Positions 1-64,000 of a stretch of DNA of 64,000 nt are shown here, in pieces. The translations under genes were made by a program, and so were the position numbers. The stretch's first letter is position 1. Every line of letters starts with the position of its first letter. The notes beneath the pieces were generated by a model. The model was not told the origin of the DNA, made no database searches, and was given only the letters and a program-made list of their open reading frames with translations. This stretch comes from Companilactobacillus bobalius (GTDB lineage Bacteria > Bacillota > Bacilli > Lactobacillales > Lactobacillaceae), in assembly GCF_009764355.1 (NCBI RefSeq), contig NZ_LNUA01000031.1, forward strand, positions 62,001 to 126,000. The letters are read 5' to 3'.

Positions 1-540
1 GGTTTCCTAAATGGTAAGATCGGTATTTATATTCAATCATCAGCAAGTATTAGTCAATTGAACAAGAAGAATAAGAATAAATTGGGAATCACATACTTCC
101 CACATCCAGATGGCAAGAAAGCTAATGGTGTTGCTATCGGTGGTGCTGCTCTTTGGATCTCAAATGACAAACCTAAAGAGGTTCAAAATGGTGCCTTTGA
201 GTTCATCAAGTATTCTCTAAAACCAGAAGTACAAGCTCAATGGCAAAAGGATACAGGATACCTAGCTTTAAATAAGGATTCACAACAAACATCAATTCTT
301 AAGGGACTTTACAAGCAACATCCAGAATCCAAAGTACCTAGTCAACAATTACAAGAAGCTGTTCCTAATCACTTCAACTCAGGTATTTTGATGGAAGGAA
401 TGCAAAAGACTCGTCAAATTGAACAATTTGCAATGGAAAGTATTTATAACGGTGGCGATATCACAAATGCCTTGAAGGATGCCGACAGGAAAATTGATGA
501 TAATTTGACAACTACTAATCGAGCTAACGGTTATCACTAA
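1..540 (+). CDS. Extracellular solute-binding protein, UgpB-like (5'-truncated by window edge)
   Basis: The frame is open from base 1, so this is the C-terminal 179 residues of a larger protein. It aligns almost residue for residue with the C-terminal half of the next gene, sharing the segments GIYIQSSAS, LNKKNKNKLGITYFPHPDG and ALWISND. It therefore belongs to the same family 1 extracellular solute-binding proteins that deliver sugars or glycerol-3-phosphate-like ligands to ABC importers. Only 30 bp separate it from its paralogue, which points to a tandem duplication inside one operon; the permease and ATPase genes are presumably left of the window. The ligand cannot be read from this fragment. 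Confidence 0.85.
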   Translation, partial: GFLNGKIGIYIQSSASISQLNKKNKNKLGITYFPHPDGKKANGVAIGGAALWISNDKPKEVQNGAFEFIKYSLKPEVQAQWQKDTGYLALNKDSQQTSILKGLYKQHPESKVPSQQLQEAVPNHFNSGILMEGMQKTRQIEQFAMESIYNGGDITNALKDADRKIDDNLTTTNRANGYH

Positions 541-570
541 ATACTTAGTTTAATAGGGATGGGGTAGTTT

Positions 571-1929
571 ATGTCTAAGTATAAAAAAATAATCGTGTCT
601 GTAACTGCTATATTGGGTATTATTTTGATAGGTTTCTTCGGTAAAAATGTTTTGGCTCAATCTAAGCCGCAAGATAATCGCACGCAAATTGTTTTCTGGC
701 ATGAAATGGGTGGTCCTGCCGAGAAGACTTTATTGAAACTGGTTAATGATTTCAATAAATCACAGAACAAATATCAAGTAATACCTAAGTATCAAGGCTC
801 TTACGACACTGCAATTCAAAAGATTTTCCAAACTCATGGAACCAATACATCTCCAGCTGTTTTTCAATCTTCAAATGTTTCTACGGCTCAGGTTCTTCAC
901 AGTGGTTACACTACGCCAATTCAAAAGTTTGTTGATCAAGATCATTATGATCTAAGTAAGATTTCACCAGTTGCTCGAGCTTTTCACGCTCAGGGTGGTA
1001 AGCAACAAGCGATGCCTTTCAACACATCACAACCGGTACTTTACTATAATGCCTCACTATTAAAAAAGTATGGAATTACACTGCCGTCAGTTTCGCCTTC
1101 ATATAGTGAAATCACTAAGATTGCTAAAGAACTTTATGAAAAATCCAATCATAAAGTTAAGGGAATGACGGTTCAAATTTATGGTTGGTTATTAGAAGAG
1201 GCAATTGCTAATTCCGGCGGAATGTTTGCTAATGAAAATGATGGACATACTGGAACGCCAACAAAAGTTAACATCAATACTCCTGAATCCGTTGAATTTT
1301 TCAAATGGATTCGTGAGAATATTAAGGATGGCGACTTTATAGATTACGGTTCCGGATCAATGGCAAGTACAAACCAAACTTCTGGCTTCTTGACCAATAA
1401 AGTAGGTATTTATATTCAATCATCAGCTAGCATGAGTCAATTGAATAAGAAAAATAAGAACAAATTGGGTATTACTTATTTCCCACATCCAGATGGGAAA
1501 AAAGCTAACGGTGTTTCCATTGGTGGAGCCGCACTTTGGATTTCTAATGATAAATCTGAAGCAATTCAAAAAGGTGCCTATGAATTCATCAAGTACACAG
1601 TTAGACCAGAAGTTCAGGCTGAATGGCAAAAATCAACTGGGTATATGGCTTTAAATAGAGACTCGCAAAAAACATCAATTTTGCAAAAATTCTATGCTAA
1701 ACATCCAGAGGGTAAAATTCCGGGGCAACAATTAGATAGCACGGTTCCTAATTACGGTAACTCTGGAATCTTATTAGAAGGGATGCAGACAATTCGTAAG
1801 TTAGAAGAAGATGCAATGGAAAAGATTTACCGTGGTAGCGACATTGAACAAGTTTTAAATAGTGATGAAAAAGCTATTAATGATTTGGTTTATAGTCAAA
1901 ATCGCGCCAATGGTTTAACAAAGAAATAA
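571..1929 (+). CDS. Extracellular solute-binding protein, UgpB-like
   Basis: 452 residues. The N-terminus has a hydrophobic signal segment (about residues 6-29) followed by a mature domain beginning QIVFWHEMGGPAEKTL, typical of UgpB/MalE-like family 1 binding proteins; FKWIRENIKDG and AIANSGGMFA are further family-like segments. Such proteins capture carbohydrate or glycerol-phosphate ligands outside the membrane for an ABC importer. Unusually for a Gram-positive, no lipobox cysteine is visible; cleavage after VLA (residues 27-29) or an uncleaved anchor is possible. A GGGG ribosome site precedes ATG 571. It is a tandem copy of the upstream partial gene and ends at a strong bidirectional terminator. 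Ligand unknown. Confidence 0.88.
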   Translation: MSKYKKIIVSVTAILGIILIGFFGKNVLAQSKPQDNRTQIVFWHEMGGPAEKTLLKLVNDFNKSQNKYQVIPKYQGSYDTAIQKIFQTHGTNTSPAVFQSSNVSTAQVLHSGYTTPIQKFVDQDHYDLSKISPVARAFHAQGGKQQAMPFNTSQPVLYYNASLLKKYGITLPSVSPSYSEITKIAKELYEKSNHKVKGMTVQIYGWLLEEAIANSGGMFANENDGHTGTPTKVNINTPESVEFFKWIRENIKDGDFIDYGSGSMASTNQTSGFLTNKVGIYIQSSASMSQLNKKNKNKLGITYFPHPDGKKANGVSIGGAALWISNDKSEAIQKGAYEFIKYTVRPEVQAEWQKSTGYMALNRDSQKTSILQKFYAKHPEGKIPGQQLDSTVPNYGNSGILLEGMQTIRKLEEDAMEKIYRGSDIEQVLNSDEKAINDLVYSQNRANGLTKK

Positions 1930-1932
1930 AAA

Positions 1933-1975
1933 AACACGTCGTCAATTCAAATAGAATTGGTGACGTGTTTTTGTT
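1933..1975. terminator. Bidirectional intrinsic terminator
   Basis: A perfect 15-16 bp stem (AACACGTC... pairing with ...GACGTGTT) around an AAATA loop is flanked by an A-run on the left and a T-run on the right. It serves the converging binding-protein and EamA genes. Confidence 0.9.
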
Positions 1976-2896
1976 TTAATTATGATTTTTATAACGAAAT
2001 TTTAGCCTAAAGAGATTAGGCGGTAGGGCTTGTAGGAAAGTGATACCTAGAATTAGTAAAGCACCAATTAATTCAGCACCACTTACCTTGGTATTCAACA
2101 ATGTTACAGCTAAAACAGTCGCTGTCAAAGGTTCAAAAGCACTTAGCATCCCTGTAGTTGAAGGTGTTAAATAGTTGAGACTCTGTAAGTAAAATAAATA
2201 CGAGAACATAGTTCCTCCGGTAACAATAAAGATAATGGAAATCCAAGCTGTACCAGTTAAAGTAGGAACGTTAGTTAGATCAGCAAAAGGTGCAAAGACG
2301 ATACCACCCAACAACATAGACCAGCCGGTTACAATTCGAGCGTCAAAACGTTTCAACAATTCTCTTGGTAAAAGAGTATAAGAAGCTTGACTCAAACCGG
2401 CACAGACTCCCCAAAAGATTGCTGCTGGTGATAGCATCAATTGACCAATGTGGCCATGTGTTACTAGAAGAAAAGTTCCTAATAAGGCTAAAGCAATGGA
2501 AATAATATCGATTCGTCGAGGCCACTGTAATTTTCGTAAGGATAAATAGAGAATAATGAAAAGTGGTCCTAAGAATTGTAGAACCGTAGCAGTCGGTGCA
2601 TTACCATATTTGATAGCCATGAAATAAGTATACTGAGCTGGAAGCATACCTAATAATCCAAAGGCCAATAATTGAATAACGTAGCGTGGTTTTTTCAAGA
2701 TAGCGAATAATTCCTTAGAATCGGCGAAATAACACCAGATGACAAGCATCAAGCCAGCAAAAATTAAACGAATACCGACGATCCACTGTGTGGGGATGCT
2801 TTCTTCGGTGAAGAGATATTGAGCAATACTGCCAGAAAATCCCCATAGAACTGGCCCCATAATTGCGTAAAAGAATCCTTTTTGTTTGTCAGTCAT
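1976..2896 (-). CDS. EamA/DMT-family transporter
   Basis: 306 residues with about ten hydrophobic segments arranged as two EamA repeats; the motif FLGPLFIILYLSLRKLQW and the second-half segment TPSTTGMLSAFEPLTATVLAV are typical of drug/metabolite transporters that export amino acids or other metabolites. I place the start at ATG 2896 because a TTGGGGGA ribosome site lies 7 nt before it; an in-frame extension to 2971 lacks such a site and adds non-membrane sequence. It is a single-gene unit transcribed away from the NatA-like gene. Substrate unknown. Confidence 0.85.
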   Translation of the reverse strand: MTDKQKGFFYAIMGPVLWGFSGSIAQYLFTEESIPTQWIVGIRLIFAGLMLVIWCYFADSKELFAILKKPRYVIQLLAFGLLGMLPAQYTYFMAIKYGNAPTATVLQFLGPLFIILYLSLRKLQWPRRIDIISIALALLGTFLLVTHGHIGQLMLSPAAIFWGVCAGLSQASYTLLPRELLKRFDARIVTGWSMLLGGIVFAPFADLTNVPTLTGTAWISIIFIVTGGTMFSYLFYLQSLNYLTPSTTGMLSAFEPLTATVLAVTLLNTKVSGAELIGALLILGITFLQALPPNLFRLKFRYKNHN

Positions 2897-3027
2897 ATAA
2901 AATCCCCCAAGACACATGTTAATCCCTACTGTAACATAAGTATTTTCATAAGAAAGGTCTTGCTTAAACACAATATAGATAAAACTCTGTATAATTTAAT
3001 TTAGTAACAGTACAAGGGGGAAAGCCA

Positions 3028-3924
3028 ATGCTAAAGATAGATCATATTAGTAAACAATTCGGCGAGTTACAAGCTTTAAAGCAAGTAACTTTTGATGTTG
3101 CCGATGGTGAAATTTTAGGGTTGATCGGTCAAAATGGAGCTGGGAAGTCGACTACCTTTCATAGTATTTTGAACTTTCTGAATTACCAAGGTACTATTTC
3201 TTGGAATGATAAACCAATCACAGAGAGTGTTTTCGATGAAATTGGTTATCTTCCGGAAGAACGTAGTCTAATGCCAAAGTTGACGATTGAGCAACAAATT
3301 ATTTACTTAGCTCGATTGAAGAATAAATCAGCTAAGGAGATTAGACCAGTAATCGATGACTGGTTGAAAAAGTTTGCGGTTAAAGGGACTAAAAAGGATA
3401 AGATTAAGGATTTATCTAAGGGTAATCAACAAAAAGTACAATTAATTTGTACTTTGATTCATGATCCTAAGTTAATTATTTTGGATGAACCATTTAGTGG
3501 TCTTGATCCTGTTAATTCTGATTTATTGAAACAAGCTATTCTGGACGCTAAAAAGCGTGGTGCATCGATTATCTTTTCCAGCCATGATATGGAAAATGTT
3601 GAAGAACTGTGCGATAAGTTAGTAATGTTGCGTAATGGAAAAGTCGTTTTGCATGGAACCGTCCAAGAAGTACGTGATTCCTTTGGAAAAACTAGAATTT
3701 ACGTTACAACCGATAAAACTATCGATGAATTAGCCATGTTGCCACATGTGGTCGCTGCTAAACCATTAGAAAAACGCCGCTTTGTTCTTTATTTGGATGA
3801 AGAGTCTTCAGGTAAAGCTATTTTTGATGAAATAACTCAAGGCCAATATATCGAAGAATTCAGTCAACAAGCTCCAACTCTGAATGAGATCTTTAGAAGA
3901 AAGGCTGGTGAGAAAGATGAATAA
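3028..3924 (+). CDS. ABC transporter ATP-binding protein, NatA-like
   Basis: 298 residues. Walker A GQNGAGKS is at residues 34-41, the signature LSKGNQQK near 134, Walker B with LIILDEPFSGLDP near 153-165 and the switch histidine in SSHDM. The C-terminal extension after residue 220 (GTVQEVRDSFGKTRIYV) is typical of NatA/ABC-2 exporter ATPases. It powers the membrane partner encoded next, with which it overlaps by 8 bp (translational coupling). The AAGGGGGAAA ribosome site decides ATG 3028. NatAB-like systems export sodium, peptides or drugs; the cargo here is not readable. Confidence 0.92.
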   Translation: MLKIDHISKQFGELQALKQVTFDVADGEILGLIGQNGAGKSTTFHSILNFLNYQGTISWNDKPITESVFDEIGYLPEERSLMPKLTIEQQIIYLARLKNKSAKEIRPVIDDWLKKFAVKGTKKDKIKDLSKGNQQKVQLICTLIHDPKLIILDEPFSGLDPVNSDLLKQAILDAKKRGASIIFSSHDMENVEELCDKLVMLRNGKVVLHGTVQEVRDSFGKTRIYVTTDKTIDELAMLPHVVAAKPLEKRRFVLYLDEESSGKAIFDEITQGQYIEEFSQQAPTLNEIFRRKAGEKDE

Positions 3925-5137
3925 GTTATGGATCGTAACTTTTGAAACCTTTTTGAGACAAGTTAAGTCATGGAGCTTCGTCATGTTGATTCTGGGACCA
4001 TTTTTAATGTTAGGTATTACGATTGGTGCAGGGTATCTAGGAGCCGCTGGTGGGGCTGATAGTTCTAATGTAGCGGTTATCAGTTCACAGCCAACATTAC
4101 GGAAGAGTTTTTTTAAAGAGAATTCAGATGACATTGATAAAAAGGTTACTGATGAAAAAGTAGCTACTAAGAAGATGAAGAAAGATAATTTAGCAGGTTA
4201 TATTGTTTTAAAGGCCGACAATAAGTGTGTAACGGCCAAGTATGTGGGAACAACCTCATTAAGCTCATCAATGAAATCAAAAGTAAATTCTTTCTTAGTT
4301 CAGACTCAGCAACAATTGAATATGTCACGAGCAAAGTTGTCGGCTCAACAGTCACAAGCTTTACAGCAACAACCTAAATTAACAGAGCATATTCAAAAGA
4401 AGGCCGGAACCGCTAATTTGGGCAAAATCATATCCTTCTGGATCACAGTTATTATGGTCTACATGATTTTGATTACTTATACTAGCATTACAGCCCAAGA
4501 AATTGCTTCAGAAAAAGGTACTAAAGTTATGGAAATTATTTTTTCCAGTACAACCGCTTTGAAATATTTCTTAGGTAAGATTTTTGGTGTTTTGTTAGTC
4601 ATTTTGACACAAATTTTAGTTTACTTAGTAGGTGGTTGGGGTGCGTACATCTTTGCCGAGAATTCATCGCTGACCAAGTCGTTTGTTAACGAGTATCAAA
4701 CGTTGATTAATTCAGTTATGCATAATTTGTTAAGTGTTAACCTGATTTACCTATTATTAGGAGTAGTTATTTACACCATCTTAGCGGCCTTTTGTGGAGC
4801 TTTAGTTGCGAAAGTAGAAGACGCGTCGAAAGCAGCTCAACCGGTCATTATGTTGAATTTGGTGGCATTCTTCGTTACATTTCCATTCCAGAATAACGTG
4901 GATTCAATTGTTGTAAAAATTTTGTCTTACGTTCCATTCTTTTCATCATATTTCATGCCGCTACGTTTGATCAATAACAACGCTAGTACCATGGAAATAA
5001 CGATTTCACTATTAATTCTCTTAGCAAGTATCATTTTGTTAGCAATGTATATTGGTAAAATTTATCAAGGCTTGATGTTGCAGACAGATGATTCTAGTTT
5101 TTGGAAGAGATTCAAACGGGGATTGTCATATAAATAG
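3917..5137 (+). CDS. ABC-2 type transporter permease, NatB-like
   Basis: 406 residues. One N-terminal membrane segment (about 20-40), a large extracytoplasmic region (about 45-170, rich in Lys and Gln), then five to six membrane segments at the C-terminus; EIASEKGTKVMEIIFSSTTALKYFLGKI is the conserved NatB/ABC-2 segment, written here as EKGTKVMEII. It forms the channel partner of the upstream ATPase. I use ATG 3917, overlapping the ATPase stop, since the sequence before it only repeats the end of the upstream gene in another frame. A strong terminator follows the stop codon. Confidence 0.9.
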   Translation: MNKLWIVTFETFLRQVKSWSFVMLILGPFLMLGITIGAGYLGAAGGADSSNVAVISSQPTLRKSFFKENSDDIDKKVTDEKVATKKMKKDNLAGYIVLKADNKCVTAKYVGTTSLSSSMKSKVNSFLVQTQQQLNMSRAKLSAQQSQALQQQPKLTEHIQKKAGTANLGKIISFWITVIMVYMILITYTSITAQEIASEKGTKVMEIIFSSTTALKYFLGKIFGVLLVILTQILVYLVGGWGAYIFAENSSLTKSFVNEYQTLINSVMHNLLSVNLIYLLLGVVIYTILAAFCGALVAKVEDASKAAQPVIMLNLVAFFVTFPFQNNVDSIVVKILSYVPFFSSYFMPLRLINNNASTMEITISLLILLASIILLAMYIGKIYQGLMLQTDDSSFWKRFKRGLSYK

Positions 5138-5140
5138 AAA

Positions 5141-5182
5141 AAGAGCTATAACTTCTGTTGCGAAGTTATAGCTCTTATTTTT
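5141..5182. terminator. Bidirectional intrinsic terminator
   Basis: A perfect 15-bp stem (AAGAGCTATAACTTC with its complement) closes a TGTTGC loop, with A-rich and T-rich flanks. It ends natB on + and, on -, the glpF transcript after its 3' repeat elements. Confidence 0.92.
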
Positions 5183-5222
5183 GCTTTTATATTAATAACC
5201 ATGGTTCTATGTTTTATAGTGG

Positions 5223-5340
5223 AAACGCGTTCCACAGGCCAGATTCCTGTGCTTTGCCTGACTTCACGAACTGTCTGCTACGCAGCCAATTCGCAAAGTC
5301 CTGCAAATGCTCAGAATCTAACCGGCTTGTTCCACGCTCT
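5223..5340 (-). repeat. Structured 3'-UTR element, family II copy A
   Basis: Read on the - strand this 118-nt copy starts AGAGCGTGGAACA and ends CTGTGGAACGCGTTT. ACAAGCC pairs with GGCCTGT, AGATTC with GAATCT, and a long inner hairpin is built from TTTGC/GCAAA, GACTT/AAGTC and GAATTGGCTGC/GCAGACAGTTC. It is the distal of two tandem copies behind glpF. Compared with copy B, junction segments (AGAGCGTG, GGTTAG, GAG-ATTTGC, CTGTGGAACG) are kept while stems differ but still pair. Open frames here (5158-5449) look accidental. Confidence 0.7.
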
Positions 5341-5345
5341 ATTGA

Positions 5346-5469
5346 AATACGTTCCACAGGGACAACCTTTTCCGGTTTGCTACAGAAGTGAAATCATCCG
5401 CAAAGTTCAACGGATAATTCCACTTCTTAGGCAAATCCTCGGAGGCTAACCGTCCCTGTTACACGCTCT
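5346..5469 (-). repeat. Structured 3'-UTR element, family II copy B
   Basis: Starts 3 nt after the glpF stop on the same strand. ACAGGGAC pairs perfectly with GTCCCTGT as the outer stem, and a 16-bp inner hairpin (GAAGTGGAATTATCCG with its partner, two G-U pairs) sits above a TTTGC/GCAAA stem. It shares the constant junction segments of copy A. With copy A it fills most of the space between the glpF stop and the terminator at 5141-5182. Confidence 0.7.
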
Positions 5470-5471
5470 CT

Positions 5472-6191
5472 TTAGAAGAATGCTCCATATAACTTAACGG
5501 CACAAACCGCACCTAAGATTGGAGCAACAACTGGAACCCAGCTGTATTTCCATTGAGAAGAACCTTTTGGATTTAAAGGTAATAATGCATGCAATAGACG
5601 TGGTCCTAAGTCACGAGCTGGATTCAAGGCAGGTCCTGTTGGTCCACCAAATGAAACAACTAAACACATAACTAAGAATCCTAATCCGATAAAGTCGGCA
5701 CGTGGATCAATGTGATCTGATGTCAAAGCAACGGCACCAAAGACTAAAATAAATGTTCCAATAAATTCGTTAATAAATCCGTTGATACGACTGTTTTCAG
5801 CATCGATAGTTGAGAATGTTCCCAAGATACTTTCGACGTTTTCAGTCTGATTGTAATAAGGTTTGTAGGCGGCAACGATCATCAATTGACCGAAGATGGC
5901 ACCTAAGAATTGAGAAATGATATATGGACCGACTTCAGCCCATGGGAATTCTCCGTTGAAGGCAAGTGCCAATGTCATGGCCGGATTAATTTGTCCACCA
6001 GAGATGGGACCAAACATCATGGCTGGAATCATAACACCGATACCATAACCAAATCCAATCAAAATCCACCCACCGTGGAAACCTTTTGTTCCTTTTAATT
6101 CAACGTTGGCAACAGAACCGTTACCGAGGGCAACCATGATGGCTGTTCCGATAAATTCAGCGACACAACGTACTAACAACGTATAGTGCAT
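5472..6191 (-). CDS. glpF: Aquaglyceroporin / glycerol uptake facilitator
   Basis: 239 residues, six membrane segments and two half-helix motifs, GGQINPAMT near residue 68 and LNPARDLGPR near residue 185; the Asp after the second NPAR is the mark of glycerol-conducting members. The protein lets glycerol, and in lactobacilli possibly dihydroxyacetone or lactic acid, cross the membrane. I choose ATG 6191 because AGGGGTAG lies 8 nt upstream; an extension to 6230 has no ribosome site. A promoter TTGACC-17-TAATAT is found at 6261-6289. Two structured repeat elements lie directly after its stop codon. Confidence 0.92.
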   Translation of the reverse strand: MHYTLLVRCVAEFIGTAIMVALGNGSVANVELKGTKGFHGGWILIGFGYGIGVMIPAMMFGPISGGQINPAMTLALAFNGEFPWAEVGPYIISQFLGAIFGQLMIVAAYKPYYNQTENVESILGTFSTIDAENSRINGFINEFIGTFILVFGAVALTSDHIDPRADFIGLGFLVMCLVVSFGGPTGPALNPARDLGPRLLHALLPLNPKGSSQWKYSWVPVVAPILGAVCAVKLYGAFF

Positions 6192-6260
6192 AATAGATAC
6201 TACCCCTAAATATAATTTAAATTTTCTCATTAGATTTATATTATAGTTAGTAAAACACGA

Positions 6261-6289
6261 ATATTAAAATTCACTCAAAAATGGGTCAA
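6261..6289 (-). promoter_or_regulatory. Promoter of glpF
   Basis: On the - strand TTGACC (6284-6289) and TAATAT (6261-6266) are separated by exactly 17 bp, about 60-70 bp upstream of the chosen glpF start. Confidence 0.7.
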
Positions 6290-6337
6290 TCGTTTGTAAT
6301 TCGCTCTAATTTGTCTTTCAAGAGTGCAAATTAACAT

Positions 6338-6450
6338 AAAAAAATTGTCCCACCAATACGGGGCAACCATCACTAACACAAATAGTAAAATAAATCAAAT
6401 AATGAGCAACGTGTAATATTGTATCATACATTCCGAATATTTTTTGACAA
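6338..6450 (-). ncRNA. Candidate short terminated transcript upstream of glpF
   Basis: On the - strand a promoter-like TTGTCA-16-TATGAT (6445-6450 and 6423-6428) is followed about 50 nt later by a GC-rich hairpin (TTGCCCC with GGGACAA, 6345-6366) and seven T residues (6338-6344). glpF has its own promoter further downstream, so this unit could be an independent small RNA of about 75-80 nt. A leader attenuator is the alternative. Confidence 0.4.
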
Positions 6451-6520
6451 ACAATTAAATATTGGGTAGTTTTTGCTATATAGTAGGAGCATAACCTAAA
6501 ATTAAAAATGAGGTAGAAAG

Positions 6521-7465
6521 ATGAAAGTTCTTAGTTTAGTTAATTTAACCAAAAAACAACGAGAGAAGATCGAATCAATTTCTAATATTGATTTACAAGT
6601 TGTATCTCCCAAACAGGTGACACCAGAAGATTTTGATGGTGTGGAAGTACTTTATGATTGGTCCAATACTTTGAAGGACGCCGTAGTTAAAAGCGATACT
6701 TTAAATTGGATTCAAGTTGTCCGTGCAGGTGTTGATGCACTGCCATTACCTGAATTAAATAGTAAAGGCGTTATTTTAACTAATGGATCAGGTGCTAATG
6801 CAATTAATATTGCGGAACAAACTTTGGCTTATATGTTAATGTTTGTTCGTCGCATGAATTTGACAGCAAGACATCAAGATGCAAGAGAGTGGAAGCATGA
6901 TGAAGGTTATGACGAAGTTTATAACAAGACTGTCATGATTGTCGGTGTTGGTCATATTGGAACTCTGATTGCTAAATACGCCAAGGCTTTGGGTATGAAG
7001 ACTATCGGTGTTCGTCACAGTGATAAACCAGCCGAATATATCGATGAAATGATTCCTATGTCAGAACTTTCTAACAGAATCAATGAAGTTCACTTTGTGA
7101 TCAATGCCTTACCAGACACAGACGAAACTTTAGGTATCTTCAATAAAGATTTATTCGATGCTATGTCTAAGAAGGCTTATTACATTAATATTGGTCGTGG
7201 CAAGACAACTAATATGGATGATTTGGTTGAGGCTTTGAATGATGAAGCTATTGCTGGTGCTGCTTTGGATGTAACTACACCAGAGCCATTACCAAGTGAC
7301 AGTCCACTTTGGGATATGAAGAACGTTATTATCACGCCACATGATGCAGGAATGAGCGTTCATTATGAAGAACGTGCCTTTGATATTTTCAAACGTAATC
7401 TTAAGTCATACGTTGAAAATGGTGAAGTTGTTGAAAATGTGGTCAATTACTCACTAGGTTATTAA
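6521..7465 (+). CDS. D-isomer-specific 2-hydroxyacid dehydrogenase
   Basis: 314 residues. The NAD-binding motif GVGHIG lies near residues 146-151. The catalytic Arg is in INIGRGKTT (about 228), the Glu in PEPLP (about 257) and the His in TPHDAG (about 276). The fold and motif order are those of the D-lactate/phosphoglycerate dehydrogenase superfamily, which reduces 2-keto acids with NAD(P)H in the cytoplasm. The sequence is closer to the general hydroxyacid dehydrogenases than to the classic fermentative D-LDH, and the substrate is unknown. Ribosome site GAGGTAGAAAG precedes ATG 6521. It stands alone. Confidence 0.88.
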   Translation: MKVLSLVNLTKKQREKIESISNIDLQVVSPKQVTPEDFDGVEVLYDWSNTLKDAVVKSDTLNWIQVVRAGVDALPLPELNSKGVILTNGSGANAINIAEQTLAYMLMFVRRMNLTARHQDAREWKHDEGYDEVYNKTVMIVGVGHIGTLIAKYAKALGMKTIGVRHSDKPAEYIDEMIPMSELSNRINEVHFVINALPDTDETLGIFNKDLFDAMSKKAYYINIGRGKTTNMDDLVEALNDEAIAGAALDVTTPEPLPSDSPLWDMKNVIITPHDAGMSVHYEERAFDIFKRNLKSYVENGEVVENVVNYSLGY

Positions 7466-7550
7466 TATGTTTTCGTTTACAAAGTGAAAGTAACTTGAGA
7501 AATTCGACAGAAGTATTTAAAATTGAGTTAGATATATGAAAGGAAAAATA

Positions 7551-7958
7551 ATGTTATCTAGTGACTATTTTATAGGATTCATGTCGATTTTCTTGTTTTG
7601 GCTCTTACTTTTACTTTTGGAAATAATTTTAAACATGAGGAACACGATAATAGAATTATCTTTCTTTTCTGATGAAAAACTAAGTACGTTAGATAGAAAA
7701 CTAGATCAGCGCTTTGGAGCCCGATTTCAAGGACCCTTCGAATTTATTGAATTTTTGATTATCGGTTATATCGTCTATGCAGTGTTGACCGATTTGAGAT
7801 TCCAAGGTTTTCAATTGGATGCATCATCATTTGGGCAGATTATCTTTTTATCCGTCATTGTTGTAGCTGTAATGGTGGGTGACATACTGTTGATTGCTAA
7901 GGATTTACATATCTATAAATTTATTAAGCACTCAGTTACGCTATCTAAGAAAAATTAA
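7551..7958 (+). CDS. Small integral membrane protein, unknown function
   Basis: 135 residues with three clear hydrophobic segments (about 8-30, 67-85 and 97-118) and a charged loop after the first (SDEKLSTLDRKLDQRFGARF). I do not recognise the family. AAAGGA sits 7 nt before ATG 7551, favouring it over an upstream ATG at 7536 that lacks a site. It stands alone between the dehydrogenase and a terminator. Confidence 0.65.
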   Translation: MLSSDYFIGFMSIFLFWLLLLLLEIILNMRNTIIELSFFSDEKLSTLDRKLDQRFGARFQGPFEFIEFLIIGYIVYAVLTDLRFQGFQLDASSFGQIIFLSVIVVAVMVGDILLIAKDLHIYKFIKHSVTLSKKN

Positions 7959-7959
7959 A

Positions 7960-7985
7960 AGTCCATAATTTTATGGGCTTTTTTG
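7960..7985 (+). terminator. Intrinsic terminator
   Basis: AGTCCATAA pairs with TTATGGGCT and is followed by six T residues, directly after the stop of the small membrane protein gene. Confidence 0.8.
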
Positions 7986-8063
7986 TTTGATTTTGTCTCA
8001 ATGTCATATGGTGACACATTGATTTCATATAATTGCCCTAGATATTAAGTGGAGGGTTTAAAT

Positions 8064-8201
8064 ATGAAAGAAAATGTTGAATATACGGCTAGTACTATAG
8101 AGGATGCTGAGGCAGCCATGAATGAAGCTAAGTCATTTGAAAATGATCGAAGATGGGTAATTACAACTATGATTGGTCTTTTGATGACACTGAAAGATTG
8201 A
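8064..8201 (+). CDS. Small ORF overlapping the next gene (possible 5' part of a frameshifted gene)
   Basis: 45 codons starting at ATG 8064 with an excellent GTGGAGGG ribosome site 7 nt upstream, reading MKENVEYTASTIEDAEAAMN. It ends at TGA 8199-8201, 48 bp inside the next frame. The next frame has a poor ribosome site at its own first ATG, so this may be its true N-terminus with a -1 shift between about 8141 and 8160, or an independent small protein translationally coupled to it. No classical slippery heptamer is visible. Confidence 0.5.
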   Translation: MKENVEYTASTIEDAEAAMNEAKSFENDRRWVITTMIGLLMTLKD

Positions 8202-9214
8202 ATCAAATGCCCTTGAAAGAACTTGTAGGACACATGAAATCTCTAATTGGAGCCAAATTAGAATTGGAACAATTAGGCAAAGAATTTATTCAAGATGTCA
8301 ATCAATATACAGAGTCGTTCAATCAAAAAGTAGATCAAATTGATGGTCGATATGAGGATTTTGCATATGTATGTCGTCATCCTAATGAAGAAGCATATTG
8401 TGCTAAGCATAATGGAATGTTGCCACAGACTAAACCGATTGATTATTTCCGAAGAACATTTTCTAATAGAGCTATTGTATTAGGTATTATTATGTGGATA
8501 ATTCCAATTACACGTATTCTGGGAATACCTCTTTTAATTCTGGGAATTATTTTCCATTCTTTTGCCAAACGTGGATATAGAATTTCTCAACCGATTGCAA
8601 GTTTAAAAAATCATTTAATAGTTTCAAAAAAGAATAGCATCCTAAATGCTGATAAGAAATATTGTCAAGATCATGACTGCAGTGATACTACTTTGAAAGA
8701 AAAATTTAAATATGATTCAAGTTTGACACCAATTTATTCGGCTTTTACAGATCAAGTCAAGCTTGATAAAAACCAGGCAGAATATAAATTAAGTTATTAT
8801 AGTGAAGTTATTCGACAAAACATTGTATATTTTCCTAAAACGGCGACTGATAATATGCATTACTTTTTTGAAATATATAAAACCCTATTAGAGGGAGTTC
8901 CCACTTGGGAAAAAGCCCTGAGATATGTGGGTCAAAATCAAAAAATTGAAGAAATGAAAGATACTCTTACTGATGCAATTAAAAATGCGACTTCAGAAAT
9001 TACACAAGAAATTAGAAGTGCCACAAGTAAGGTAACATCAGAACTTAAGAAGAATAATGAAATGTTAAATAACGTAGCCCAAGAAACACATCGTCAAACC
9101 GATGCCATTAATTACTGGAATACTGTTCAAACTACTATGGAAGCATATCAAATTAGTGTTATGAACGAAACCAGAAAGAACACTGAAACTATAGCTGCAC
9201 AATATCGTAACTAA
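8153..9214 (+). CDS. Membrane protein with C-terminal coiled coil, unknown function
   Basis: 353 residues. An acidic N-terminal helix region is followed by one hydrophobic hairpin (about residues 103-140) and a long cytoplasmic-type C-terminus; residues about 265-350 (SEITQEIRSATSKVTSELKK) look like a coiled coil. A cysteine/histidine-containing segment (YVCRHPNEEAYCAKHNG) near residues 64-80 could bind a metal, but this is a guess. Family not recognised. The start is uncertain because of the overlapping small ORF; the gene may be frameshifted. It ends at a terminator shared with the convergent acetyltransferase. Confidence 0.6.
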   Translation: MGNYNYDWSFDDTERLNQMPLKELVGHMKSLIGAKLELEQLGKEFIQDVNQYTESFNQKVDQIDGRYEDFAYVCRHPNEEAYCAKHNGMLPQTKPIDYFRRTFSNRAIVLGIIMWIIPITRILGIPLLILGIIFHSFAKRGYRISQPIASLKNHLIVSKKNSILNADKKYCQDHDCSDTTLKEKFKYDSSLTPIYSAFTDQVKLDKNQAEYKLSYYSEVIRQNIVYFPKTATDNMHYFFEIYKTLLEGVPTWEKALRYVGQNQKIEEMKDTLTDAIKNATSEITQEIRSATSKVTSELKKNNEMLNNVAQETHRQTDAINYWNTVQTTMEAYQISVMNETRKNTETIAAQYRN

Positions 9215-9219
9215 AAAAA

Positions 9220-9248
9220 GGTACTTCCGTTCACGGAAGTACCTTTTT
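9220..9248. terminator. Bidirectional intrinsic terminator
   Basis: GGTACTTCCGT pairs with ACGGAAGTACC; A-run before and T-run after. The hairpin overlaps the stop codon of the - strand acetyltransferase gene. Confidence 0.88.
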
Positions 9249-9701
9249 GAGTCTAATCATATCTTTTAAAACTAATTTATTTTCGATGATTGGTTCGGAA
9301 TAGTTATCAACAAAAAAATTGTTATCAATGTTAACAACTCGAAAACCGCATTTTTGATAAAGGTAGAGTTGTGCAAAACTAGTGCTACCAGTTCCAATTT
9401 CAATTGTCTTGTAATTGTGTTTCTTAGCCCAATCACAAGTAAAGTTAATTAGATACTCGCCTAGACCATGATTACGATGTTTTCCATCCACAGCAATATT
9501 CACAATTTCCACTGTTTTTGGGTGAGTGTCTAACAGTAAAACCACGCCCAATAAATCTTTTCCACAGACTAATTCAAATTTATAGGCTCGTGGTAAATAG
9601 CTTTTAATTATTTCTTGAGACGGATCGGCCTCTAAAAATAGTTGCCTGTGTTTATCGGTGATTTGTTTGATAGGTTGAATTTTATTTTCTGATTTGTCCA
9701 T
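9231..9701 (-). CDS. GNAT-family N-acetyltransferase
   Basis: 156 residues with the GNAT acetyl-CoA signature NIAVDGKHRNHGLGEYLI, where R-N-H-G-L-G is the pyrophosphate-binding loop (about residues 76-81), and a C-terminal segment LYLYQKCGFRVV typical of the last strand-helix. It would transfer an acetyl group to an unknown amine. The gene starts inside the end of proA (20 bp overlap) with a GGTACAAGGCG ribosome site, so it is co-transcribed with proA and probably translationally coupled. Whether it acts in proline metabolism is unknown. Confidence 0.82.
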   Translation of the reverse strand: MDKSENKIQPIKQITDKHRQLFLEADPSQEIIKSYLPRAYKFELVCGKDLLGVVLLLDTHPKTVEIVNIAVDGKHRNHGLGEYLINFTCDWAKKHNYKTIEIGTGSTSFAQLYLYQKCGFRVVNIDNNFFVDNYSEPIIENKLVLKDMIRLKKVLP

Positions 9702-10929
9702 CGCCTTGTACCAGATACTTTGTTGTTGTTAGTTCGTTGGCACCCATGGGACCTCTAGCGTGTAGCTTTTGAGTACTAATACCAATTTCAGCACCGAAAC
9801 CGAATTGTTGCCCATCAGTGAAACGAGTTGAGGCGTTAGTGTAAACAACTGCGGCATCAATTTGTTTCATGAATTGGCGACTGCTACTATAGTTTTCGGT
9901 AATAATTGATTCGCTATGCTTAGTGTTGTATTTGTTGATGTGTTTGATAGCATCGTCAATTGAATCGACAATTTTAATGGCAATAATATAGTCGTCGTAT
10001 TCGGTACCCCAATCTTCTTCAGTAGCAGGCACAATATCAGGTACGATAGCTTTAGATAAAGTGTCGCCACGGACTTCAACACTATTAGCTCTTAAAGCAT
10101 CAAAAAGTTCAGGCAAAAATTGATTAGCAATGTCGCGATGTAAAATTACTTTTTCAGCGGCATTGCAAACGGAAGGGCGCTGAACTTTGGCATTGATGAT
10201 AATCTTAAGAGCTTTGTCCAAATCGGCATCCTTATCAACATAGATATGGCAATTACCAGCACCGGTTTCAATAATCGGAACTTTAGCTTTGTCGACGACC
10301 ATCTTGATAAATTTACCACTACCACGAGGAATCAAGACATCAATGTATTGGTTCAATTCCATCATTTTTTGAGCTGTTTCATGACTAACATCATCGATCA
10401 ATTGAACAGCATCTTGGTTAATACCGACTTTTTGAAGGGCATGACGTAAAGTTTCTGAGAGAGCAATGTTGGAATTGATAGCTTCCTTACCACCACGCAA
10501 AATAACAGCATTACCGGCTTTAAAACATAAGCCGGCGGCATCAACGGTAACGTTAGGACGAGCTTCGTAAATCATTCCAATAACACCTAAGGGGACACGC
10601 TCTTGAGTAATGTCGAGCCCGCTAGTTGTTTGCCAGCCACGATCAACTTTGCCAATGGGGTCAGGTAGTTCGACAACTTGACGTAAGCCGTTAGCCATAT
10701 CATTGATACGATCAGGTGTAAGCAACAAACGATCAAGCATCGCTTTTTTAGTACCGTTCTCCTTAGCTTTGTCATAGTCCTCTTTGTTAGCAGCGACAAT
10801 TTCCTTAGTATTCAATACTAGACTGTCGGCCATAGTCAAAAGGGCTGTATTTTTTTCTTTGGAACCTAGTTGTCCTAATTCAAAGGCAGCATCTTGGGCT
10901 TTTTGGCCCATTTCTTCGAGATTAGTCAT
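9682..10929 (-). CDS. proA: Gamma-glutamyl phosphate reductase
   Basis: 415 residues. Contains GVIGMIYEARPNVTVDAAG, CFKAGNAVILRGGKEAI and the catalytic cysteine in PSVCNAAEK, all standard for ProA. It reduces gamma-glutamyl phosphate to glutamate semialdehyde, the second step of proline synthesis from glutamate. AGGAG lies 9 nt before ATG 10929; the GTG at 10938 is part of that ribosome site region. proB lies two genes upstream, separated by a MarR gene. An extended -10 (TGATATACT) at 10964-10972 suggests an additional promoter of its own. Confidence 0.95.
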   Translation of the reverse strand: MTNLEEMGQKAQDAAFELGQLGSKEKNTALLTMADSLVLNTKEIVAANKEDYDKAKENGTKKAMLDRLLLTPDRINDMANGLRQVVELPDPIGKVDRGWQTTSGLDITQERVPLGVIGMIYEARPNVTVDAAGLCFKAGNAVILRGGKEAINSNIALSETLRHALQKVGINQDAVQLIDDVSHETAQKMMELNQYIDVLIPRGSGKFIKMVVDKAKVPIIETGAGNCHIYVDKDADLDKALKIIINAKVQRPSVCNAAEKVILHRDIANQFLPELFDALRANSVEVRGDTLSKAIVPDIVPATEEDWGTEYDDYIIAIKIVDSIDDAIKHINKYNTKHSESIITENYSSSRQFMKQIDAAVVYTNASTRFTDGQQFGFGAEIGISTQKLHARGPMGANELTTTKYLVQGDGQIRK

Positions 10930-10995
10930 TATTTTCACTCCTAAAACGCTTTCTAATGTTTTAAGTATATCAGTTATTGGAAAAAGTAGTTACGC

Positions 10996-11022
10996 AAAAA
11001 AATAGTGGACCAATGTCCACTA
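10996..11022 (-). terminator. Terminator in the proA leader / marR 3' end
   Basis: On the - strand TAGTGGAC pairs with GTCCACTA, followed by seven T residues. It lies 90 nt downstream of the marR stop and 67 nt before the proA start. Confidence 0.8.
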
Positions 11023-11080
11023 CTTTCTTGTCTAAGTAATTTTAATTTTTTTGCGTTGTGTTGTTGTCAACGTAATTAGT

Positions 11081-11108
11081 ATTCTACTCTATTTTATGTG
11101 GCTGTCAA
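11081..11108 (-). promoter_or_regulatory. Promoter-like site between marR and proA
   Basis: TTGACA (11103-11108) and TAGAAT (11081-11086) with 16 bp between, on the - strand, directly after the marR stop. Transcription from here would run about 75 nt into the terminator at 10996-11022, so it could produce a small RNA or a terminator-controlled proA leader. Confidence 0.5.
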
Positions 11109-11113
11109 CATAT

Positions 11114-11539
11114 TTAACTGTTATTAATATTTTGACTAATCTTGCCAATCATTTCTAAGAAGAGACGTTGTTCCTCAGTACTTAAACCTTCAGTGGTACT
11201 TTTTTCAGCTTCCAAAAGAATAGCGTGTAGTTTTTTTGCCATTTCAGTACCACTGTTAGTTAAGCTAACGAGTGTTATACGTTTATCTTCTTTAGATTTA
11301 GAAGTTGTTACCAAGCCAGCTTTAGTCATACGGTTGATTGATTTGGCAATAGTTGAGTGGTCGACACATAAAGTAGTGACTAATTTATTTTGTGAAACAT
11401 TATTATTTTTGAATAATTCCAGTAGAATCATATCCTGACCAGGGTAGAGTCCCAAAGGTCGAATTCTTTTAGTAGCGAGATTCTTGTAACTAGTAATCAA
11501 AGTAACGATAGCTTTGGCAATAGGGTATTCGTTGTTCAT
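11114..11539 (-). CDS. MarR-family transcriptional regulator
   Basis: 141 residues with a winged helix: SQNKLVTTLCVDHSTIAKSI is the recognition region (about residues 48-67) and DKRITLVSLTNSGTEMAK is the wing and following helix. CTACAGGAGG precedes ATG 11539; the longer in-frame version to 11635 runs back into proB and is rejected. It starts 16 bp after the proB stop, so it is in the proB operon, an unexpected place for a MarR gene. Its target and inducer are unknown; proline genes are the obvious first candidates. Confidence 0.85.
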   Translation of the reverse strand: MNNEYPIAKAIVTLITSYKNLATKRIRPLGLYPGQDMILLELFKNNNVSQNKLVTTLCVDHSTIAKSINRMTKAGLVTTSKSKEDKRITLVSLTNSGTEMAKKLHAILLEAEKSTTEGLSTEEQRLFLEMIGKISQNINNS

Positions 11540-11555
11540 ATTTTCCTCCTGTAGG

Positions 11556-12368
11556 TCATTGAATGTTTTTGGAGAAGAGAGTCCCAACTGCATCGCCGGA
11601 AAGAATATTGAAAATAACATCAGGATTTTTACCATTTGTAAGAACCATCTGTTGATTATGTTTCAAAATTAATTCTGCGGCTTTTAGTTTAGTTGTCATA
11701 CCACCAGTTCCATATTTAGTTCCGTGACCACCAGCAGCGGCAATAATATCAGGATTGATTTTGTTGATACTGTCGATTAAATGAGCATCAGGAACTTTGA
11801 GTGGATTAGCTGAATAGAAACCATCAATATCTGATAACATGATTAATAAATCAGCATCGACTAAATTAGTTACGATAGCCGACAATTGGTCGTTATCACC
11901 AAATTTAGTGTGATGATCCAATTCAGAAACAGTTACAGTATCATTTTCGTTGACGATAGGGATGGCATTGTCCATTGACATCAATTCTTGGAAACTGTTC
12001 ATCACATTAGTATGACTTTCGGGATAATCGATTATATCACGAGTAATCAACATTTGGGCGACTGACATTCCATATTCGTGAAAGGCTTCATTGTAAATCT
12101 GCATCAATTCTGCTTGTCCAACAGCGGCAACAGCTTGTTGTTTGGAAATTTTGATAGGACGCTTATCGATTCCCAGTACCCCCATACCGACACCAATAGC
12201 TCCAGATGAAACAAGAACGACATCTTTACCATCTTTTTTTAAAGTGCTAAGTACATGAGCTAGTTCTTTAATAACTTCTAAGTTGATTTTGCTGTTTTGA
12301 CGAATCAGAGTACTAGTACCAACTTTGACTACGATTCGATCACCATAAATTTGGCGCTTATTTTGCAT
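11556..12368 (-). CDS. proB: Glutamate 5-kinase
   Basis: 270 residues, an amino-acid kinase fold with VVKVGTSTLI at the N-terminus, VLVSSGAIGVGMGVL, NENDTVTVSELDH and FGDNDQLSAIVTNL. It phosphorylates glutamate with ATP to start proline synthesis. The length matches the short ProB type without a C-terminal PUA domain, which is usual in lactobacilli. I choose ATG 12368 because AGAGG is 9 nt upstream; ATG 12377 is too close to that site. It leads the unit proB-marR and probably proA-acetyltransferase. Confidence 0.93.
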   Translation of the reverse strand: MQNKRQIYGDRIVVKVGTSTLIRQNSKINLEVIKELAHVLSTLKKDGKDVVLVSSGAIGVGMGVLGIDKRPIKISKQQAVAAVGQAELMQIYNEAFHEYGMSVAQMLITRDIIDYPESHTNVMNSFQELMSMDNAIPIVNENDTVTVSELDHHTKFGDNDQLSAIVTNLVDADLLIMLSDIDGFYSANPLKVPDAHLIDSINKINPDIIAAAGGHGTKYGTGGMTTKLKAAELILKHNQQMVLTNGKNPDVIFNILSGDAVGTLFSKNIQ

Positions 12369-12470
12369 TTTTTCCATCCTCTAAAAATAATTGATTAAGT
12401 TTGTTGACTATTTAACACTAATATTATTATGCTAAGGCAAGAAGTGAAATAAGAAAAGGGTGTATTTAAA

Positions 12471-12749
12471 TTGTATAAAGTATTAATCGTGCTTCACGAA
12501 GGCGACGACTATATCCGCATGAATAAAGTTTACATTGAAAGTATGCCCGTTGCTGGACAATATATCATTCATACAGATGGTTTGGCCTATTATGTAGAAG
12601 AAGTAACCACCTTTGTTGGTTATGTAAGTAGTAAGGGCGCTATTGCAATAGTAGTTGTTCATCCAGCTCCTAAGGATTCAGCTGTTAATAAGTTATATGG
12701 TGTAGATATTGAACGGGATTTGGATGATCCTGAATATAATAAAAATTAA
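12471..12749 (+). CDS. Small conserved-looking protein, unknown function
   Basis: 92 residues starting at TTG 12471 with AAAAGGGTG about 8 nt upstream; no alternative ATG is in frame nearby. It is a soluble alpha/beta-like sequence with alternating hydrophobic strands (MYKVLIVLHEG, AIAIVVVHPAP) and an acidic C-terminus. No family recognised. Divergent from proB. A structured repeat element begins 26 nt after its stop codon on the same strand. Confidence 0.6.
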   Translation: MYKVLIVLHEGDDYIRMNKVYIESMPVAGQYIIHTDGLAYYVEEVTTFVGYVSSKGAIAIVVVHPAPKDSAVNKLYGVDIERDLDDPEYNKN

Positions 12750-12774
12750 ATAGTATTTTAAGGGTGAGTTTAAG

Positions 12775-12952
12775 ATGCCGCCCTCCACAAAAATCGGGAA
12801 TGCATTGGAACGCTATGGGCACGGCTTGAAGCTAATTATTTCACACTTCGTGCAAAATAATGGATCTTCAAGTCCGGCCTTATTGTAAACGGCAAAGCCG
12901 TTAACAATAATCTCATAGCTGAATGCATTTCCGATTTTTGTTTCGGGCTAGA
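12775..12952 (+). repeat. Structured repeat element, family I copy E1
   Basis: Begins ATGCCG 26 nt after a + strand stop codon. Outer stem 12787-12805 with 12923-12941; second arm CTTGAAG/CTTCAAG (12825-12831, 12866-12872) with ATTATTT/AAATAAT above it; third arm TTATTGT/ACAATAA with AACGGC-AAA-GCCGTT at its tip (12880-12909). Junction sequences GGAACGCTATGGGCAC and CATAGCTGA match copy E2 at 45599-45773. Confidence 0.75.
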
Positions 12953-13013
12953 TCCTATTCTTATTATTTATTTCGGGGTAAATAATAAATAGCTATTCGT
13001 TAGATGAATTAAA

Positions 13014-13085
13014 AGCAGTATCTATTTTATGGGATTAGTACACTTAAGTGTATTGAAAACTATGAATAAATACTGCTATTTTTTA
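13014..13085. terminator. Terminator shared by elements E1 and E3
   Basis: AGCAGTAT (13014-13021) pairs with ATACTGCT (13070-13077), with an inner AGTACACTT/AAGTGTATT arm; TTTTTT follows on + and TTTT on -. It lies between the convergent elements E1 and E3. Confidence 0.65.
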
Positions 13086-13137
13086 TCAGTTATTTCAAAA
13101 ATTTAGAAAAGAAACAATACATAGAATACGTTTACTA

Positions 13138-13298
13138 GTCTGGAGTAACAAATCCAATTGGTCTCAGCTGTGAAATTGTCCTTAGTGGGTTTCCCACTTA
13201 GGACAAGACCAGTATTTGAGATAATTGTGAACTTCAATTAGCTCAAATCTGTGTCCACAGCGTTCCAGACCAATTGGATTTGTTGCGGAAGACGGCAT
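13138..13298 (-). repeat. Structured repeat element, family I copy E3
   Basis: Reverse orientation. Perfect 18-bp outer stem (13147-13164 with 13267-13284), arm ATTTGAG/CTCAAAT (13214-13220, 13242-13248), and arm TTGTCC/GGACAA with AGTGGG/CCCACT at its tip (13176-13206). On the - strand it begins ATGCCGTCTTCC exactly as E2 and keeps GGAACGCTGTGGACAC and CAGCTGA, although nearly all paired bases differ from E1 and E2. Confidence 0.75.
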
Positions 13299-13445
13299 AT
13301 TTCACATAAAATTAATAAGAAAAACGTAATTTACAAATGTAGGCTTGCAATTTCTTGGTTTTAGTTTTAAATAGAAGCTGATAAGTCTATATTTGTAAAC
13401 TTTATTTTCGAGAATTGGTATTAACCAATGTTCATGCGCTTTAGA

Positions 13446-13593
13446 GCAAAAAAAATAAAGGCCTACCACTAGCCTTTATTTTTGCGAGAAATTTAAACCA
13501 GAGCCTACCACTAACCCTGATTCCTAAGCAGTTGAGAAGGAGTACTACTCTAAAAGGATAACAATGAAACATTGTTAGGTTAATACATCTCGC
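13446..13593 (-). ncRNA. Candidate small RNA with multi-arm structure and terminator
   Basis: On the - strand GCGAGA (13593-13588) pairs with TCTCGC (13489-13484), enclosing a hairpin AACAATG-TTT-CATTGTT and a larger arm that exposes CTCCTTCTC, complementary to ribosome binding sites. It is followed by a terminator, AATAAAGGC with GCCTTTATT and eight T residues (13446-13480). The 11-mer TAGTGGTAGGC occurs twice, 42 nt apart. The overall shape recalls regulatory RNAs such as 6S RNA, but I cannot assign a family. Confidence 0.45.
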
Positions 13594-13913
13594 CTATATA
13601 ACCAAATTAATTATAAGTCTGATATAAATTTATTTCTACAATTCAGGAAAATAATTTGAGCAAAAAAACAAGATTTTAAAAAGATTCATAAATTAAATAC
13701 ACTATTTTGTTGTATTTGATGACATCAATGACAGAGGATACATTGAATGTCATACTCTAAGTACGTGTAGAATACTGATATTATATAACTTGTTCAGAAA
13801 AGTATAAGTATTTTATATAAAACTGGAAGCACATCAGTGACATTGTGATACATAATGGACATTGATAAAGAGAGATTATTGCATATTGAGGATATCTTAT
13901 AGAGAAGGGTGGT

Positions 13914-14195
13914 ATGACTTTGAAAGAAGTACGCATTTCTAGCGTGGAACGTGATAACTTTATTCGATCAGTAGAGGAGTCTGTTGGATCTTTTAACTTG
14001 GGTCGTGAAGGATCATTAATAAGACTAGTGTTCAAGCACCTAGAATTACTAGAGTATAATGACAGTTTGGAAGACGAGTTAAATAACTTTCGACGTGATT
14101 TGATTGAATATGATATCAACACGGGTCATCGTCACAATCGTGATGTAGAGGAATTATTATTCAAAATTAAAAATCGTAATTTACCGTATATATAA
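13914..14195 (+). CDS. Small charged protein, unknown function
   Basis: 93 residues, highly charged and helical, without membrane segment or signal (LEYNDSLEDELNNFRRDLIE). AGAAGGGTGG precedes ATG 13914. A strong terminator follows. No family recognised; it is isolated behind the 1.16-kb gene-free stretch. Confidence 0.6.
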   Translation: MTLKEVRISSVERDNFIRSVEESVGSFNLGREGSLIRLVFKHLELLEYNDSLEDELNNFRRDLIEYDINTGHRHNRDVEELLFKIKNRNLPYI

Positions 14196-14199
14196 TATA

Positions 14200-14231
14200 A
14201 AGTAGGAATATTCTGTATTCCTACTTTTTTT
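14200..14231 (+). terminator. Intrinsic terminator
   Basis: AAGTAGGAATA pairs with TATTCCTACTT via a short TTCTG loop, followed by a T-run. Confidence 0.88.
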
Positions 14232-14270
14232 GTGCTTGATGCGATAATATTATGGTCATGAGGTGTGAAA

Positions 14271-15023
14271 ATGCTAAAAATAATTCCTAGATCTATCCAA
14301 GATGTGCCAACATTAGAAGTCATACAAGAAGAACTAATTAATGAACCTTTGCCACTAGTAGTTTTTTATCACGGTTGGCGTTCAGCCAAAGAACAAGTTT
14401 TGACACAGGCCAGAAAATTAGCGCAGAAAAATATTCGAGTTGTTTTACCTGATGCACCTAATCATGGAGAACGTCATGCGGATGTTTCCTCGGTACCTTC
14501 AGTGACTTTCTGGAACAGTATTCAAGGCAATCTCAGTGAATTCTCGCTAATTTGCCAGTACTATCAAAAAAGTGATTTGATAAAAGATCAAAAGATCGGT
14601 GTTGGTGGTTACTCGATGGGCGGTATCACTACGGCGGCTTTATTGACGCAACATCCAGAAATCACCGCTGCTACAGTAATCATGGGCACACCTAATTTAA
14701 AAGGTTATGCTCAATTGATTATTGATGATGCCCAAAAACGTAATTTATATATGCCAGCTGATTTTGATAAATTGGTAGCTTGGATCGGTAATTACGATCT
14801 CAATAGTCGGCCTGAAAAAATCAATCGCCGTCCAGTCTTATTTTGGCATGGGACTAAAGATCCACGAATTCCATATCGGATGTCAAAAGATTTCTTCGAT
14901 AATTTGCAAGGAAAAACTTATGGTGAGCAAGTAGCCTTTATTACTGGGTACAGAGCAGGGCATTTAGTGGAACCAAGATTGATGGATAAGATTGCTAATT
15001 TTTTTGAGTACTATTTAGAGTGA
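14271..15023 (+). CDS. Alpha/beta hydrolase
   Basis: 250 residues. Oxyanion-hole segment FYHGWRSAKE (about 31-40), nucleophile elbow GGYSMGG near residues 113-119, acid in HGTKDPRIP near 198 and His in AGHLVEP near 229, in the order expected of a serine hydrolase/esterase of the YitV type. Substrate unknown. GAGGTG lies 6 nt before ATG 14271. It overlaps the end of the convergent transporter reading frame by 13 bp. Confidence 0.85.
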   Translation: MLKIIPRSIQDVPTLEVIQEELINEPLPLVVFYHGWRSAKEQVLTQARKLAQKNIRVVLPDAPNHGERHADVSSVPSVTFWNSIQGNLSEFSLICQYYQKSDLIKDQKIGVGGYSMGGITTAALLTQHPEITAATVIMGTPNLKGYAQLIIDDAQKRNLYMPADFDKLVAWIGNYDLNSRPEKINRRPVLFWHGTKDPRIPYRMSKDFFDNLQGKTYGEQVAFITGYRAGHLVEPRLMDKIANFFEYYLE

Positions 15024-16398
15024 TTTGCTTTAGGAACGAAGATAAATAGGATACCAAGATTGATTAGTCCTAAGATGACTAAAACGATAAATGCATGTTG
15101 AGTACCAATGGCAGTTGATGTTGCAGTACTCAAATGAGTGTTATTTTGACTTTGAGCGATAATGGCGGAAACAATTGAAGTACCAGTAGCTCCAGCAAAC
15201 TGTTGTAAGGTGTTGAATAAGGCGTTACCGTCAGCTTGATCGTTGTTGGAAAGATATTTGAGACCGTCAGTCATAATGTTACCGAACGACATACCCATAC
15301 CTAACATGTAGATAATGTAGAACCAAATAATCATTGTGTTACTTAACTTCAGACTGAAAATTGTAAAGATAATCAATGAAATATTAGCCAGAGTTACACC
15401 GGATAAAATTGGAATTCTGGCGCCAACCTCGTCCAAAATTTTTCCACCTAAAGGAGCTAAAATAGCGCCGACAACTCCGGCAGGTAAAACGGCTAAACCG
15501 GCAACGGTGGCGTTATTACCGTTAACCAACTGAATATAGTTTGGCAGTATAAAGGCAAAACCTAGAGACAAGATCTGAAATAGGAAGAACTGAATAGGTG
15601 ACCACTAAAAATGTGATTTTTGAGGACACCTAAATTCAACAATGGTTCACTAAGACTGTTGGAGCGAAGGATGAACCAAATTAAACCGATAATTCCAATA
15701 ACAAAGGCTAAGATAACAGTTAAATTCATTTGGCTCATGTTACTGAAACCAAAGATAAGGCCAGTAAAAGTTAGAATCAAAGCAATTAAACTCGGCAAAT
15801 CAAATTTAGACTTTTGCAAAGGACTCTTTTGATTAATGTTTTTAATACCTAAAAAGAAAGAAATAATTAATACTGGTAGTAAGATGACAAAAATATAACG
15901 CCAACCGAATGAACTGACGACTAGGCCACCGAAAGTAGGACCAATAGCGGGAGCTACAGCTGTGATTAAGGTACCTAAGCCCATCATCAGACCGATTTTA
16001 CTTTCGGGAACATTTTCTAAAATGATATTGAACATTAAGGGTAAAGCAATTCCTGTTCCTAATCCTTGAATAACACGTCCTAAAAGAAGTGCAGGGAAGA
16101 TAGGGGCTATGGCGTCAATTAAAACCCCAAGAATGAAGAAGAGGTTTGCATAGATAAATAAAGTTTTAGTTTTAAAATTGCGTTTAAAAAATGAAGATAA
16201 GGGAACGATGATGGCAACGACTAACAGATAGATGGTAGTCATCCATTGAACAGTTGAAGTGTTGATGTTGAATTCTTTCATCAAAGTAGGGAAGGCTATG
16301 TTCATTGAAGTTTCAACGATAACCCCACAAAATGACATTAGCCCTGCCGCAATGACTGCCAGCAGAACTTTTAGTGGTATCTTTTCTTGATTTTCCAT
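15011..16398 (-). pseudogene. Frameshifted MFS multidrug transporter (EmrB/QacA, DHA2 type)
   Basis: Two frames together make a protein of about 460 residues. The first, from ATG 16398, has 278 codons with N-terminal DHA2 features (VIQGLGTGIALPLMFNIILE; AVAPAIGPTFGGLVV) and stops at 15562. The second carries LSLGFAFILPNYIQLVNG and the remaining membrane helices to 15011. The frame changes between about 15575 and 15605; reading the other frame there gives QFFLFQILSLGF, the expected helix. Either a genuine inactivating indel or a sequencing error. It starts on the last base of its MarR partner gene. Confidence 0.85.
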
Positions 16399-16823
16399 TA
16401 TTTTTCCTCCTGAAAAGCTTGGAATTTAAGAAATTTCTCAACAATGGTTAATTCCTCAGTAGTAAAATTTTTCTCTAATATTTGCTGTTGATGAATCATG
16501 TAGTCACTGATTTTCCTTTCGAGTGCATGTGCTTTGTCAGTTAGATAGACTGATTTTTGGCGAGCATCTTGAGTTGAAGGTTTTCGATAAATCAAATCTT
16601 TTTTTTCCATTCGTTGTAAGGCAATCGTGGCCGTTGAACGTTGGATAAAGAATTCTTCCTCTATATCGCGTTGAAATAGTTCTCTGTCTTTATTGTGACT
16701 GAGAAAGTCAATGATCGACATTTGAACCCAAGTCATATCGTAGTCTTTGGCAAAAGCATCGAAGCGTCGGGACAATTGAGTGGATGCAATTTTTAGTAAT
16801 GTATTGGTATTTTTTGACGTCAT
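16398..16823 (-). CDS. MarR-family regulator of the adjacent efflux gene
   Basis: 141 residues, winged helix with LFQRDIEEEFFIQRSTATIALQ as the HTH and DARQKSVYLTDKA as the wing. AGAGGTTAACTT precedes ATG 16823, and its stop overlaps the transporter start by one base, a typical marR-efflux pair with autoregulation. A perfect-armed palindrome GTTAGA-TG-TCTAAC sits 24 bp before the start, just downstream of the -10 box, as expected for a repressor site. Confidence 0.88.
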   Translation of the reverse strand: MTSKNTNTLLKIASTQLSRRFDAFAKDYDMTWVQMSIIDFLSHNKDRELFQRDIEEEFFIQRSTATIALQRMEKKDLIYRKPSTQDARQKSVYLTDKAHALERKISDYMIHQQQILEKNFTTEELTIVEKFLKFQAFQEEK

Positions 16824-16846
16824 AAGTTAACCTCTTTAAAATAAAT

Positions 16847-16860
16847 GTTAGATGTCTAAC
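16847..16860. promoter_or_regulatory. Candidate MarR operator
   Basis: Inverted repeat GTTAGA-TG-TCTAAC between the promoter and the start of the marR gene at 16823. Position and symmetry fit autorepression. Confidence 0.6.
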
Positions 16861-16868
16861 GATTAATT

Positions 16869-16897
16869 ATCTTACTACGATGTTTTTTTGAATGCAA
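16869..16897 (-). promoter_or_regulatory. Promoter of marR-efflux operon
   Basis: TTGCAT (16892-16897) and TAAGAT (16869-16874), 17 bp apart, on the - strand; the MarR operator follows about 8 bp downstream. Confidence 0.65.
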
Positions 16898-16958
16898 TAT
16901 GAAAAATGCCATCTTACACAACAAGTACGATTGGTCTCGAACGAATACTATTAAGAAA

Positions 16959-17001
16959 AAATCCTGTTAGGCTTATGTATAATCGGCCTTAACAGGATTT
17001 T
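16959..17001. terminator. Terminator after the ligase gene
   Basis: AAAATCCTGTTAAGGC pairs with GCCTAACAGGATTTT on the - strand, followed by further T residues. Confidence 0.8.
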
Positions 17002-17012
17002 GTTATTAATTT

Positions 17013-18467
17013 CTATAAAATTTTATACTTCATTTCGAATAGCTTAGTATGTAAAATCTTTCCACTGGTAGTCTTAGGAATTTTCTCGACTAAACGGAAT
17101 TCAGTTGGGACTTGATAGTCGATTAAATTGTGACGACCAAATTCTTCCAGGGTAGCACCACTGAGATAGGCGTTCTGCTTTAATTCGATGTAGGCTACTG
17201 GGACTTGGTTTTCTAAATTATTATCAATTCCGACGATACAAATATCGACAATACCGTTGATACTGCGATAAATATTTTCAATTTCACGTGGATAAATAAT
17301 TTTGTTACCACGATAGATCAATTCCGACTTGCGACCCTTGAGGTAAAGAAAATTGTCTTCGTCCAAATAACCCATATCGCCAGTTTTGAAGAAGCCATCT
17401 TTGGTGAAACGTGATTGGTATAGTTGACGTTTATTCAAATAACCAATAGCAATAGTGGGTGATTTAACCTCAATACAGCCGATATTATCTTGATTGATAT
17501 CGGTAATTCTTATTTGTTCCGTGAAAAATGGTTGTCCACAGGATCCAGTTTTAGCCTCAGCATCGTTGAAACTTAAGGCGGCAATATTAGAAGTGGTGTC
17601 AGTCATGCCATATGATTGCAATACGGGGATGTCGAGCATGTTACAACGCAAGATAGTCCAGTTATCGACTAAACCATAACCTAGGAAAACACAACGGAAT
17701 TTAGAATTGTAGCTTTTGCCTTTGGGTAAAGTGTTTAACAAATCTCGCAACATTGGTGGCGTAAGTGAGATTATTGTGGCTCTTTCATTGATAAGAACTT
17801 TATTTATCTGACTAATATCAAAACCATCAATTAAATAAACGCCAATACCATAAATCAATGAACGCATAATGATTGAAAAACCGGGAGCATTGAAAATTGG
17901 TAGTGTTAGAACCCAAATATCTTGTTTGGTAATGCCTAAACTCAAAGAAGTTCCCATAGCAGAGAAGAAAAAATTGCCATAAGTCAGCATAACACCGATA
18001 TCATTGTTATCATTAGGAGTATAGAGAATAACAGCAACCTGATTATCGTCGAATTCGGAAACCGGCGTGTAGTCAGCACTTTTGTTAAGGCTCAAAATAT
18101 CGGACATTAAGGTCTGTGACCAGTCCACTTTGGTAATCTCTTCTGTGGAAGCAGAGTCACTGATCAGGATAGTTTTGGGCTTGCAATCGTGAATTTGATA
18201 ATTCAATGAATCAAAGGAAAGCTCGGTATCAAGCATGATTGTCCGTGCACCTAATTGTTGAAGTGCTAGAATGGCAACGTAACCGTTGAAACAATTATCG
18301 GAAAATAATGCTACGGGATCATTTTTGCGAATTCCGCTGGTAAATAATTTGCTAGCAAATAATTGAACACACACATTTAGTTCTTTGAAGGTGAAATCCG
18401 CATGTTCTAGGATTAAAGCCACCTTATCTGGATCTAATTTTGCACGTTTGACTAACCAATTTTCCAA
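17013..18467 (-). CDS. menE: MenE-like acyl-CoA ligase with degenerate ATP-binding loop
   Basis: 484 residues, adenylate-forming enzyme family, closest in layout to o-succinylbenzoate-CoA ligase. Present are YGMTDTTS (A5), TGDMGYLDEDNFLYLKGRKSE without gaps (A7-A8) and PKTTSGKI with the catalytic lysine (A10). The normally invariant phosphate loop after Leu-Tyr-Thr (SGTTGxPKGV) reads PNDNNDIGV here, so classical ATP use is doubtful. Start codon is TTG 18467 with AAGAGGT 7 nt upstream. Divergent from a hotdog thioesterase, a pairing that recalls DHNA synthesis; no other men gene is in view. Confidence 0.75.
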   Translation of the reverse strand: MENWLVKRAKLDPDKVALILEHADFTFKELNVCVQLFASKLFTSGIRKNDPVALFSDNCFNGYVAILALQQLGARTIMLDTELSFDSLNYQIHDCKPKTILISDSASTEEITKVDWSQTLMSDILSLNKSADYTPVSEFDDNQVAVILYTPNDNNDIGVMLTYGNFFFSAMGTSLSLGITKQDIWVLTLPIFNAPGFSIIMRSLIYGIGVYLIDGFDISQINKVLINERATIISLTPPMLRDLLNTLPKGKSYNSKFRCVFLGYGLVDNWTILRCNMLDIPVLQSYGMTDTTSNIAALSFNDAEAKTGSCGQPFFTEQIRITDINQDNIGCIEVKSPTIAIGYLNKRQLYQSRFTKDGFFKTGDMGYLDEDNFLYLKGRKSELIYRGNKIIYPREIENIYRSINGIVDICIVGIDNNLENQVPVAYIELKQNAYLSGATLEEFGRHNLIDYQVPTEFRLVEKIPKTTSGKILHTKLFEMKYKIL

Positions 18468-18580
18468 AATGTGACCTCTTTTCCTTTAGTAATTTGATAT
18501 TATTAAAATTGCTATAACTTGATTGTAAAACATTTGAAGAATAAAATTTTAACTAATTATGAAAAAAATTGAGGTAAAAA

Positions 18581-18949
18581 ATGAGTTTGCTAAATGATTT
18601 GGGAATTGAAGTAGTTGAAGAAGGAAAACATAAAGTGGTTTTGCAGATGGATATCAACGACGAACATCTACAAATGGAAGAAAAAAAGGCTGGCAGTATC
18701 AATGCTATGTTGTCAGAAACGGCTGCTAGTATTGGGGCTAATTTGAATATGGAAAACAATGATACGGCTGCTATTTTGAGTGTATCGCTTCATAACCTCA
18801 ATTCATTGAAAATCGGCAAAATTCAAGTAGAAGCAATCTCAATTAGAAATGGTAGTAATATTCAAACGTGGCAAGCCACGATTCATTATGACAACAGCGC
18901 TATTACAAATAGTTTGAGTACTATTACCTTAAAAAAAATCCAGATCTAA
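18581..18949 (+). CDS. Hotdog-fold thioesterase, PaaI/DHNA-CoA type
   Basis: 122 residues. The segment KAGSINAMLSETAASIGANL corresponds to the central helix of PaaI-like thioesterases, with the catalytic Glu kept in SETAAS (about residue 46), though the usual HGG before it is AGS. Such enzymes hydrolyse aromatic or acyl-CoA thioesters; DHNA-CoA is a candidate because a MenE-like gene is divergent to it, 113 bp away. TTGAGGT precedes ATG 18581. It ends one base from the convergent HdeD-like gene. Confidence 0.75.
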   Translation: MSLLNDLGIEVVEEGKHKVVLQMDINDEHLQMEEKKAGSINAMLSETAASIGANLNMENNDTAAILSVSLHNLNSLKIGKIQVEAISIRNGSNIQTWQATIHYDNSAITNSLSTITLKKIQI

Positions 18950-18950
18950 C

Positions 18951-19472
18951 TTAATGACGATAGATTCTGGAATTTATAATTTCGAAAAAGGCCAATACAA
19001 CTAGGCTTAATCCGAATAATTGATAAATGAATATAATTGTTTTAGAAGGGTTCAGAATAAACACAATACCTGCAAGCATTAGAAGGGCTGAGTAAAAATA
19101 GTCCAAGTAGGGTGTTATCTGAACCCTTTTTGTCATCTCGTGAGAATCTCGGAATTGATTGATACCATTCACTAACAAGATGATACCTAAAACGGGAGGT
19201 ACCAAATTAACAAAAAAACGTGCAAATAGTAAAACCCCTAAGGCCAAGAATAAAGCGCCGACACCTAATCCAATAGCAATATTGTTTTCCCCTGTACTTT
19301 TACGAATACTTAAACCGTCGATAATTGATAGAACACCATAGATGGCGATGTAAGTAGAAACGATGTAGATGATGATATCAAAACTCTTGATTGGTGCAAT
19401 GACAATTAGAATACCTGCCACTAGTAAAAAAATGAAACGCAACCAACGATAAAGCTGGAATTGCTTAACCAT
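18951..19472 (-). CDS. HdeD/DUF308-like membrane protein
   Basis: 173 residues with six hydrophobic segments in three similar pairs (for example FLLVAGILIVIAPIKSFDII and LLMLAGIVFILNPSKTIIFI), the layout of HdeD/DUF308 acid-resistance-associated proteins. Function in lactobacilli is unknown. GGGGATC ribosome site before ATG 19472. No partner gene. Confidence 0.8.
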   Translation of the reverse strand: MVKQFQLYRWLRFIFLLVAGILIVIAPIKSFDIIIYIVSTYIAIYGVLSIIDGLSIRKSTGENNIAIGLGVGALFLALGVLLFARFFVNLVPPVLGIILLVNGINQFRDSHEMTKRVQITPYLDYFYSALLMLAGIVFILNPSKTIIFIYQLFGLSLVVLAFFEIINSRIYRH

Positions 19473-19613
19473 ATTGTGATCCCCCTAGAAATGTCTAAAT
19501 ATATGATAACAGAAAATAGAAAAAATAGAATTACTCATAAATAATGTGTTCACAATCTGAGTTATCAAAATATAAATAAATTGATATATCAGGACGTGAG
19601 CATATTGCTTCTA

Positions 19614-19641
19614 TTGTGAAATTATTATGGTACGGTATAAG
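19614..19641 (+). promoter_or_regulatory. Promoter of pyruvate oxidase gene
   Basis: TTGTGA (19614-19619) and TATAAG (19636-19641) with a 16-bp spacer, 25 bp before the ribosome site AGGAGGG. Confidence 0.6.
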
Positions 19642-19665
19642 TAACTGATACTAGGAGGGACAACT

Positions 19666-21390
19666 ATGAGTGTTCGTGCATCTGATAAAATGGTCGAAGT
19701 TTTAGAAAAATGGGGTGTCGATAATATTTACGGAATACCAGGTGATTCCGTTGATACGACAATTGATGCTTTGTATCGTTCACAGGATAAGATTAAATTT
19801 ACACATGTTTTGCATGAAGAAGTGGCTGCCTTGTCGGCTGCCGCACATGCTAAATTAACAGGTAAGTTAGGTGTTTGTTTGTCGATTGGTGGACCAGGAG
19901 CTATTCATCTGTTAAATGGTTTGTATGACGCTAAGATGGATCATGCGCCTGTTCTAGCAATTTTAGGACAAGTTCAATCGAAACTATTGAATACTGATTT
20001 CTTCCAAGAAGTTGATACGCATGTTTTGTTTGAAGATGTTGCCGTTTACAACAAAATTATCATGGATCCACAATCACTGCCAAGAATCATGGATGAAGCT
20101 ATTAGAACAGCTATTGCTAAAAAGGGTGTTGCTGTTTTGACAATTCCAGATGACATTCCAGCACATATGATTAAGGATAATTTCACTCCTAATGTTGATA
20201 ATTTCAAGTTAGATGACTACAAAGTTAATGATGATCAGATTAAGCAAGCCGTGGAAATGATGAAAATTCACTCTAATCCGATTGTTTTAGCTGGTGTTGG
20301 TATCAAAGATGCTAAAGCTGAAACAAAAGAATTCATTGAAAAATATAAACTGCCAATTATTTTGACAATGCCTGCCAAAGGGATGGTAGACGATGACCAT
20401 CCTTATAACTTAGGTCAGTTAGGTAAATTGGGGACTAAACCGGCTTTTGAAATGATGCAAAAGGCTGATTTGGTAATTATGCTGGGTACAGACTATCCTT
20501 ATGCACCATATTTAAATAAGAAAGTTGATGCTATTCAAGTTGATATCAATGCCGATCGCTTAGGTAAACGTCGTCACGTCAATTTAGCTATTCAAGGTGA
20601 TACCAAAGAAGTCTTGAGTCGCTGGAATGAATTAGGTGAACCAGTTAAGGAACGTCATTTCTTGGATCTAGCAGTTGCAAAGATTGGCCAGTGGCACAGT
20701 TGGATGCATGATGTTTATTCCAAGAAACACGATGGTGTCTTACCGTCATTAATGTTCCATAATCTTAGTAAGAGTGCTCCTCGAGATACTGTATGGTCGA
20801 TTGATGTTGGTACTTCGACAGCTTTTGGTGCTAGATTCTTAACCGCTAAATCTAGTCAGATGTATACTATTTCAGCTTGGTTAGGGACGATGGGCTGTGC
20901 TTTGCCAGGCGCGATTGCCGCCAAGATGGATATGCCTGATCGACCAGTTTATGCGATTGCCGGTGATGGTGCCTTTTCAATGGTAATGCAGGACTTTGCA
21001 ACAGCAGTGAGATATAAATTGCCAATGCTATTTGTGGTCTTGAATAACAAACTACTAGCCTTTATCGAATATGAACAACAGTCAGCTGGGCAACAGAATT
21101 ATGGTATCAGTTTGCCAAATATTGATTTTGCCAAGTTTGCTGAAGCTTGTGGCGGTATCGGTGAGAGAATCACAACTGATGAACAGTTCTCTGAAGCAAT
21201 TGCCAAGTATCGTAACCCTGAAAAACCAGTTCTTTTGGATGTAGCAGTTAATGATGAGGCTCCACTTCCTGGTAAAATTATGATGGATGAAGCCCAAGGC
21301 TATGCTAAATTTGGTTTTGGTCACGTTGTTGATAAGAAGAGCTTGCCAGAATTACCACCAATGAAAGAAATTTTACGTTCATTCTTATAA
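19666..21390 (+). CDS. pox: Pyruvate oxidase (H2O2- and acetyl-phosphate-forming)
   Basis: 574 residues with the three thiamine-diphosphate enzyme domains. The catalytic Glu is in VLHEEVAALSAAAHAKLTG (about residue 50), and the ThDP/Mg motif GDGAFSMVMQDFATAVRYKL begins near 434, ending in NN. The FAD-binding middle domain contains GVGIKDAKAE. With phosphate and oxygen it turns pyruvate into acetyl phosphate, CO2 and hydrogen peroxide. AGGAGGG precedes ATG 19666. Single-gene unit with its own promoter and terminator; no clear cre site seen. Confidence 0.93.
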   Translation: MSVRASDKMVEVLEKWGVDNIYGIPGDSVDTTIDALYRSQDKIKFTHVLHEEVAALSAAAHAKLTGKLGVCLSIGGPGAIHLLNGLYDAKMDHAPVLAILGQVQSKLLNTDFFQEVDTHVLFEDVAVYNKIIMDPQSLPRIMDEAIRTAIAKKGVAVLTIPDDIPAHMIKDNFTPNVDNFKLDDYKVNDDQIKQAVEMMKIHSNPIVLAGVGIKDAKAETKEFIEKYKLPIILTMPAKGMVDDDHPYNLGQLGKLGTKPAFEMMQKADLVIMLGTDYPYAPYLNKKVDAIQVDINADRLGKRRHVNLAIQGDTKEVLSRWNELGEPVKERHFLDLAVAKIGQWHSWMHDVYSKKHDGVLPSLMFHNLSKSAPRDTVWSIDVGTSTAFGARFLTAKSSQMYTISAWLGTMGCALPGAIAAKMDMPDRPVYAIAGDGAFSMVMQDFATAVRYKLPMLFVVLNNKLLAFIEYEQQSAGQQNYGISLPNIDFAKFAEACGGIGERITTDEQFSEAIAKYRNPEKPVLLDVAVNDEAPLPGKIMMDEAQGYAKFGFGHVVDKKSLPELPPMKEILRSFL

Positions 21391-21402
21391 AATTGAGATA
21401 CA

Positions 21403-21439
21403 AAAAACCCGCCAATCTTTTTTAGATTCGCGGGTTTTT
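21403..21439. terminator. Bidirectional intrinsic terminator
   Basis: AAAAACCCGC pairs with GCGGGTTTTT, with AATCT/AGATT above; it lies between the convergent pox and adhesin genes. Confidence 0.9.
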
Positions 21440-21452
21440 GTGTATCTAGTTA

Positions 21453-24400
21453 TTAACGTCTGATATCAACATCATCAGCTTTAACAAATTCATCAGTAGC
21501 GACACGATAGTACTTTACACCATTAATGTAAGTAGTGGCATCGACTAACCAATTAGAACTAGCACCAAGAGTGCGTTCCTTAACTAGTTGACCTTTGTCG
21601 TTATAAACATTTTTAGCTGAATCGGCATGAGTTGTAACAACCAACTTGGCTGGTGTGTAAACATAAACGTCATCGGCTTTGACAAACTTGTTAGTAGCGA
21701 CACGATAGTATTTATCACCATTGATATAAGCAATACTGTCAGCTTTCCAATTAGAATTGGCATTGAGGACGTAGTTTTCGACTAATTGACCTTTAGCATC
21801 ATAAACTTTCTTACTTGAATCAGAATGAGCTGCCACGGTCATCTTAACTGGTGAATATACATAAACATCAGTGGCCTTAACAAATTCATTAGTAGCAACA
21901 CGATAATATTTTTCACCATTAATGAAGTAAGCCTTTCGATCAGTGATCCAGCTTGAACTTGGAGCTAATGTCTTATTAGCAATCAAATCTTCTTCAGCTC
22001 TGTAAAGTGGTTTAGCAGAGTCATTGTAAGTTCTGATGTACAAATTCAAAGCTTCGTATGGATAGGCTTGAATAGTTTTGACGAATTCGTTAGTAGCAAC
22101 GCGATAATAAGTTGTTCCGTCGATTGTGATAACGGCATCGCTCTTCCAATTAGTGTGATGAGGGAGGATACGACCTTTGATTGCTGTCATTGTATTGTCA
22201 GAATCAAGTCCATAAACTTGAACATCTGGTTTGTCAGCGTAGGTAGAAATTGTCTGATATTTCATTTCAAGAGTGGTTTCGTTACCAGTAACGTTTGAAT
22301 TACTGTTATTTGAAAGAATCTTTGTGTAAATGACCTTATCAGCAGTAGTAATGCTGCCATCGGGATTGATAATGGCTTTAACTGTTCTGACATTTGAGCT
22401 GTAACCATCAATTTTTGGTACGACAACTTCTAAGGTATCTCCGACCTTACCGCTTAAGCCAGTAATTGTTTGGGTAGCATCTTTAGAATCCTTGGTTGTA
22501 GGAATATTTAAGGATTGATTGTTAACTGGATTACCAGTGTAAGTAACTTTTTCATTAGGAGTGACGGTTCCATCAGGATTCATAGTACCAGTGATAGTAG
22601 ATTTATCAGGAGTATAGCCTTGAACATCAGGAACCTTGATAGTTACACCATTCTTGTTGTCGACTGTACCAGTTAAATTAGTGATAGTTTTATCACCATC
22701 GGGTGTACTGATAGTGATTTTACCGTTATTAACAGCATTAGGAGTGTAATTGACAGTTTCGCTAGGTGTGACAGTTCCATCAGGATTCATAGTACCAGTA
22801 ATAGTAGGTTTGTCAGGGGTATAGCCTGGAACGTCGGGAACTTTAATGGTTACTCCATTTTTATCATCGACAATACCAGTTAAACCAGAAACAGTTTTAT
22901 TACCTTTAGATGTACTAATAGTAGCTGTGACATCTTTAATATCGTTTGGTGTGTAGTTTACTTTTTCATCAGGAGTAACAGTTCCATCAGGATTCATGGT
23001 GCCAGTGATAGTAGATTTATCAGGAGTATAACCTTGAACGTTAGGTACCTTAATACTTACGCCACCTTTTTTATCAACAGTACCGTTTAAACCTGAAATT
23101 GTTTTACTACCTTTAGGTGTATTGATAGTAGTTGAGGCGTCTTTAATATTATTAGGAATGTAGTTAACAGTTTCATTAGGTGTGACAGTTCCGTCGGGAT
23201 TCATAGTACCAGTGATAGTGGATTTATCAGGGGTATAACCTTGAACGTCGGGCACCGTAATAGTTACTCCGTTTTTGGCATCAACGACTCCATTTAGTCC
23301 TGTAACAGTTTTATCACCCTTGGAAGTACTGATGATGGTTGTGACATCTTTAATATTGTTAGGAGTGTAGTTAACAGTTTCATTAGTAGTAACGGTTCCA
23401 TCAGGATTCATAGTACCAGTGATAGTAGATTTATCAGGAGTATAACCTTGAACATCGGGAACTTTAATGGTTACCCCGTCTTTTTTGTCAACGGTACCGG
23501 TTAAGCCGGAAACAGTTTTATCACCCTTGGAAGTACTGATGGTAGTTGTGACATCTTTAATATTGTTTGGTGTGTAATTAACAGTTTCGTTAGGTGTGAC
23601 AGTTCCATCAGGATTCATAGTACCAGTGATAGTAGATTTATCAGGGGTATAACCTTGAACGTCGGGTACCGTGATAGTTACTCCACCTTTTTCATCAACA
23701 GTACCAGTTAAACCTGAAATTGTTTGACTACCTTTAGGTGTGCTAATAGTAGTTGAGGCACCTTTAATATCCTTTGGAGTGTAGTTAACTTTTTCATCAG
23801 TAGTAACGGTTCCATCAGGATTCATGGTACCAGTGATAGTAGATTTATCAGGAGTATAGCCCTGAACGTCAGGAACCTTGATATTTACACCATTCTTATC
23901 GTCAACAGTACCAGTTAAGTTAGAAATAGTTTTATTCCCATTAGGTGTACTGATAGTGATTTTACCATTATTAACAGTATTTGGAGTGTAGTTGACGGTT
24001 TCGCTAGGAGTAACAGTTCCATCAGGATTCATGGTACCAGTGATAGTAGACTTATCAGGAGTATAGCCTTGGACATCAGGAACTTTAATAGTTACTCCGT
24101 CTTTTTTGTCAACGGTACCGGTTAAGCCGGAAACAGTTTTATTACCCTTGGATGTGCTGATAGTAGTTGAAGCGTCTTTAATATTGTTAGGAGTGTAGTT
24201 AACGGTTTCATTAGTAGTAACAGTTCCGTCAGGGTTCATAGTACCAGTGATAGTAGACTTATCAGGAGTATAACCTTGAACATCGGGCACCGTAATAGTT
24301 ACCCCGTCTTTTTTGTCAACAGTACCGGTTAAGCCGGAAACAGTTTTATCACCCTTGGAAGTACTGATGGTAGTTGAAACATCCTTAATATCGTTAGGAG

Positions 24401-27400
24401 TGTAGGTAACAGTTTCATTAGGAGTAACGGTTCCATTAGGATTCATAGTACCAGTGATAGTAGATTTATCAGGAGTATATCCTTGAACGTCGGGGACCTT
24501 GATAGTTACTCCACCTTTTTCATCAACGGTACCGGTTAAGCCGGAAACAGTTTTATCACCCTTTGATGTACTGATGGTAGTTGTGACATCTTTAATATTG
24601 TTAGGAGTGTAATTAACAGTTTCGTTAGGAGTAACGGTTCCATTAGGATTCATAGTACCAGTGATAGTAGATTTATCAGGAGTATATCCTTGAACGTCGG
24701 GGACCTTGATAGTTACTCCGCCTTTTTCATCAACGGTACCAGTTAAACCAGAAATAACTTTATTACCTTTAGACGTATTGATGGTAGCAGTACCGGTATC
24801 TATCTTTTTAGGGGTGTAAGTTACGACATCCGTAGAAGTGATGGAACCACCTGGGTTCATAAGTCCAGTAACTGTAGATTTGTCTGCTGTATATCCCTCA
24901 ACGTTAGGAACGTTGACAGTCACAGTTTCACCAACTTTACCGCTAAGATGATCAACATGCTGATCACCGAGATTAGATTTAATTGTAGCTGGCGAGTCTG
25001 TATATGCAACGCCAACATAGTTGACTGGTTCTTTAACTAAAACTGTTTTACCGTCAGGTTGGATAATACCTTTAACAGATTCGGGGCTAGTATAACCTTC
25101 TTTAGTTGGAACTTTGACATCAACAGTGTCGCCGACATTACCAGAAATTCCGGCAACAGAAATATCTGGTAGCTTCGTAGTGCCATTTTGAGTTGCTTTG
25201 ATTGTTGCAGAAGCACTAGTTACTGGGTTACCCGTATAAGTAATGTCCTGATTTGGATCTAAGGTAATAGTTCCATCAGAATTAATAGTACCAGTAATTT
25301 GAGAGGGACTTGCTGTGTAACCATCTGCCTTAGGAACATCAATTTTAACCGGCCCAACAGGACCAGTGACACTGACAGTTTGATCAGGGAAATTAGACTT
25401 TATGGTTACAGTATTAGTGTATTGTTTTCGTGAATAAGTTGGATTGTCAAAATCAACATCAACATCACCTTTGGAATTAATAGTCCCAGTTATAGTGCTT
25501 GAAGTGACATCATATCCAGCAACGGTTGGAGTATTAAAAGTAACTTTGTCACCGACTCGTGGATTTTCACCAGCATCATTTTTAGTACCAGTAATTTCCT
25601 TTGTTGAACCATCTGGTAATTTTACGGAAGCGGTCCATGTATTAACAGGATTGCCTGTATAAGTAATGTAATAGTTAGTTGTGGCAGTGGTGTCGTTAAT
25701 GATTGTTCCATTAACTTTAGAAATATCAGATTTGTATCCGGGTAATTGAGGAACTTTGACATCAGTAACTGCACTGTTAAGGGTTCCCTGGACAGTAACA
25801 TTTTGATTACCAAGGTTAGAAGGAATTGACATTGTGGCGTTAATAATTGTGACAGTTTCATCTGGGTTAGGAACCAAATTGATTTTTGAAACAGCGGGAA
25901 CTGTATCAGTAAATAGGGTTCCAAGAGTTTGTCCGTTATCATTGGCAGCTAAAGTTGAAAATTTTATATTATTGTTGCTGTCGTACCAGTGATTGGAAGC
26001 TTTAGAAGGTAGATCAGTATAACTCTTAAAACGATTGTATTTGGATAATGTGATTTTATTTAAGTTAGTACCATCAAACATTCCCTGACCTATGGAAGAA
26101 TCTCCAGTTTCATTAGGAACAGGGCTTCTGGTCATATCCCATGTACTTAAATCAAGATTGGTTAAATTAGCATCATTTTGAAACATACCAGTTAAGTCTT
26201 TGTGGTTACGGAATTGCCAGTTGGCAAGGTTAACAGTTTTAAGATTAATATCATTTTTAAACATATAGGAATCATCAGTAGATTGAGCAAAAGTTGAATA
26301 TTGATCAGCAGGTAGGTCAATTTCAGTGACAGAGCTGTCGTTTAAAAACATTTTGCTTGAATTTTTTACAAAGAACAAATTAAGAGATGAAAGATTCAGT
26401 TTTTGATTGTCGGCAGTATGTGTTTCCCCTGCATTTGTTGCATCAACTAAATTAGTATCATTAGCAAACATACCAGAAGTATTTTCTGTATCAGAAACAT
26501 CAAGATTATCGATGTTTTTAATACTCTTCAAATTAGTAAGGTTAGCAAACATATGGTTCATATCAGTAGCGGCTGTAACTTTACCATCAAAAATAATGGT
26601 ATTGATACTGTCAGCATTAGTTGCCCATGGAGAAGTTGGGGTAGTTGATTCAGTTGTAGTACCAGTAGTTGAACTGCCGGTAGATGTTTTATCAGTTGAT
26701 TCACTAGTCTTGTTAGTTGTAGTTGCAGTATTGTCAGCTAAAGCAGTTGTGGATGATGCTGTACCAAGATGAAGAACGCCATCAGTAGAAATGTACCAAG
26801 GGGTAGTTCCTTGGGTACTTTCAGCGATATTTCCATCAGGTAAGGTGGTAGCTTCTGGTGTAATTGAAAGAAGTTCTGCCTTAACACCTAAATTGGCTAA
26901 TTTGGTTTTTGAAATCGCCAAATTAGTAGCTAAAGTTTTTTCAGCTACAGGAGTGTCTTTGGATTCGGTTGTGGTTGTGTCAGAACTAGTTTTAGAATTG
27001 ACATTTTCATTAGTAGTATCGGCATTTGAAGTGTCTGCCTGCGTACTATCAGTTGAAGTTGTACCTGTTTCAGGAGTAACTGTTTGTGTTTCAACAGCTC
27101 CTGATTCTTTTGTATCAGTAGTTGAACTTACCGGAGTATCAGTTGGCTTAGATACAGCAGCGGTTTGATCTGTTGCTGTTTTTTTGGCTGTGTTGTCAGT
27201 AGTAGTGTTGGCAACTGCAGCAAGTTTATCTGTGGCTGATTGAGTTTCCGTCGAAGGGGCTTTGGCAGTCAAAGTTGTTTGTACTTGGTCATTAGTTGTA
27301 TCAGCTTTAACCAAAACACTTGGTGCGCTTAGTAGAAACAATCCCCCTGCGATTGAAAGGCTACTAAGAACAACCCAGTTCTTCTTTGATTTAACGAGAC

Positions 27401-27449
27401 GCTTTTTCTCGATAGTATTTGGATCGTGCTTTAATTGTTGAAATCTCAT
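21453..27449 (-). CDS. Giant SLAP-anchored repeat adhesin (1998 aa)
   Basis: Signal peptide of the KxYKxGKxW type (KKRLVKSKKNWVVLS, cleavage near VKADT). Then a Ser/Thr-rich stalk (about 50-280), a DUF285/BspA-like region with MF-N-LTNL repeats (about 285-470), several diverged MucBP-like modules, and 11 tandem 69-residue repeats around GYTPDKSTITGTMNP. The C-terminus has four SLAP-like modules (YYRVATNEFVKADDVYVY). There is no LPXTG motif, so attachment is probably non-covalent to wall polymers. Probable role: adhesion to host, food matrix or other cells. GGGG ribosome site before ATG 27449. Confidence 0.88.
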   Translation of the reverse strand: MRFQQLKHDPNTIEKKRLVKSKKNWVVLSSLSIAGGLFLLSAPSVLVKADTTNDQVQTTLTAKAPSTETQSATDKLAAVANTTTDNTAKKTATDQTAAVSKPTDTPVSSTTDTKESGAVETQTVTPETGTTSTDSTQADTSNADTTNENVNSKTSSDTTTTESKDTPVAEKTLATNLAISKTKLANLGVKAELLSITPEATTLPDGNIAESTQGTTPWYISTDGVLHLGTASSTTALADNTATTTNKTSESTDKTSTGSSTTGTTTESTTPTSPWATNADSINTIIFDGKVTAATDMNHMFANLTNLKSIKNIDNLDVSDTENTSGMFANDTNLVDATNAGETHTADNQKLNLSSLNLFFVKNSSKMFLNDSSVTEIDLPADQYSTFAQSTDDSYMFKNDINLKTVNLANWQFRNHKDLTGMFQNDANLTNLDLSTWDMTRSPVPNETGDSSIGQGMFDGTNLNKITLSKYNRFKSYTDLPSKASNHWYDSNNNIKFSTLAANDNGQTLGTLFTDTVPAVSKINLVPNPDETVTIINATMSIPSNLGNQNVTVQGTLNSAVTDVKVPQLPGYKSDISKVNGTIINDTTATTNYYITYTGNPVNTWTASVKLPDGSTKEITGTKNDAGENPRVGDKVTFNTPTVAGYDVTSSTITGTINSKGDVDVDFDNPTYSRKQYTNTVTIKSNFPDQTVSVTGPVGPVKIDVPKADGYTASPSQITGTINSDGTITLDPNQDITYTGNPVTSASATIKATQNGTTKLPDISVAGISGNVGDTVDVKVPTKEGYTSPESVKGIIQPDGKTVLVKEPVNYVGVAYTDSPATIKSNLGDQHVDHLSGKVGETVTVNVPNVEGYTADKSTVTGLMNPGGSITSTDVVTYTPKKIDTGTATINTSKGNKVISGLTGTVDEKGGVTIKVPDVQGYTPDKSTITGTMNPNGTVTPNETVNYTPNNIKDVTTTISTSKGDKTVSGLTGTVDEKGGVTIKVPDVQGYTPDKSTITGTMNPNGTVTPNETVTYTPNDIKDVSTTISTSKGDKTVSGLTGTVDKKDGVTITVPDVQGYTPDKSTITGTMNPDGTVTTNETVNYTPNNIKDASTTISTSKGNKTVSGLTGTVDKKDGVTIKVPDVQGYTPDKSTITGTMNPDGTVTPSETVNYTPNTVNNGKITISTPNGNKTISNLTGTVDDKNGVNIKVPDVQGYTPDKSTITGTMNPDGTVTTDEKVNYTPKDIKGASTTISTPKGSQTISGLTGTVDEKGGVTITVPDVQGYTPDKSTITGTMNPDGTVTPNETVNYTPNNIKDVTTTISTSKGDKTVSGLTGTVDKKDGVTIKVPDVQGYTPDKSTITGTMNPDGTVTTNETVNYTPNNIKDVTTIISTSKGDKTVTGLNGVVDAKNGVTITVPDVQGYTPDKSTITGTMNPDGTVTPNETVNYIPNNIKDASTTINTPKGSKTISGLNGTVDKKGGVSIKVPNVQGYTPDKSTITGTMNPDGTVTPDEKVNYTPNDIKDVTATISTSKGNKTVSGLTGIVDDKNGVTIKVPDVPGYTPDKPTITGTMNPDGTVTPSETVNYTPNAVNNGKITISTPDGDKTITNLTGTVDNKNGVTIKVPDVQGYTPDKSTITGTMNPDGTVTPNEKVTYTGNPVNNQSLNIPTTKDSKDATQTITGLSGKVGDTLEVVVPKIDGYSSNVRTVKAIINPDGSITTADKVIYTKILSNNSNSNVTGNETTLEMKYQTISTYADKPDVQVYGLDSDNTMTAIKGRILPHHTNWKSDAVITIDGTTYYRVATNEFVKTIQAYPYEALNLYIRTYNDSAKPLYRAEEDLIANKTLAPSSSWITDRKAYFINGEKYYRVATNEFVKATDVYVYSPVKMTVAAHSDSSKKVYDAKGQLVENYVLNANSNWKADSIAYINGDKYYRVATNKFVKADDVYVYTPAKLVVTTHADSAKNVYNDKGQLVKERTLGASSNWLVDATTYINGVKYYRVATDEFVKADDVDIRR
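22540..24790 (-). repeat. Eleven tandem 207-bp coding repeats
   Basis: Inside the adhesin gene, 11 units of 69 codons follow each other. The core GYTPDKSTITGTMNPDGTVT is nearly constant, while the linker (NIKDVSTTISTSKGDKTVSG or VNNGKITISTPNG) varies. Neighbouring units are very similar in DNA, so copy number is likely to change by recombination. Boundaries are approximate. Confidence 0.85.
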
Positions 27450-27516
27450 AATTATTACCCCTTTATTCTATAAAGAATATAAAACATCACGGTATTGATT
27501 ATAGTTCTCTACTATT

Positions 27517-27544
27517 TTTATAATATTTCAGAAATGATAAACAA
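27517..27544 (-). promoter_or_regulatory. Promoter of the giant adhesin gene
   Basis: TTGTTT (27539-27544) and TATAAA (27517-27522), 16-bp spacer, on the - strand, about 70 bp before the start codon. Confidence 0.55.
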
Positions 27545-27745
27545 TTCTTAACAAAAATGGAACATTTATCGTCAACAAAAGTATTAATGAAAAAATTATA
27601 TTTGTGATAAAAATAAATCATTTATATATAATGGTATATACAGGATTAATGCGGATCTAATTTATCGAAAAAACATATGGCTAGGATATATATTGAAAAT
27701 TCAAACTTTCCAGTCTTGATAGTGCTTCCAGCCTTTATAAAAGTC

Positions 27746-27774
27746 TTGCAAGTAAATTAAAAAAACATTAAAAT
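27746..27774 (+). promoter_or_regulatory. Promoter of the amino-acid permease gene
   Basis: TTGCAA (27746-27751) and TAAAAT (27769-27774), 17-bp spacer. Confidence 0.6.
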
Positions 27775-27843
27775 AAGACGAATTATATAAAATAGTAATC
27801 TGAATTATTCAATACAAGATTTCTTGTAAGAAGGGATGTTTAT

Positions 27844-29304
27844 ATGAGAAACCTTTTTAGGCGTTTGACCCTAAAAGAAGATCCGAGTATTTATGAAGAT
27901 AAAGATTCACATTTAGTGAGAGTTTTAACTGTTAAGGATTTCTTGGCTTTGGGAGTGGGGACGATTGTTTCAACTTCTATCTTTACTTTGCCAGGGGTTG
28001 TTGCGGCTCAACATACAGGGCCATCAGTTGTTTTTTCATTTATAATTGCGGCTGTTGTAGCCGGATTAGTAGCGTTTGCCTATGCTGAAATGGCGGCAGC
28101 AATGCCATTTGCGGGTTCAGCTTATTCATGGATTAATGTTATGTTCGGAGAATTCTTCGGCTGGATTGCTGGTTGGGCACTGTTAGCGGAGTATTTCATT
28201 GCTTTAGCATTTGTTGGTTCGGGGCTGTCAGCTAATTTCCGTGGACTACTGGAACCGATTGGGATTCACTTCCCCAATGCAATTGCTAATACTTTAGGTA
28301 GTAACGGTGGAGTTTTGGATTTAGTCGCGGTTATCGTAATTGCGGCCGTGGCATGGCTACTTTCTCATGGAGTTAGTGGTGCTGCTCGAGTTGAAAATAT
28401 TTTAGTTGTTTTAAAAGTTTTAGCGATTTTAGCTTTTATTGTTGTTGGACTAACAGCAATTCATATTGAAAATTATGTACCATTTATTCCTAAGTACCAT
28501 TTGAATAGTGATGGAACTGCTTTTGGTGGTTGGCAAGGAATCTATGCCGGTGTTTCAATGATTTTCTTATCCTATATTGGATTTGATTCGATTGCGGCCA
28601 ATTCGGCTGAAGCCAAAGATCCAGGCAAGACGATGCCACGTGGTATTTTAGGTTCATTGTTGATTGCGGTAACTTTGTTTATCGCTGTAGCGTTAGTTTT
28701 AGTAGGAATGTTTAAATATTCTTCATACATTAATAATGCGGAACCAGTTGGTTGGGCATTACGCCAAGCCGGTCATCCGTTGGTAGCTAGTGTAATTCAA
28801 GCCATTGCGGTTGTCGGTATGTTTACAGCGTTGATTGGTATGATGCTGGCAGGTTCACGTCTAATTTATTCCTTTGGTCGTGATGGGATGTTGCCTAAGT
28901 GGTTAGGTAAACTTAATCAGAAGAAACTTCCTAACAATGCCTTATTAGTTTTATCAATTGTTGCCATTGTTTTAGGTGCTGTTTGTCCCTTTGCTTTCTT
29001 AGCACAATTGATTTCAGCTGGTACTTTGATAGCCTTCATGTTCGTTTCTTTGGGAATCTATCCATTGAGAAAAAGGGAAGGTAAGGATATTCAGAATCCT
29101 GATTTTAAAATGCCGTTCTATCCAATTTTGCCAGCTTTAGGTTTTCTAGGTTCACTAATTGTTTTTTGGGGACTAGATATTCAAGCAAAACTTTATGCTG
29201 GCGGTTGGTTTGCTATTGGTTTAGTTATTTACTTTGCCTATGGAATGAGACATTCAACGTTAGGTAAAAAGTCTCAAGAGAAACAAAAAGAAGCTGCCAA
29301 GTAA
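27844..29304 (+). CDS. APC-family amino-acid permease
   Basis: 486 residues, about twelve to fourteen membrane segments. TM1 carries FLALGVGTIVSTSIFTLPGVV, the unwound substrate-binding helix of APC transporters, and SYIGFDSIAANSAEAKDPGKTMP is the conserved TM6/loop region typical of the CAT/YfnA group. It probably takes up an amino acid with protons; specificity cannot be assigned. AAGAAGGGATG precedes ATG 27844. Monocistronic: the terminator hairpin overlaps the stop codon. Confidence 0.9.
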   Translation: MRNLFRRLTLKEDPSIYEDKDSHLVRVLTVKDFLALGVGTIVSTSIFTLPGVVAAQHTGPSVVFSFIIAAVVAGLVAFAYAEMAAAMPFAGSAYSWINVMFGEFFGWIAGWALLAEYFIALAFVGSGLSANFRGLLEPIGIHFPNAIANTLGSNGGVLDLVAVIVIAAVAWLLSHGVSGAARVENILVVLKVLAILAFIVVGLTAIHIENYVPFIPKYHLNSDGTAFGGWQGIYAGVSMIFLSYIGFDSIAANSAEAKDPGKTMPRGILGSLLIAVTLFIAVALVLVGMFKYSSYINNAEPVGWALRQAGHPLVASVIQAIAVVGMFTALIGMMLAGSRLIYSFGRDGMLPKWLGKLNQKKLPNNALLVLSIVAIVLGAVCPFAFLAQLISAGTLIAFMFVSLGIYPLRKREGKDIQNPDFKMPFYPILPALGFLGSLIVFWGLDIQAKLYAGGWFAIGLVIYFAYGMRHSTLGKKSQEKQKEAAK

Positions 29305-29320
29305 ATGGCAACTTCTTTTT
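29285..29320 (+). terminator. Intrinsic terminator
   Basis: AGAAGCTGCCA pairs with TGGCAACTTCT (one mismatch), T-run follows; the permease stop codon is in the loop. Confidence 0.75.
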
Positions 29321-29609
29321 GTTTCTCGCCCGAACGATTGTCGATCATCCAATCCATCGCTGGGTTCGAGTAATAATTTTGTATACTCAGTATAACAAGT
29401 GACCAAGCAAAAATAAAGTCAAATTTCAATCAAATTTGTTATACAAAATGTATAATTTCAAATATATCTTTCGAAACATATAGTTATCAATATCTATAAT
29501 TAAAAAAATTATGCCAATTGCAATAATTATCGAAAATAATAAACATTTAGTGTGTCACTTTTTCAGATTAGAACTATAATGAACTCGTAACTAAGGAGGT
29601 TGTTGAATT
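29305..29609. other. Spacer with weak inverted repeat and promoter
   Basis: No gene. An imperfect inverted repeat at 29325-29370 (CTCG...GAAC with GTTCGAG) is present, and a promoter for the next gene: TGTCAC (29553-29558), 16 bp, TATAAT (29575-29580). The rest is AT-rich. Confidence 0.5.
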
Positions 29610-29858
29610 ATGGCAGAAGTAGATCCATCAAAGATGGCTGATGCAGCCATTGCAAAAGAACCAGAAGTATTAAACCTAAAGATGAGTGAGGCTTTCGACT
29701 GGAGTGACGATAAGACAGTCGTTCGTGACGCTATTTGGGATTATTTCATGGAAAACAACGATCACGACACAGTTAAGGCCGAAGAAGCTGAAAAACCATT
29801 CTTGGATATGAAAGATGCAGATGTCCGTGACTGGATTGAGAAGAATCTCAAGAAATAA
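29610..29858 (+). CDS. Small acidic protein, unknown function
   Basis: 82 residues, strongly acidic and soluble (MAEVDPSKMADAAIAKEPEV; DVRDWIEKNLKK). The perfect AAGGAGG ribosome site, own promoter, strong terminator and the codon choice typical of abundant proteins suggest high expression. Family not recognised. Confidence 0.7.
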   Translation: MAEVDPSKMADAAIAKEPEVLNLKMSEAFDWSDDKTVVRDAIWDYFMENNDHDTVKAEEAEKPFLDMKDADVRDWIEKNLKK

Positions 29859-29889
29859 GCTAGTCTTTAAATTTAAATAGTACCAACCT

Positions 29890-29928
29890 TCCTTTAGAGT
29901 ACGAGAAGCGTTCTCTAAAGGATTTTTT
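29890..29928 (+). terminator. Intrinsic terminator
   Basis: CCTTTAGAG pairs with CTCTAAAGG, with an inner ACG/CGT, followed by seven T residues. Confidence 0.88.
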
Positions 29929-29964
29929 TATGCAAAAATTAATACAGAATTATCATGATATATA

Positions 29965-29997
29965 AAAGCCCGCCTCTGATTTCAGAAGTGGGTTTTG
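29965..29997 (-). terminator. Terminator of the membrane-protein operon
   Basis: On the - strand AACCCACTTCTGA pairs with TCAGAGGCGGGCTT, then TTT; directly after the stop at 30000. Confidence 0.8.
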
Positions 29998-29999
29998 TG

Positions 30000-31469
30000 T
30001 TATTTCAAAAAGTGTTTGTAGGTATCAATGTGATTCTTCCAGTAAGGAGCATTTTGTTGATTCATTAGATCGTTGAACCAAACAAATTTTACGTAAGGTA
30101 CATGTTTTGTTAACTCTTTCTTACCATTGTAGTAATCAGGGTCACTGACACGTATTAGGTTAGCGTGATAATTAGCATACATCATTGACTGATAAGTATA
30201 ACCACAGACAATTAGTGTCACTAACAATACAAGATTGATCAAATAATTTTGTATTGGTAATTGATCTAAAGCGGATAGGACGAATTTCATTCCGATTAAA
30301 TACATCAAAATATAAGATAAGAAATAGCCACGGCTGTTCACGGGGGAAGAAACGAATAACAATTGTCCAGCAATAACACCAGTCAATAAGTAATAGAGCC
30401 ACATTTTAGGATCATCTCTGAAGAAGACCCAAATGCAATAACCGATAAAAATCATTAGTGCGATACTGACTAAACTCTCCGGTACGGCAATGCTTGCACG
30501 AACTGTTTTGTAGCCATACATCGGATTTAAATGAAAATTATTTCTGAAGAAATTGTTGATAACGATGTAATAAACCAAAAAGATAATTGAAAAGATAGAA
30601 ACGGCCAATTTATTTTCTGATGAAATCTTAGTTTTGATTGCTAAGACGAAGATGGCCAAGAGAATAGCTATCAAAAGAATAAGATTGAAAGTAATCAACC
30701 AAAAGTGAGTGACTTTAGAATAAGTATCCCAAATGGTACTTAGAGTATATGAAGTTTTACGGTAAGTACTGGCCTCGTGATATCCCTTATGAGTAAACAT
30801 GATAATTGCTGAACCAATTGTTCCTAAAAAATAGGTGATATGGTAACTTTTGAGGCCTTTTTTCCAATAAAAATATCCCAAAACTAATAATCCTAGGGCT
30901 AATTGGGTGATGTTCCAAACTTCATTAAATAGACCACCTGCCAAACCTAATAGTAGCAACAAAACAGAAACTATTGGAACAAATTTCTTTGCAACGCCTT
31001 TGTCGACGACGATGATATAAATCAATCCCATAACAACAGGTGGGACATAATTTACGAACCCAGCATTCCAACCTAAGATGTTATTAATGAAAGCATCTTG
31101 CATGGTGAAAATGAAGAGAAATGATAATAGAAGTGATGTGATGGTCTTTTTAGATAAGTACCAGATACACCACAAGAGCAGGGTCCAAAAGATTCCGTAA
31201 GCTAAAATGGCTACTGGCAATTTGTGCATGGTGACAATTTCCAAAAGATTTCCTAGGTAGCGACCATTACTACTACCACCATACGTGGCTTGGGGACCAT
31301 AGAACATGTGATTCATTAAGTATTTCCCCATTTTACCCAACCAGAAGTAATCATCGCCAGATGGGATCACTAAGAATCGAAAGGCACAAAAGTATATAAA
31401 TGATGCTCCAAACATTATTATCGTAAAGATTTTTTTGAGTGTACTATTACCACTTATTTTTTTGGACAT
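30000..31469 (-). CDS. Multi-spanning membrane protein, DUF6056/GT-C-like
   Basis: 489 residues with about eleven membrane helices. The first outer loop contains the acidic motif IPSGDDYFWLGKMGKYL and YGGSSNGRYLGNLLEI, like the loop of membrane glycosyltransferase-type (GT-C) proteins annotated as DUF6056. A role in decorating envelope polymers is plausible but unproven. The gene is 36 bp behind a small membrane-anchored protein gene, probably one operon; ribosome site AGGATC is weak. Confidence 0.7.
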   Translation of the reverse strand: MSKKISGNSTLKKIFTIIMFGASFIYFCAFRFLVIPSGDDYFWLGKMGKYLMNHMFYGPQATYGGSSNGRYLGNLLEIVTMHKLPVAILAYGIFWTLLLWCIWYLSKKTITSLLLSFLFIFTMQDAFINNILGWNAGFVNYVPPVVMGLIYIIVVDKGVAKKFVPIVSVLLLLLGLAGGLFNEVWNITQLALGLLVLGYFYWKKGLKSYHITYFLGTIGSAIIMFTHKGYHEASTYRKTSYTLSTIWDTYSKVTHFWLITFNLILLIAILLAIFVLAIKTKISSENKLAVSIFSIIFLVYYIVINNFFRNNFHLNPMYGYKTVRASIAVPESLVSIALMIFIGYCIWVFFRDDPKMWLYYLLTGVIAGQLLFVSSPVNSRGYFLSYILMYLIGMKFVLSALDQLPIQNYLINLVLLVTLIVCGYTYQSMMYANYHANLIRVSDPDYYNGKKELTKHVPYVKFVWFNDLMNQQNAPYWKNHIDTYKHFLK

Positions 31470-31505
31470 GAGGTTGATTAGATCCTATCTATAATTATTT
31501 AAAAT

Positions 31506-31973
31506 TTATTTACTAGATGTAAAAACATTAGAAAAATCGGATGAATATTTGTTGATTGTAAATTGTTTATACTTGTCTAGACTACGATGTTTTAAAGTAA
31601 GAACCATTGTGTTATTGATAATATGATTATCAGTACGAATATAGGGTTTAATTCGATATATCAAAGCATATTCATGTAGATTTTTCATTTTATAAACATC
31701 GATGGAAACCGTTTGGTAATTATCCCAATCAAAAGGGCCATCTTTTTGGTCAATGGCCTTTCGCGCTAGCTTAGTGAACTGTTTTTTTTGGTAATCATTC
31801 AAATGATGTGTTTTGTCATTTTCCAAAACAATCTGTTTGCCAGAGAAATAGAAGTAGGGAGCTGAATAGTAACTGCGATGAACCTGGGGAATAATAAAGG
31901 CTGCCAAAAGTAAAATTAGACAAAAGAATAGAACGACCTTATCCAGAAAATTATGTTTTTTAGCTTTAACTAT
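31506..31973 (-). CDS. Membrane-anchored small protein, probable non-AUG (ATA) start
   Basis: 155 residues if started at ATA 31973; the only standard in-frame start nearby is TTG 31907, which lacks a ribosome site and would cut the membrane anchor. The ATA codon is preceded at the right distance by AGGGGGAAG. The upstream codons encode DKVVLFFCLILLLAAFIIP, a clean single membrane helix (about residues 12-28), followed by an extracytoplasmic domain of about 120 residues with no family I recognise. Same orientation as the DUF6056-like gene. Either a rare start codon or a start lost by ATG-to-ATA mutation. Confidence 0.6.
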   Translation of the reverse strand: MVKAKKHNFLDKVVLFFCLILLLAAFIIPQVHRSYYSAPYFYFSGKQIVLENDKTHHLNDYQKKQFTKLARKAIDQKDGPFDWDNYQTVSIDVYKMKNLHEYALIYRIKPYIRTDNHIINNTMVLTLKHRSLDKYKQFTINKYSSDFSNVFTSSK

Positions 31974-32028
31974 GTTATCTTCCCCCTATACTGAATTCCT
32001 AGTACATTAAATGTACAAAATCAAAAAT

Positions 32029-32847
32029 CTATTTTAAATAACGTTCCTCAATTTGATTTTCTTCGGATAATAAACTTTTTATACTAAGTCGAGTTTCAAC
32101 TAGTTTATCATTTAACTTATCGCGATAGTATTGTTGTACCAGTTGTTTCATAGAATCAATTTGGTAGTCAGTACCGTCCCAATTTAATGTACCATCTTTT
32201 ACGAATTTTTTTGCAACTTCATCAAAAGATTTTTGAGTCCATTTAGTATTTTTGGTATGAGTTGACCTTTTTTCTAGTTCATGTAGCACATCCATTGCCT
32301 GTCCTTCAAAGGATAATACTTGATCAACATAGATTTTTTGAAAATATGGATTAGAGATGCGATCGATTTCTTCTAAATTGGTTTCGTAATTGACACCTTT
32401 AGAAGTGAATATCTGAAATAAGCCTGGGTAAATCTCTTTGAATATGCGATCCTCAACGCTAGATTCATCGTCTCTTAAAACGTGGTCCTTCAATTTAGTG
32501 ATATGTCTGACAATGACGTCATCAGGATGAAAGTCACCATTGGTTACATCGATTAGTTTTTTGAAGGTGACATTTGATTTGTAACCATAGTTATTGATGA
32601 TTTTTAAAACTTTACTTTCTAAGACATCTTTAAGATCACCATAGTATAGGTAGTCACTGCTGGTATTAAGTACTGTCGATAAACGGTCCATTGTCGTTTT
32701 CTTAGGGAGTCCACGACCCTTTTCCCATTCATTAATAGTACTTTTACCACTGACACCGATAATGTCGGCCAATCCTTGCATGCTTAGATTTTTACTTTTT
32801 CGTAATTTCATCAGGCGAACACCAAAATCGGATTTTGAAATATTCAT
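32029..32847 (-). CDS. XRE-family regulator with long C-terminal domain
   Basis: About 272 residues. The N-terminal HTH is FGVRLMKLRKSKNLSMQGLA followed by DIIGVSGKSTINEWEKGRG (residues about 6-60). The remaining 200 residues are helical and charged with no recognised domain; this long sensor-like tail is unlike simple phage repressors. GGTGATG before ATG 32847 supports that start, but ATG 32859 is possible. Its 5' side faces a 700-bp gene-free stretch with several RNA hairpins. Confidence 0.8.
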   Translation of the reverse strand: MNISKSDFGVRLMKLRKSKNLSMQGLADIIGVSGKSTINEWEKGRGLPKKTTMDRLSTVLNTSSDYLYYGDLKDVLESKVLKIINNYGYKSNVTFKKLIDVTNGDFHPDDVIVRHITKLKDHVLRDDESSVEDRIFKEIYPGLFQIFTSKGVNYETNLEEIDRISNPYFQKIYVDQVLSFEGQAMDVLHELEKRSTHTKNTKWTQKSFDEVAKKFVKDGTLNWDGTDYQIDSMKQLVQQYYRDKLNDKLVETRLSIKSLLSEENQIEERYLK

Positions 32848-32993
32848 ATAATTTAACATCACCAATCATTTTTGATTTAGTACTATTATTAGTACAACTA
32901 ATGCACAAAAGGATAATAAAGTGGTATATAATATAATGTACAATTAGTTAATATCTAATATTATTAATAGTATTATTTTATTAAAGTGCGGAA

Positions 32994-33038
32994 AAAAAAG
33001 CATTTCCATAGCCCACATGACTAAGAAATGCTTCTTCC
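32994..33038 (-). terminator. Terminator without an assigned gene
   Basis: On the - strand AAGCATTTC pairs with GAAATGCTT around a long loop, followed by eight T residues. No gene ends here, so it implies a non-coding transcript from the right. Confidence 0.7.
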
Positions 33039-33157
33039 ATTATTATTAGTAATAACTAATTAGAAATGTTAGTTGCAAAGTTTGGCTCGCAGGCACATGC
33101 GTTAGCAATTCTTTGATGTAGATTAATGCTAATAATTTTGAGCTTTGATTTTATATA

Positions 33158-33302
33158 AAAGGGCTACGAGTTAACGTAGCCCGGTACGCAATTATCATAG
33201 GATTGATTTGTCAGATGTACCAACGTTTAGTTATTTGAGGGAGTAACTTACTTAATAAACTACCGCATTTATTAAGAGTATAAGAGTCCATCTGTGACAA
33301 AT
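33158..33302 (-). ncRNA. Candidate structured RNA with terminator
   Basis: On the - strand ATTTGTC and AGATG arms (33203-33219 paired with 33289-33302) enclose CTTAATAAA/TTTATTAAG and AGTTA/TAACT hairpins. About 20 nt later comes GGGCTACG/CGTAGCCC with TTTTATAT (33158-33184). The arrangement resembles a small RNA or riboregulator; no known class recognised. Confidence 0.4.
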
Positions 33303-33558
33303 ACATGAATTCATGAAGGCTGTTTAAATTACTTTTTAATATTTGACTGATTCCACCCTAGAAATATATTAATGATGTAATTTTTAGCAAATGAGGATTA
33401 TTATGTGCGTTCAATTCGAAATATAATAATCACGTACTTTTTTATGATAATACTAGTATAGAATATTCGCAATATTTTTATAATATGTATCAATTTTTAG
33501 CCGTATAGCCATATAAACAGTGAGTAGTTAGAATAATTTGAATTAAGAGGTGATGCCT

Positions 33559-33870
33559 ATGGTTAAGCGCTTTAAGTTTATTCGGGATAAACGTAATGAA
33601 ATGGGGTTAACCATAGAACAATTGGCTGATCGAGCTCATGTATCTCCAGATTTGATATCACGTTTGGAACGAGGTAATAGAGATGACGTGTCTCTTTCTC
33701 GTTTAGAGAGTATTTTAGACGCTTTGAATCTAAAATTAGGTGATGTCTTTGATCAAACTGAACTAGATGAGCAGAGTAACCAATTTGTACAGGCTTTTTA
33801 TTTAATGGATAGTGAAAAGAAAAAGCAGTACGCAAAAGTCTTTATGGAGATTATAGACTTGAATAGTTGA
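33559..33870 (+). CDS. Small XRE-family regulator
   Basis: 103 residues. HTH motif GLTIEQLADRAHVSPDLISRLERGNRDDVSLS (quoted in two parts: GLTIEQLADRAHV and SPDLISRLERG) occupies residues 15-45; the C-terminal third is a short acidic helix (DSEKKKQYAKVFMEI). AGAGGTG precedes ATG 33559. It is divergent from the larger XRE gene across the structured spacer; the two may regulate each other or that spacer, which is inference. Confidence 0.82.
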   Translation: MVKRFKFIRDKRNEMGLTIEQLADRAHVSPDLISRLERGNRDDVSLSRLESILDALNLKLGDVFDQTELDEQSNQFVQAFYLMDSEKKKQYAKVFMEIIDLNS

Positions 33871-33885
33871 TTCAAGTCTTTTTTT
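33855..33885 (+). terminator. Intrinsic terminator
   Basis: AGACTTGAA pairs with TTCAAGTCT, the XRE stop codon is in the loop, and a T-run follows. Confidence 0.85.
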
Positions 33886-33902
33886 ATATTTTAATCTATT
33901 GG

Positions 33903-34541
33903 CTATGGAGTCCATTGGGAATTATCGCCACCATCAGGAGCAGCCATATTTGAATATTTACCAGTAAGATTTCCATTTACATCGTAAAAGTCACCATTGG
34001 GTTTAACCACTGTTACAATTGGGTTATTTAAATTGTTCAAATAGACGTGATAACCATCTGGCTTAGCCTCAACACTAAATGATGCGGGAGAAGCCCCACC
34101 ATTGGCATGTGCAACTAAACTTCTAGCTTGATCTGCAGTAGTGATAACTGCGGCTACCTGCTGATTTGTAGTTGCTTGTTGATTGTTGTTAGAAGTAGCT
34201 GTGCTTTGGCTTTGACCCTGATTAGTGTTTTGAGTTTGTTTTGAACTCTGCTGGTTATTTGAATTTGATGTTGTATTTTGGTTGTTAGTGGAAGAATTTG
34301 TTTGTTGATTTTGTTGTGTCTCATCATTGTTGGAAGTAGATGCTTCCTTTTTTGATGAGGCCTTTTTTTTCGAAACTTTTTTCTTAGAAGAACTCTTCCT
34401 GGCTTTTTTATGTGATTCTGTTTTGACAGTTGAATCTTTTGAGCCAGCGGAATTTTGACTATTGTTAGAACAACCTCCAAGTGCTAATACGGATGCTACC
34501 AATAAAAGACTACTCAATATTTTGAGGGTAGTATGTTTCAT
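33903..34541 (-). CDS. Lipoprotein with Lys/Ser- and Asn/Gln-rich stalk
   Basis: 212 residues. Signal peptide with lipobox LALGGC (Cys near residue 24), then a very basic KKxxSSKKK stretch (about 45-65), a low-complexity Asn/Gln/Thr/Ser stalk (about 65-130) and a compact C-terminal domain of about 75 residues (DGYHVYLNNLNNPIVTVVKP). Such layouts suit wall-spanning surface lipoproteins; function unknown. AGGGAG before ATG 34541. A four-fold WalR-like box array lies about 240 bp upstream. Confidence 0.8.
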   Translation of the reverse strand: MKHTTLKILSSLLLVASVLALGGCSNNSQNSAGSKDSTVKTESHKKARKSSSKKKVSKKKASSKKEASTSNNDETQQNQQTNSSTNNQNTTSNSNNQQSSKQTQNTNQGQSQSTATSNNNQQATTNQQVAAVITTADQARSLVAHANGGASPASFSVEAKPDGYHVYLNNLNNPIVTVVKPNGDFYDVNGNLTGKYSNMAAPDGGDNSQWTP

Positions 34542-34774
34542 GTTGTTATTTCTCCCTATATCCAAATTTTGAAATAAATCTTAATACCGATTTCATTGAT
34601 CACCACCTTAATCCGTACAATTCATTATTTTATAGTCGACACAGAATATTAGCAACAAAATCTATTTTTAATAGATTTATTGCCACGATGTAAATCTAAT
34701 AAAAAGCCCCTTAGCTGGAAGCTCTACGAGACTGTCTGGATATATGCAAAGATGAATAGTACTCATATCGTCTT

Positions 34775-34813
34775 TGTAATAATTCTGTAACATTATTGTA
34801 GCATTTATGTAAC
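34775..34813. promoter_or_regulatory. Array of four WalR-like half-sites
   Basis: TGTAAT-N5-TGTAAC-N5-TGTAGC-N5-TGTAAC, phased at 11 bp. The known WalR (YycF) box is TGTWAH-N5-TGTWAH, so the first pair is a perfect match and the others near-perfect. WalR controls wall metabolism genes in Firmicutes; the location next to envelope genes fits. On - the array overlaps the -35 zone of a TACTAT -10 box (34756-34761). Confidence 0.6.
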
Positions 34814-34853
34814 AATTAGCAATATCAAATCAAAAATTATTAATTCTGTACGC

Positions 34854-34884
34854 AAAAAAAGGGCCTCCATTCTTTTGGAGGCCC
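34854..34884 (-). terminator. Strong terminator 135 nt after the SLAP gene
   Basis: On the - strand GGGCCTCCA pairs with TGGAGGCCC, followed by seven T residues. The preceding sequence TTACCTCCCTG is complementary to ribosome binding sites, so the 3' UTR could also be released as a small RNA. Confidence 0.85.
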
Positions 34885-35018
34885 ACTATATCAGGGAGGT
34901 AATTATATTTAGTTTATATTATAAGTTAGTATCCAATATTCTTGTTTACCAAGTACTATATTAGATTATAAATGTGAAGAAAATGTGAAATATACAAATA
35001 TTAATATAATTGTTCCGA

Positions 35019-35894
35019 TTATTGTGTAACAGATGTTGCAAATTCAGGCTCACTACTTACATTATTTCCAGCGTCATTTTGATTTAAATGCATATTTGAA
35101 CTTTGTGCCCATTCATTAGTTGATACTTGATAGAAGGTATGACCGTATTTATTTTGAACCATTTGGCCAATTTTCCAGTTAGATCCTTCAGGTAATTGAC
35201 GGTCTGAGAAAGAGTCCATTGAAGTATCATATAAATCAGCGGGACCATTAACAACAGTACCAACTACTGGTTGCTGTTGTTGTGTGGTAGTTGAAGCAGC
35301 ATTGGTTGTAGCGTTATTTGTAGTGTAACTTTGATTAGGTTCAGTCACTTGAATGTTCAAGTCATTAGCAGCGACCCATTCATTAGTAGCAACTTGCAAA
35401 TAAACATTTCCATTAACATTTATGGATGCACCAAGTTTCCAATTAGTTCCAGCTGGTAAAGTTACCCCAGTAATAGCTTGGCCTTGACTGTTAACTACAG
35501 CAGAAGCCCACTTTGTCGTTCCAACTTTAGTGGCGTTAACATCAATTTGGTTGCTAGTGTCTGAACTAAGATTAGTTACTTGATGGGATGAATTACTGAT
35601 ATCAATGCTATCAGCAGCAATCCACTCGTTAGTAGCAACTTGATAATAAGTAATGCCATTGATTTGAGTTGAAGGACCAAGTTTCCAAGAGCTGAAGTTA
35701 GGAAGATAAGTACTTGTAATAGTTTGACCCTGGTTGTTAACCAGAATACCGCTACCACGACGAACAGTACCAATCAATCCGCTTTCTGTTGATGTTTCTG
35801 CCGCACTCACGTCTTGAGGCGACAAATTAGACAGAACAGTTGGGGCAATTAATAATGCCAGTGCTGAGCCGAGTAGAACTTTATTCTTTTTCAT
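35019..35894 (-). CDS. Secreted SLAP-module protein (three modules)
   Basis: 291 residues. Signal peptide (MKKNKVLLGSALALLIAPTV, cleavage after VSA near residue 32) and then three SLAP-like modules, each ending in QVATNEW or QVSTNEW (near residues 80, 180 and 268), with short Thr/Gln/Asn linkers. It contains nothing besides anchoring modules, so it could act as a wall-coating protein. AGGAGG before ATG 35894. Monocistronic. Confidence 0.85.
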   Translation of the reverse strand: MKKNKVLLGSALALLIAPTVLSNLSPQDVSAAETSTESGLIGTVRRGSGILVNNQGQTITSTYLPNFSSWKLGPSTQINGITYYQVATNEWIAADSIDISNSSHQVTNLSSDTSNQIDVNATKVGTTKWASAVVNSQGQAITGVTLPAGTNWKLGASINVNGNVYLQVATNEWVAANDLNIQVTEPNQSYTTNNATTNAASTTTQQQQPVVGTVVNGPADLYDTSMDSFSDRQLPEGSNWKIGQMVQNKYGHTFYQVSTNEWAQSSNMHLNQNDAGNNVSSEPEFATSVTQ

Positions 35895-36059
35895 CTTTTA
35901 AACCTCCTCGTCTTATTTTGCGGTTCATAGTAAACCTATAATGCAATCAGATTTTAATCAATACGTTTAAAAAACTGTTAAGAGAAACGTTACGTTTTCT
36001 TTAGAATTAGCTCAATATTTTTGTAATATATTTGAAATAAATGAATTTATATATAGAAA

Positions 36060-36102
36060 AAAAGAGTGATGCCGACTTGATATATCGGTGTCACTCCTTT
36101 TT
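36060..36102. terminator. Bidirectional terminator
   Basis: GAGTGATGCCGA pairs with TCGGTGTCACTC; A-rich left flank and T-rich right flank. Downstream of the - strand lipoprotein gene. Confidence 0.85.
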
Positions 36103-36142
36103 TATAACCATATTTCTTGGAAATCAATGTGCTAGAACTTTT

Positions 36143-37045
36143 TTATTGAATCTTACCATCAGATTCTTTAACGGTTGAACGTCCATCTTTAGCAGCGTTC
36201 TTAATAGCACGAACAATATCATTGTCACTCCAGGCATCAACGTTCTTAACACCAGAGTCAGTTAATTGTTGTCTAGCTTTGGCGATGTCGGAATCAGTAA
36301 TGGTTTTACCATCGACTTCTTTCTTTTCAACATCGAAGTCGCCACCTTTAGCAGCTGGATTATTGCTTTGGTCGCTTGATGAGTCAGCACTACTATTATC
36401 AGTAGAATTGTTGTTGTCAGTTGTAGTTGTTGTAGAACTATCATTATTAGTATTACTGTCAGTATCGGTACTATCTTTAGTATCAGTAGGTAATGACTTA
36501 AGCAGAGTATTGGCTTGTGTGTAAAGATCTGAATAATACTTACCCTTAATACCCTTGAATGTTGTGATTTGTTCTAGTAAAGCTTTAGCTTGATCATTAG
36601 CACCTTGTTTGATTAATTCTTTAGCGTTTTTGATATCAGCCTTGAAGTTACTACGATTGAATTGAATCTTCTTTACTTGTTTAGTCAATTTCTTAGCTCT
36701 GGAAACCATCTTCTTGTTTCCGTTATCTTGATCCGTAACCTTATTCAAAGCTGATCTGGCAGAATCAAACTTACGTTGGTTCATAAATCTCTTCGCCTTG
36801 ACCAAGTTTTGAGCTTGGATCTTTGAGTCATGTGCTTTGTCAGTTTTTTTCGCCTTAATTGCTGAATCAAAGTGATCAGCGGCCTTTGAATATTCTTTAT
36901 CGTCTACGGCATCGTTACCTTTAGTCATTTCTGTCTTGTAAGTATCACTACTATTATTAGACTTAGATGCTGAAGAGTTGCCGTTACTGCAGCCAGCTAG
37001 CAATAGTGCTACCCCTGTTGTTGCTAGTAATAAAGCTTTTTTCAT
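36143..37045 (-). CDS. Lipoprotein with helical repeat-like domain
   Basis: 300 residues. Lipobox LLLAGC (Cys near 19). Residues about 35-175 are amphipathic helices in TPR-like pairs (EYSKAADHFDSAIKAKKTDK; KRFMNQRKFDSARSALNKVT), then an Asp/Ser/Thr/Asn linker (about 190-235) and a C-terminal domain of about 60 residues (KTITDSDIAKARQQLTDSGV). Surface-exposed, function unknown. AGGAGG-like site before ATG 37045; single-gene unit. Confidence 0.82.
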   Translation of the reverse strand: MKKALLLATTGVALLLAGCSNGNSSASKSNNSSDTYKTEMTKGNDAVDDKEYSKAADHFDSAIKAKKTDKAHDSKIQAQNLVKAKRFMNQRKFDSARSALNKVTDQDNGNKKMVSRAKKLTKQVKKIQFNRSNFKADIKNAKELIKQGANDQAKALLEQITTFKGIKGKYYSDLYTQANTLLKSLPTDTKDSTDTDSNTNNDSSTTTTTDNNNSTDNSSADSSSDQSNNPAAKGGDFDVEKKEVDGKTITDSDIAKARQQLTDSGVKNVDAWSDNDIVRAIKNAAKDGRSTVKESDGKIQ

Positions 37046-37205
37046 TTTTGAAATTCCTCCATATAAGTGCTGGTTGAATTATAACATGTTGAGAAAAATT
37101 TCAAAAAAAATTTCCGCTTTGGATACTTTCAACCGTTACTATCTGTGTAAGTTACTTAAACCGGCCGATTAGTTCTTACAAAATATAAAAAAGAGGTAAT
37201 TAATA

Positions 37206-37409
37206 ATGTGGAAGAAAACAGCAATCGTCGTAACAATGGCAAACGAAAAGTATCCAAAAGGTAAGAGAGCAATTAACTTTAATAATATAGTAGAAAACCC
37301 AACTCAAGAACAAATTGATCTCCTCACGCAAGGACTAGTTCTACTATCAGATGGCGATGCACTTTATGGAACAGAAGTAATTAAACACAATACAATGGAT
37401 GCAGAATAG
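37206..37409 (+). CDS. DUF1659-like small protein
   Basis: 67 residues (KRAINFNNIVENPTQEQIDL; LVLLSDGDALYGTEVI) matching the DUF1659 pattern. Members are commonly paired with a DUF2922 gene, as here, 11 bp downstream. Function unknown. AGAGGTAATTAATA before ATG 37206. Confidence 0.75.
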   Translation: MWKKTAIVVTMANEKYPKGKRAINFNNIVENPTQEQIDLLTQGLVLLSDGDALYGTEVIKHNTMDAE

Positions 37410-37420
37410 GGGCGTAAATT

Positions 37421-37633
37421 ATGAAAAGATTACAATTGAAATTTAAAACAGCAGATGGCCACAGTAAGAATTTAGTTTTGAGTTATGTTAAAGCTGATTT
37501 AGATCCAGAAACAGTCAAGACAGCGATGGACAAAATTAGTGCCAGTAAGCTATTTGAAAAAGGTGCTATTCAACTTTATCAAGAAATCACTGGTGCCAAA
37601 TATGTTGAACGTGTTGAAAACAAAGTATTCTAA
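37421..37633 (+). CDS. DUF2922-like small protein
   Basis: 70 residues (LQLKFKTADGHSKNLVLSYV; DPETVKTAMDKISASKLFEK), the DUF2922 pattern of a short beta-hairpin followed by a helix. Second gene of a two-gene operon with the DUF1659-like gene. Function unknown; the pair is widespread in Firmicutes. The ribosome site GGGGCG is modest. Confidence 0.75.
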   Translation: MKRLQLKFKTADGHSKNLVLSYVKADLDPETVKTAMDKISASKLFEKGAIQLYQEITGAKYVERVENKVF

Positions 37634-37684
37634 GCCTTTTCAGATTTTAGTAAAAATTATTAAAATATTTAAGGTATAAACCTT

Positions 37685-37730
37685 GAGCCTACGTCTTATT
37701 TAGAATAGAATAAAAGTAGGCTCTTTTGGG
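37685..37730 (+). terminator. Intrinsic terminator
   Basis: GAGCCTAC pairs with GTAGGCTC around an AT-rich loop, followed by TTTTGGG. Ends the DUF1659/DUF2922 operon. Confidence 0.75.
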
Positions 37731-37830
37731 TTAACAAAATTAATCTAGTCATTGTTTAAACGTTAATTACATGACAATTAGAGTTTTTTTCTTGGAAAAA
37801 ATTTGATTTTGACTGTAAATGTGTATGGAA

Positions 37831-37871
37831 TGTTACAAAATCGTGATATTTAATACAGAAATGTTACAAAA
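37831..37871 (+). promoter_or_regulatory. Two direct repeats upstream of the surface-protein promoter
   Basis: TGTTACAAAA occurs at 37831-37840 and again at 37862-37871, each followed by a CGTGA or CAGTGA block and a T-run. The 31-bp spacing is close to three helical turns, and the second copy ends 22 bp before the -35 box, as for activator sites. Confidence 0.45.
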
Positions 37872-37893
37872 ACAGTGACTTTTTAAATTTCAG

Positions 37894-37922
37894 TTGATTC
37901 ACAAGCCGGAGTTTCATATAAT
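37894..37922 (+). promoter_or_regulatory. Strong promoter of the SLAP surface-protein gene
   Basis: TTGATT (37894-37899) and a perfect TATAAT (37917-37922), 17-bp spacer. A hairpin TTGTC-A-GTGGG/CCCAC-GACAA (37925-37949) would form at the very 5' end of the mRNA, a position known to stabilise transcripts. Confidence 0.75.
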
Positions 37923-37990
37923 GGTTGTCAGTGGGATAGCCCACGACAATTAAAAATAATAAATTCTTGTAGTCCAGGGGAGGATTAACA

Positions 37991-39418
37991 TTGAAAAAAT
38001 CTATTAAATATGCAGGAATCGCTGCTGCTACACTTCTAGCTGTTGCACCAGTTGCTGCTCCTGTTGTTTCAACTACTGCACAAGCTGCTGTTACATCAGT
38101 TGCTACAGACCAATCAAAACAAAATGATGCTGTTACAGCATTTGGTAACCAATTTGCTGACGTTACTGCTAAGAGTATCGTTGACGGTGGCAAGAGTATT
38201 ACTCTTGGTTCACAAAAGTTATCAGACTTTGCTACTAACAATGCTGATTTGATTAAGACTGCTGCTACTCTTGAAAATATGAACGATCTAATTGGTAGCG
38301 GTGCTACTGTTACTGTTTCTGCTAAGTATGGTTCAACATCAATTAACCAAGCTGATCTTACAAAGATCTTGGCTGATGAAACATATCCAGCAGTTGAATT
38401 TACAATTACTTTGAACTACAACAACTTGAATGATCAAGCTGTTTCAAAGACATATACTGTTAAAGCTACTAGAACAACAACTGACAACAATGCTAACGAA
38501 TTGAAGACAGTTAATGCTAAGTTCACAACACCTGTTTCAGTTGCTTTGGACTCAACAACAACAAGTACACAATTGACAGCTACAACTGACATTCATTTGA
38601 CAGACCAAAATGGTGATGGTGTTGTTGCAGGTACTGTTAAGGCAGATACTAACTATTACAACACATATGCAGATGCTATGAATGGTAACACTACTTCAGC
38701 TACTAATACTGTTGTAAACAACAAGTTTACTAAGGCTGGAACATATTACCAAGCAATTTCATTTACTGCTGGTAATGGTTCATCATTAGCTACATTTATT
38801 AGTAACTATACACAAGACCCATCATCATACACTGTATATGTAAATGGTGCTAAAGCATCAGCTGGTTATGACTTCAAGGCAAGTACTGACAACACAACAC
38901 TTACATTTGTTCGTGCAATCAACGTTTCAAACACAACTGATAACTGGACAACAACAGATACTACAGGTGTTGTTACAACAAAATCTGCAAGCAAGTACTA
39001 CACACTAAAGAACGATGACAATGCTACAATTGCTAACCGTGCTTTAGGTGCAAACACACCTTGGAGAACTGACAAAGTTCGTACAAACCAAGACGGTGTA
39101 AAACAATACCGTGTTGCTACTGGCGAATGGATCGATGCTGACAATGTTGTTTACTCAAACGGTGACAACAACAACAGTAACAATGGTTCAGGCTTGACAG
39201 ATATCAAGACTGTTTCAGGTGTTGCTACTTTGACAAAAGCCAAGGGTTACTTCATGGCATTGTTCAACGATGAAGGAAAGGCTTATGATAACAAATATCT
39301 TGGCTCACCTTCAGCATGGAGAGTAGACAGAACTGCTAAGGGTGCCGATGGTAATACTTACTACCGTGTTGCTACTAGCGAATGGCTACAAGCCGGTGAA
39401 GGCGTTTCATTCAAATAA
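37991..39418 (+). CDS. Secreted SLAP-domain surface protein (S-layer-like)
   Basis: 475 residues. Signal peptide (KKSIKYAGIAAATLLAVAPV, cleavage after AQA near residue 33), a Thr/Asn/Ser-rich central region with beta-sheet character (about 35-330) and two C-terminal SLAP modules (QYRVATGEWIDADNV; YYRVATSEWLQAGEG). Strong promoter, 5' stabilising hairpin, AGGGGAGG site before TTG 37991 and the very uniform codon choice point to an abundant protein, perhaps an S-layer-like coat. Monocistronic. Confidence 0.82.
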   Translation: MKKSIKYAGIAAATLLAVAPVAAPVVSTTAQAAVTSVATDQSKQNDAVTAFGNQFADVTAKSIVDGGKSITLGSQKLSDFATNNADLIKTAATLENMNDLIGSGATVTVSAKYGSTSINQADLTKILADETYPAVEFTITLNYNNLNDQAVSKTYTVKATRTTTDNNANELKTVNAKFTTPVSVALDSTTTSTQLTATTDIHLTDQNGDGVVAGTVKADTNYYNTYADAMNGNTTSATNTVVNNKFTKAGTYYQAISFTAGNGSSLATFISNYTQDPSSYTVYVNGAKASAGYDFKASTDNTTLTFVRAINVSNTTDNWTTTDTTGVVTTKSASKYYTLKNDDNATIANRALGANTPWRTDKVRTNQDGVKQYRVATGEWIDADNVVYSNGDNNNSNNGSGLTDIKTVSGVATLTKAKGYFMALFNDEGKAYDNKYLGSPSAWRVDRTAKGADGNTYYRVATSEWLQAGEGVSFK

Positions 39419-39438
39419 TTTTTAATTATTGAATATTA

Positions 39439-39468
39439 AGAGAACTCGCATATGCGAGTTCTTTTTTT
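39439..39468 (+). terminator. Intrinsic terminator
   Basis: AGAACTCGC pairs with GCGAGTTCT around ATAT, followed by seven T residues. Confidence 0.92.
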
Positions 39469-39478
39469 ATGCCATTTT

Positions 39479-39493
39479 TAGAAAACGGTTGCA
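39479..39493 (+). promoter_or_regulatory. cre-like site upstream of levR
   Basis: TAGAAAACGGTTGCA differs at one position from the cre consensus WTGNAANCGNWNNCW. CcpA binding here would place the PTS regulator under carbon catabolite control. Confidence 0.5.
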
Positions 39494-39556
39494 TGTACTC
39501 CTCAGTATTATAAAATTAATATATTAACAATTTTATCGACAATGGGGGGCATAATT

Positions 39557-42130
39557 GTGGAATCGAAATATGAGGTATTAACGAAATTAAATGATTTGAA
39601 TTACAGTCACTCGTTGCCAATTAATACTAGTGATCTATCTCAACAGGTTAATCTTAGTCGTTCGGTTACTAGTCATTACTTGAATCAATTACTAGAAGAT
39701 GGATTGGTAGTTAAACTAGAAGGTCGGCCGGTTTTGTGGAATTTAACTGAATCGAAAAATAATAAAAAAATTTTACCGTTCAATGATTTTATCGGATCGA
39801 ATGGTAGTTTGAAAAATGTTGTTTCTCAATGTGAGGCAGCGGTAAATTATCCGCCCAATGGATTGAGCATTATCATTACGGGAAATAGTGGTGTCGGAAA
39901 GAGTTTCTTAGCCAAACAAATCTATAATTATGCAGTTACTTCAAAATCAATCTCTAGCAATGCACCATTTCTAACTTTGAATTGTGCTGATTATGCTAAT
40001 AATCCGGAATTACTTTCGAGTATTCTATTTGGATATGTCCGAGGAGCCTTCACAGGTGCTAATGATGACAAAAGTGGTTTGTTGGAACAAGCTGATGGTG
40101 GTTATCTCTTCCTCGATGAAGTCCATCGCTTATCAAGTGAGAACCAGGAGAAACTTTTCAGTTTTATCGATAGTGGTTCTTTCATGCGAATGGGTGAAAA
40201 TAAGCAGACTAAGACTTCAAAGGTTCGTTTCTTGTTTGCCACTACGGAAAAAACAGACGACGTTTTACTGGAAACTTTCCGTCGACGAATTTCAATTGCG
40301 GTTCATTTACCGGATTACCATAATCGACCAAGAAATGAACGTTTAAGTTTAATCTATTCTATTTTTTATCATGAAGCACAAAAGATGCAAAAGCCATTAA
40401 GAATTGATGATGGGGTAATTGAGTCACTGATCAATTTGAAGTCAGATGGAAATATTGGAAGATTGAAGAATATTATCCGAGTTAGTTGTGCCAATGCCTA
40501 TAAAGATCAAAAGCTTAACGATGAAATTAAGATTCAATCTGATTCGGTTATTCTTAAACAGAAATCCTCCGATACAGGTAATTTCGTAGATATAGATCCA
40601 ACACATCAATATAATTTTTCCGAAGTTTCGATTGGTGATTCGTATCAGAAGAAAATAGAGAAGATTATCAACGATTTGAGTTCTTCAGACGTTAATTCAT
40701 TCCAATTTCAAAGTAAGAATGCCATTCACGATATTGAAAAGCTGGAACAGTCGGTGAAAATAAATGAATTGGATCAACCAACTTTTCTGAAATTTCAAAA
40801 ACAAATGGAGAAGGTAATTGGACGTCGCTTTGGTATTAAGGAGATTGCTGATATCAGTTCAATTATTTTCAAGCTGTATCGTTCTAATTTTACTTTGCCT
40901 GTGGAAAACTTGGATAAACTTGATAAAAAATTACAGAGTCTTTGCCCACGTTCAGTTCATGTAGCTGATTGTTTCTTTAGAAGTCTTCATTATCGGTTAA
41001 CGACAAAGTATCATTCATTAGGTATTGTATTGTCAATTTTGTTGAGTGATCACGTTGACGAATCGATAAAGTTGAGAGGCTTGTTATTGGCGCATGGGGA
41101 ATATACTGCTACTAGTATTCAAGCAGTAGTCAATCAGCTCTGTGGCAATTATATTTTTGATGCAATCGATATGCCAATCGATACGGGATTGGCTGATATT
41201 GTTCAGAAAACTAAGACGTTGTTCGATTCTTACGATACTTCGAACGGTACAGTGATGATTGTTGATATGGGTTCACTCAATCAGCTTTATTCGGAAATTA
41301 AGAATCATCTTAATGGTGATTTATTGGTGGTTGATAATCTAACCACAGCAACAGCTTTGGATGTGGCTTTGAAAATTCAAAGTAAGGAAAAATTTAAAGC
41401 AATCGCGGCCGCCGCTGAAAATGAATACGAGATTCATAGTCAGTATTATTCTGGCTATTCGAATAAGAAGAACATTATCATTTCTTGTATCTCTGGTTTG
41501 GGAATATCGGAGAAAATCAAAGAGACAATGTTGCCTTATTTTCCCAAGGACATTCAAATCAATACGCTTGATTACTACGATTTGAAGAAGAATATCCATC
41601 AAAATGACAATCATTATTTTGATACGACTCTGTTTGTTTTGACAACGACTAGTTTGCCGGATGATTTCATTATTCCTAATATCAATATTTATGATTTGTT
41701 GGATGCTAAAGGTGAACAGAAGTTGACTAAATTATTGACGCCTTATTTAAAAGCCGATGCGATTGATGATTTGAATCAGGAGTTATTACGTTTCTTCTCG
41801 ATTGAAGGAGTCAGTGAGCGTTTGAGTTTCTTGAATCCTAAGATCATCATCAAAGAAGTTGAAACAGTAATTTATAAGTATGAGAGTTACTACAATCTTA
41901 AATTGGATGGGAAAGTTAAACTTAATCTTTATATGCATATTGCTTTGATGATCGAACGTTTAATGATTCGTAAATCACAAAAAATGCCAGAGATTAAACC
42001 AACTGAAGATGAACAAGAGTTTATTTCGATTTCCAAGAGTATCTTCCAACCTTTGGAATTAAAGTACAATGTGGAAGTTAATGACTATGAATTATCACTG
42101 ATGTATGAAGTGTTCAAGCAACTGTTTTAG
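39557..42130 (+). CDS. levR: Sigma-54-dependent PTS-regulated activator, LevR family
   Basis: 857 residues from GTG 39557, chosen because GGGGGGC is 8 nt upstream; ATG 39542 lies before that site. An N-terminal HTH (about 10-60) is followed by a AAA+ domain with GNSGVGKS (about 109), the sigma-54 contact loop GAFTGA (about 163) and Walker B YLFLDE. Then come PTS domains: a PRD-like region, an EIIA-Man-like domain with LLAHGEYTATS, an EIIB-like segment (ISCISGLGISEKI) and a C-terminal PRD with HIALMIERL. It activates the -24/-12 promoter at 42209 and is controlled by PTS phosphorylation. Confidence 0.93.
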   Translation: MESKYEVLTKLNDLNYSHSLPINTSDLSQQVNLSRSVTSHYLNQLLEDGLVVKLEGRPVLWNLTESKNNKKILPFNDFIGSNGSLKNVVSQCEAAVNYPPNGLSIIITGNSGVGKSFLAKQIYNYAVTSKSISSNAPFLTLNCADYANNPELLSSILFGYVRGAFTGANDDKSGLLEQADGGYLFLDEVHRLSSENQEKLFSFIDSGSFMRMGENKQTKTSKVRFLFATTEKTDDVLLETFRRRISIAVHLPDYHNRPRNERLSLIYSIFYHEAQKMQKPLRIDDGVIESLINLKSDGNIGRLKNIIRVSCANAYKDQKLNDEIKIQSDSVILKQKSSDTGNFVDIDPTHQYNFSEVSIGDSYQKKIEKIINDLSSSDVNSFQFQSKNAIHDIEKLEQSVKINELDQPTFLKFQKQMEKVIGRRFGIKEIADISSIIFKLYRSNFTLPVENLDKLDKKLQSLCPRSVHVADCFFRSLHYRLTTKYHSLGIVLSILLSDHVDESIKLRGLLLAHGEYTATSIQAVVNQLCGNYIFDAIDMPIDTGLADIVQKTKTLFDSYDTSNGTVMIVDMGSLNQLYSEIKNHLNGDLLVVDNLTTATALDVALKIQSKEKFKAIAAAAENEYEIHSQYYSGYSNKKNIIISCISGLGISEKIKETMLPYFPKDIQINTLDYYDLKKNIHQNDNHYFDTTLFVLTTTSLPDDFIIPNINIYDLLDAKGEQKLTKLLTPYLKADAIDDLNQELLRFFSIEGVSERLSFLNPKIIIKEVETVIYKYESYYNLKLDGKVKLNLYMHIALMIERLMIRKSQKMPEIKPTEDEQEFISISKSIFQPLELKYNVEVNDYELSLMYEVFKQLF

Positions 42131-42143
42131 TGTTCAAAATAAA

Positions 42144-42184
42144 AGAGAGCTAGTGTTTAACGTTAAACACTAGCTCTCTTTTTG
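42144..42184 (+). terminator. Intrinsic terminator between levR and the PTS operon
   Basis: A perfect 36-bp palindrome (AGAGAGCTAGTGTTTAAC and its complement) followed by TTTTT separates levR from its target operon. Confidence 0.92.
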
Positions 42185-42208
42185 TCGTCAGAATAGGCTT
42201 TTTAAAAG

Positions 42209-42225
42209 TTGGCATGAAACTTGCT
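42209..42225 (+). promoter_or_regulatory. Sigma-54 (-24/-12) promoter of the mannose-family PTS operon
   Basis: TTGGCATG-N4-TTGCT matches the RpoN consensus TTGGCACG-N4-TTGCW with one change; it lies 38 bp before the EIIA start and directly downstream of a LevR-type activator gene. Confidence 0.9.
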
Positions 42226-42262
42226 TATATAAAGGTGAAGACAATGCAAGGAGTAAGGGGAT

Positions 42263-42676
42263 ATGAATAAAATTTTAATCGCGAGTCATGGTCATTTAGC
42301 CAGTGGCGTTCAGAGTTCATTGGAAATATTAACAGGTATGGGAAATAAGGTCACAGTAATCGATGCTTATGTTGATGATCATGACTATGTACCAGATATT
42401 AAAAAGTTCATTGACGGGCTAGATGGTCAAACGGGAATTATTTTCACTGATTTATTTGGAGGAAGTGTAAATCAAAAGGTCATGCTTGAAGTTGCTGACC
42501 ACGAAAATGTTTTTGTGATTACTGGCACAAATTTACCAATTGTTTTGTCAGTCGTTTTGGAAAATGAGGCAATAACCAAAACAAAACTGGAAGAATTGAT
42601 TGCAGCTAGCCAAGTACAGTTAGTTGAAGAACCAAAAGATGATACAGATTTATCAGATGACAGTTTTTTAGAATAA
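42263..42676 (+). CDS. PTS mannose-family EIIA component
   Basis: 137 residues. The phosphoryl-accepting His is in ILIASHGHLASG (residue 9), and IIFTDLFGGSVNQ is the conserved EIIA-Man segment. It receives phosphate from HPr and passes it to EIIB. Separate EIIA and EIIB genes, as in the levDE arrangement, rather than a fused ManX. First gene of the sigma-54 operon. AAGGAG-like site upstream. Sugar specificity (mannose, fructose, glucose or amino sugar) is not readable. Confidence 0.92.
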   Translation: MNKILIASHGHLASGVQSSLEILTGMGNKVTVIDAYVDDHDYVPDIKKFIDGLDGQTGIIFTDLFGGSVNQKVMLEVADHENVFVITGTNLPIVLSVVLENEAITKTKLEELIAASQVQLVEEPKDDTDLSDDSFLE

Positions 42677-42691
42677 TTGGAGGAAGAAATT

Positions 42692-43186
42692 ATGATTGCA
42701 CAATTAAGAGTAGATGATCGTTTAATTCACGGACAGGTAGCCCTAGTTTGGACTAAAGAATTGGATACACCAGGAATCGTCGTTGCTAACGACAATGCAG
42801 CTAGTAACGAAATGGTTCAAATGACTTTGAAGATGGCTACACCAACAGGTAAAAAACTTTTGATTAGATCAGTTGATGATGCCATTAAAGTTTTCAACAA
42901 TCCCAAGGGTAAAGGAATGCGTATGTTTGCTTTAACTAACAACGTAGCCGATGCCTTGAAGATTGCTCAAAATGTTTCTGATATTGATGGTATTAATGTA
43001 GCAAACGTTGGTCGTTTCGCTGATAAATCAGAAGGTGAAACTCATCAAGTTGGTAGTACGTTGATGTTAAGTGACAAGGAATTGGCAGCTTTGAAAGAAT
43101 TAACTAAATTAGATGTTCCAGTCTTTCAACAAGTTGTTCCAAGTAATCCTAAGTCTTCAATTGCTTCAATGCTTAAAAATAAATAA
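42692..43186 (+). CDS. PTS mannose-family EIIB component
   Basis: 164 residues, with active-site His 13 in VDDRLIHGQVALVWTK. GGAGG 8 nt before ATG 42692 sets this start; the in-frame upstream codons carry the ribosome site itself. Transfers phosphate from EIIA to the sugar bound by EIIC-EIID. 15 bp after the EIIA gene. Confidence 0.93.
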   Translation: MIAQLRVDDRLIHGQVALVWTKELDTPGIVVANDNAASNEMVQMTLKMATPTGKKLLIRSVDDAIKVFNNPKGKGMRMFALTNNVADALKIAQNVSDIDGINVANVGRFADKSEGETHQVGSTLMLSDKELAALKELTKLDVPVFQQVVPSNPKSSIASMLKNK

Positions 43187-43206
43187 GGCCTGAGGGGGAA
43201 ATAATT

Positions 43207-44052
43207 ATGTATAGAGAAGCGTTTTTAGCCGCTTTGACCGTTTTCGTTTGTTACGGTGGAAATTGGCTATTCGGTCAAACAATGATTGAACGTCCACTTG
43301 TTGTTGGATGTATTGCCGGTATTATTTTTGGAGATATGCGTGCCGGAATTATCATGGGGGCTTCACTGGAAGCTATCTTCATGGGAGCTGTTGATATCGG
43401 TGGTGCTTTATCAGCCGAACCAGTTACCGCTACAGTTTTAGCCACAACATTCTCAATTGTATTGAATGTTAATGAAAAAGCTGCCTTGGCATTGGCTGTG
43501 CCTATTGGAGTTTTAGCCGCTTTTATTTCTATGTTTATGAAGAACGTCGTAATGAACTTATTCGCACCACTTGTTGATAAATATGCTAAGGATAACAATC
43601 CTCGTGCTATGGCAATCATGCATTATTCAATGTGGTTTATTAATTACTTTGTATTCTCACTAATTACATTTTTCAGTGTTCTTGAAGGAGCAAAACCAGT
43701 TCAACATATGATCAATAGTATTCCTGATAATTTGATGGCTGGACTTTCAGCTACTGGGGGACTATTACCAGCTGTCGGATTCGCTATTTTGATGAGAATG
43801 CTTTGGAGTAAGAAGTTAGCTCCATACTTCTTCTTAGGCTTTATTATGGTTGCTTACCTCAATTTACCATCCGTTGCTGTTGCAGCTTTAGGTATCATCT
43901 TAGTTCTAGTAATTAGTTTCAAAGACAAACAATTATTAGATATGGAGAACAAACAAAAAGAATTAGAGAAGAGACCAGTGGCTGCTGCCGGAACTGGGGC
44001 TTCTAACAACGAAACAGCTGAGGAACAAGAAGAGGAGGATTTTTTCTCATGA
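43207..44052 (+). CDS. PTS mannose-family EIIC component
   Basis: 281 residues with about seven membrane segments; GCIAGIIFGDMRAGIIMGAS and EAIFMGAVDIGGALSAEPV are EIIC-Man signatures. Forms the sugar channel with EIID. The C-terminus is a short acidic tail (EEQEEEDFFS). Overlaps EIID by 4 bp. Confidence 0.93.
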   Translation: MYREAFLAALTVFVCYGGNWLFGQTMIERPLVVGCIAGIIFGDMRAGIIMGASLEAIFMGAVDIGGALSAEPVTATVLATTFSIVLNVNEKAALALAVPIGVLAAFISMFMKNVVMNLFAPLVDKYAKDNNPRAMAIMHYSMWFINYFVFSLITFFSVLEGAKPVQHMINSIPDNLMAGLSATGGLLPAVGFAILMRMLWSKKLAPYFFLGFIMVAYLNLPSVAVAALGIILVLVISFKDKQLLDMENKQKELEKRPVAAAGTGASNNETAEEQEEEDFFS

Positions 44053-44876
44053 AATTAAATGAAAACATTTCAAAAGAAGATCGAAAGATGCTAAATGGTA
44101 TCTTCTGGCGTTCATTTACCGTTTTTGCCAGTCGTGCCGGTGCTACAAAAGCTCATGCTCCCGGGTTTATTTACTCAATCACACCTGCTTTGAATCGTTA
44201 CTACAAAGATGATCCTGAAGGCAGACGTGAAGCCATGATGCGTCACACAACTTGGTATAACATCACTCAAAACGTTGGTACTTTCGTTATGGGATTAGTT
44301 GCTTCCATGGAAAAGAAGAATGCACAAGAAAAAGACTTTGATGCAGAATCAATCGTTGCCTTGAAGACTTCCTTGATGGGTCCACTATCAGGTATTGGCG
44401 ATTCAATTTTCTGGGGTGTTATCCGTGTTATCGCCGCCGGTGTTGGTATCAGTTTAGCTGCACAAGGTTCAATCTTAGGACCAATTTTGTTCCTATTGAT
44501 CTACAATATTCCTTCAATTTTAACGAGATATTATTTAACATACATGGGCTTCTCATTAGGTTCATCCTTTATTGAAAAAATTTATGCTAACGGAAGTATG
44601 AAGATTTTGAATAAGGCCGCAAGTACATTGGGTCTTCTAATGATTGGTAGTATGACTGCAAGTATGGTCAAGTTTGAAAGTAAGTTGTCTGTTCCTATTG
44701 CTGGTGGCAAGCCAATCTTGATTCAAACTTATTTAGATCAACTATTCAAAGGCTTGATTCCATTGAGTATTACACTTCTTTGCTACTGGTTATTGAGCAA
44801 GAAAGTTAACGTTAACTGGATTCTATTAGGCGTCTTAGTTCTGGCTATTATCCTAGGACTACTTGGTGTTGTTTAG
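44049..44876 (+). CDS. PTS mannose-family EIID component
   Basis: 275 residues. N-terminal amphipathic region followed by membrane helices; FNTHP-type start is replaced by YYKDDPEGRREAMMRHTTWY, and MGPLSGIGDSIFWG is the hallmark of EIID-Man. ATGA overlap with EIIC gives translational coupling. Its stop is directly followed by the TTG of the MgtC-like gene. Confidence 0.93.
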   Translation: MKLNENISKEDRKMLNGIFWRSFTVFASRAGATKAHAPGFIYSITPALNRYYKDDPEGRREAMMRHTTWYNITQNVGTFVMGLVASMEKKNAQEKDFDAESIVALKTSLMGPLSGIGDSIFWGVIRVIAAGVGISLAAQGSILGPILFLLIYNIPSILTRYYLTYMGFSLGSSFIEKIYANGSMKILNKAASTLGLLMIGSMTASMVKFESKLSVPIAGGKPILIQTYLDQLFKGLIPLSITLLCYWLLSKKVNVNWILLGVLVLAIILGLLGVV

Positions 44877-45584
44877 TTGACGACTCAATTGGATGCCATC
44901 ACAGTAATTACGAGATTATTGATGGCAACAGTTTTTTCCGGGGCCATTGGGATTGATCGAGCCTATAAGCACCGACCTGCCGGATTAAGGACGCACATCT
45001 TGGTTTGCTTAGGAGCTTGTATCATCGCAATGATTCAGAAGAATCTCGGTTTCAATGCATTAATGGTTGCCCAACAATATCCTCAATACAAAGGAATATT
45101 GCGAGTAGATGAAGCTAGACTGATAGCACAAGTTGTCAGTGGAATAGGATTTCTCGGTGCAGGAACGATAATTGTTGAAAATCATTCAATCCGAGGCTTG
45201 ACTACAGCAGCTAGCCTTTGGGTTGTAGCTTGTATCGGAATCGCAATTGGAATGGGCAACTACATTATTGCAATAAGTGGATTTTTGGTGGTGTTTGGTG
45301 TGGTAGCATTTTTGAAAAAGATTATCCGGATCAGTCCGGTACGAAAACTAAAAGTTGAATATAAGCAGAAAGTAGAAACGAAGGAATTTATCGATGGTTA
45401 CTTTAAAGAAAATAAAATTTCTGTTGAAGACGTAAAATTCCGCGTTTCCAAATTGAATAACAACAATAGTATTTATACCAACATTTACTCGATTGATTTT
45501 GGCAAAAATGTTGATTACGTGGATATCGTTGAGAATCTATCAATGAATGAAAATATTGTTAAAGTTGAGACTATTAACGTGTAA
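44877..45584 (+). CDS. MgtC/SapB-family membrane protein
   Basis: 235 residues. Four to five N-terminal membrane helices with GIDRAYKHRPAGLRTHILV and GIGFLGAGTIIVE, both MgtC signatures, plus a soluble C-terminal ACT-like domain (about 150-235). MgtC proteins affect magnesium and membrane-energy homeostasis. The start appears to be TTG directly after the EIID stop, so it is probably the last gene of the sigma-54 PTS operon, an unusual partner. A structured repeat element begins 15 nt after its stop. Confidence 0.85.
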   Translation: MTTQLDAITVITRLLMATVFSGAIGIDRAYKHRPAGLRTHILVCLGACIIAMIQKNLGFNALMVAQQYPQYKGILRVDEARLIAQVVSGIGFLGAGTIIVENHSIRGLTTAASLWVVACIGIAIGMGNYIIAISGFLVVFGVVAFLKKIIRISPVRKLKVEYKQKVETKEFIDGYFKENKISVEDVKFRVSKLNNNNSIYTNIYSIDFGKNVDYVDIVENLSMNENIVKVETINV

Positions 45585-45598
45585 TGGGTTTGTGAAGT

Positions 45599-45773
45599 AT
45601 GCCGTCTTCCACAAAAATTGGGAATGCTGTTGGAACGTTATGGGTACGATTTGAAACTAATTATTTTACACTTTGTGCAAAATAATGGATTTCCAAAGTC
45701 GGCCTCACTGTAACCGGTAAAGCCGGTAACAATGATCTCATAGCTGAACGCATTCCCAAATTTTGCTCCAGAC
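45599..45773 (+). repeat. Structured repeat element, family I copy E2
   Basis: Begins ATGCCGTCTTCC in the 3' UTR of the MgtC gene. Outer stem 45612-45627 with 45750-45765 (one mismatch), an arm ATTATTTT/AAAATAAT, and a third arm with ACCGG-TAAAG-CCGGT at its tip. Junctions GGAACGTTATGGGTAC, CTCATAGCTGA and CTCCAGAC are shared with E1 and/or E3. Confidence 0.75.
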
Positions 45774-45861
45774 TGAATCTCACTTTGATTGTTTAGCTTG
45801 AGATGAATAAATTAGTCTATTATTTTTCATCATAAAAATTAATTTTAATTCGAAAGAAATG

Positions 45862-45903
45862 TCCGTAGAGCCAATGTATATTGGTTAATACGGATATTTT
45901 TTA
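45862..45903 (+). terminator. Terminator downstream of element E2
   Basis: TCCGTA/TACGGA with inner CCAAT/ATTGG, followed by TTTTTT. Would end the mgtC-E2 transcript. Confidence 0.75.
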
Positions 45904-45947
45904 GTGTTGATAATTTTGAGGTAGAAAAAACATAAAATAAGTACAGT

Positions 45948-46006
45948 TATAGTAGAAAAAACAGCTCCCTTTACGTTATGATGAAACTTGAATAATGAAA
46001 AGGGAG
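45948..46006 (+). promoter_or_regulatory. Leader hairpin that buries the ribosome binding site
   Basis: A TATAGT -10-like box (45948-45953) is followed about 12 nt later by CTCCCTTT (45965-45972), which is exactly complementary to the ribosome binding site AAAGGGAG (45999-46006) of the next gene. The leader would fold so that the site is hidden. Confidence 0.5.
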
Positions 46007-46014
46007 TTTTTACA

Positions 46015-46974
46015 TTGAAGAGCTTAAAGAAAATAAGTATCTTTTTAGTAGCTTGTCTTTTAGTGCTTAGTTCATTCTCATTTGTCGGGATAAAGAACGT
46101 TCAAGCTGCTGACACAGATCAAGCACAATACACGATTGGAACAACTAAAAATATTCCTTCCGCTGTTGCCCAAATGGGTAAGGATTTAAATGCTTATACG
46201 AACAACAATTTAAATGTTGATCTGAAAGCATATGATTCTACTAAAGAATTGAATAGTGCTATTGCCGATGGAACGGTTAATGCGGCTGTGACTGATTTAG
46301 TAAATTATGCAGCTATTTCTAAGAAACATTCAAATTGGAAGATTGCTGGTACTATGCCTGGTTATAGCGGTTTAGTTGCTAACAAGAAGTACAAGAGTGT
46401 TAAGAAATTAAAAGGTAAGACAATTGCAGTTGATAAAACTGACTACTCAATGTTCTATCTAAAGAAAGCTTTGAAGAAGAGCAGATTAAAGTTATCTAGC
46501 GTTAAATTGAAGCAAGTTGATTCTGAGGCAGATCGTGTCAGTCAGTTGAAGAGTGGCGACGTTGATGCTGCTGTCTTACAAGATCCATCAATGACTGAAG
46601 CTAAAGTTAATGGTGCTAAGGTTCTAAATAGAGATAAGATTAGTGCTGATAATGGTAATGTTTTGATTGTTAATAACGATTATGCTAAGAAGAATGTTTC
46701 TAATACTAATATTCTATGCAATGTTATGAAGCAAGAAGTTAAGAAAATCAATAAGGGTAACATGTACATCATGCTTAACAAGACATTCTCTAACTATGGA
46801 ACTAGCGATAAAGCTGTTGCTAAGTTGAACAACATGAATGTTAAGTTTAAGACAATGCATAAGGTTAAGAAATCTGATTTTAAGAAAGCCTTCAAGTATG
46901 CTAAGCAACAAAAGTTATACAAAGGTAAAATCAATTATAAAAAAGCCAATATGAAGCTTAGACAAGTTAAGTAA
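46015..46974 (+). CDS. Orphan periplasmic-type solute-binding protein (type 2 fold)
   Basis: 319 residues from TTG 46015, set by AAAGGGAG 8 nt upstream. Signal peptide (LKSLKKISIFLVACLLVLSS, cleavage after VQA near residue 32), then a two-lobe domain of the NMT1/THI5 or SBP_bac_3 type (AIADGTVNAAVTDLVNYAAI; LKGKTIAVDKTDYSMFYLKK; LKSGDVDAAVLQDPSM). Rich in lysine. No ABC permease or ATPase is adjacent, so its transporter partner is unknown. Its ribosome site can pair with the leader. Confidence 0.8.
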   Translation: MKSLKKISIFLVACLLVLSSFSFVGIKNVQAADTDQAQYTIGTTKNIPSAVAQMGKDLNAYTNNNLNVDLKAYDSTKELNSAIADGTVNAAVTDLVNYAAISKKHSNWKIAGTMPGYSGLVANKKYKSVKKLKGKTIAVDKTDYSMFYLKKALKKSRLKLSSVKLKQVDSEADRVSQLKSGDVDAAVLQDPSMTEAKVNGAKVLNRDKISADNGNVLIVNNDYAKKNVSNTNILCNVMKQEVKKINKGNMYIMLNKTFSNYGTSDKAVAKLNNMNVKFKTMHKVKKSDFKKAFKYAKQQKLYKGKINYKKANMKLRQVK

Positions 46975-46976
46975 TC

Positions 46977-47010
46977 AAAAAAAGTTCATCTGATGATGAA
47001 CTTTTTTTCT
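46977..47010 (+). terminator. Intrinsic terminator
   Basis: AAAAAAAGTTCATC pairs with GATGAACTTTTTTT around TGAT, directly after the stop codon. Confidence 0.92.
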
Positions 47011-47067
47011 TGCTCAGATAATAATGGTAAAATGTTCTTATTATTTAATTGATTTGAGGGAAATATC

Positions 47068-48087
47068 TTGAAGAACAAAAGACTAATCTATGTCGATACG
47101 ATTAGAGTTTTTGCGATGTTATTGGTGGTTTTGGCGCATTCTTGTGCTGATGATTTGGCTAACTATCAACCAACGTTAAAATGGGGTGTCGTAAATTCCA
47201 TCGTTATAGTGACAGAAATCGCAGTGCCACTTTTTTTCATGATCAGTGGTGCCATGGTTTTAAACAGTAAAAAAACTTATGATTTAAAGTACTTATTCAA
47301 GCATCGATTGGTCAGAGTCGTTGTACCATTCTTACTTTGGTCAGTTGTGTCAGCTTATTTGGCTCGTGCCATGTCAGGTCCAGTTGATATGAAGGATTTC
47401 AGCAATACATTGTTAATGATGTATCATAAACCAGTATTAATAGCATATTGGTTTATGTATCCATTGATTGCTTTGTATTTATTGTCACCATTTTTGAAAG
47501 CTATTGCTGATAAGATTGACGATAAGATGTTGATGTATTTGTTAATTCTTTGGGTCATCATTGATATTGCATTGCCAACGTTAACAACTACTACACCTAA
47601 GAATATTGGAGTTTACTTCAATTCCTTTGATTTAGGCCGAGTGGTTGTTTCCAAAGATATTGGTTACTTCTTTATTGGTTATCGAATTTCTAAGATTGAC
47701 AAACATTCGTTAAAACTCAATATGAATATCCTGATAGCGGCCGTGTTAATGGCAATCAATATTCTAATCAGTTTTATCAGTTTGAAACCAAACCTACAAT
47801 TCTTGAATGCCATTGCTAACATCAATACGCCAATCATTGCAGCATTGGTCTTCATGCTCTTCAAACGCTTTGAAACAAGTTATGGTAAAGGATTTGCACG
47901 AGTGATTGAATTGATAGCACCATTGACTTATGGAGTTTATCTAGTTCACGGATTATCAATACAGTTTGTGATGAAGTATTATGTGAATGCTAACTTCTTA
48001 TACGTATTCGTTTTAGCAACTGTCTTATCACTATTAGTAATTTTGATTTTAAGCAAGATACCAGTTGTAAAAAGATTGTTCACTTAG
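47068..48087 (+). CDS. Acyltransferase family 3 membrane protein
   Basis: 339 residues, about ten membrane helices. The N-terminus YVDTIRVFAMLLVVLAHSCA carries the catalytic-type His of acyltransferase 3 (OatA/WecH) proteins, and VPLFFMISGAMVL is the second signature. It probably O-acetylates an envelope glycan or other surface molecule, without the extra extracellular SGNH domain of OatA. Start is TTG 47068 with TTTGAGGG upstream. Single-gene unit. Confidence 0.87.
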   Translation: MKNKRLIYVDTIRVFAMLLVVLAHSCADDLANYQPTLKWGVVNSIVIVTEIAVPLFFMISGAMVLNSKKTYDLKYLFKHRLVRVVVPFLLWSVVSAYLARAMSGPVDMKDFSNTLLMMYHKPVLIAYWFMYPLIALYLLSPFLKAIADKIDDKMLMYLLILWVIIDIALPTLTTTTPKNIGVYFNSFDLGRVVVSKDIGYFFIGYRISKIDKHSLKLNMNILIAAVLMAINILISFISLKPNLQFLNAIANINTPIIAALVFMLFKRFETSYGKGFARVIELIAPLTYGVYLVHGLSIQFVMKYYVNANFLYVFVLATVLSLLVILILSKIPVVKRLFT

Positions 48088-48101
48088 AAAAATTAAAATG
48101 G

Positions 48102-48172
48102 CATCTATTCAGAATTTCAATTTCCGTAATAATTAGGGAAAATGAGGAATCTGAATAGGTGCTATTATTTTT
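48102..48172 (+). terminator. Large-hairpin terminator
   Basis: GCATCTATTCAGA pairs with TCTGAATAGGTGC around a long imperfect arm, followed by TATTATTTTT. Confidence 0.7.
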
Positions 48173-48247
48173 ACTCATCATTGCAGGTCATTTCTTTATC
48201 TATTAATGTATAATGTAACTAATATTAACTTTAAAGGTGGTATTGCA

Positions 48248-48487
48248 ATGCTTGAAAAAGTACAAGGAATCGTTAAAGTAACTCAAGACGATCGCTACGT
48301 TGTTTTCTTATTTGATAATTATGAAGTTAACCGTAAAATGCTTCAAGACAAATACGTTAAAGGTCAAACTGCTTGGTATACTGATGCCAAGGGTACAGGT
48401 GAAGACGGAAAAGAATTCTATCGTATCGCTGAAGATGGTGAATGGATCGAAGCTGAATATGTTGAATTCATTCCTACTGAAGGTTAG
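48248..48487 (+). CDS. Leaderless single SLAP-like module protein
   Basis: 79 residues from ATG 48248 (AAAGGTGG upstream). There is no signal peptide; the whole protein is one module ending FYRIAEDGEWIEAEYVEFIP, which follows the same pattern as the wall-anchoring modules in neighbouring proteins (YYRVATNEWVKADDV). It therefore looks like a cytoplasmic SLAP-like domain. Function unknown. It sits 121 bp before a SLAP-carrying glucosaminidase gene. Confidence 0.7.
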   Translation: MLEKVQGIVKVTQDDRYVVFLFDNYEVNRKMLQDKYVKGQTAWYTDAKGTGEDGKEFYRIAEDGEWIEAEYVEFIPTEG

Positions 48488-48607
48488 TGATTTTAAATCA
48501 TTAAAAAAGTTTAAAAATATCCAAATTTCTTAAGGTTTTATTGTCGAATTCCAAATTAAATAGTAGTCTAAGCATTAGATATACAAGAATTTGGGAGGAG
48601 ACAAATT

Positions 48608-50332
48608 ATGAATAAAAAATGGGTTGCCTCAACGGCATTAGCAAGTTTTTTAGCCGCTGTTGGTATTTCTTCTAATACTTCTCCAGTTAAGGCTGCTGTT
48701 TCTGATGACGAGGGTAATCAAACTGACGACCAAAATCAAAATACATCTGAGACTAAGGATACTACTGTTGCTAGTGTAATGGACAAGAGTGGTGCACCAA
48801 TCAATGAGGATGCAGCTGACGCTATTGAAGCTAATCAAAAATCTGGTAGAAGTAGTGTTTTGCCAGCTAATGCGGTTGCCGCTTTGACACAAGCTGGAAC
48901 AACTAAGGGAGCATCAACTGCTCAACAACAAGCCTACTTGGCTAAGGTTGCTCCACAGGCACAACAGGTTGCATCAAAATACAATTTGTATGCTTCAGTA
49001 ATGATGGCACAATCTATTTTGGAAAGTAGTTGGGGTACTTCAGTATTATCATCACAGTATAATAATTACTTTGGTATTAAAGGGGACTATCAAGGTTCAT
49101 ATGTCTCACTACCAACTCAAGAGTGGAGTGCCGATAAGGGCTACTACACTATTTATGCTAACTTTAGAAAGTACCCTAGTGTTTACGCATCTTTTGCTGA
49201 TAATGGCGATAAGTTACGTAATGGTATTCAAGGAAATAGTGCTTTCTATAAAGGTACATGGAGAGAGAATACCTCTTCTTATAAAGATGCTACAGCTTGG
49301 TTGCAAGGACGTTATGCCACTTCACCAACCTATGCAGCTGTATTAAATAATATAATTGAGAGCTCTAATTTGACACAATATGATGGAAAAGCCAGTACAA
49401 ATGGTACTGGTAATGAAAATGCAATTGAAGGTACACAAACAAAATTAAACGATGTTGTAACAATAACTAATAAAAATTCAGCACATGTTTATATAAACGC
49501 TGATAAAATAGCTGCTAACCGTACTTTAGCTAACGGAACTAGATGGAAAGTTACATCTAAGGTCGTTAAATCTGACGGTACGACTTATTATCAAGTCTCG
49601 ACAAACGAATACGTAAAGGCTTCAGATGTTCAATTGGAATCTGAAAAGACTAACCCACCAGTTAATATTGCTGATACAGCAATTATTATTAATAAGAGTG
49701 GTTCCGTAGTTTATCGTTTGCCTAATTTGAATACGGCTACGAATCGAGTTTTGCCATATCAATCTTCTTGGATTACAACTAAGTATGTGTTGGATAATTC
49801 TGGTAATAAATTCTACTTTGTAGGTAACGACTGTTATATCAAGGCAACTGATGTTTCCTTGAAATCAACACAATCACATGGTGACTATACTAAGGATAAA
49901 GTAGTATCTTATCCCGATATCGTTAACATCACTGCTAATCCAGGAGCCAAAGTTTATGATGATAAACATAATCTTTTGGCAGTTAGTCTTTCAAACAGAA
50001 CTGATTGGAAGATTGATCAGAAGTCTACTCATTCAGATGGTTCCATTTGGTATCGTGTAGCTACTAATCAATGGGTCAGTGCTAACGATGTTCAAGTTAA
50101 AGGATCTAACTATGTAACAAGTGTTAGTGGTATGGCAAAGATTAACTATATTCCTGGATATGGTGTCAACGTTTATAACAGTCCTGCTGCCAATAATAAA
50201 TTTACAGGAACTCGTCTAGCCGATGGTACGACTTGGCGTGTAACCTCAAAACAAATTGTCGATGGTCAAACTTGGTATAAAGTAAATGCCGGTTGGGTCA
50301 ACGGAAAATACTGTATTTTCAATGCAGATTAG
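48608..50332 (+). CDS. GH73 N-acetylglucosaminidase (autolysin) with four SLAP-like modules
   Basis: 574 residues. Signal peptide (MNKKWVASTALASFLAAVGI, cleavage near VKA residue 29), Gln/Asn-rich linker, GH73 domain (about 105-250) with AQSILESSWGTS containing the catalytic Glu and NNYFGIKGDY, then four SLAP-like modules (for example WYRVATNQWVSANDVQV). It cleaves peptidoglycan glycan strands for cell separation or turnover and binds the wall through its modules. GGGAGGAG before ATG 48608. One module (YFVGNDCYIKATDVS) has a diverged core. Confidence 0.9.
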   Translation: MNKKWVASTALASFLAAVGISSNTSPVKAAVSDDEGNQTDDQNQNTSETKDTTVASVMDKSGAPINEDAADAIEANQKSGRSSVLPANAVAALTQAGTTKGASTAQQQAYLAKVAPQAQQVASKYNLYASVMMAQSILESSWGTSVLSSQYNNYFGIKGDYQGSYVSLPTQEWSADKGYYTIYANFRKYPSVYASFADNGDKLRNGIQGNSAFYKGTWRENTSSYKDATAWLQGRYATSPTYAAVLNNIIESSNLTQYDGKASTNGTGNENAIEGTQTKLNDVVTITNKNSAHVYINADKIAANRTLANGTRWKVTSKVVKSDGTTYYQVSTNEYVKASDVQLESEKTNPPVNIADTAIIINKSGSVVYRLPNLNTATNRVLPYQSSWITTKYVLDNSGNKFYFVGNDCYIKATDVSLKSTQSHGDYTKDKVVSYPDIVNITANPGAKVYDDKHNLLAVSLSNRTDWKIDQKSTHSDGSIWYRVATNQWVSANDVQVKGSNYVTSVSGMAKINYIPGYGVNVYNSPAANNKFTGTRLADGTTWRVTSKQIVDGQTWYKVNAGWVNGKYCIFNAD

Positions 50333-50358
50333 GAAGTCCTTAGGGGCTTCTTTTTTTG
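50331..50358 (+). terminator. Intrinsic terminator
   Basis: GAAGTCC pairs with GGGGCTTC around TTA, followed by seven T residues. Confidence 0.82.
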
Positions 50359-50432
50359 TACAAATTACGTGAAATTATTTTGAATAAATTATATATTTTG
50401 GTATCTTCAGAACATATATTCTTGTTATATTG

Positions 50433-50461
50433 TTGACATACTCATGAAAAGTGAGTAAATA
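50433..50461 (+). promoter_or_regulatory. comK promoter with operator-like repeat in the spacer
   Basis: TTGACA (50433-50438), 17 bp, TAAATA (50456-50461). The spacer contains an inverted repeat TACTCA-N7-TGAGTA (50439-50457) that would place a regulator between the promoter boxes. Confidence 0.6.
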
Positions 50462-50480
50462 AATATTTTAGGGAAAATAA

Positions 50481-51230
50481 ATGATGATATCAAATTTTAA
50501 ATCCATTAAGGATGTAATATCTAAAAGAATCTTTAGTTCTCTCAATGTTTGTAAAAATTTTAAAGTTGATTATAAAATTGAAGCCTTGTTGGATATTTCA
50601 GATATCACTAATTTGGGAAATACGATTGTTGTTCATGCTGAACAAGGAATCTTTATTGACTCAAGAACGACCAGGAAGATTATGAATGAGATGTATTTGA
50701 TTAATGGAATAGGATTTGCCATGGCCAAGTTTTTAGCTGATTTGTATGGGATGACTCACTATACGCCGTTTATTCATGAAGATATTGCCTATATGCCAAT
50801 GACTGGGGCCAGTCGAAGAAATGCCGATTGGATTGCTGTTCACTTCTTAGAATGCTATGAACAAATTGAAAAGAAAGCCTATTTTGTCACCGAGAGCAGC
50901 CATAAGATTCAATTAGATTTTCCAAGGGGAGATTTGGAAAAAAGATTGCATGATATTTACTTTTTAATGAAGTGTTCATTAAACGTATTTGAAATGATGG
51001 TTAATGTTGGTAGTTGTCATTTAAAGTATAAGTGTAATAAATTATTTTCTACGTATGATAGATGTCGTTGTGATTTGCATTCAAAAATTTGCCTATTGAA
51101 CAGTTTGCCGATATTTTACTGGCATTTGATTGAGTTTATTTTGATAAATCAAGGTATTGAAGGATTAGGTAAACTCGAGACGAAAAAGTATTACCATCAA
51201 AATTTAACCAGAATTAAAAAATTATATTAA
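50481..51230 (+). CDS. comK: ComK-like competence transcription factor
   Basis: 249 residues. The segment IAYMPMTGASRRNADWIAVH (about 103-122) lines up with the ComK core of Bacillus, where a P-T-L-S-S-T-R-P-Q-C-G-W-I pattern occurs after a similar lead-in. The flanking LINGIGFAMAKFLADLYGMT also fits. The C-terminus (about 170-249) is cysteine-rich and longer than in Bacillus ComK. In bacilli ComK activates DNA-uptake genes. AGGGAAAATAA precedes ATG 50481. A ComX-like sigma factor gene follows on the same strand after a terminator. Confidence 0.75.
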   Translation: MMISNFKSIKDVISKRIFSSLNVCKNFKVDYKIEALLDISDITNLGNTIVVHAEQGIFIDSRTTRKIMNEMYLINGIGFAMAKFLADLYGMTHYTPFIHEDIAYMPMTGASRRNADWIAVHFLECYEQIEKKAYFVTESSHKIQLDFPRGDLEKRLHDIYFLMKCSLNVFEMMVNVGSCHLKYKCNKLFSTYDRCRCDLHSKICLLNSLPIFYWHLIEFILINQGIEGLGKLETKKYYHQNLTRIKKLY

Positions 51231-51244
51231 TCGCCAAAACCAAA

Positions 51245-51278
51245 AAAGAACACTGTTTGTGGGTGTTCTTTTTTAATC
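51245..51278 (+). terminator. Intrinsic terminator
   Basis: AAAAAAGAACAC pairs with GTGTTCTTTTTT between comK and the sigma factor gene. Confidence 0.88.
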
Positions 51279-51343
51279 GATCGAATTAAAGCCTTATTCT
51301 TAGACTGTTTTGGCAACTAATTTTTCTAGTCTAAATTAGTTAT

Positions 51344-51380
51344 CCTAGTTTTACCACAAGCGCTTGTGAGTAAAACTAGG
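51344..51380 (+). promoter_or_regulatory. 37-bp palindrome covering the ribosome site of the sigma factor gene
   Basis: CCTAGTTTTAC pairs with GTAAAACTAGG, and the centre CACAAGCGCTTGTG is itself a perfect palindrome (one bulged A at 51369). The right arm ends in the first three bases of the AGGAG ribosome site (51378-51382). It may be an operator, or an RNA hairpin that limits translation. Confidence 0.65.
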
Positions 51381-51391
51381 AGATGCTCACA

Positions 51392-51880
51392 ATGAATCTA
51401 GAATTAGGATTTCAGCAAGCATTAGAGAATCAACAATTAATTCATGGAGCTTTGAAACGAGTTCATATTTATGTGACTCGTTGTGATTATGAAGATTACT
51501 TTCAAGAAGCAGTAATTATTTATGCACAAACTTATTTAAAATACTGTCAAAGAGATCAAAATATGACTAAGTTCAAACCATATGTGTTTCAAAAATTGGT
51601 TTGGCGGTTAACCGATATGTTGCGACAAGAGAAACAATACTTCGATTTTCATAGTTTAGAAGAGTTTGATTTTCAAAGAGTACCGGAGACAGAAATTACT
51701 CAAATTAATTTCGTTGATTGGCAAAAATTATCTGAATTGGAAAAAGAAATATTGCAGGAACATTTCATGAATGGGATTTCACTCACAACAATTGCTCAAC
51801 ATCATCAACAGACGCCCCGTAACCTTAGATACCAGCGAAATAGGCTTTTAACCAAATTAAGAGCAATGAATCAAAAGTAA
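51392..51880 (+). CDS. comX: ComX/SigX-like competence sigma factor
   Basis: 162 residues. Region 2-like sequence (YEDYFQEAVIIYAQTYLKYC) and region 4-like HTH (LSELEKEILQEHFMNGISLT followed by TIAQHHQQTPRNLRYQRNRL) match the small sigma-70-family factors that switch on late competence genes. Start is ATG 51392, since AGGAG is 9 nt upstream; ATG 51383 touches it. Directly downstream of a ComK-like gene. Alternative: an orphan sigma factor of other purpose. Confidence 0.8.
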   Translation: MNLELGFQQALENQQLIHGALKRVHIYVTRCDYEDYFQEAVIIYAQTYLKYCQRDQNMTKFKPYVFQKLVWRLTDMLRQEKQYFDFHSLEEFDFQRVPETEITQINFVDWQKLSELEKEILQEHFMNGISLTTIAQHHQQTPRNLRYQRNRLLTKLRAMNQK

Positions 51881-51984
51881 ATTTTACTATCTGTTTACAT
51901 ATTTGTTACTTTTCTCAAAAATGCTTTGAAAATTGTTATAATTTATGGGTTAAGGAAATTAACATTGGGAAGGAAATATATATT

Positions 51985-52950
51985 ATGGTCTCGAAGAAAT
52001 TTATTACAAGTTTAGCTACTTCAGCTGCACTTGCAAGTGTCGGTTTTGCAACTGTTGGACAAGTGGTTCCACAACTAGGTTCACAAGTTCAAACAACACA
52101 AGCTGCAACTTCAGCAATCAACGATTACATTAATAATAACAACATTAAACCAGTTTCAATTCAATATCGTGCAGGAACATTTAACAAGATGTTCGGTTAC
52201 GAGAACGGTGTTGGTAAGCCAGAAGGGGTCGTTATCCACGAAACTGCAACACCTGGTGCTACAGCCGAAAATGAAGTTTCATACTTTAATTGGTCATGGC
52301 CAACAACATACACTTATGTTCATGCTTTTGTCGATGATAAAGAAATTATAAATATCCATAGTGCTGACTATGGTGTTTGGGGAGCAGGTCAAACTGCTAA
52401 TAACAAATACATTCAAGTTGAGTTGTGTCGTGTAAATACAACAGATCAATTTGCTAGATCCGTTGCTAACCAAGCTTACTACGCAGCCTTTAGATTAGTT
52501 CAATATGGATTACCATTTACACCTGGTAAGACAGTTCTTTCACATAACGATGTTTCAAGAATGTACAAAGAAACAAATCATACTGATCCAGTTGGCTACT
52601 TTGCTCAATGGGGTTACAGCATGGATCAGTTCTATGATTTAGTTGGTAAGTATTATAACCAATTAAAGGGCAGCAACACTAACAACGGTGGAAATGCTAA
52701 TACTAATAATGGTAACCAGGCAAGTAACATTGGAATTCTTAGAGTTAAAGATGGTTCGAAAGAATATATTTCTCTATACTCATTGAATAATGATACTATG
52801 TCTAGAATTACAAACCGTGCTTTAGGTACAGGGACTGATTGGCAAATGGATCAAGTTAAAGTAGTTAATGGTATTAAGTATTATCGTGTTGCTACTAATG
52901 AGTGGGTTCCAGAAAGTTCAGTTGGACAAATTATTAAACCACTAGCATAA
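51985..52950 (+). CDS. N-acetylmuramoyl-L-alanine amidase (amidase_2) with SLAP module
   Basis: 321 residues. Signal peptide (VSKKFITSLATSAALASVGF, cleavage near TQA residue 42). Amidase_2 domain (about 60-215) with zinc-ligand motifs GVVIHETATP and LSHNDVSR and the later HTDP, plus one C-terminal SLAP module (YYRVATNEWVPESSV). It cleaves the bond between muramic acid and the stem peptide. GGGAAGGA precedes ATG 51985; TATAAT lies about 40 bp upstream. Monocistronic. Confidence 0.9.
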   Translation: MVSKKFITSLATSAALASVGFATVGQVVPQLGSQVQTTQAATSAINDYINNNNIKPVSIQYRAGTFNKMFGYENGVGKPEGVVIHETATPGATAENEVSYFNWSWPTTYTYVHAFVDDKEIINIHSADYGVWGAGQTANNKYIQVELCRVNTTDQFARSVANQAYYAAFRLVQYGLPFTPGKTVLSHNDVSRMYKETNHTDPVGYFAQWGYSMDQFYDLVGKYYNQLKGSNTNNGGNANTNNGNQASNIGILRVKDGSKEYISLYSLNNDTMSRITNRALGTGTDWQMDQVKVVNGIKYYRVATNEWVPESSVGQIIKPLA

Positions 52951-52992
52951 TTTCAATATAGAATGAAATATTCTTTGATAACAAATTATTAC

Positions 52993-53025
52993 AAAAGACC
53001 CGCTGAAAAGCAGGTCTTTTTTTGC
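52993..53025 (+). terminator. Intrinsic terminator
   Basis: AAAGACCCGC pairs with GCAGGTCTTT, T-run follows. Confidence 0.88.
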
Positions 53026-53097
53026 TATCATTATTTCATAATAGGGGTTAATCTTGAAGTTGTATAATTGTCTTCAGAAAGGCATTGAGTGAACAAT

Positions 53098-54525
53098 ATG
53101 GTTAAAAAATTCTTAGCGGTTCTTGGAATTCTTTGTTTATTCCTAACAATCTTAGGATGCAAGCCAAAGGAAACTGATGAGGTAGTTTCCAGTAACAAAA
53201 CTTGGTATTTGTATCAAGATCAGGGAGAAAACGATACTGTTTCAATTAAGTTTTTAAAGAACCAACGAGCAGAAATAAAAGATGTTTCTACTATTAATGG
53301 TAAAGTCGGCATTAACCGATTTGATAATCAATTTAACAATCCAAAATACGTTTTAAATCGTGATGGTAGAACGATTACCTTTAAGACGGCTAAAAAAGAT
53401 TTAGTTTTAAAAATTGAAAAAACTTATCATGAAAATGTCTATGGTAAACATATGAAGGGTTATTCGGTGTCTTCTGGTGGTGACACGTATAAATTTGCCT
53501 ATATTACTAAAGTAGACAAACCGTCTACTGCTGCTAATAACACGAAAAAAGATTTGTCTCAAAGTATTTCTTCTAAACAAATGCCAGATCATATCATCGA
53601 TGTTAACAGTAATGCTAAACCGTTAACGGCTAATAATGTGATGATTGGTAATTATAACTTCAAAACAATTATTGACTATCGTCGAACTGATGGGAATCTA
53701 ACGATTAATCAGAATGGGACTTATCAGCTGACTTTAACGGAACATTCAGCCCAGAAGTTAAATGATGATACCGATAGCAAAGTTGTCATGGAAACGTTAA
53801 TTGAAAGTGGTCAGGTACAGAGTTTATATGGTAAGTACTATTTAACCCCGAAGAACCTGTTGACGATTAATTACTATTATCATGGACAGAACACGGATCG
53901 ACTTTTGCCTAAGAGTGTTAATTTGAAGGTTAATTCAAAAGCTACGGGGAATCAAATCAAGCGAGCTAACATTAGAATTGAAACGGATTCTAATCAGTTG
54001 TACTTGTATTCAGGTGACTACACGGTCCGAGTTCAGGATGGTCAGAGCAATAAGAATGGTAATTTATTGACTAAATCGGATACTGCTCAAACTGATTTGA
54101 AAGCAGCCATTTCACAGACTCAAGATTACTACGATAAATATAAAGAAAATCCTTTATCATCGAATGCTGATTTAATGCAATTGGCAGGAGCTATTTCGGA
54201 TAATAATGATAAAAAAATTGGCAATTTAGGGGTTAATTTTGGTGGTCAATATGGAACTAATTTACAACCGACTGACTATCAAGGGATTAGTGTCAACGGT
54301 AGTAAACAACCATTGATGCAATATATGTTTTTAGTATCACCTTCAGCTTATTCACAGAATGGACCGGCTGTTACAACTACTAAGGGTAAATTTTTAGTTT
54401 ATGGTTCATTGGACAATCGATTATTTCTTTTGAAACAACCAGATAAAGATTCAACAACAGTAACCTGGACTTTAGTTAAGGACTTTCCATTGAAGGTTCC
54501 AAAATTAAAATTCAGTTTAGATTAA
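53098..54525 (+). CDS. Large lipoprotein, unknown function
   Basis: 475 residues. Lipobox LTILGC (Cys near 21). The remainder is a beta-rich extracytoplasmic protein with DGRTITFKTAKKDLVLKIEK early, and GNLTINQNGTYQLTLTEHSA and TPKNLLTINYYYHGQ later, typical of Gram-positive surface lipoproteins. Family not recognised. ATG 53098 is preferred over GTG 53089, which is part of the ribosome site. First gene of a probable four-gene unit with YdcF-like, AI-2E-like and Asp1-like genes, spaced 15, 10 and 67 bp. Confidence 0.8.
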   Translation: MVKKFLAVLGILCLFLTILGCKPKETDEVVSSNKTWYLYQDQGENDTVSIKFLKNQRAEIKDVSTINGKVGINRFDNQFNNPKYVLNRDGRTITFKTAKKDLVLKIEKTYHENVYGKHMKGYSVSSGGDTYKFAYITKVDKPSTAANNTKKDLSQSISSKQMPDHIIDVNSNAKPLTANNVMIGNYNFKTIIDYRRTDGNLTINQNGTYQLTLTEHSAQKLNDDTDSKVVMETLIESGQVQSLYGKYYLTPKNLLTINYYYHGQNTDRLLPKSVNLKVNSKATGNQIKRANIRIETDSNQLYLYSGDYTVRVQDGQSNKNGNLLTKSDTAQTDLKAAISQTQDYYDKYKENPLSSNADLMQLAGAISDNNDKKIGNLGVNFGGQYGTNLQPTDYQGISVNGSKQPLMQYMFLVSPSAYSQNGPAVTTTKGKFLVYGSLDNRLFLLKQPDKDSTTVTWTLVKDFPLKVPKLKFSLD

Positions 54526-54540
54526 GCCATGGAGGGGAAT

Positions 54541-55341
54541 ATGACTTATTTATTAATATTTGCTGTATCAATGATTGAGGTAATGATTATTTATAAAATA
54601 AGGTATGCCTATAGTCGCTTACCGATTTTTGCCATAGGAGTTGCTGTCATAACCATAGCGGCGTTATACTTCATTTCGATTGTTTCAGTAGATAAGTATT
54701 TACGTGCCTATGCGTTCAATTTTGCAACGGTGGATTTGATTTTGTTAGTGATCATGTTGGTTTATATGTATCAAATGAAACGTGATTTGCGCGAGTTACC
54801 GGCCGCCAAACAACCAGATTTCTTAGTTGTTTTGGGTAATAAATGTATGGGATCACGAGTACCACCAATATTGAGTGAACGTTTGGATAAGGCAATACAA
54901 CTATACAATCGTTTTGAATATAAACCGAAGATTATTGTTAGTGGTGCTAAAAGTTCAGAATCATCATATGGAACCGAAGCTGAGATGATGCGCAAGTACT
55001 TAATAGATAGAAATATTTCGGAATCGGTTATTATTAAAGAGGATGAATCGATCAATACAGTACAGAATTTAGAGTATTCGGCGATCGAAATTCATCAAGC
55101 ATGGCAGAAAAAAACACGGCCAAGGGTTATTATAGTAACGAGTGATTATCATATTCCTAGAACTAAATGGCACGCCAAAAGATTGGGCTTAAAAGTTCAA
55201 TTTGCGGCCGCTTGTACTGTTAGAATGTTGAAGTGGCCAGCAATGTTTCGTGAGTTTACGGCGATTGTTTGGTATCATCGTTATTCATTGTTGACGTTAT
55301 TAGGAATGGATTTGGTATTTTCACTAAGTATGTGTATGTGA
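54541..55341 (+). CDS. YdcF/SanA-like DUF218 membrane protein
   Basis: 266 residues. Three or four N-terminal membrane helices, then a DUF218 domain (about 95-240) with PDFLVVLGNKCMGSRVPPIL, IIVSGAKSSESSYGTEAEMM, NTVQNLEYSAIE and VIIVTSDYHIPRTKWHAKRL, all standard. ElyC/SanA/YdcF proteins act in envelope integrity and lipid-linked precursor control. GGAGGGG precedes ATG 54541. Second in the operon. Confidence 0.87.
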   Translation: MTYLLIFAVSMIEVMIIYKIRYAYSRLPIFAIGVAVITIAALYFISIVSVDKYLRAYAFNFATVDLILLVIMLVYMYQMKRDLRELPAAKQPDFLVVLGNKCMGSRVPPILSERLDKAIQLYNRFEYKPKIIVSGAKSSESSYGTEAEMMRKYLIDRNISESVIIKEDESINTVQNLEYSAIEIHQAWQKKTRPRVIIVTSDYHIPRTKWHAKRLGLKVQFAAACTVRMLKWPAMFREFTAIVWYHRYSLLTLLGMDLVFSLSMCM

Positions 55342-55351
55342 GGAGTTTTAT

Positions 55352-56404
55352 ATGAGTTTGTACGATAAGTTCGTTGATAACAAACGATTGAGAAGATTCA
55401 CGTTATTAGCTTTAGTCATATTGCTGATCTATCTTTTTCGAGGGATGATGAGTCTATTTCTACTAACTTTTACTTTTACCTTCTTGTCAGTTCAATTAGT
55501 TCGAGTAATTCAAAGAAAGTTTCCCAGAATTAAACCGATTTGGGTAATAGCACCAGTTTATTTGATAATTATTGCGTTATTAGTTTTTGTCATTGCTAAC
55601 TATGTGCCGCAACTGATCACGCAAACAGCAAAAATGTTCTCATCGTTACAGAAGTTTTATGAAAGTAAAGAAGTACGTTCGAATCCTTATTTGAATGTTA
55701 TTTATAATTATTTGCAACAAATTAATTTGGATAATCAAATTAAGGGAGCCATCACGCAAGTTGTAAACTACATCAGCAGTGTTGGTGCAGTCGGATTCAA
55801 TATTGTTGTCTCATTCTTATTGAGTTTCTTCTATGCTAGTCAGGTAGAACAAATGAATTCCTTCGGAAGACAATTCTTGGACAGCAATTATGGTTGGGTA
55901 TTCTCTGACTTAAAGTATTTTGGACAAAAGTTTGTCAATACTTTCGGTGTTGTTCTGGAAGCACAATTGATGATTGCCGTTGTTAATACAGCCTTGACGA
56001 CAATTACTTTGTTGTTCATGCAGATGCCAGGGATTATTGCTTTGGCAGTGATGGTCTTCATCTTGTCACTGATTCCGGTAGCTGGAGTTATTATTTCGAT
56101 GATCCCACTGAGTTTCATTGCTTATACGGTTGGCGGTATCAGATACGTTATTTATATCATTATCATGATCGTGATTATTCATATGATTGAAACGTATTTC
56201 CTGAATCCACAATTCATGTCCAGCATGACACATTTGCCAATTTTCTTTACATTTGTTGTATTGATCGTATCAGAGGAATTGCTTGGTACATGGGGATTGA
56301 TTATTGGTATACCAATCTTTGTTTTCTTCCTTGATATATTAGGCGTTCATTCGATTACTAAGAACTCCAAAAAGAAGAGAATAAAATTAAAGAAAATGTT
56401 ATAA
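55352..56404 (+). CDS. AI-2E-family transporter
   Basis: 350 residues with about seven to eight membrane helices; IPVAGVIISMIPLSFIAY-like and ETYFLNPQFMSSMTHLPIF segments are typical of the family (TqsA/YdbI/YtvI), which exports or exchanges small solutes or sodium. Substrate unknown. GGAGTTTTAT precedes ATG 55352, 10 bp after the DUF218 gene. Confidence 0.88.
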   Translation: MSLYDKFVDNKRLRRFTLLALVILLIYLFRGMMSLFLLTFTFTFLSVQLVRVIQRKFPRIKPIWVIAPVYLIIIALLVFVIANYVPQLITQTAKMFSSLQKFYESKEVRSNPYLNVIYNYLQQINLDNQIKGAITQVVNYISSVGAVGFNIVVSFLLSFFYASQVEQMNSFGRQFLDSNYGWVFSDLKYFGQKFVNTFGVVLEAQLMIAVVNTALTTITLLFMQMPGIIALAVMVFILSLIPVAGVIISMIPLSFIAYTVGGIRYVIYIIIMIVIIHMIETYFLNPQFMSSMTHLPIFFTFVVLIVSEELLGTWGLIIGIPIFVFFLDILGVHSITKNSKKKRIKLKKML

Positions 56405-56471
56405 TTAACTTTAAAGAAAACTTGTCATATATAATGGAGATAACTAACTGACGTAGATAGGAGATTAAGTT

Positions 56472-57908
56472 ATGTCATTTTTTGATAGAAAAAAGAAAGA
56501 CAACGATGATAATTATTCTGATCCGAATAATTCTTCTTATCAGACACCTCAACAACCAGACCAAAATAATTTTGATCCTAGTCAAGGCCAATTCAATAAT
56601 GACCCTAATATGGGGATGGGGACTCAATTTACACCTAACAATCAAGATTTTAATAGTAGCAACAATAATTACTACTTTGGGCCACAAGAGCCTCAACCTC
56701 AAGCACAAGCACCGGTTCAACCGGGACAACCTGGCAATGAGGATTGGGAATACACTGAACAAAGTTTACAAAATACTTTGGATCAAAGTGCTGACCTTAA
56801 GTCACAATTACGTAGTCAATTATTAGCTGACCGTAGCTATTGCAATCATCTTTTGAGAACGGTTGGTAGTGACCAAATTGATGAGAGAAGACAGGCAACT
56901 GACCGTATCAATGATATCAATGATTCATTGAAAGAATGGTTTGGAACTGATGAAATGGCTAATGAGATCTATTTGGATCCTAATACAAGCTATTTTGTCT
57001 TTACTGATGATTTGCCTGCCAATCCAGATAGTGATGTCACATCAATGTGGCAACAGATGACAATGACTTTAGCTGATCGGGGATTATTGGCTAATGCAAT
57101 CTCTGTTACTTATAATGACCAAATTGACGCAACTTGGATGAATTATCAAAATGCCGGTTTCGTTGATGGGAATGCTTACTTATTGAATATGTACAATGAG
57201 TTGCAAGGTCGTGACTTGAATGTACCTATCACGCCTGCTGAGATACCATTTGATGCTGATTATCGTGTTCAACATGTGACTGATAAAGTTGATAAAATTT
57301 TGGATGCTAACGATAAATTAGTTATGGAAGTTTCTCGTGATTCCAATCATCAACTACAAATTATTCGTCACTATAAAGATGAACAAGTATTAAGTCGTGA
57401 TATTTTTGACGTTAACGGAGTTATCTCTGCCACACAATTTTACGATCATCGTAATGCCAACAAAGTGGTTCGCGAGAACTTTTATCGCCAAGATGGAACA
57501 CTTGTCTTGATCAAGAGTTATACAGGTGACGAGCCTTATATTCAACTCTTCAGTGAAGGTAACGTCTTGATGAGTACATTTGACAGTGATGAAGATTTAA
57601 TTATCTGGTGGCTTAAGAATCAGGCCTTGAAACAAAGTACATCGACTATCTTCGTTTCGATTGGTTCAGACTTCTATAAGAAGCTCTTGTCACTACGTGA
57701 TAATGGGATTGAAGTGATTCCAATTGTAATGAAACAAAGTGAAAACGCTGATAGAATTTCCAGTTTGATTGATGGTACAGATAAAGTTTCTGCAGTGATT
57801 GCTGGAACTGATCAAGTAAATACTTACTTGAATAAGAATGCCAAGAACAAGATGGATATCACAACTTTAAAGGAAATCGAGACACCAATTTATAAAGAAC
57901 AAAAATAA
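56472..57908 (+). CDS. Cytoplasmic protein with Gln/Asn/Pro-rich head and Asp1/glycosyltransferase-like body
   Basis: 478 residues. Residues about 1-90 are low complexity (Asn, Gln, Pro), with a basic start MSFFDRKKKDNDDN. The rest resembles the non-catalytic chaperone-like fold of accessory Sec Asp1 or glycosyltransferase partner proteins: LSRDIFDVNGVISATQFYDH and ENFYRQDGTLVLIKSY give the repeated beta pattern of that group. No catalytic motif seen. Last gene of the envelope unit. The assignment is tentative. Confidence 0.6.
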   Translation: MSFFDRKKKDNDDNYSDPNNSSYQTPQQPDQNNFDPSQGQFNNDPNMGMGTQFTPNNQDFNSSNNNYYFGPQEPQPQAQAPVQPGQPGNEDWEYTEQSLQNTLDQSADLKSQLRSQLLADRSYCNHLLRTVGSDQIDERRQATDRINDINDSLKEWFGTDEMANEIYLDPNTSYFVFTDDLPANPDSDVTSMWQQMTMTLADRGLLANAISVTYNDQIDATWMNYQNAGFVDGNAYLLNMYNELQGRDLNVPITPAEIPFDADYRVQHVTDKVDKILDANDKLVMEVSRDSNHQLQIIRHYKDEQVLSRDIFDVNGVISATQFYDHRNANKVVRENFYRQDGTLVLIKSYTGDEPYIQLFSEGNVLMSTFDSDEDLIIWWLKNQALKQSTSTIFVSIGSDFYKKLLSLRDNGIEVIPIVMKQSENADRISSLIDGTDKVSAVIAGTDQVNTYLNKNAKNKMDITTLKEIETPIYKEQK

Positions 57909-57934
57909 ATTTTCATTAAAAATATTTTTTTCAT

Positions 57935-57992
57935 GAGAATGATGCCAAAAATTAGTCTTTTAGGCTAAATTAGGTGTCACTCTCTTTTTTTT
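57935..57992 (+). terminator. Intrinsic terminator
   Basis: GAGAATGATGCC pairs with GGTGTCACTCTC (with G-U pairs), with an inner TTAG-TCTTTTAGGCT-region arm, followed by an eight-T run. Confidence 0.75.
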
Positions 57993-58049
57993 ATTGGCAA
58001 TATCGTGTAAAATGTAGATTGTTAAAGAAATGAAAAGAGGATCATATAA

Positions 58050-58739
58050 ATGGCAAAATTAGTTTTCATTCGTCACGGACAAAGTGAATGGAATTTATCA
58101 AACCAATTTACTGGTTGGGTTGATGTTGACTTAAGTGAAGAAGGTGTAAAGCAAGCTCAAAACGCTGGTAAACTTCTTAAAGAATCTGGCATCCAATTTG
58201 ACCAAGCTTATACATCAGTATTGACACGTGCTATCAAGACATTGCACTACGCTCTTGAAGGCTGTGACCAATTATGGATTCCTGAAACAAAGACATGGAG
58301 ACTTAACGAACGTCACTACGGTGCACTTCAAGGTCTTAACAAAGCTGAAACAGCTGAAAAATACGGTGATGAACAAGTTCATATCTGGAGACGTTCATAC
58401 GATACATTACCTCCACTATTGAAAGCTACTGACGAAGGTTCAGCAGCTAACGATCGTCGTTACGCAAACTTGGACCCAAGAATTGTTCCAGGTGGTGAAA
58501 ACCTTAAAGTTACTTTGGAACGTGTAATTCCATTCTGGGAAGATGAAATTGCTCCTAAGCTATTAGACGGCAAGAACGTAATCATCGCTGCCCATGGTAA
58601 CTCACTACGTGCTTTGACTAAGTACATCGAAAATATCTCTGATGCTGACATCATGGATGTTGAAATGACAACTGGTGAACCAGTTGTTTATGACTTGGAT
58701 GACAAGTTGAACGTTGTAAGTAAGAAGAAGCTTAACTAA
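58050..58739 (+). CDS. gpmA: 2,3-bisphosphoglycerate-dependent phosphoglycerate mutase
   Basis: 229 residues. Catalytic His in [20 protein letters not shown] (residue 8), substrate Arg in [30 protein letters not shown] and the second His in [12 protein letters not shown]. It interconverts 3- and 2-phosphoglycerate in glycolysis. The strongly biased codon use fits an abundant enzyme. AAAAGAGGAT precedes ATG 58050. Monocistronic with a strong terminator. Confidence 0.96.
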
Positions 58740-58764
58740 TTTTTGATTAGTTTATTTTTAATAA

Positions 58765-58807
58765 AAAACGCCTATATACAGAGTAAATCTGTGTGGGCGT
58801 TTTTTTG
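58765..58807 (+). terminator. Intrinsic terminator after gpmA
   Basis: AACGCC with ACAGA pairs with TCTGT and GGGCGTT, followed by seven T residues that end only six bases before the next open frame. Confidence 0.9.
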
Positions 58808-58812
58808 TATAA

Positions 58813-59475
58813 ATGGTGAATAAAGGAGATAATAAAATTTTTAGACGAATAAAACAAGACGGACCGACCTGTTTAATTTATGAATTCGTTAATGGTTTAA
58901 AATACGTGTCAGGTAGCAGAGATGAGAATAAAGAATTATCCCAGTTAGCTAAAAATATGCTGAACTTTTTTACAAAAGAGAAGAAGTGTTCATATGTCGG
59001 TGAATTTTTCGATAGTAACGTAGCCGTAAAGGCTTTAGATGATTATTATCTTAAAAGTAATAATGAAAAGTCACTTTTAGCATCTGAATATAGTGTAAAT
59101 ATGAAAATTTTGGATGATGATCTTGTTAAAAATGTTAATGATTTAAAAAATAATGAATTTATTTTAATACAAATAATTGAAAAACATACTCACTTTACGA
59201 ACTCGCACTGGTTATGTATTGTTCAACCGAAAATGAATAAACATTATATTATCAACAGTGCTAGTGCAACTCCACTAATACAACATGATGTTAAATCAAT
59301 TAAATTAAAGAGGATAGAGCAAAAAAATTTGGCATTGGTAGGTAAAATTTTTGATTGGAAATACTGGAAGAAAATGAAAAAGAATAGAAAATATTCCAAT
59401 GAAAATATTCCAGATGATAAATATGAATTCAAATATGTCAAACCAATCAAAATATCTATTAATAAATTAAAATAG
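58813..59475 (+). CDS. Orphan cysteine-peptidase-like protein, start unclear
   Basis: 220 residues if read from ATG 58813. That ATG has no ribosome site and follows the gpmA terminator directly. AAAGGAG (58822-58828) instead points to ATT 58837, giving 212 residues starting IFRRIKQDGPTCLIY. The pattern QDGPTCLIY, then SHWLCIVQP and YIINSASA, resembles the Cys-His-Asn order of papain-like or C39-like peptidases (inference). Lysine- and asparagine-rich, with much lower GC than gpmA, suggesting acquisition. No signal peptide, no partner gene. Confidence 0.55.
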   Translation: MVNKGDNKIFRRIKQDGPTCLIYEFVNGLKYVSGSRDENKELSQLAKNMLNFFTKEKKCSYVGEFFDSNVAVKALDDYYLKSNNEKSLLASEYSVNMKILDDDLVKNVNDLKNNEFILIQIIEKHTHFTNSHWLCIVQPKMNKHYIINSASATPLIQHDVKSIKLKRIEQKNLALVGKIFDWKYWKKMKKNRKYSNENIPDDKYEFKYVKPIKISINKLK

Positions 59476-59540
59476 AATTGATTCATTTAAAAAACTCAAC
59501 AAAACTATATTTAAAGATGATAGCTGTATTTAATCAAAAA

Positions 59541-59590
59541 TACCGACCTGATAGCCACTTAAAATGCTATCCGGTCGGTATTATTTTTTT
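59541..59590. terminator. Bidirectional terminator
   Basis: ACCGACC and GATAGC pair with GCTATC and GGTCGGT; T-runs on both strands. Between the orphan peptidase-like and adhesin genes. Confidence 0.88.
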
Positions 59591-59594
59591 TGAA

Positions 59595-62500
59595 CTAATA
59601 TAAATTTTTCACATCAGTAGCTTTGATCCATTCATTTGTAGCAACACGATACATCTTAGTGCCATTGATTGTTGCTGCTTGATCAGTCTTAAGACTCAAT
59701 GATGAAATGGTTCTTACCACATTTTCGTCACTATCAAATATTTTTACATGAATTTTTGTATTAAGAATTTTACTGATTGGTTGGTATTCAAAAACATTTT
59801 CAGCATTGATCCATTTATTCGTAGCGACACGATAATACTTCTGATTATTGAAATAAGCGTATCTATCAAAGCGCCAATTGCTGTTAGCATTTAGACTTGC
59901 ATTCGCGATAATTTTACCCTGTGAATCGACTAAGGGATAGTTGCCAGAGTAAGTTTTGATGTAGCCTGTATTATTATAATAAACATAGGTATCACTAACT
60001 TTAACCCATTGGTTAGTGGCAACACGGTAATAGGTCTGACCGTTTAAACTCATTTTTCTATCGGTTAACCAATTGGAGTCCAAAGTAAGTGTCCAGTTTG
60101 TAAAATTACCTTTGTCATCATATATTTTGGCATCTATTGTTGAAATGGTAATAGTTCCATTAAAAATTTCAGTATCGTCAGAGTTATTGCTGTCGGGTTG
60201 ATCAGTGGAATTGTTATTGGAATTGCCTGTACCACTACTGTTGGAGCCATTGTTGTCAGCCGGATCTTTAGTAACTGTTATGGTAGCTGTGGACGTTAAA
60301 ACTTTTCCGGTAGTATCAGTATATGAATAAGTTATTTTATAAGATCCGACCTTGGTTGTGTCAACTGAATCTACTGTAGAACCTGTACTATCTTGGATGG
60401 TATAGGTAAGAGTCTTATCAGTTAAAGCCTGACTAGCTGTTAAACTATTACCAGAATAATCGACTATAGTCTTTACATTATCTACAGGATTCCAAGTGTT
60501 ACCGGTTTTCAATGTACTATCTTTGGTTGATAAAGCACTGTTATTAACTACAGGATTACTTACTGTTACGGTGATTGGTGGGTTGATGGTAGTTGAATTA
60601 CCCTTATCATCCGTATAAGTATAAGTAACCTTGTAATCTCCGACATTAGTCGTATCGATTGAGGTAACGGTATTTCCGCTTGGGTCGGTGATGGTTACCT
60701 TAATTGAACCATTGTTAATGGCATCGTTGATTTCGTTGGTAGTCATATCCGAACCATCAGTTTTAGTTACGAAAGAAATATTGTCGCTAGGCTGCCAAGA
60801 GGCACCATTCTTAATTGTAGAATCTTTAGCTGTAATACTGCTTTGATCTTTAGCGTTAACGGTTAGAATAACTGGTTGAGACGAAACAATTTTTCCATTA
60901 ATTGTGTAAGTATAGGTAATTGTATATTTACCAGCTTTAGTAGTATCTGGAGAGTTTACCGTATTACCATCAGAATCAGTAATAGCTGTAGTGATAGTTC
61001 CATCTTTAATAGCAATGACTATTTCATCGGTAGTCATATTTGAACCATCAAATTTAGTTACAGAGGAAATATTGTCACTAGGTTGCCAAGAGGCACCATT
61101 TTTAATTGTGGAATCTTTAGCAGTGATACTGCTTTGGTCTCTAACATTAATAGTTAATGTGGATGATGCACTAATGGTATTTTCGCCTTCATCTTTATAG
61201 TTATAAGTAATCTTATAAGTTCCAGCCTTAGTGGTATCTAGAGAATCAACTGTATTACCGCTTGAATCAGTGATAGTTGTTGTAATAGTTCCATCTTTAA
61301 TGGCAGTAGTTGTTTCATTGTCAGTCATATCTGAACCGTCAGATTTAGTTACAGTAGAAATGTTGTCACTAGATTGCCAAGAAGCACCATTTTCAATTGT
61401 GGAATCTTTAGTAGTAATGGCACCTTTATCTTTATCGTTAATTGTTAGAGTGATCGGTTGAGATGAAACAGTGTAGCCGGTATCATCTTTATAAGAATAA
61501 GTAACAGTATATTTACCAGCTTTGGTAGTATCTAATGAATCAATTGTACTGCCATCAGCATCAACAATGCTTGTAGTGATGTCTTTATTCTCGATAGCAG
61601 CGGCTATTTCCTCATCGGTCATATCTGAACCATCAGATTTAGTTACAGAAGAAATATTGTCACTAGGTTGCCAAGAAGCACCATTCTTAATGGTTGAGTC
61701 TTTAGCAACGATACCACTAAAATCTTTAGCCTCAATAGTTAGAGTAATTGGTTGTGATGAAACCGTCTTTCCAGTGACATCTTTATAAGAATAGGTGACT
61801 GAATATTTACCGGTTTTAGTGGTATCTAGAGAATCAATAGTGTTGCCGTCGGAGTTAGTAATAGTTGTTGTAATACTTCCGTCCTTAATGGCAGCGGCTA
61901 TCTCTTCGGCGGTCATGTTTGTACCATCAGCTAGGGTAACTGAAGAAATAGTATCGTCAGGATTCCAATTTTGTCCGTTAGATAATGTAATATTTTTACC
62001 TGAAATGCTTGAAGCAGAATTATTTTTAATTGTGGATATTATTTTGCCATCTTTATTAACAGTATAGGGATTGTCTTCATCAAGAAGAGAGTAATAAGGT
62101 GGAACATTGTCTTTAATACTTTGGATAGCGTTGGAAGTAGTAGTTAGAGTGAAATTGGATACTTCTTTACCAGTTTCATCTTGGTATGAAACAGTTGGGG
62201 CATCGCTTGTTTTGTAGTTTATGACAGCATAGTTGAGACCCGCAGAGGGAAACATATTTAGAAGGGTACTTATTGTGTCAAATTCGGTTAACTGATCTGA
62301 AGTGAATGTGGCTTGGACTGCATCGTCTATACCGTAACTGATTGAATCAATATCTTTAACGTCATTTTTAAGCAATATTTTCGTAAAAGCTTTGTTAGTA
62401 GTCTGAGAGTCAAAGACAATATCTCCATTGACCTTTTGAACAAGATGAAGAGTAAGTACATCTGAAACGTGAAGGTTTAGAGTTGTGTTCTTTTCTGTAA

Positions 62501-63773
62501 CCGTATGATCTTTAATGGAATCTACCATATGGTACGAAGGATTTATAGTCGCAATATCTTTAGGAGTTACAGTCTGACCGACTTCACCACGCAATTTGTC
62601 GGTATAAATTGTATTACCGTTCTCGTCTGTATAGTTAACGGTAGTATAGTTGAGATCATTTTCTAATAGATAAACTGTTAACGAATTATTATCAGTTACG
62701 GTATAAGGCAAAGTAGGATCCATTTTCCAATAGGTATATTTTTTATTATCGATGTTTAAAAAATTAGAGAAATTACTAATTGAATCACCAGTTAAAATAT
62801 CGGTTCCATCATTATATTTCTTTGAAGAGTCAGTAAATAGTTGTTTACCCTGGTCATCTAAATAGTTGACATTTAAAGACTGGTTAGTTGGAATATCATA
62901 AATGGCATAAATAATATATACATTTGAAGAGTCAGTATCACTTATTGCAGGCATATCATAAGTAAAAGTTATTGTGCTGCCATTAGCAGTGGGAAGATCA
63001 TTGCCATTTCTATCAACCAACTTTGTAAACGCATAGCCTTTGAAGACATATTTGTCTACACTACCCAAACCGTTACTATACGCTAAAGTAACGGGGGTTC
63101 CATATGGAACATTGTAAGTTGTATTACCGGAACCCGCTCCATCGCTATTCTTGCCATAGACTTTCATAATCAGGTTGGTTTTGTTAGCGGTAACTTTTAG
63201 ATTATAATCAGTAGTTCCTGCGGTAATAGTTGTGTTTTGACCAGCATCTATTTTATAGGCTTTTTTTAAATCGTCTGGTAATAAACTGGTAATATCGGTT
63301 CCAACTTTATATTTGTCAGAAAGGGAAAACTCCTGGTTTTTACTATTAATTACTTTGTTCCCATTTGAATCAGTGAGGGTAATGTTGGATTGTTGCAACT
63401 CATTACTGTTAGTAGATGTGGAATCTGAAGCATTATTAGAACTAACGTTGTCGACGGTGTTAGAAGTATCTTCAGAATTTGATCCAATGGAATTTAAATT
63501 AGCTGTAGGATCAGGGGAACTAGTGAGGGTAGAGGGAGTTGAAGAATCAGTGGAATTGGAATTATTTTTTGAATTAGAGGGACTGTTAGAACTAGCAAAA
63601 TCGGTAGGATTGGAAGTACTAGAAGAACTTGTAGAGGAGTTATCCTTAGAAGTACTGGTTATTGATGGATTGTTTGCATCAGCTTTGACCTGCTGAATAT
63701 TTAAATTGCCAAGTACTATTGTCGAAAAGAATGAAATACCAATAGTAGCTATTAGTGACTTATTCAATTTCAT
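59595..63773 (-). CDS. Large SLAP-anchored adhesin with Ig-like repeats (1392 aa)
   Basis: Signal peptide (MKLNKSLIATIGISFFSTIV, cleavage after VKA near residue 31), Ser/Asn/Thr-rich stalk (about 35-135), then MucBP-like domains (LNVNYLDDQGKQLF; TTVNYTDENGNTIYTDKL; about 300-440). Six Ig-like repeats of about 95 residues follow (KDSTIKNGASWQPSDNIS ... VDSLDTTKAGKYTITY; about 590-1170), and three SLAP modules (YYRVATNQWVKVSDTYVYY) end the protein. No LPXTG. GGAGGGAAA before ATG 63773. Likely adhesion or aggregation role. Confidence 0.88.
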   Translation of the reverse strand: MKLNKSLIATIGISFFSTIVLGNLNIQQVKADANNPSITSTSKDNSSTSSSSTSNPTDFASSNSPSNSKNNSNSTDSSTPSTLTSSPDPTANLNSIGSNSEDTSNTVDNVSSNNASDSTSTNSNELQQSNITLTDSNGNKVINSKNQEFSLSDKYKVGTDITSLLPDDLKKAYKIDAGQNTTITAGTTDYNLKVTANKTNLIMKVYGKNSDGAGSGNTTYNVPYGTPVTLAYSNGLGSVDKYVFKGYAFTKLVDRNGNDLPTANGSTITFTYDMPAISDTDSSNVYIIYAIYDIPTNQSLNVNYLDDQGKQLFTDSSKKYNDGTDILTGDSISNFSNFLNIDNKKYTYWKMDPTLPYTVTDNNSLTVYLLENDLNYTTVNYTDENGNTIYTDKLRGEVGQTVTPKDIATINPSYHMVDSIKDHTVTEKNTTLNLHVSDVLTLHLVQKVNGDIVFDSQTTNKAFTKILLKNDVKDIDSISYGIDDAVQATFTSDQLTEFDTISTLLNMFPSAGLNYAVINYKTSDAPTVSYQDETGKEVSNFTLTTTSNAIQSIKDNVPPYYSLLDEDNPYTVNKDGKIISTIKNNSASSISGKNITLSNGQNWNPDDTISSVTLADGTNMTAEEIAAAIKDGSITTTITNSDGNTIDSLDTTKTGKYSVTYSYKDVTGKTVSSQPITLTIEAKDFSGIVAKDSTIKNGASWQPSDNISSVTKSDGSDMTDEEIAAAIENKDITTSIVDADGSTIDSLDTTKAGKYTVTYSYKDDTGYTVSSQPITLTINDKDKGAITTKDSTIENGASWQSSDNISTVTKSDGSDMTDNETTTAIKDGTITTTITDSSGNTVDSLDTTKAGTYKITYNYKDEGENTISASSTLTINVRDQSSITAKDSTIKNGASWQPSDNISSVTKFDGSNMTTDEIVIAIKDGTITTAITDSDGNTVNSPDTTKAGKYTITYTYTINGKIVSSQPVILTVNAKDQSSITAKDSTIKNGASWQPSDNISFVTKTDGSDMTTNEINDAINNGSIKVTITDPSGNTVTSIDTTNVGDYKVTYTYTDDKGNSTTINPPITVTVSNPVVNNSALSTKDSTLKTGNTWNPVDNVKTIVDYSGNSLTASQALTDKTLTYTIQDSTGSTVDSVDTTKVGSYKITYSYTDTTGKVLTSTATITVTKDPADNNGSNSSGTGNSNNNSTDQPDSNNSDDTEIFNGTITISTIDAKIYDDKGNFTNWTLTLDSNWLTDRKMSLNGQTYYRVATNQWVKVSDTYVYYNNTGYIKTYSGNYPLVDSQGKIIANASLNANSNWRFDRYAYFNNQKYYRVATNKWINAENVFEYQPISKILNTKIHVKIFDSDENVVRTISSLSLKTDQAATINGTKMYRVATNEWIKATDVKNLY
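60270..62000 (-). repeat. Six tandem Ig-like coding repeats (about 285 bp each)
   Basis: Six units of about 95 codons with the common core SxIKNGASWQPSDNISSVTK-SDGSDMT and DTTKAGKYTITYSYKD. The middle four are most alike; the last is the most diverged. Long open frames on the opposite strand (61231-62067) are by-products of this repeat. Confidence 0.8.
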
Positions 63774-63931
63774 AAATATTTCCCTCCAAAATTAAAACGC
63801 TTAAGTTATTAATAATTATATTTCATATAATGTTAAAAAACACAAAAAGAATTAATTTTATATATATAAAGTATTATAAGTTACATTAATAGAACAATTA
63901 ATTAAGCATATAAAAGATATTATTAATGATA

Positions 63932-63972
63932 ATAAAAAGTATCCTTAGATTGATCCAAGGGTACTTTTTCAC
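63932..63972. terminator. Terminator near the right edge
   Basis: AAAAAGTATCCTT pairs with AAGGGTACTTTTT around GATTGATC-type loop. The gene it serves is outside the window; the stretch 63774-63931 shows only AT-rich upstream sequence with a TATAAT box on -. Confidence 0.75.
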
Positions 63973-64000
63973 AACATCATTGATGTTTTTAATGTCTGGT

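Follow-up and report, generated by a model that had tools for sequence, protein, structure and literature searches.

Whether DNA sequences that keep their junctions while replacing their stems mark a structured RNA or a form of mobile DNA is the question raised by three dispersed, foldable copies (E1, E2 and E3) in the genome of Companilactobacillus bobalius. These copies lie within a stretch of 64,000 nucleotides (contig NZ_LNUA01000031.1, positions 62,001 to 126,000), which was analyzed as a whole and is referred to below as the window. A preliminary description, made from the sequence of the window, regarded the three copies as a dispersed structured module and took the retention of the junctions as pointing to a structured RNA rather than to selfish DNA.

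Three folded cores in the window

All three copies were found at the positions and on the strands first assigned to them, and the features that surround them are listed in Table 1.

Table 1. Features of the E1/E2 unit and of E3, in window coordinates. R1 is the covariance model built from E1, E2 and E3, and the three bit scores are those of the seeds of R1 itself.
Feature	Position	Strand	Description
Leader, left half	12750..12774	+	Between the stop codon of a 92-aa gene and E1; shortened and degenerate; ortholog comparison
Core E1, A type	12775..12948	+	174 nt; outer and inner stems plus a pair of hairpin arms; R1 201.8 bits (seed)
E1 tail	12949..13013	+	AT-rich inverted repeat (about 12961-12988); direct reading; tails conserved in other units
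Central hairpin	13014..13077	.	A run before, T run after; -24.3 kcal/mol, z -5.2
Core E2	13138..13298	-	161 nt; faces E1; R1 158.8 bits (seed)
Leader, right half	13299..13326	-	Ends in AAGAAAAACG on the + strand
Core E3	45599..45773	+	14 nt 3′ of an MgtC-like gene; R1 181.7 bits (seed)

The minimum free energies (MFEs) of E1, E2 and E3 are -80.1, -74.4 and -56.3 kcal/mol, with z-scores against shuffled sequences of -9.7, -11.4 and -5.4, respectively, and for each copy none of 200 shuffles was equal. A structural alignment confirmed that the copies share one architecture with near-invariant segments, in which an outer stem leads, across an internal loop with unequal sides (GGAA / TGA), into a short inner stem, followed by a pair of arms with an AAA-type loop at the tip of the second. 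The segments that had been described as unpaired junctions are indeed nearly invariant, but parts of GGAACG-Y-TRTGG are paired to parts of CAYAGC and build the inner stem, in which an A-T pair in one copy is exchanged for a G-C pair in the other between E1 and E2. Two further details required correction. Nearly every pair had been said to differ between E3 and the other copies; E1 and E3 in fact share 82.8% identity, with differences at 17 of 67 pairs (8 one-sided and 9 two-sided), as against 26 of 57 pairs between E1 and E2 and 30 of 57 between E2 and E3, and the divergent copy among the three is E2, not E3. The outer stem of E3 is not the perfect 18-bp helix originally proposed, as its best fold contains interruptions; over the whole structure, the 67 pairs of E3 comprise 59 Watson-Crick pairs, 4 G-U pairs and 4 mismatches. 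The main point of the preliminary description, that the junctions are conserved while the stems turn over, nevertheless stands, as does the absence of the module from Rfam: a scan of the window identified no family at its gathering score (three matches near E1/E2, with E-values up to 5, fall far under theirs), and scans of 7 further core-bearing loci likewise gave no match at the gathering score.

The central hairpin of the E1/E2 unit is terminator-like in both directions. A simple terminator scan of the window, restricted to loops of 3-8, found none, and simple promoter and terminator scans gave no lead. The inverted partner of E3 has been lost in the window, and an end remnant of this partner persists in C. 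kimchii and in the nearest genome searched (G001).

Distribution and two-core arrangement of the family

A search with R1 gave 30 matches in G001 (E ≤ 0.001) and matches in 34 of the 36 Companilactobacillus genomes, in 8 of which all 46 candidates scored, and none in 24 genomes outside the genus. A family restricted to the genus was rejected, as a second model (R2), built from 68 diverse copies derived partly from Levilactobacillus, Lapidilactobacillus and Lacticaseibacillus, detected the core (E ≤ 1e-6) in 129 of 397 Lactobacillaceae genomes and 15 of 40 genera; as regards the family, the first negative outside the genus was thus due to the insufficient sensitivity of R1. The R2 survey was strictly filtered and scored no more than the top 7 candidates of each genome, so that its 268 negatives do not establish that the family is absent. 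When the genome collection was scanned with a pattern, 94 stretches were returned, and the 80 listed include members of Levilactobacillus, Lapidilactobacillus and Lacticaseibacillus. R1 confirmed cores from these genera in five of the loci searched (L301, L334, L337, L342 and L344; best copy in each, E ≤ 7.1e-14) and, up to an E-value of 0.1, found no match in L287 or in the loci from other phyla (L296, L300, L324, L347, L359 and L361).

When one core was used as a BLAST query, 15 Lactiplantibacillus plasmids matched it in part (64% of its length at 77% identity), and a search with another core added two plasmids, of L. brevis and L. plantarum; phage records gave no lead. A truncated core (129 nt, 83.4 bits) follows WxL/DUF916 genes on plasmids of C. 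futsaii and Pediococcus inopinatus (L135 and L136), and 129-nt cores in three other genomes (G011, G012 and G024) are identical to it in score and flanks. To judge from these matching sequences, plasmid-borne spread of the 129-nt core between genera is likely. The leaders differ in other genera (for example, AAGGGTTGAAAG... in genus g21), where the cores adjoin ordinary genes, such as those encoding UvrC (uvrC), ABC transporters and aldehyde dehydrogenase; when nine genes beside such cores were scanned, 8 matched varied ordinary Pfam families and 1 matched none. At a site that seems to be orthologous between L418 and L427, which come from two species of genus g32, the outer stems of the cores are partly alike and the inner stem and both arms differ with pairing intact, a difference that reflects either re-insertion or rewriting in place.

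In Companilactobacillus, 232 hits, less 3 from one duplicate locus and 17 antisense overlaps, yielded 212 copies, which comprise 75 convergent pairs, E1/E2 being one of them, and 62 cores without a detected partner. The usual unit consists of two inward-facing cores around a central hairpin. Conservation extends past the cores, which measure about 140-180 nt when full, into the outer leader, the tail and the central hairpin with its preceding A and following T runs, and this hairpin has a z-score of -4.5 to -7.1 in the four units that were folded, including that of the window. From core to core, the 75 pairs measure 294-811 bp (median 537), with the leaders extra, and their spacers of 78-459 nt (median 200) are too short for a transposase; 29 of the 212 cores lie inside a mechanical ORF of at least 70 aa. 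In four loci (L005, L013, L027 and L064) and their C. kimchii (G029) counterparts, a recurrent terminator-like sequence, GAAC..CTTCCATTAAGTATTCAAG..CTTGAAT..GTTCTTTT, was observed together with its mirror, and may represent the central hairpin in a further subfamily.

A convergent partner was present in 4 of 17 loci from other genera, which suggested that these genera carry mostly single cores; this generalization was dropped, as 11 of 14 further loci (L438-L451), chosen as high-scoring copies and mostly several per genome, have a partner, one of which is weak (E 2.3e-4). The cores are intergenic and often lie just 3′ of stop codons, with the nearest upstream ORF on the same strand for 138 of the 212 copies and on the opposite strand for 72. 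The convergent pairs had suggested 3′-UTR elements of convergent genes, with one element per gene end; this idea was discarded, given that the outward neighbor is on the same strand in only those 138 copies and that target duplications bound the scorable pairs as wholes.

Ends, target sites and histories of the copies

The outer ends of the units connect the family to ISL3-family insertion sequences (ISs). In C. crustorum (G027), the leader starts with the 24-mer GGTTCTTWCTCAAGTTTGGTTATA, which ends four units, one end each, and which occurs exactly in 9 of 453 loci. An ISL3-family IS in genome G007 (L278 and L381, which are the same IS) carries this 24-mer at both ends, and the 24-mer was also found at three loci around transposase fragments in G024. 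A second IS, in G010 (L277), ends in the related sequence GGTTCTTTCTTAAACTTGGTTA and is flanked by a perfect duplication of 8 bp, GTTTTGCC. Two proteins, of 623 and 614 aa, scored 226.6 and 241.5 bits as ISL3 transposases (cut-off, 180); the latter, from G010, is near-intact, open for 614 codons with one TGA crossed by the alignment. Among the 36 genomes of the genus, an intact transposase of the relevant ISL3 type occurs only in G007, with fragments in others, and none was found in the draft assembly of C. crustorum, which has the best end match. No cores were found inside the IS copies L277 and L278, and the single core of L277 lies outside the IS. Two candidates for an autonomous version were rejected, namely L386, in which ISL3 fragments lie between two cores but the locus is too decayed to reveal an intact autonomous unit, and L272, in which a core lies beside an ISL3 gene but the IS seems to end before it. 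A 257-aa protein encoded between two Lapidilactobacillus cores has three relatives, one of them named DUF443, and no transposase match.

With up to 7 substitutions allowed, the end motif was recognized at both ends of 10 of the 75 pairs. The 8-bp flanks of these pairs match at a mean of 6.7 of 8 positions with a 1-base shift allowed, compared with 4.57 for swapped flanks (0 of 20,000 permutations as high), and range from 4/8 in one pair to 8/8 in two; 8 of the 10 pairs are from C. crustorum, where the end motif was defined, and the stricter motif and the 1-base shift were adopted after a first scan with a loose motif had been seen, which found 2 perfect 8-mers among 18 pairs that could be scored and otherwise mostly chance values. 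Over a further 37 bases, the left flank is more similar to the reverse-complemented right flank than is the case for swapped flanks (0 of 20,000 permutations as high), and the flanks can be read as two terminator arms, such as AAATAATAGCAGGTAATCA on both sides of L004; these arms had initially been spotted by eye, in the very C. crustorum units on which the test was then run. Inspection by eye also placed the IS copies L277 and L278, the latter with a 7-base duplication offset by 1 base, in terminator-like hairpins, and located an ISL3 end within the second arm of a core in L281 (G017), where both R1 and R2 find the core. A second such insertion into a core arm was seen by eye in L400 of the same genome, but neither model finds a core there.

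The histories of individual copies were followed by comparing 50 loci and the window with 1.15 Mb of C. kimchii sequence. For 11 loci, corresponding to 9 C. kimchii sites, the flanks align on both sides and the core is absent, lost or replaced, and at least one further core-missing locus (L069) lies outside the 11 counted. Opposite L003 and L013, C. kimchii (G029:C7) has a deletion scar between short direct repeats, and removal of the core in this way is as expected from slippage across a DNA hairpin; opposite L063, L027 and L068, it carries another structured repeat, and no core was seen at the remaining sites compared. E3 is common to C. kimchii, G025 (the contig of which ends inside the core) and G001, where the ortholog has internal deletions, and is absent from C. 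suantsaicola (G022). The E1 ortholog in C. kimchii and G001 is, by eye, interrupted by parts of another unit. Near-identical copies were found at scattered sites of one genome, and no recent insertion was caught in the act among the compared loci. These histories of loss, nesting and decay fit mobile DNA better than a constrained gene, and individual copies, including those of the window, look as if they are decaying.

In the window itself, positions 5194-5227 of the minus strand retain part of another structured repeat of dispersed type, CGTTTCCACTAT..AGAAC..TGGTTATT (3 mismatches, with 0 such matches expected). Apparent members of this second family are present in C. kimchii at sites that in its relatives contain the element described here.

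On the basis of the shared IS ends, target duplications, hairpin-like targets, nesting and decay shown in relatives, E1+E2 and E3 are probably copies of a non-autonomous transposable element of the ISL3 type, that is, a miniature inverted-repeat transposable element (MITE). Against this reading, the window copies have no recognizable ISL3-type end; no full end was found anywhere in the window at up to 3 mismatches, and AAGAAAAACG is perhaps, from its sequence, a degenerate form of the AAGAACC end of the C. crustorum units. The preliminary description had named identity to a described MITE or REP with evidence of transposition as an outcome that would overturn its view; evidence of the transposition type was obtained, whereas no earlier description of the present element was found in the open-licence papers searched.

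An alternative assignment of the mobility is to the core alone, which would move as folded single-stranded DNA in the manner of attC or REP/Y1 elements through a hypothetical enzyme, with the ISL3 ISs merely targeting core hairpins and the ISL3-ended two-core units representing a secondary capture. The 62 of 212 Companilactobacillus cores and the 13 of 17 loci in other genera that lack a partner, the conservation of the junctions in 15 of 40 genera, the ISL3 copy inside a core arm and the DNA-like mismatches described below would all suit this model, which is nonetheless unlikely: the high-scoring loci of other genera contain mostly convergent pairs (11/14), the target duplications in C. crustorum flank the whole pair and not the single core, and no candidate enzyme happened to be noticed beside the cores.

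Covariation, mismatches and related elements

The covariation check suggested in the preliminary description gave an overwhelming result in larger alignments. In an alignment of 68 copies (A6; 66 distinct rows), 96.1% of the cells pair, a percentage inflated by fitting the alignments to the structure, with which independent MFE folds of E1-E3 agree. Two-sided changes occur at 66 of the 67 pairs, and the covariation score is 0.66, compared with 0.166 for shuffles and at most 0.093 for slid partners; a second alignment (A3) gave the same picture, with two-sided changes at 64 of 67 pairs.

The nature of the mismatches distinguishes between the two levels at which such pairing may be maintained, as an RNA tolerates G·U pairs and not the mirror A·C, whereas both are mismatches in a DNA palindrome. 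In the well-paired columns of the 212 copies (those with no more than 8% non-Watson-Crick cells, alignments A3 and A4 summed, with one conserved G·U column of 67/68 and 134/135 cells excluded), 9935 Watson-Crick, 84 G·T, 118 A·C and 90 other cells were counted, and the 34 hits from other genera (10% limit; two G·U-dominated columns excluded) gave 1395, 10, 22 and 15, respectively. For 34 tRNAs from the fetched DNA, the counts were 705 Watson-Crick, 53 G·U and 0 A·C, although the tRNA finder itself favors G·U. When 66/67 columns were included for the 212 copies (11908 Watson-Crick, 202 G·T, 349 A·C and 179 others), the excess of A·C over G·T came largely from a few columns; because of this concentration, an antisense RNA is not claimed, and the claim is limited to the lack of a G·U preference. 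That G·U is no commoner than A·C outside a few conserved columns argues for folding at the DNA level, and the pairing of the cores is probably kept at that level and not by an RNA. Since the test is diluted by mutations after insertion, most copies seemingly decaying, the mismatch spectrum shows the absence of RNA constraint on the existing copies and says less about their founders. Among copies at least 95% alike, 45 two-sided pair differences were found, compared with 3.4 expected, beside 196 one-sided differences; such early two-sided changes are consistent with arm-to-arm copying without being proof of it, as selection and copying are not separated.

A structured RNA under selection (a 3′-UTR element, sRNA or regulatory RNA) that has spread by duplication would explain this very strong covariation, the conservation of the junctions across genera and the location of the nearest upstream ORF on the same strand in 138 of the 212 copies. 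We consider it very unlikely, given that two-sided changes are present without the G·U tolerance expected of a functional RNA strand, that cores lie on both strands of one intergenic region and beside varied ordinary genes, that orthologs are deleted or interrupted and that no Rfam family matches. The original inference that the copies point to structured RNA and not to selfish DNA is likewise unsupported in view of the ISL3-type ends, target duplications, nested insertions and decaying orthologs. That the units are host terminators or transcription insulators duplicated by recombination without transposition, as the A and T runs of the central hairpin and the intergenic positions, often directly after stop codons, might suggest, is scarcely credible in the face of the target duplications, IS-identical ends, near-identical scattered copies and the 72 of 212 copies whose nearest upstream ORF is on the opposite strand.

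For the favored ISL3-type MITE, the unit would run from an end repeat and leader through a folded core and tail to the central bidirectional hairpin, followed by the inverted tail, core and leader. An ISL3-type transposase supplied in trans would cut the ends and insert the unit into a terminator hairpin at its tip, and the central hairpin would replace the broken terminator, allowing the host to tolerate the unit. The core may act near each end as folded DNA (a hairpin or cruciform), for example as a structure for the transposase or for target capture, and its arms would stay Watson-Crick if one were recopied from the other in the folded strand and not altered via G·U intermediates. A point against this explanation is that a passive passenger of a MITE need not keep its junctions in 15 genera, and the core must therefore have some function that the explanation does not supply; this function and the reason for the conservation of the junctions are the point of interest. 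More tentatively, and with less confidence than the MITE assignment itself, the core may constitute a new class of module made of folded DNA. In this view, it is a hairpin with a three-way junction; a protein would read the junctions on the extruded strand, and arm-to-arm copying of DNA would restore the arms as Watson-Crick pairs. Such modules would be paired at subterminal positions in small mobile elements of at least 15 Lactobacillaceae genera and would aid them in finding hairpins. The family would then also provide, on a large scale, a natural example of textbook "RNA covariation" that involves no RNA.

Apart from mechanism, the results describe a structured repeat family without an Rfam match that was detected in roughly one in three of the Lactobacillaceae genomes surveyed. 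If the MITE interpretation is true, covariation by itself, on which new RNAs are usually judged, can arise from DNA palindromes, and the count of G·U against A·C would be a cheap control in RNA-discovery pipelines; an element that enters terminator hairpins while carrying its own terminator would also have a neat route to host tolerance.

Among known systems, REP/BIME sequences with RAYT transposases and the attC sites of integrons likewise fold as DNA and keep their unpaired bases conserved while the stems vary freely, a comparison that concerns the manner of working only. The BOX, RUP and SPRITE elements differ from the present unit in architecture, the comparison at the sequence level being that of the Rfam scans. 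The likeness of these Streptococcus pneumoniae elements lies in being dispersed, non-coding and partly terminator-like and in inserting into one another, as outlined in a MITE review whose main text mentions neither ISL3 nor lactobacilli (PMC10969869). REPs are 20-40 bp in length (PMC3733652), unlike the present cores of about 140-180 nt, and a survey of stem-loop families reports one L. johnsonii family, which lies inside genes (PMC2267715). IS1272 and TnSha1 of staphylococci (IS1182 family) also target hairpins, including transcription terminators, but are described as replacing or deleting part of the hairpin and leaving no target duplication (PMC4923244, PMC5678879), whereas the present unit has duplications, retains both arms and is associated with a different transposase family. 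Likeness to ISL3-family ISs (NF033550, PF01610) and IS-derived MITEs extends to the 24-base IS end in four C. crustorum units, the degenerate 8-bp duplications, the absence of a visible transposase gene from the units and the AT-rich intergenic sites; unlike them, the present unit contains a bidirectional hairpin at its center and two inverted cores that fold as three-way junctions, and it is most likely a miniature element that has ISL3-type ends, carries folded core modules in pairs and is distributed across the Lactobacillaceae.
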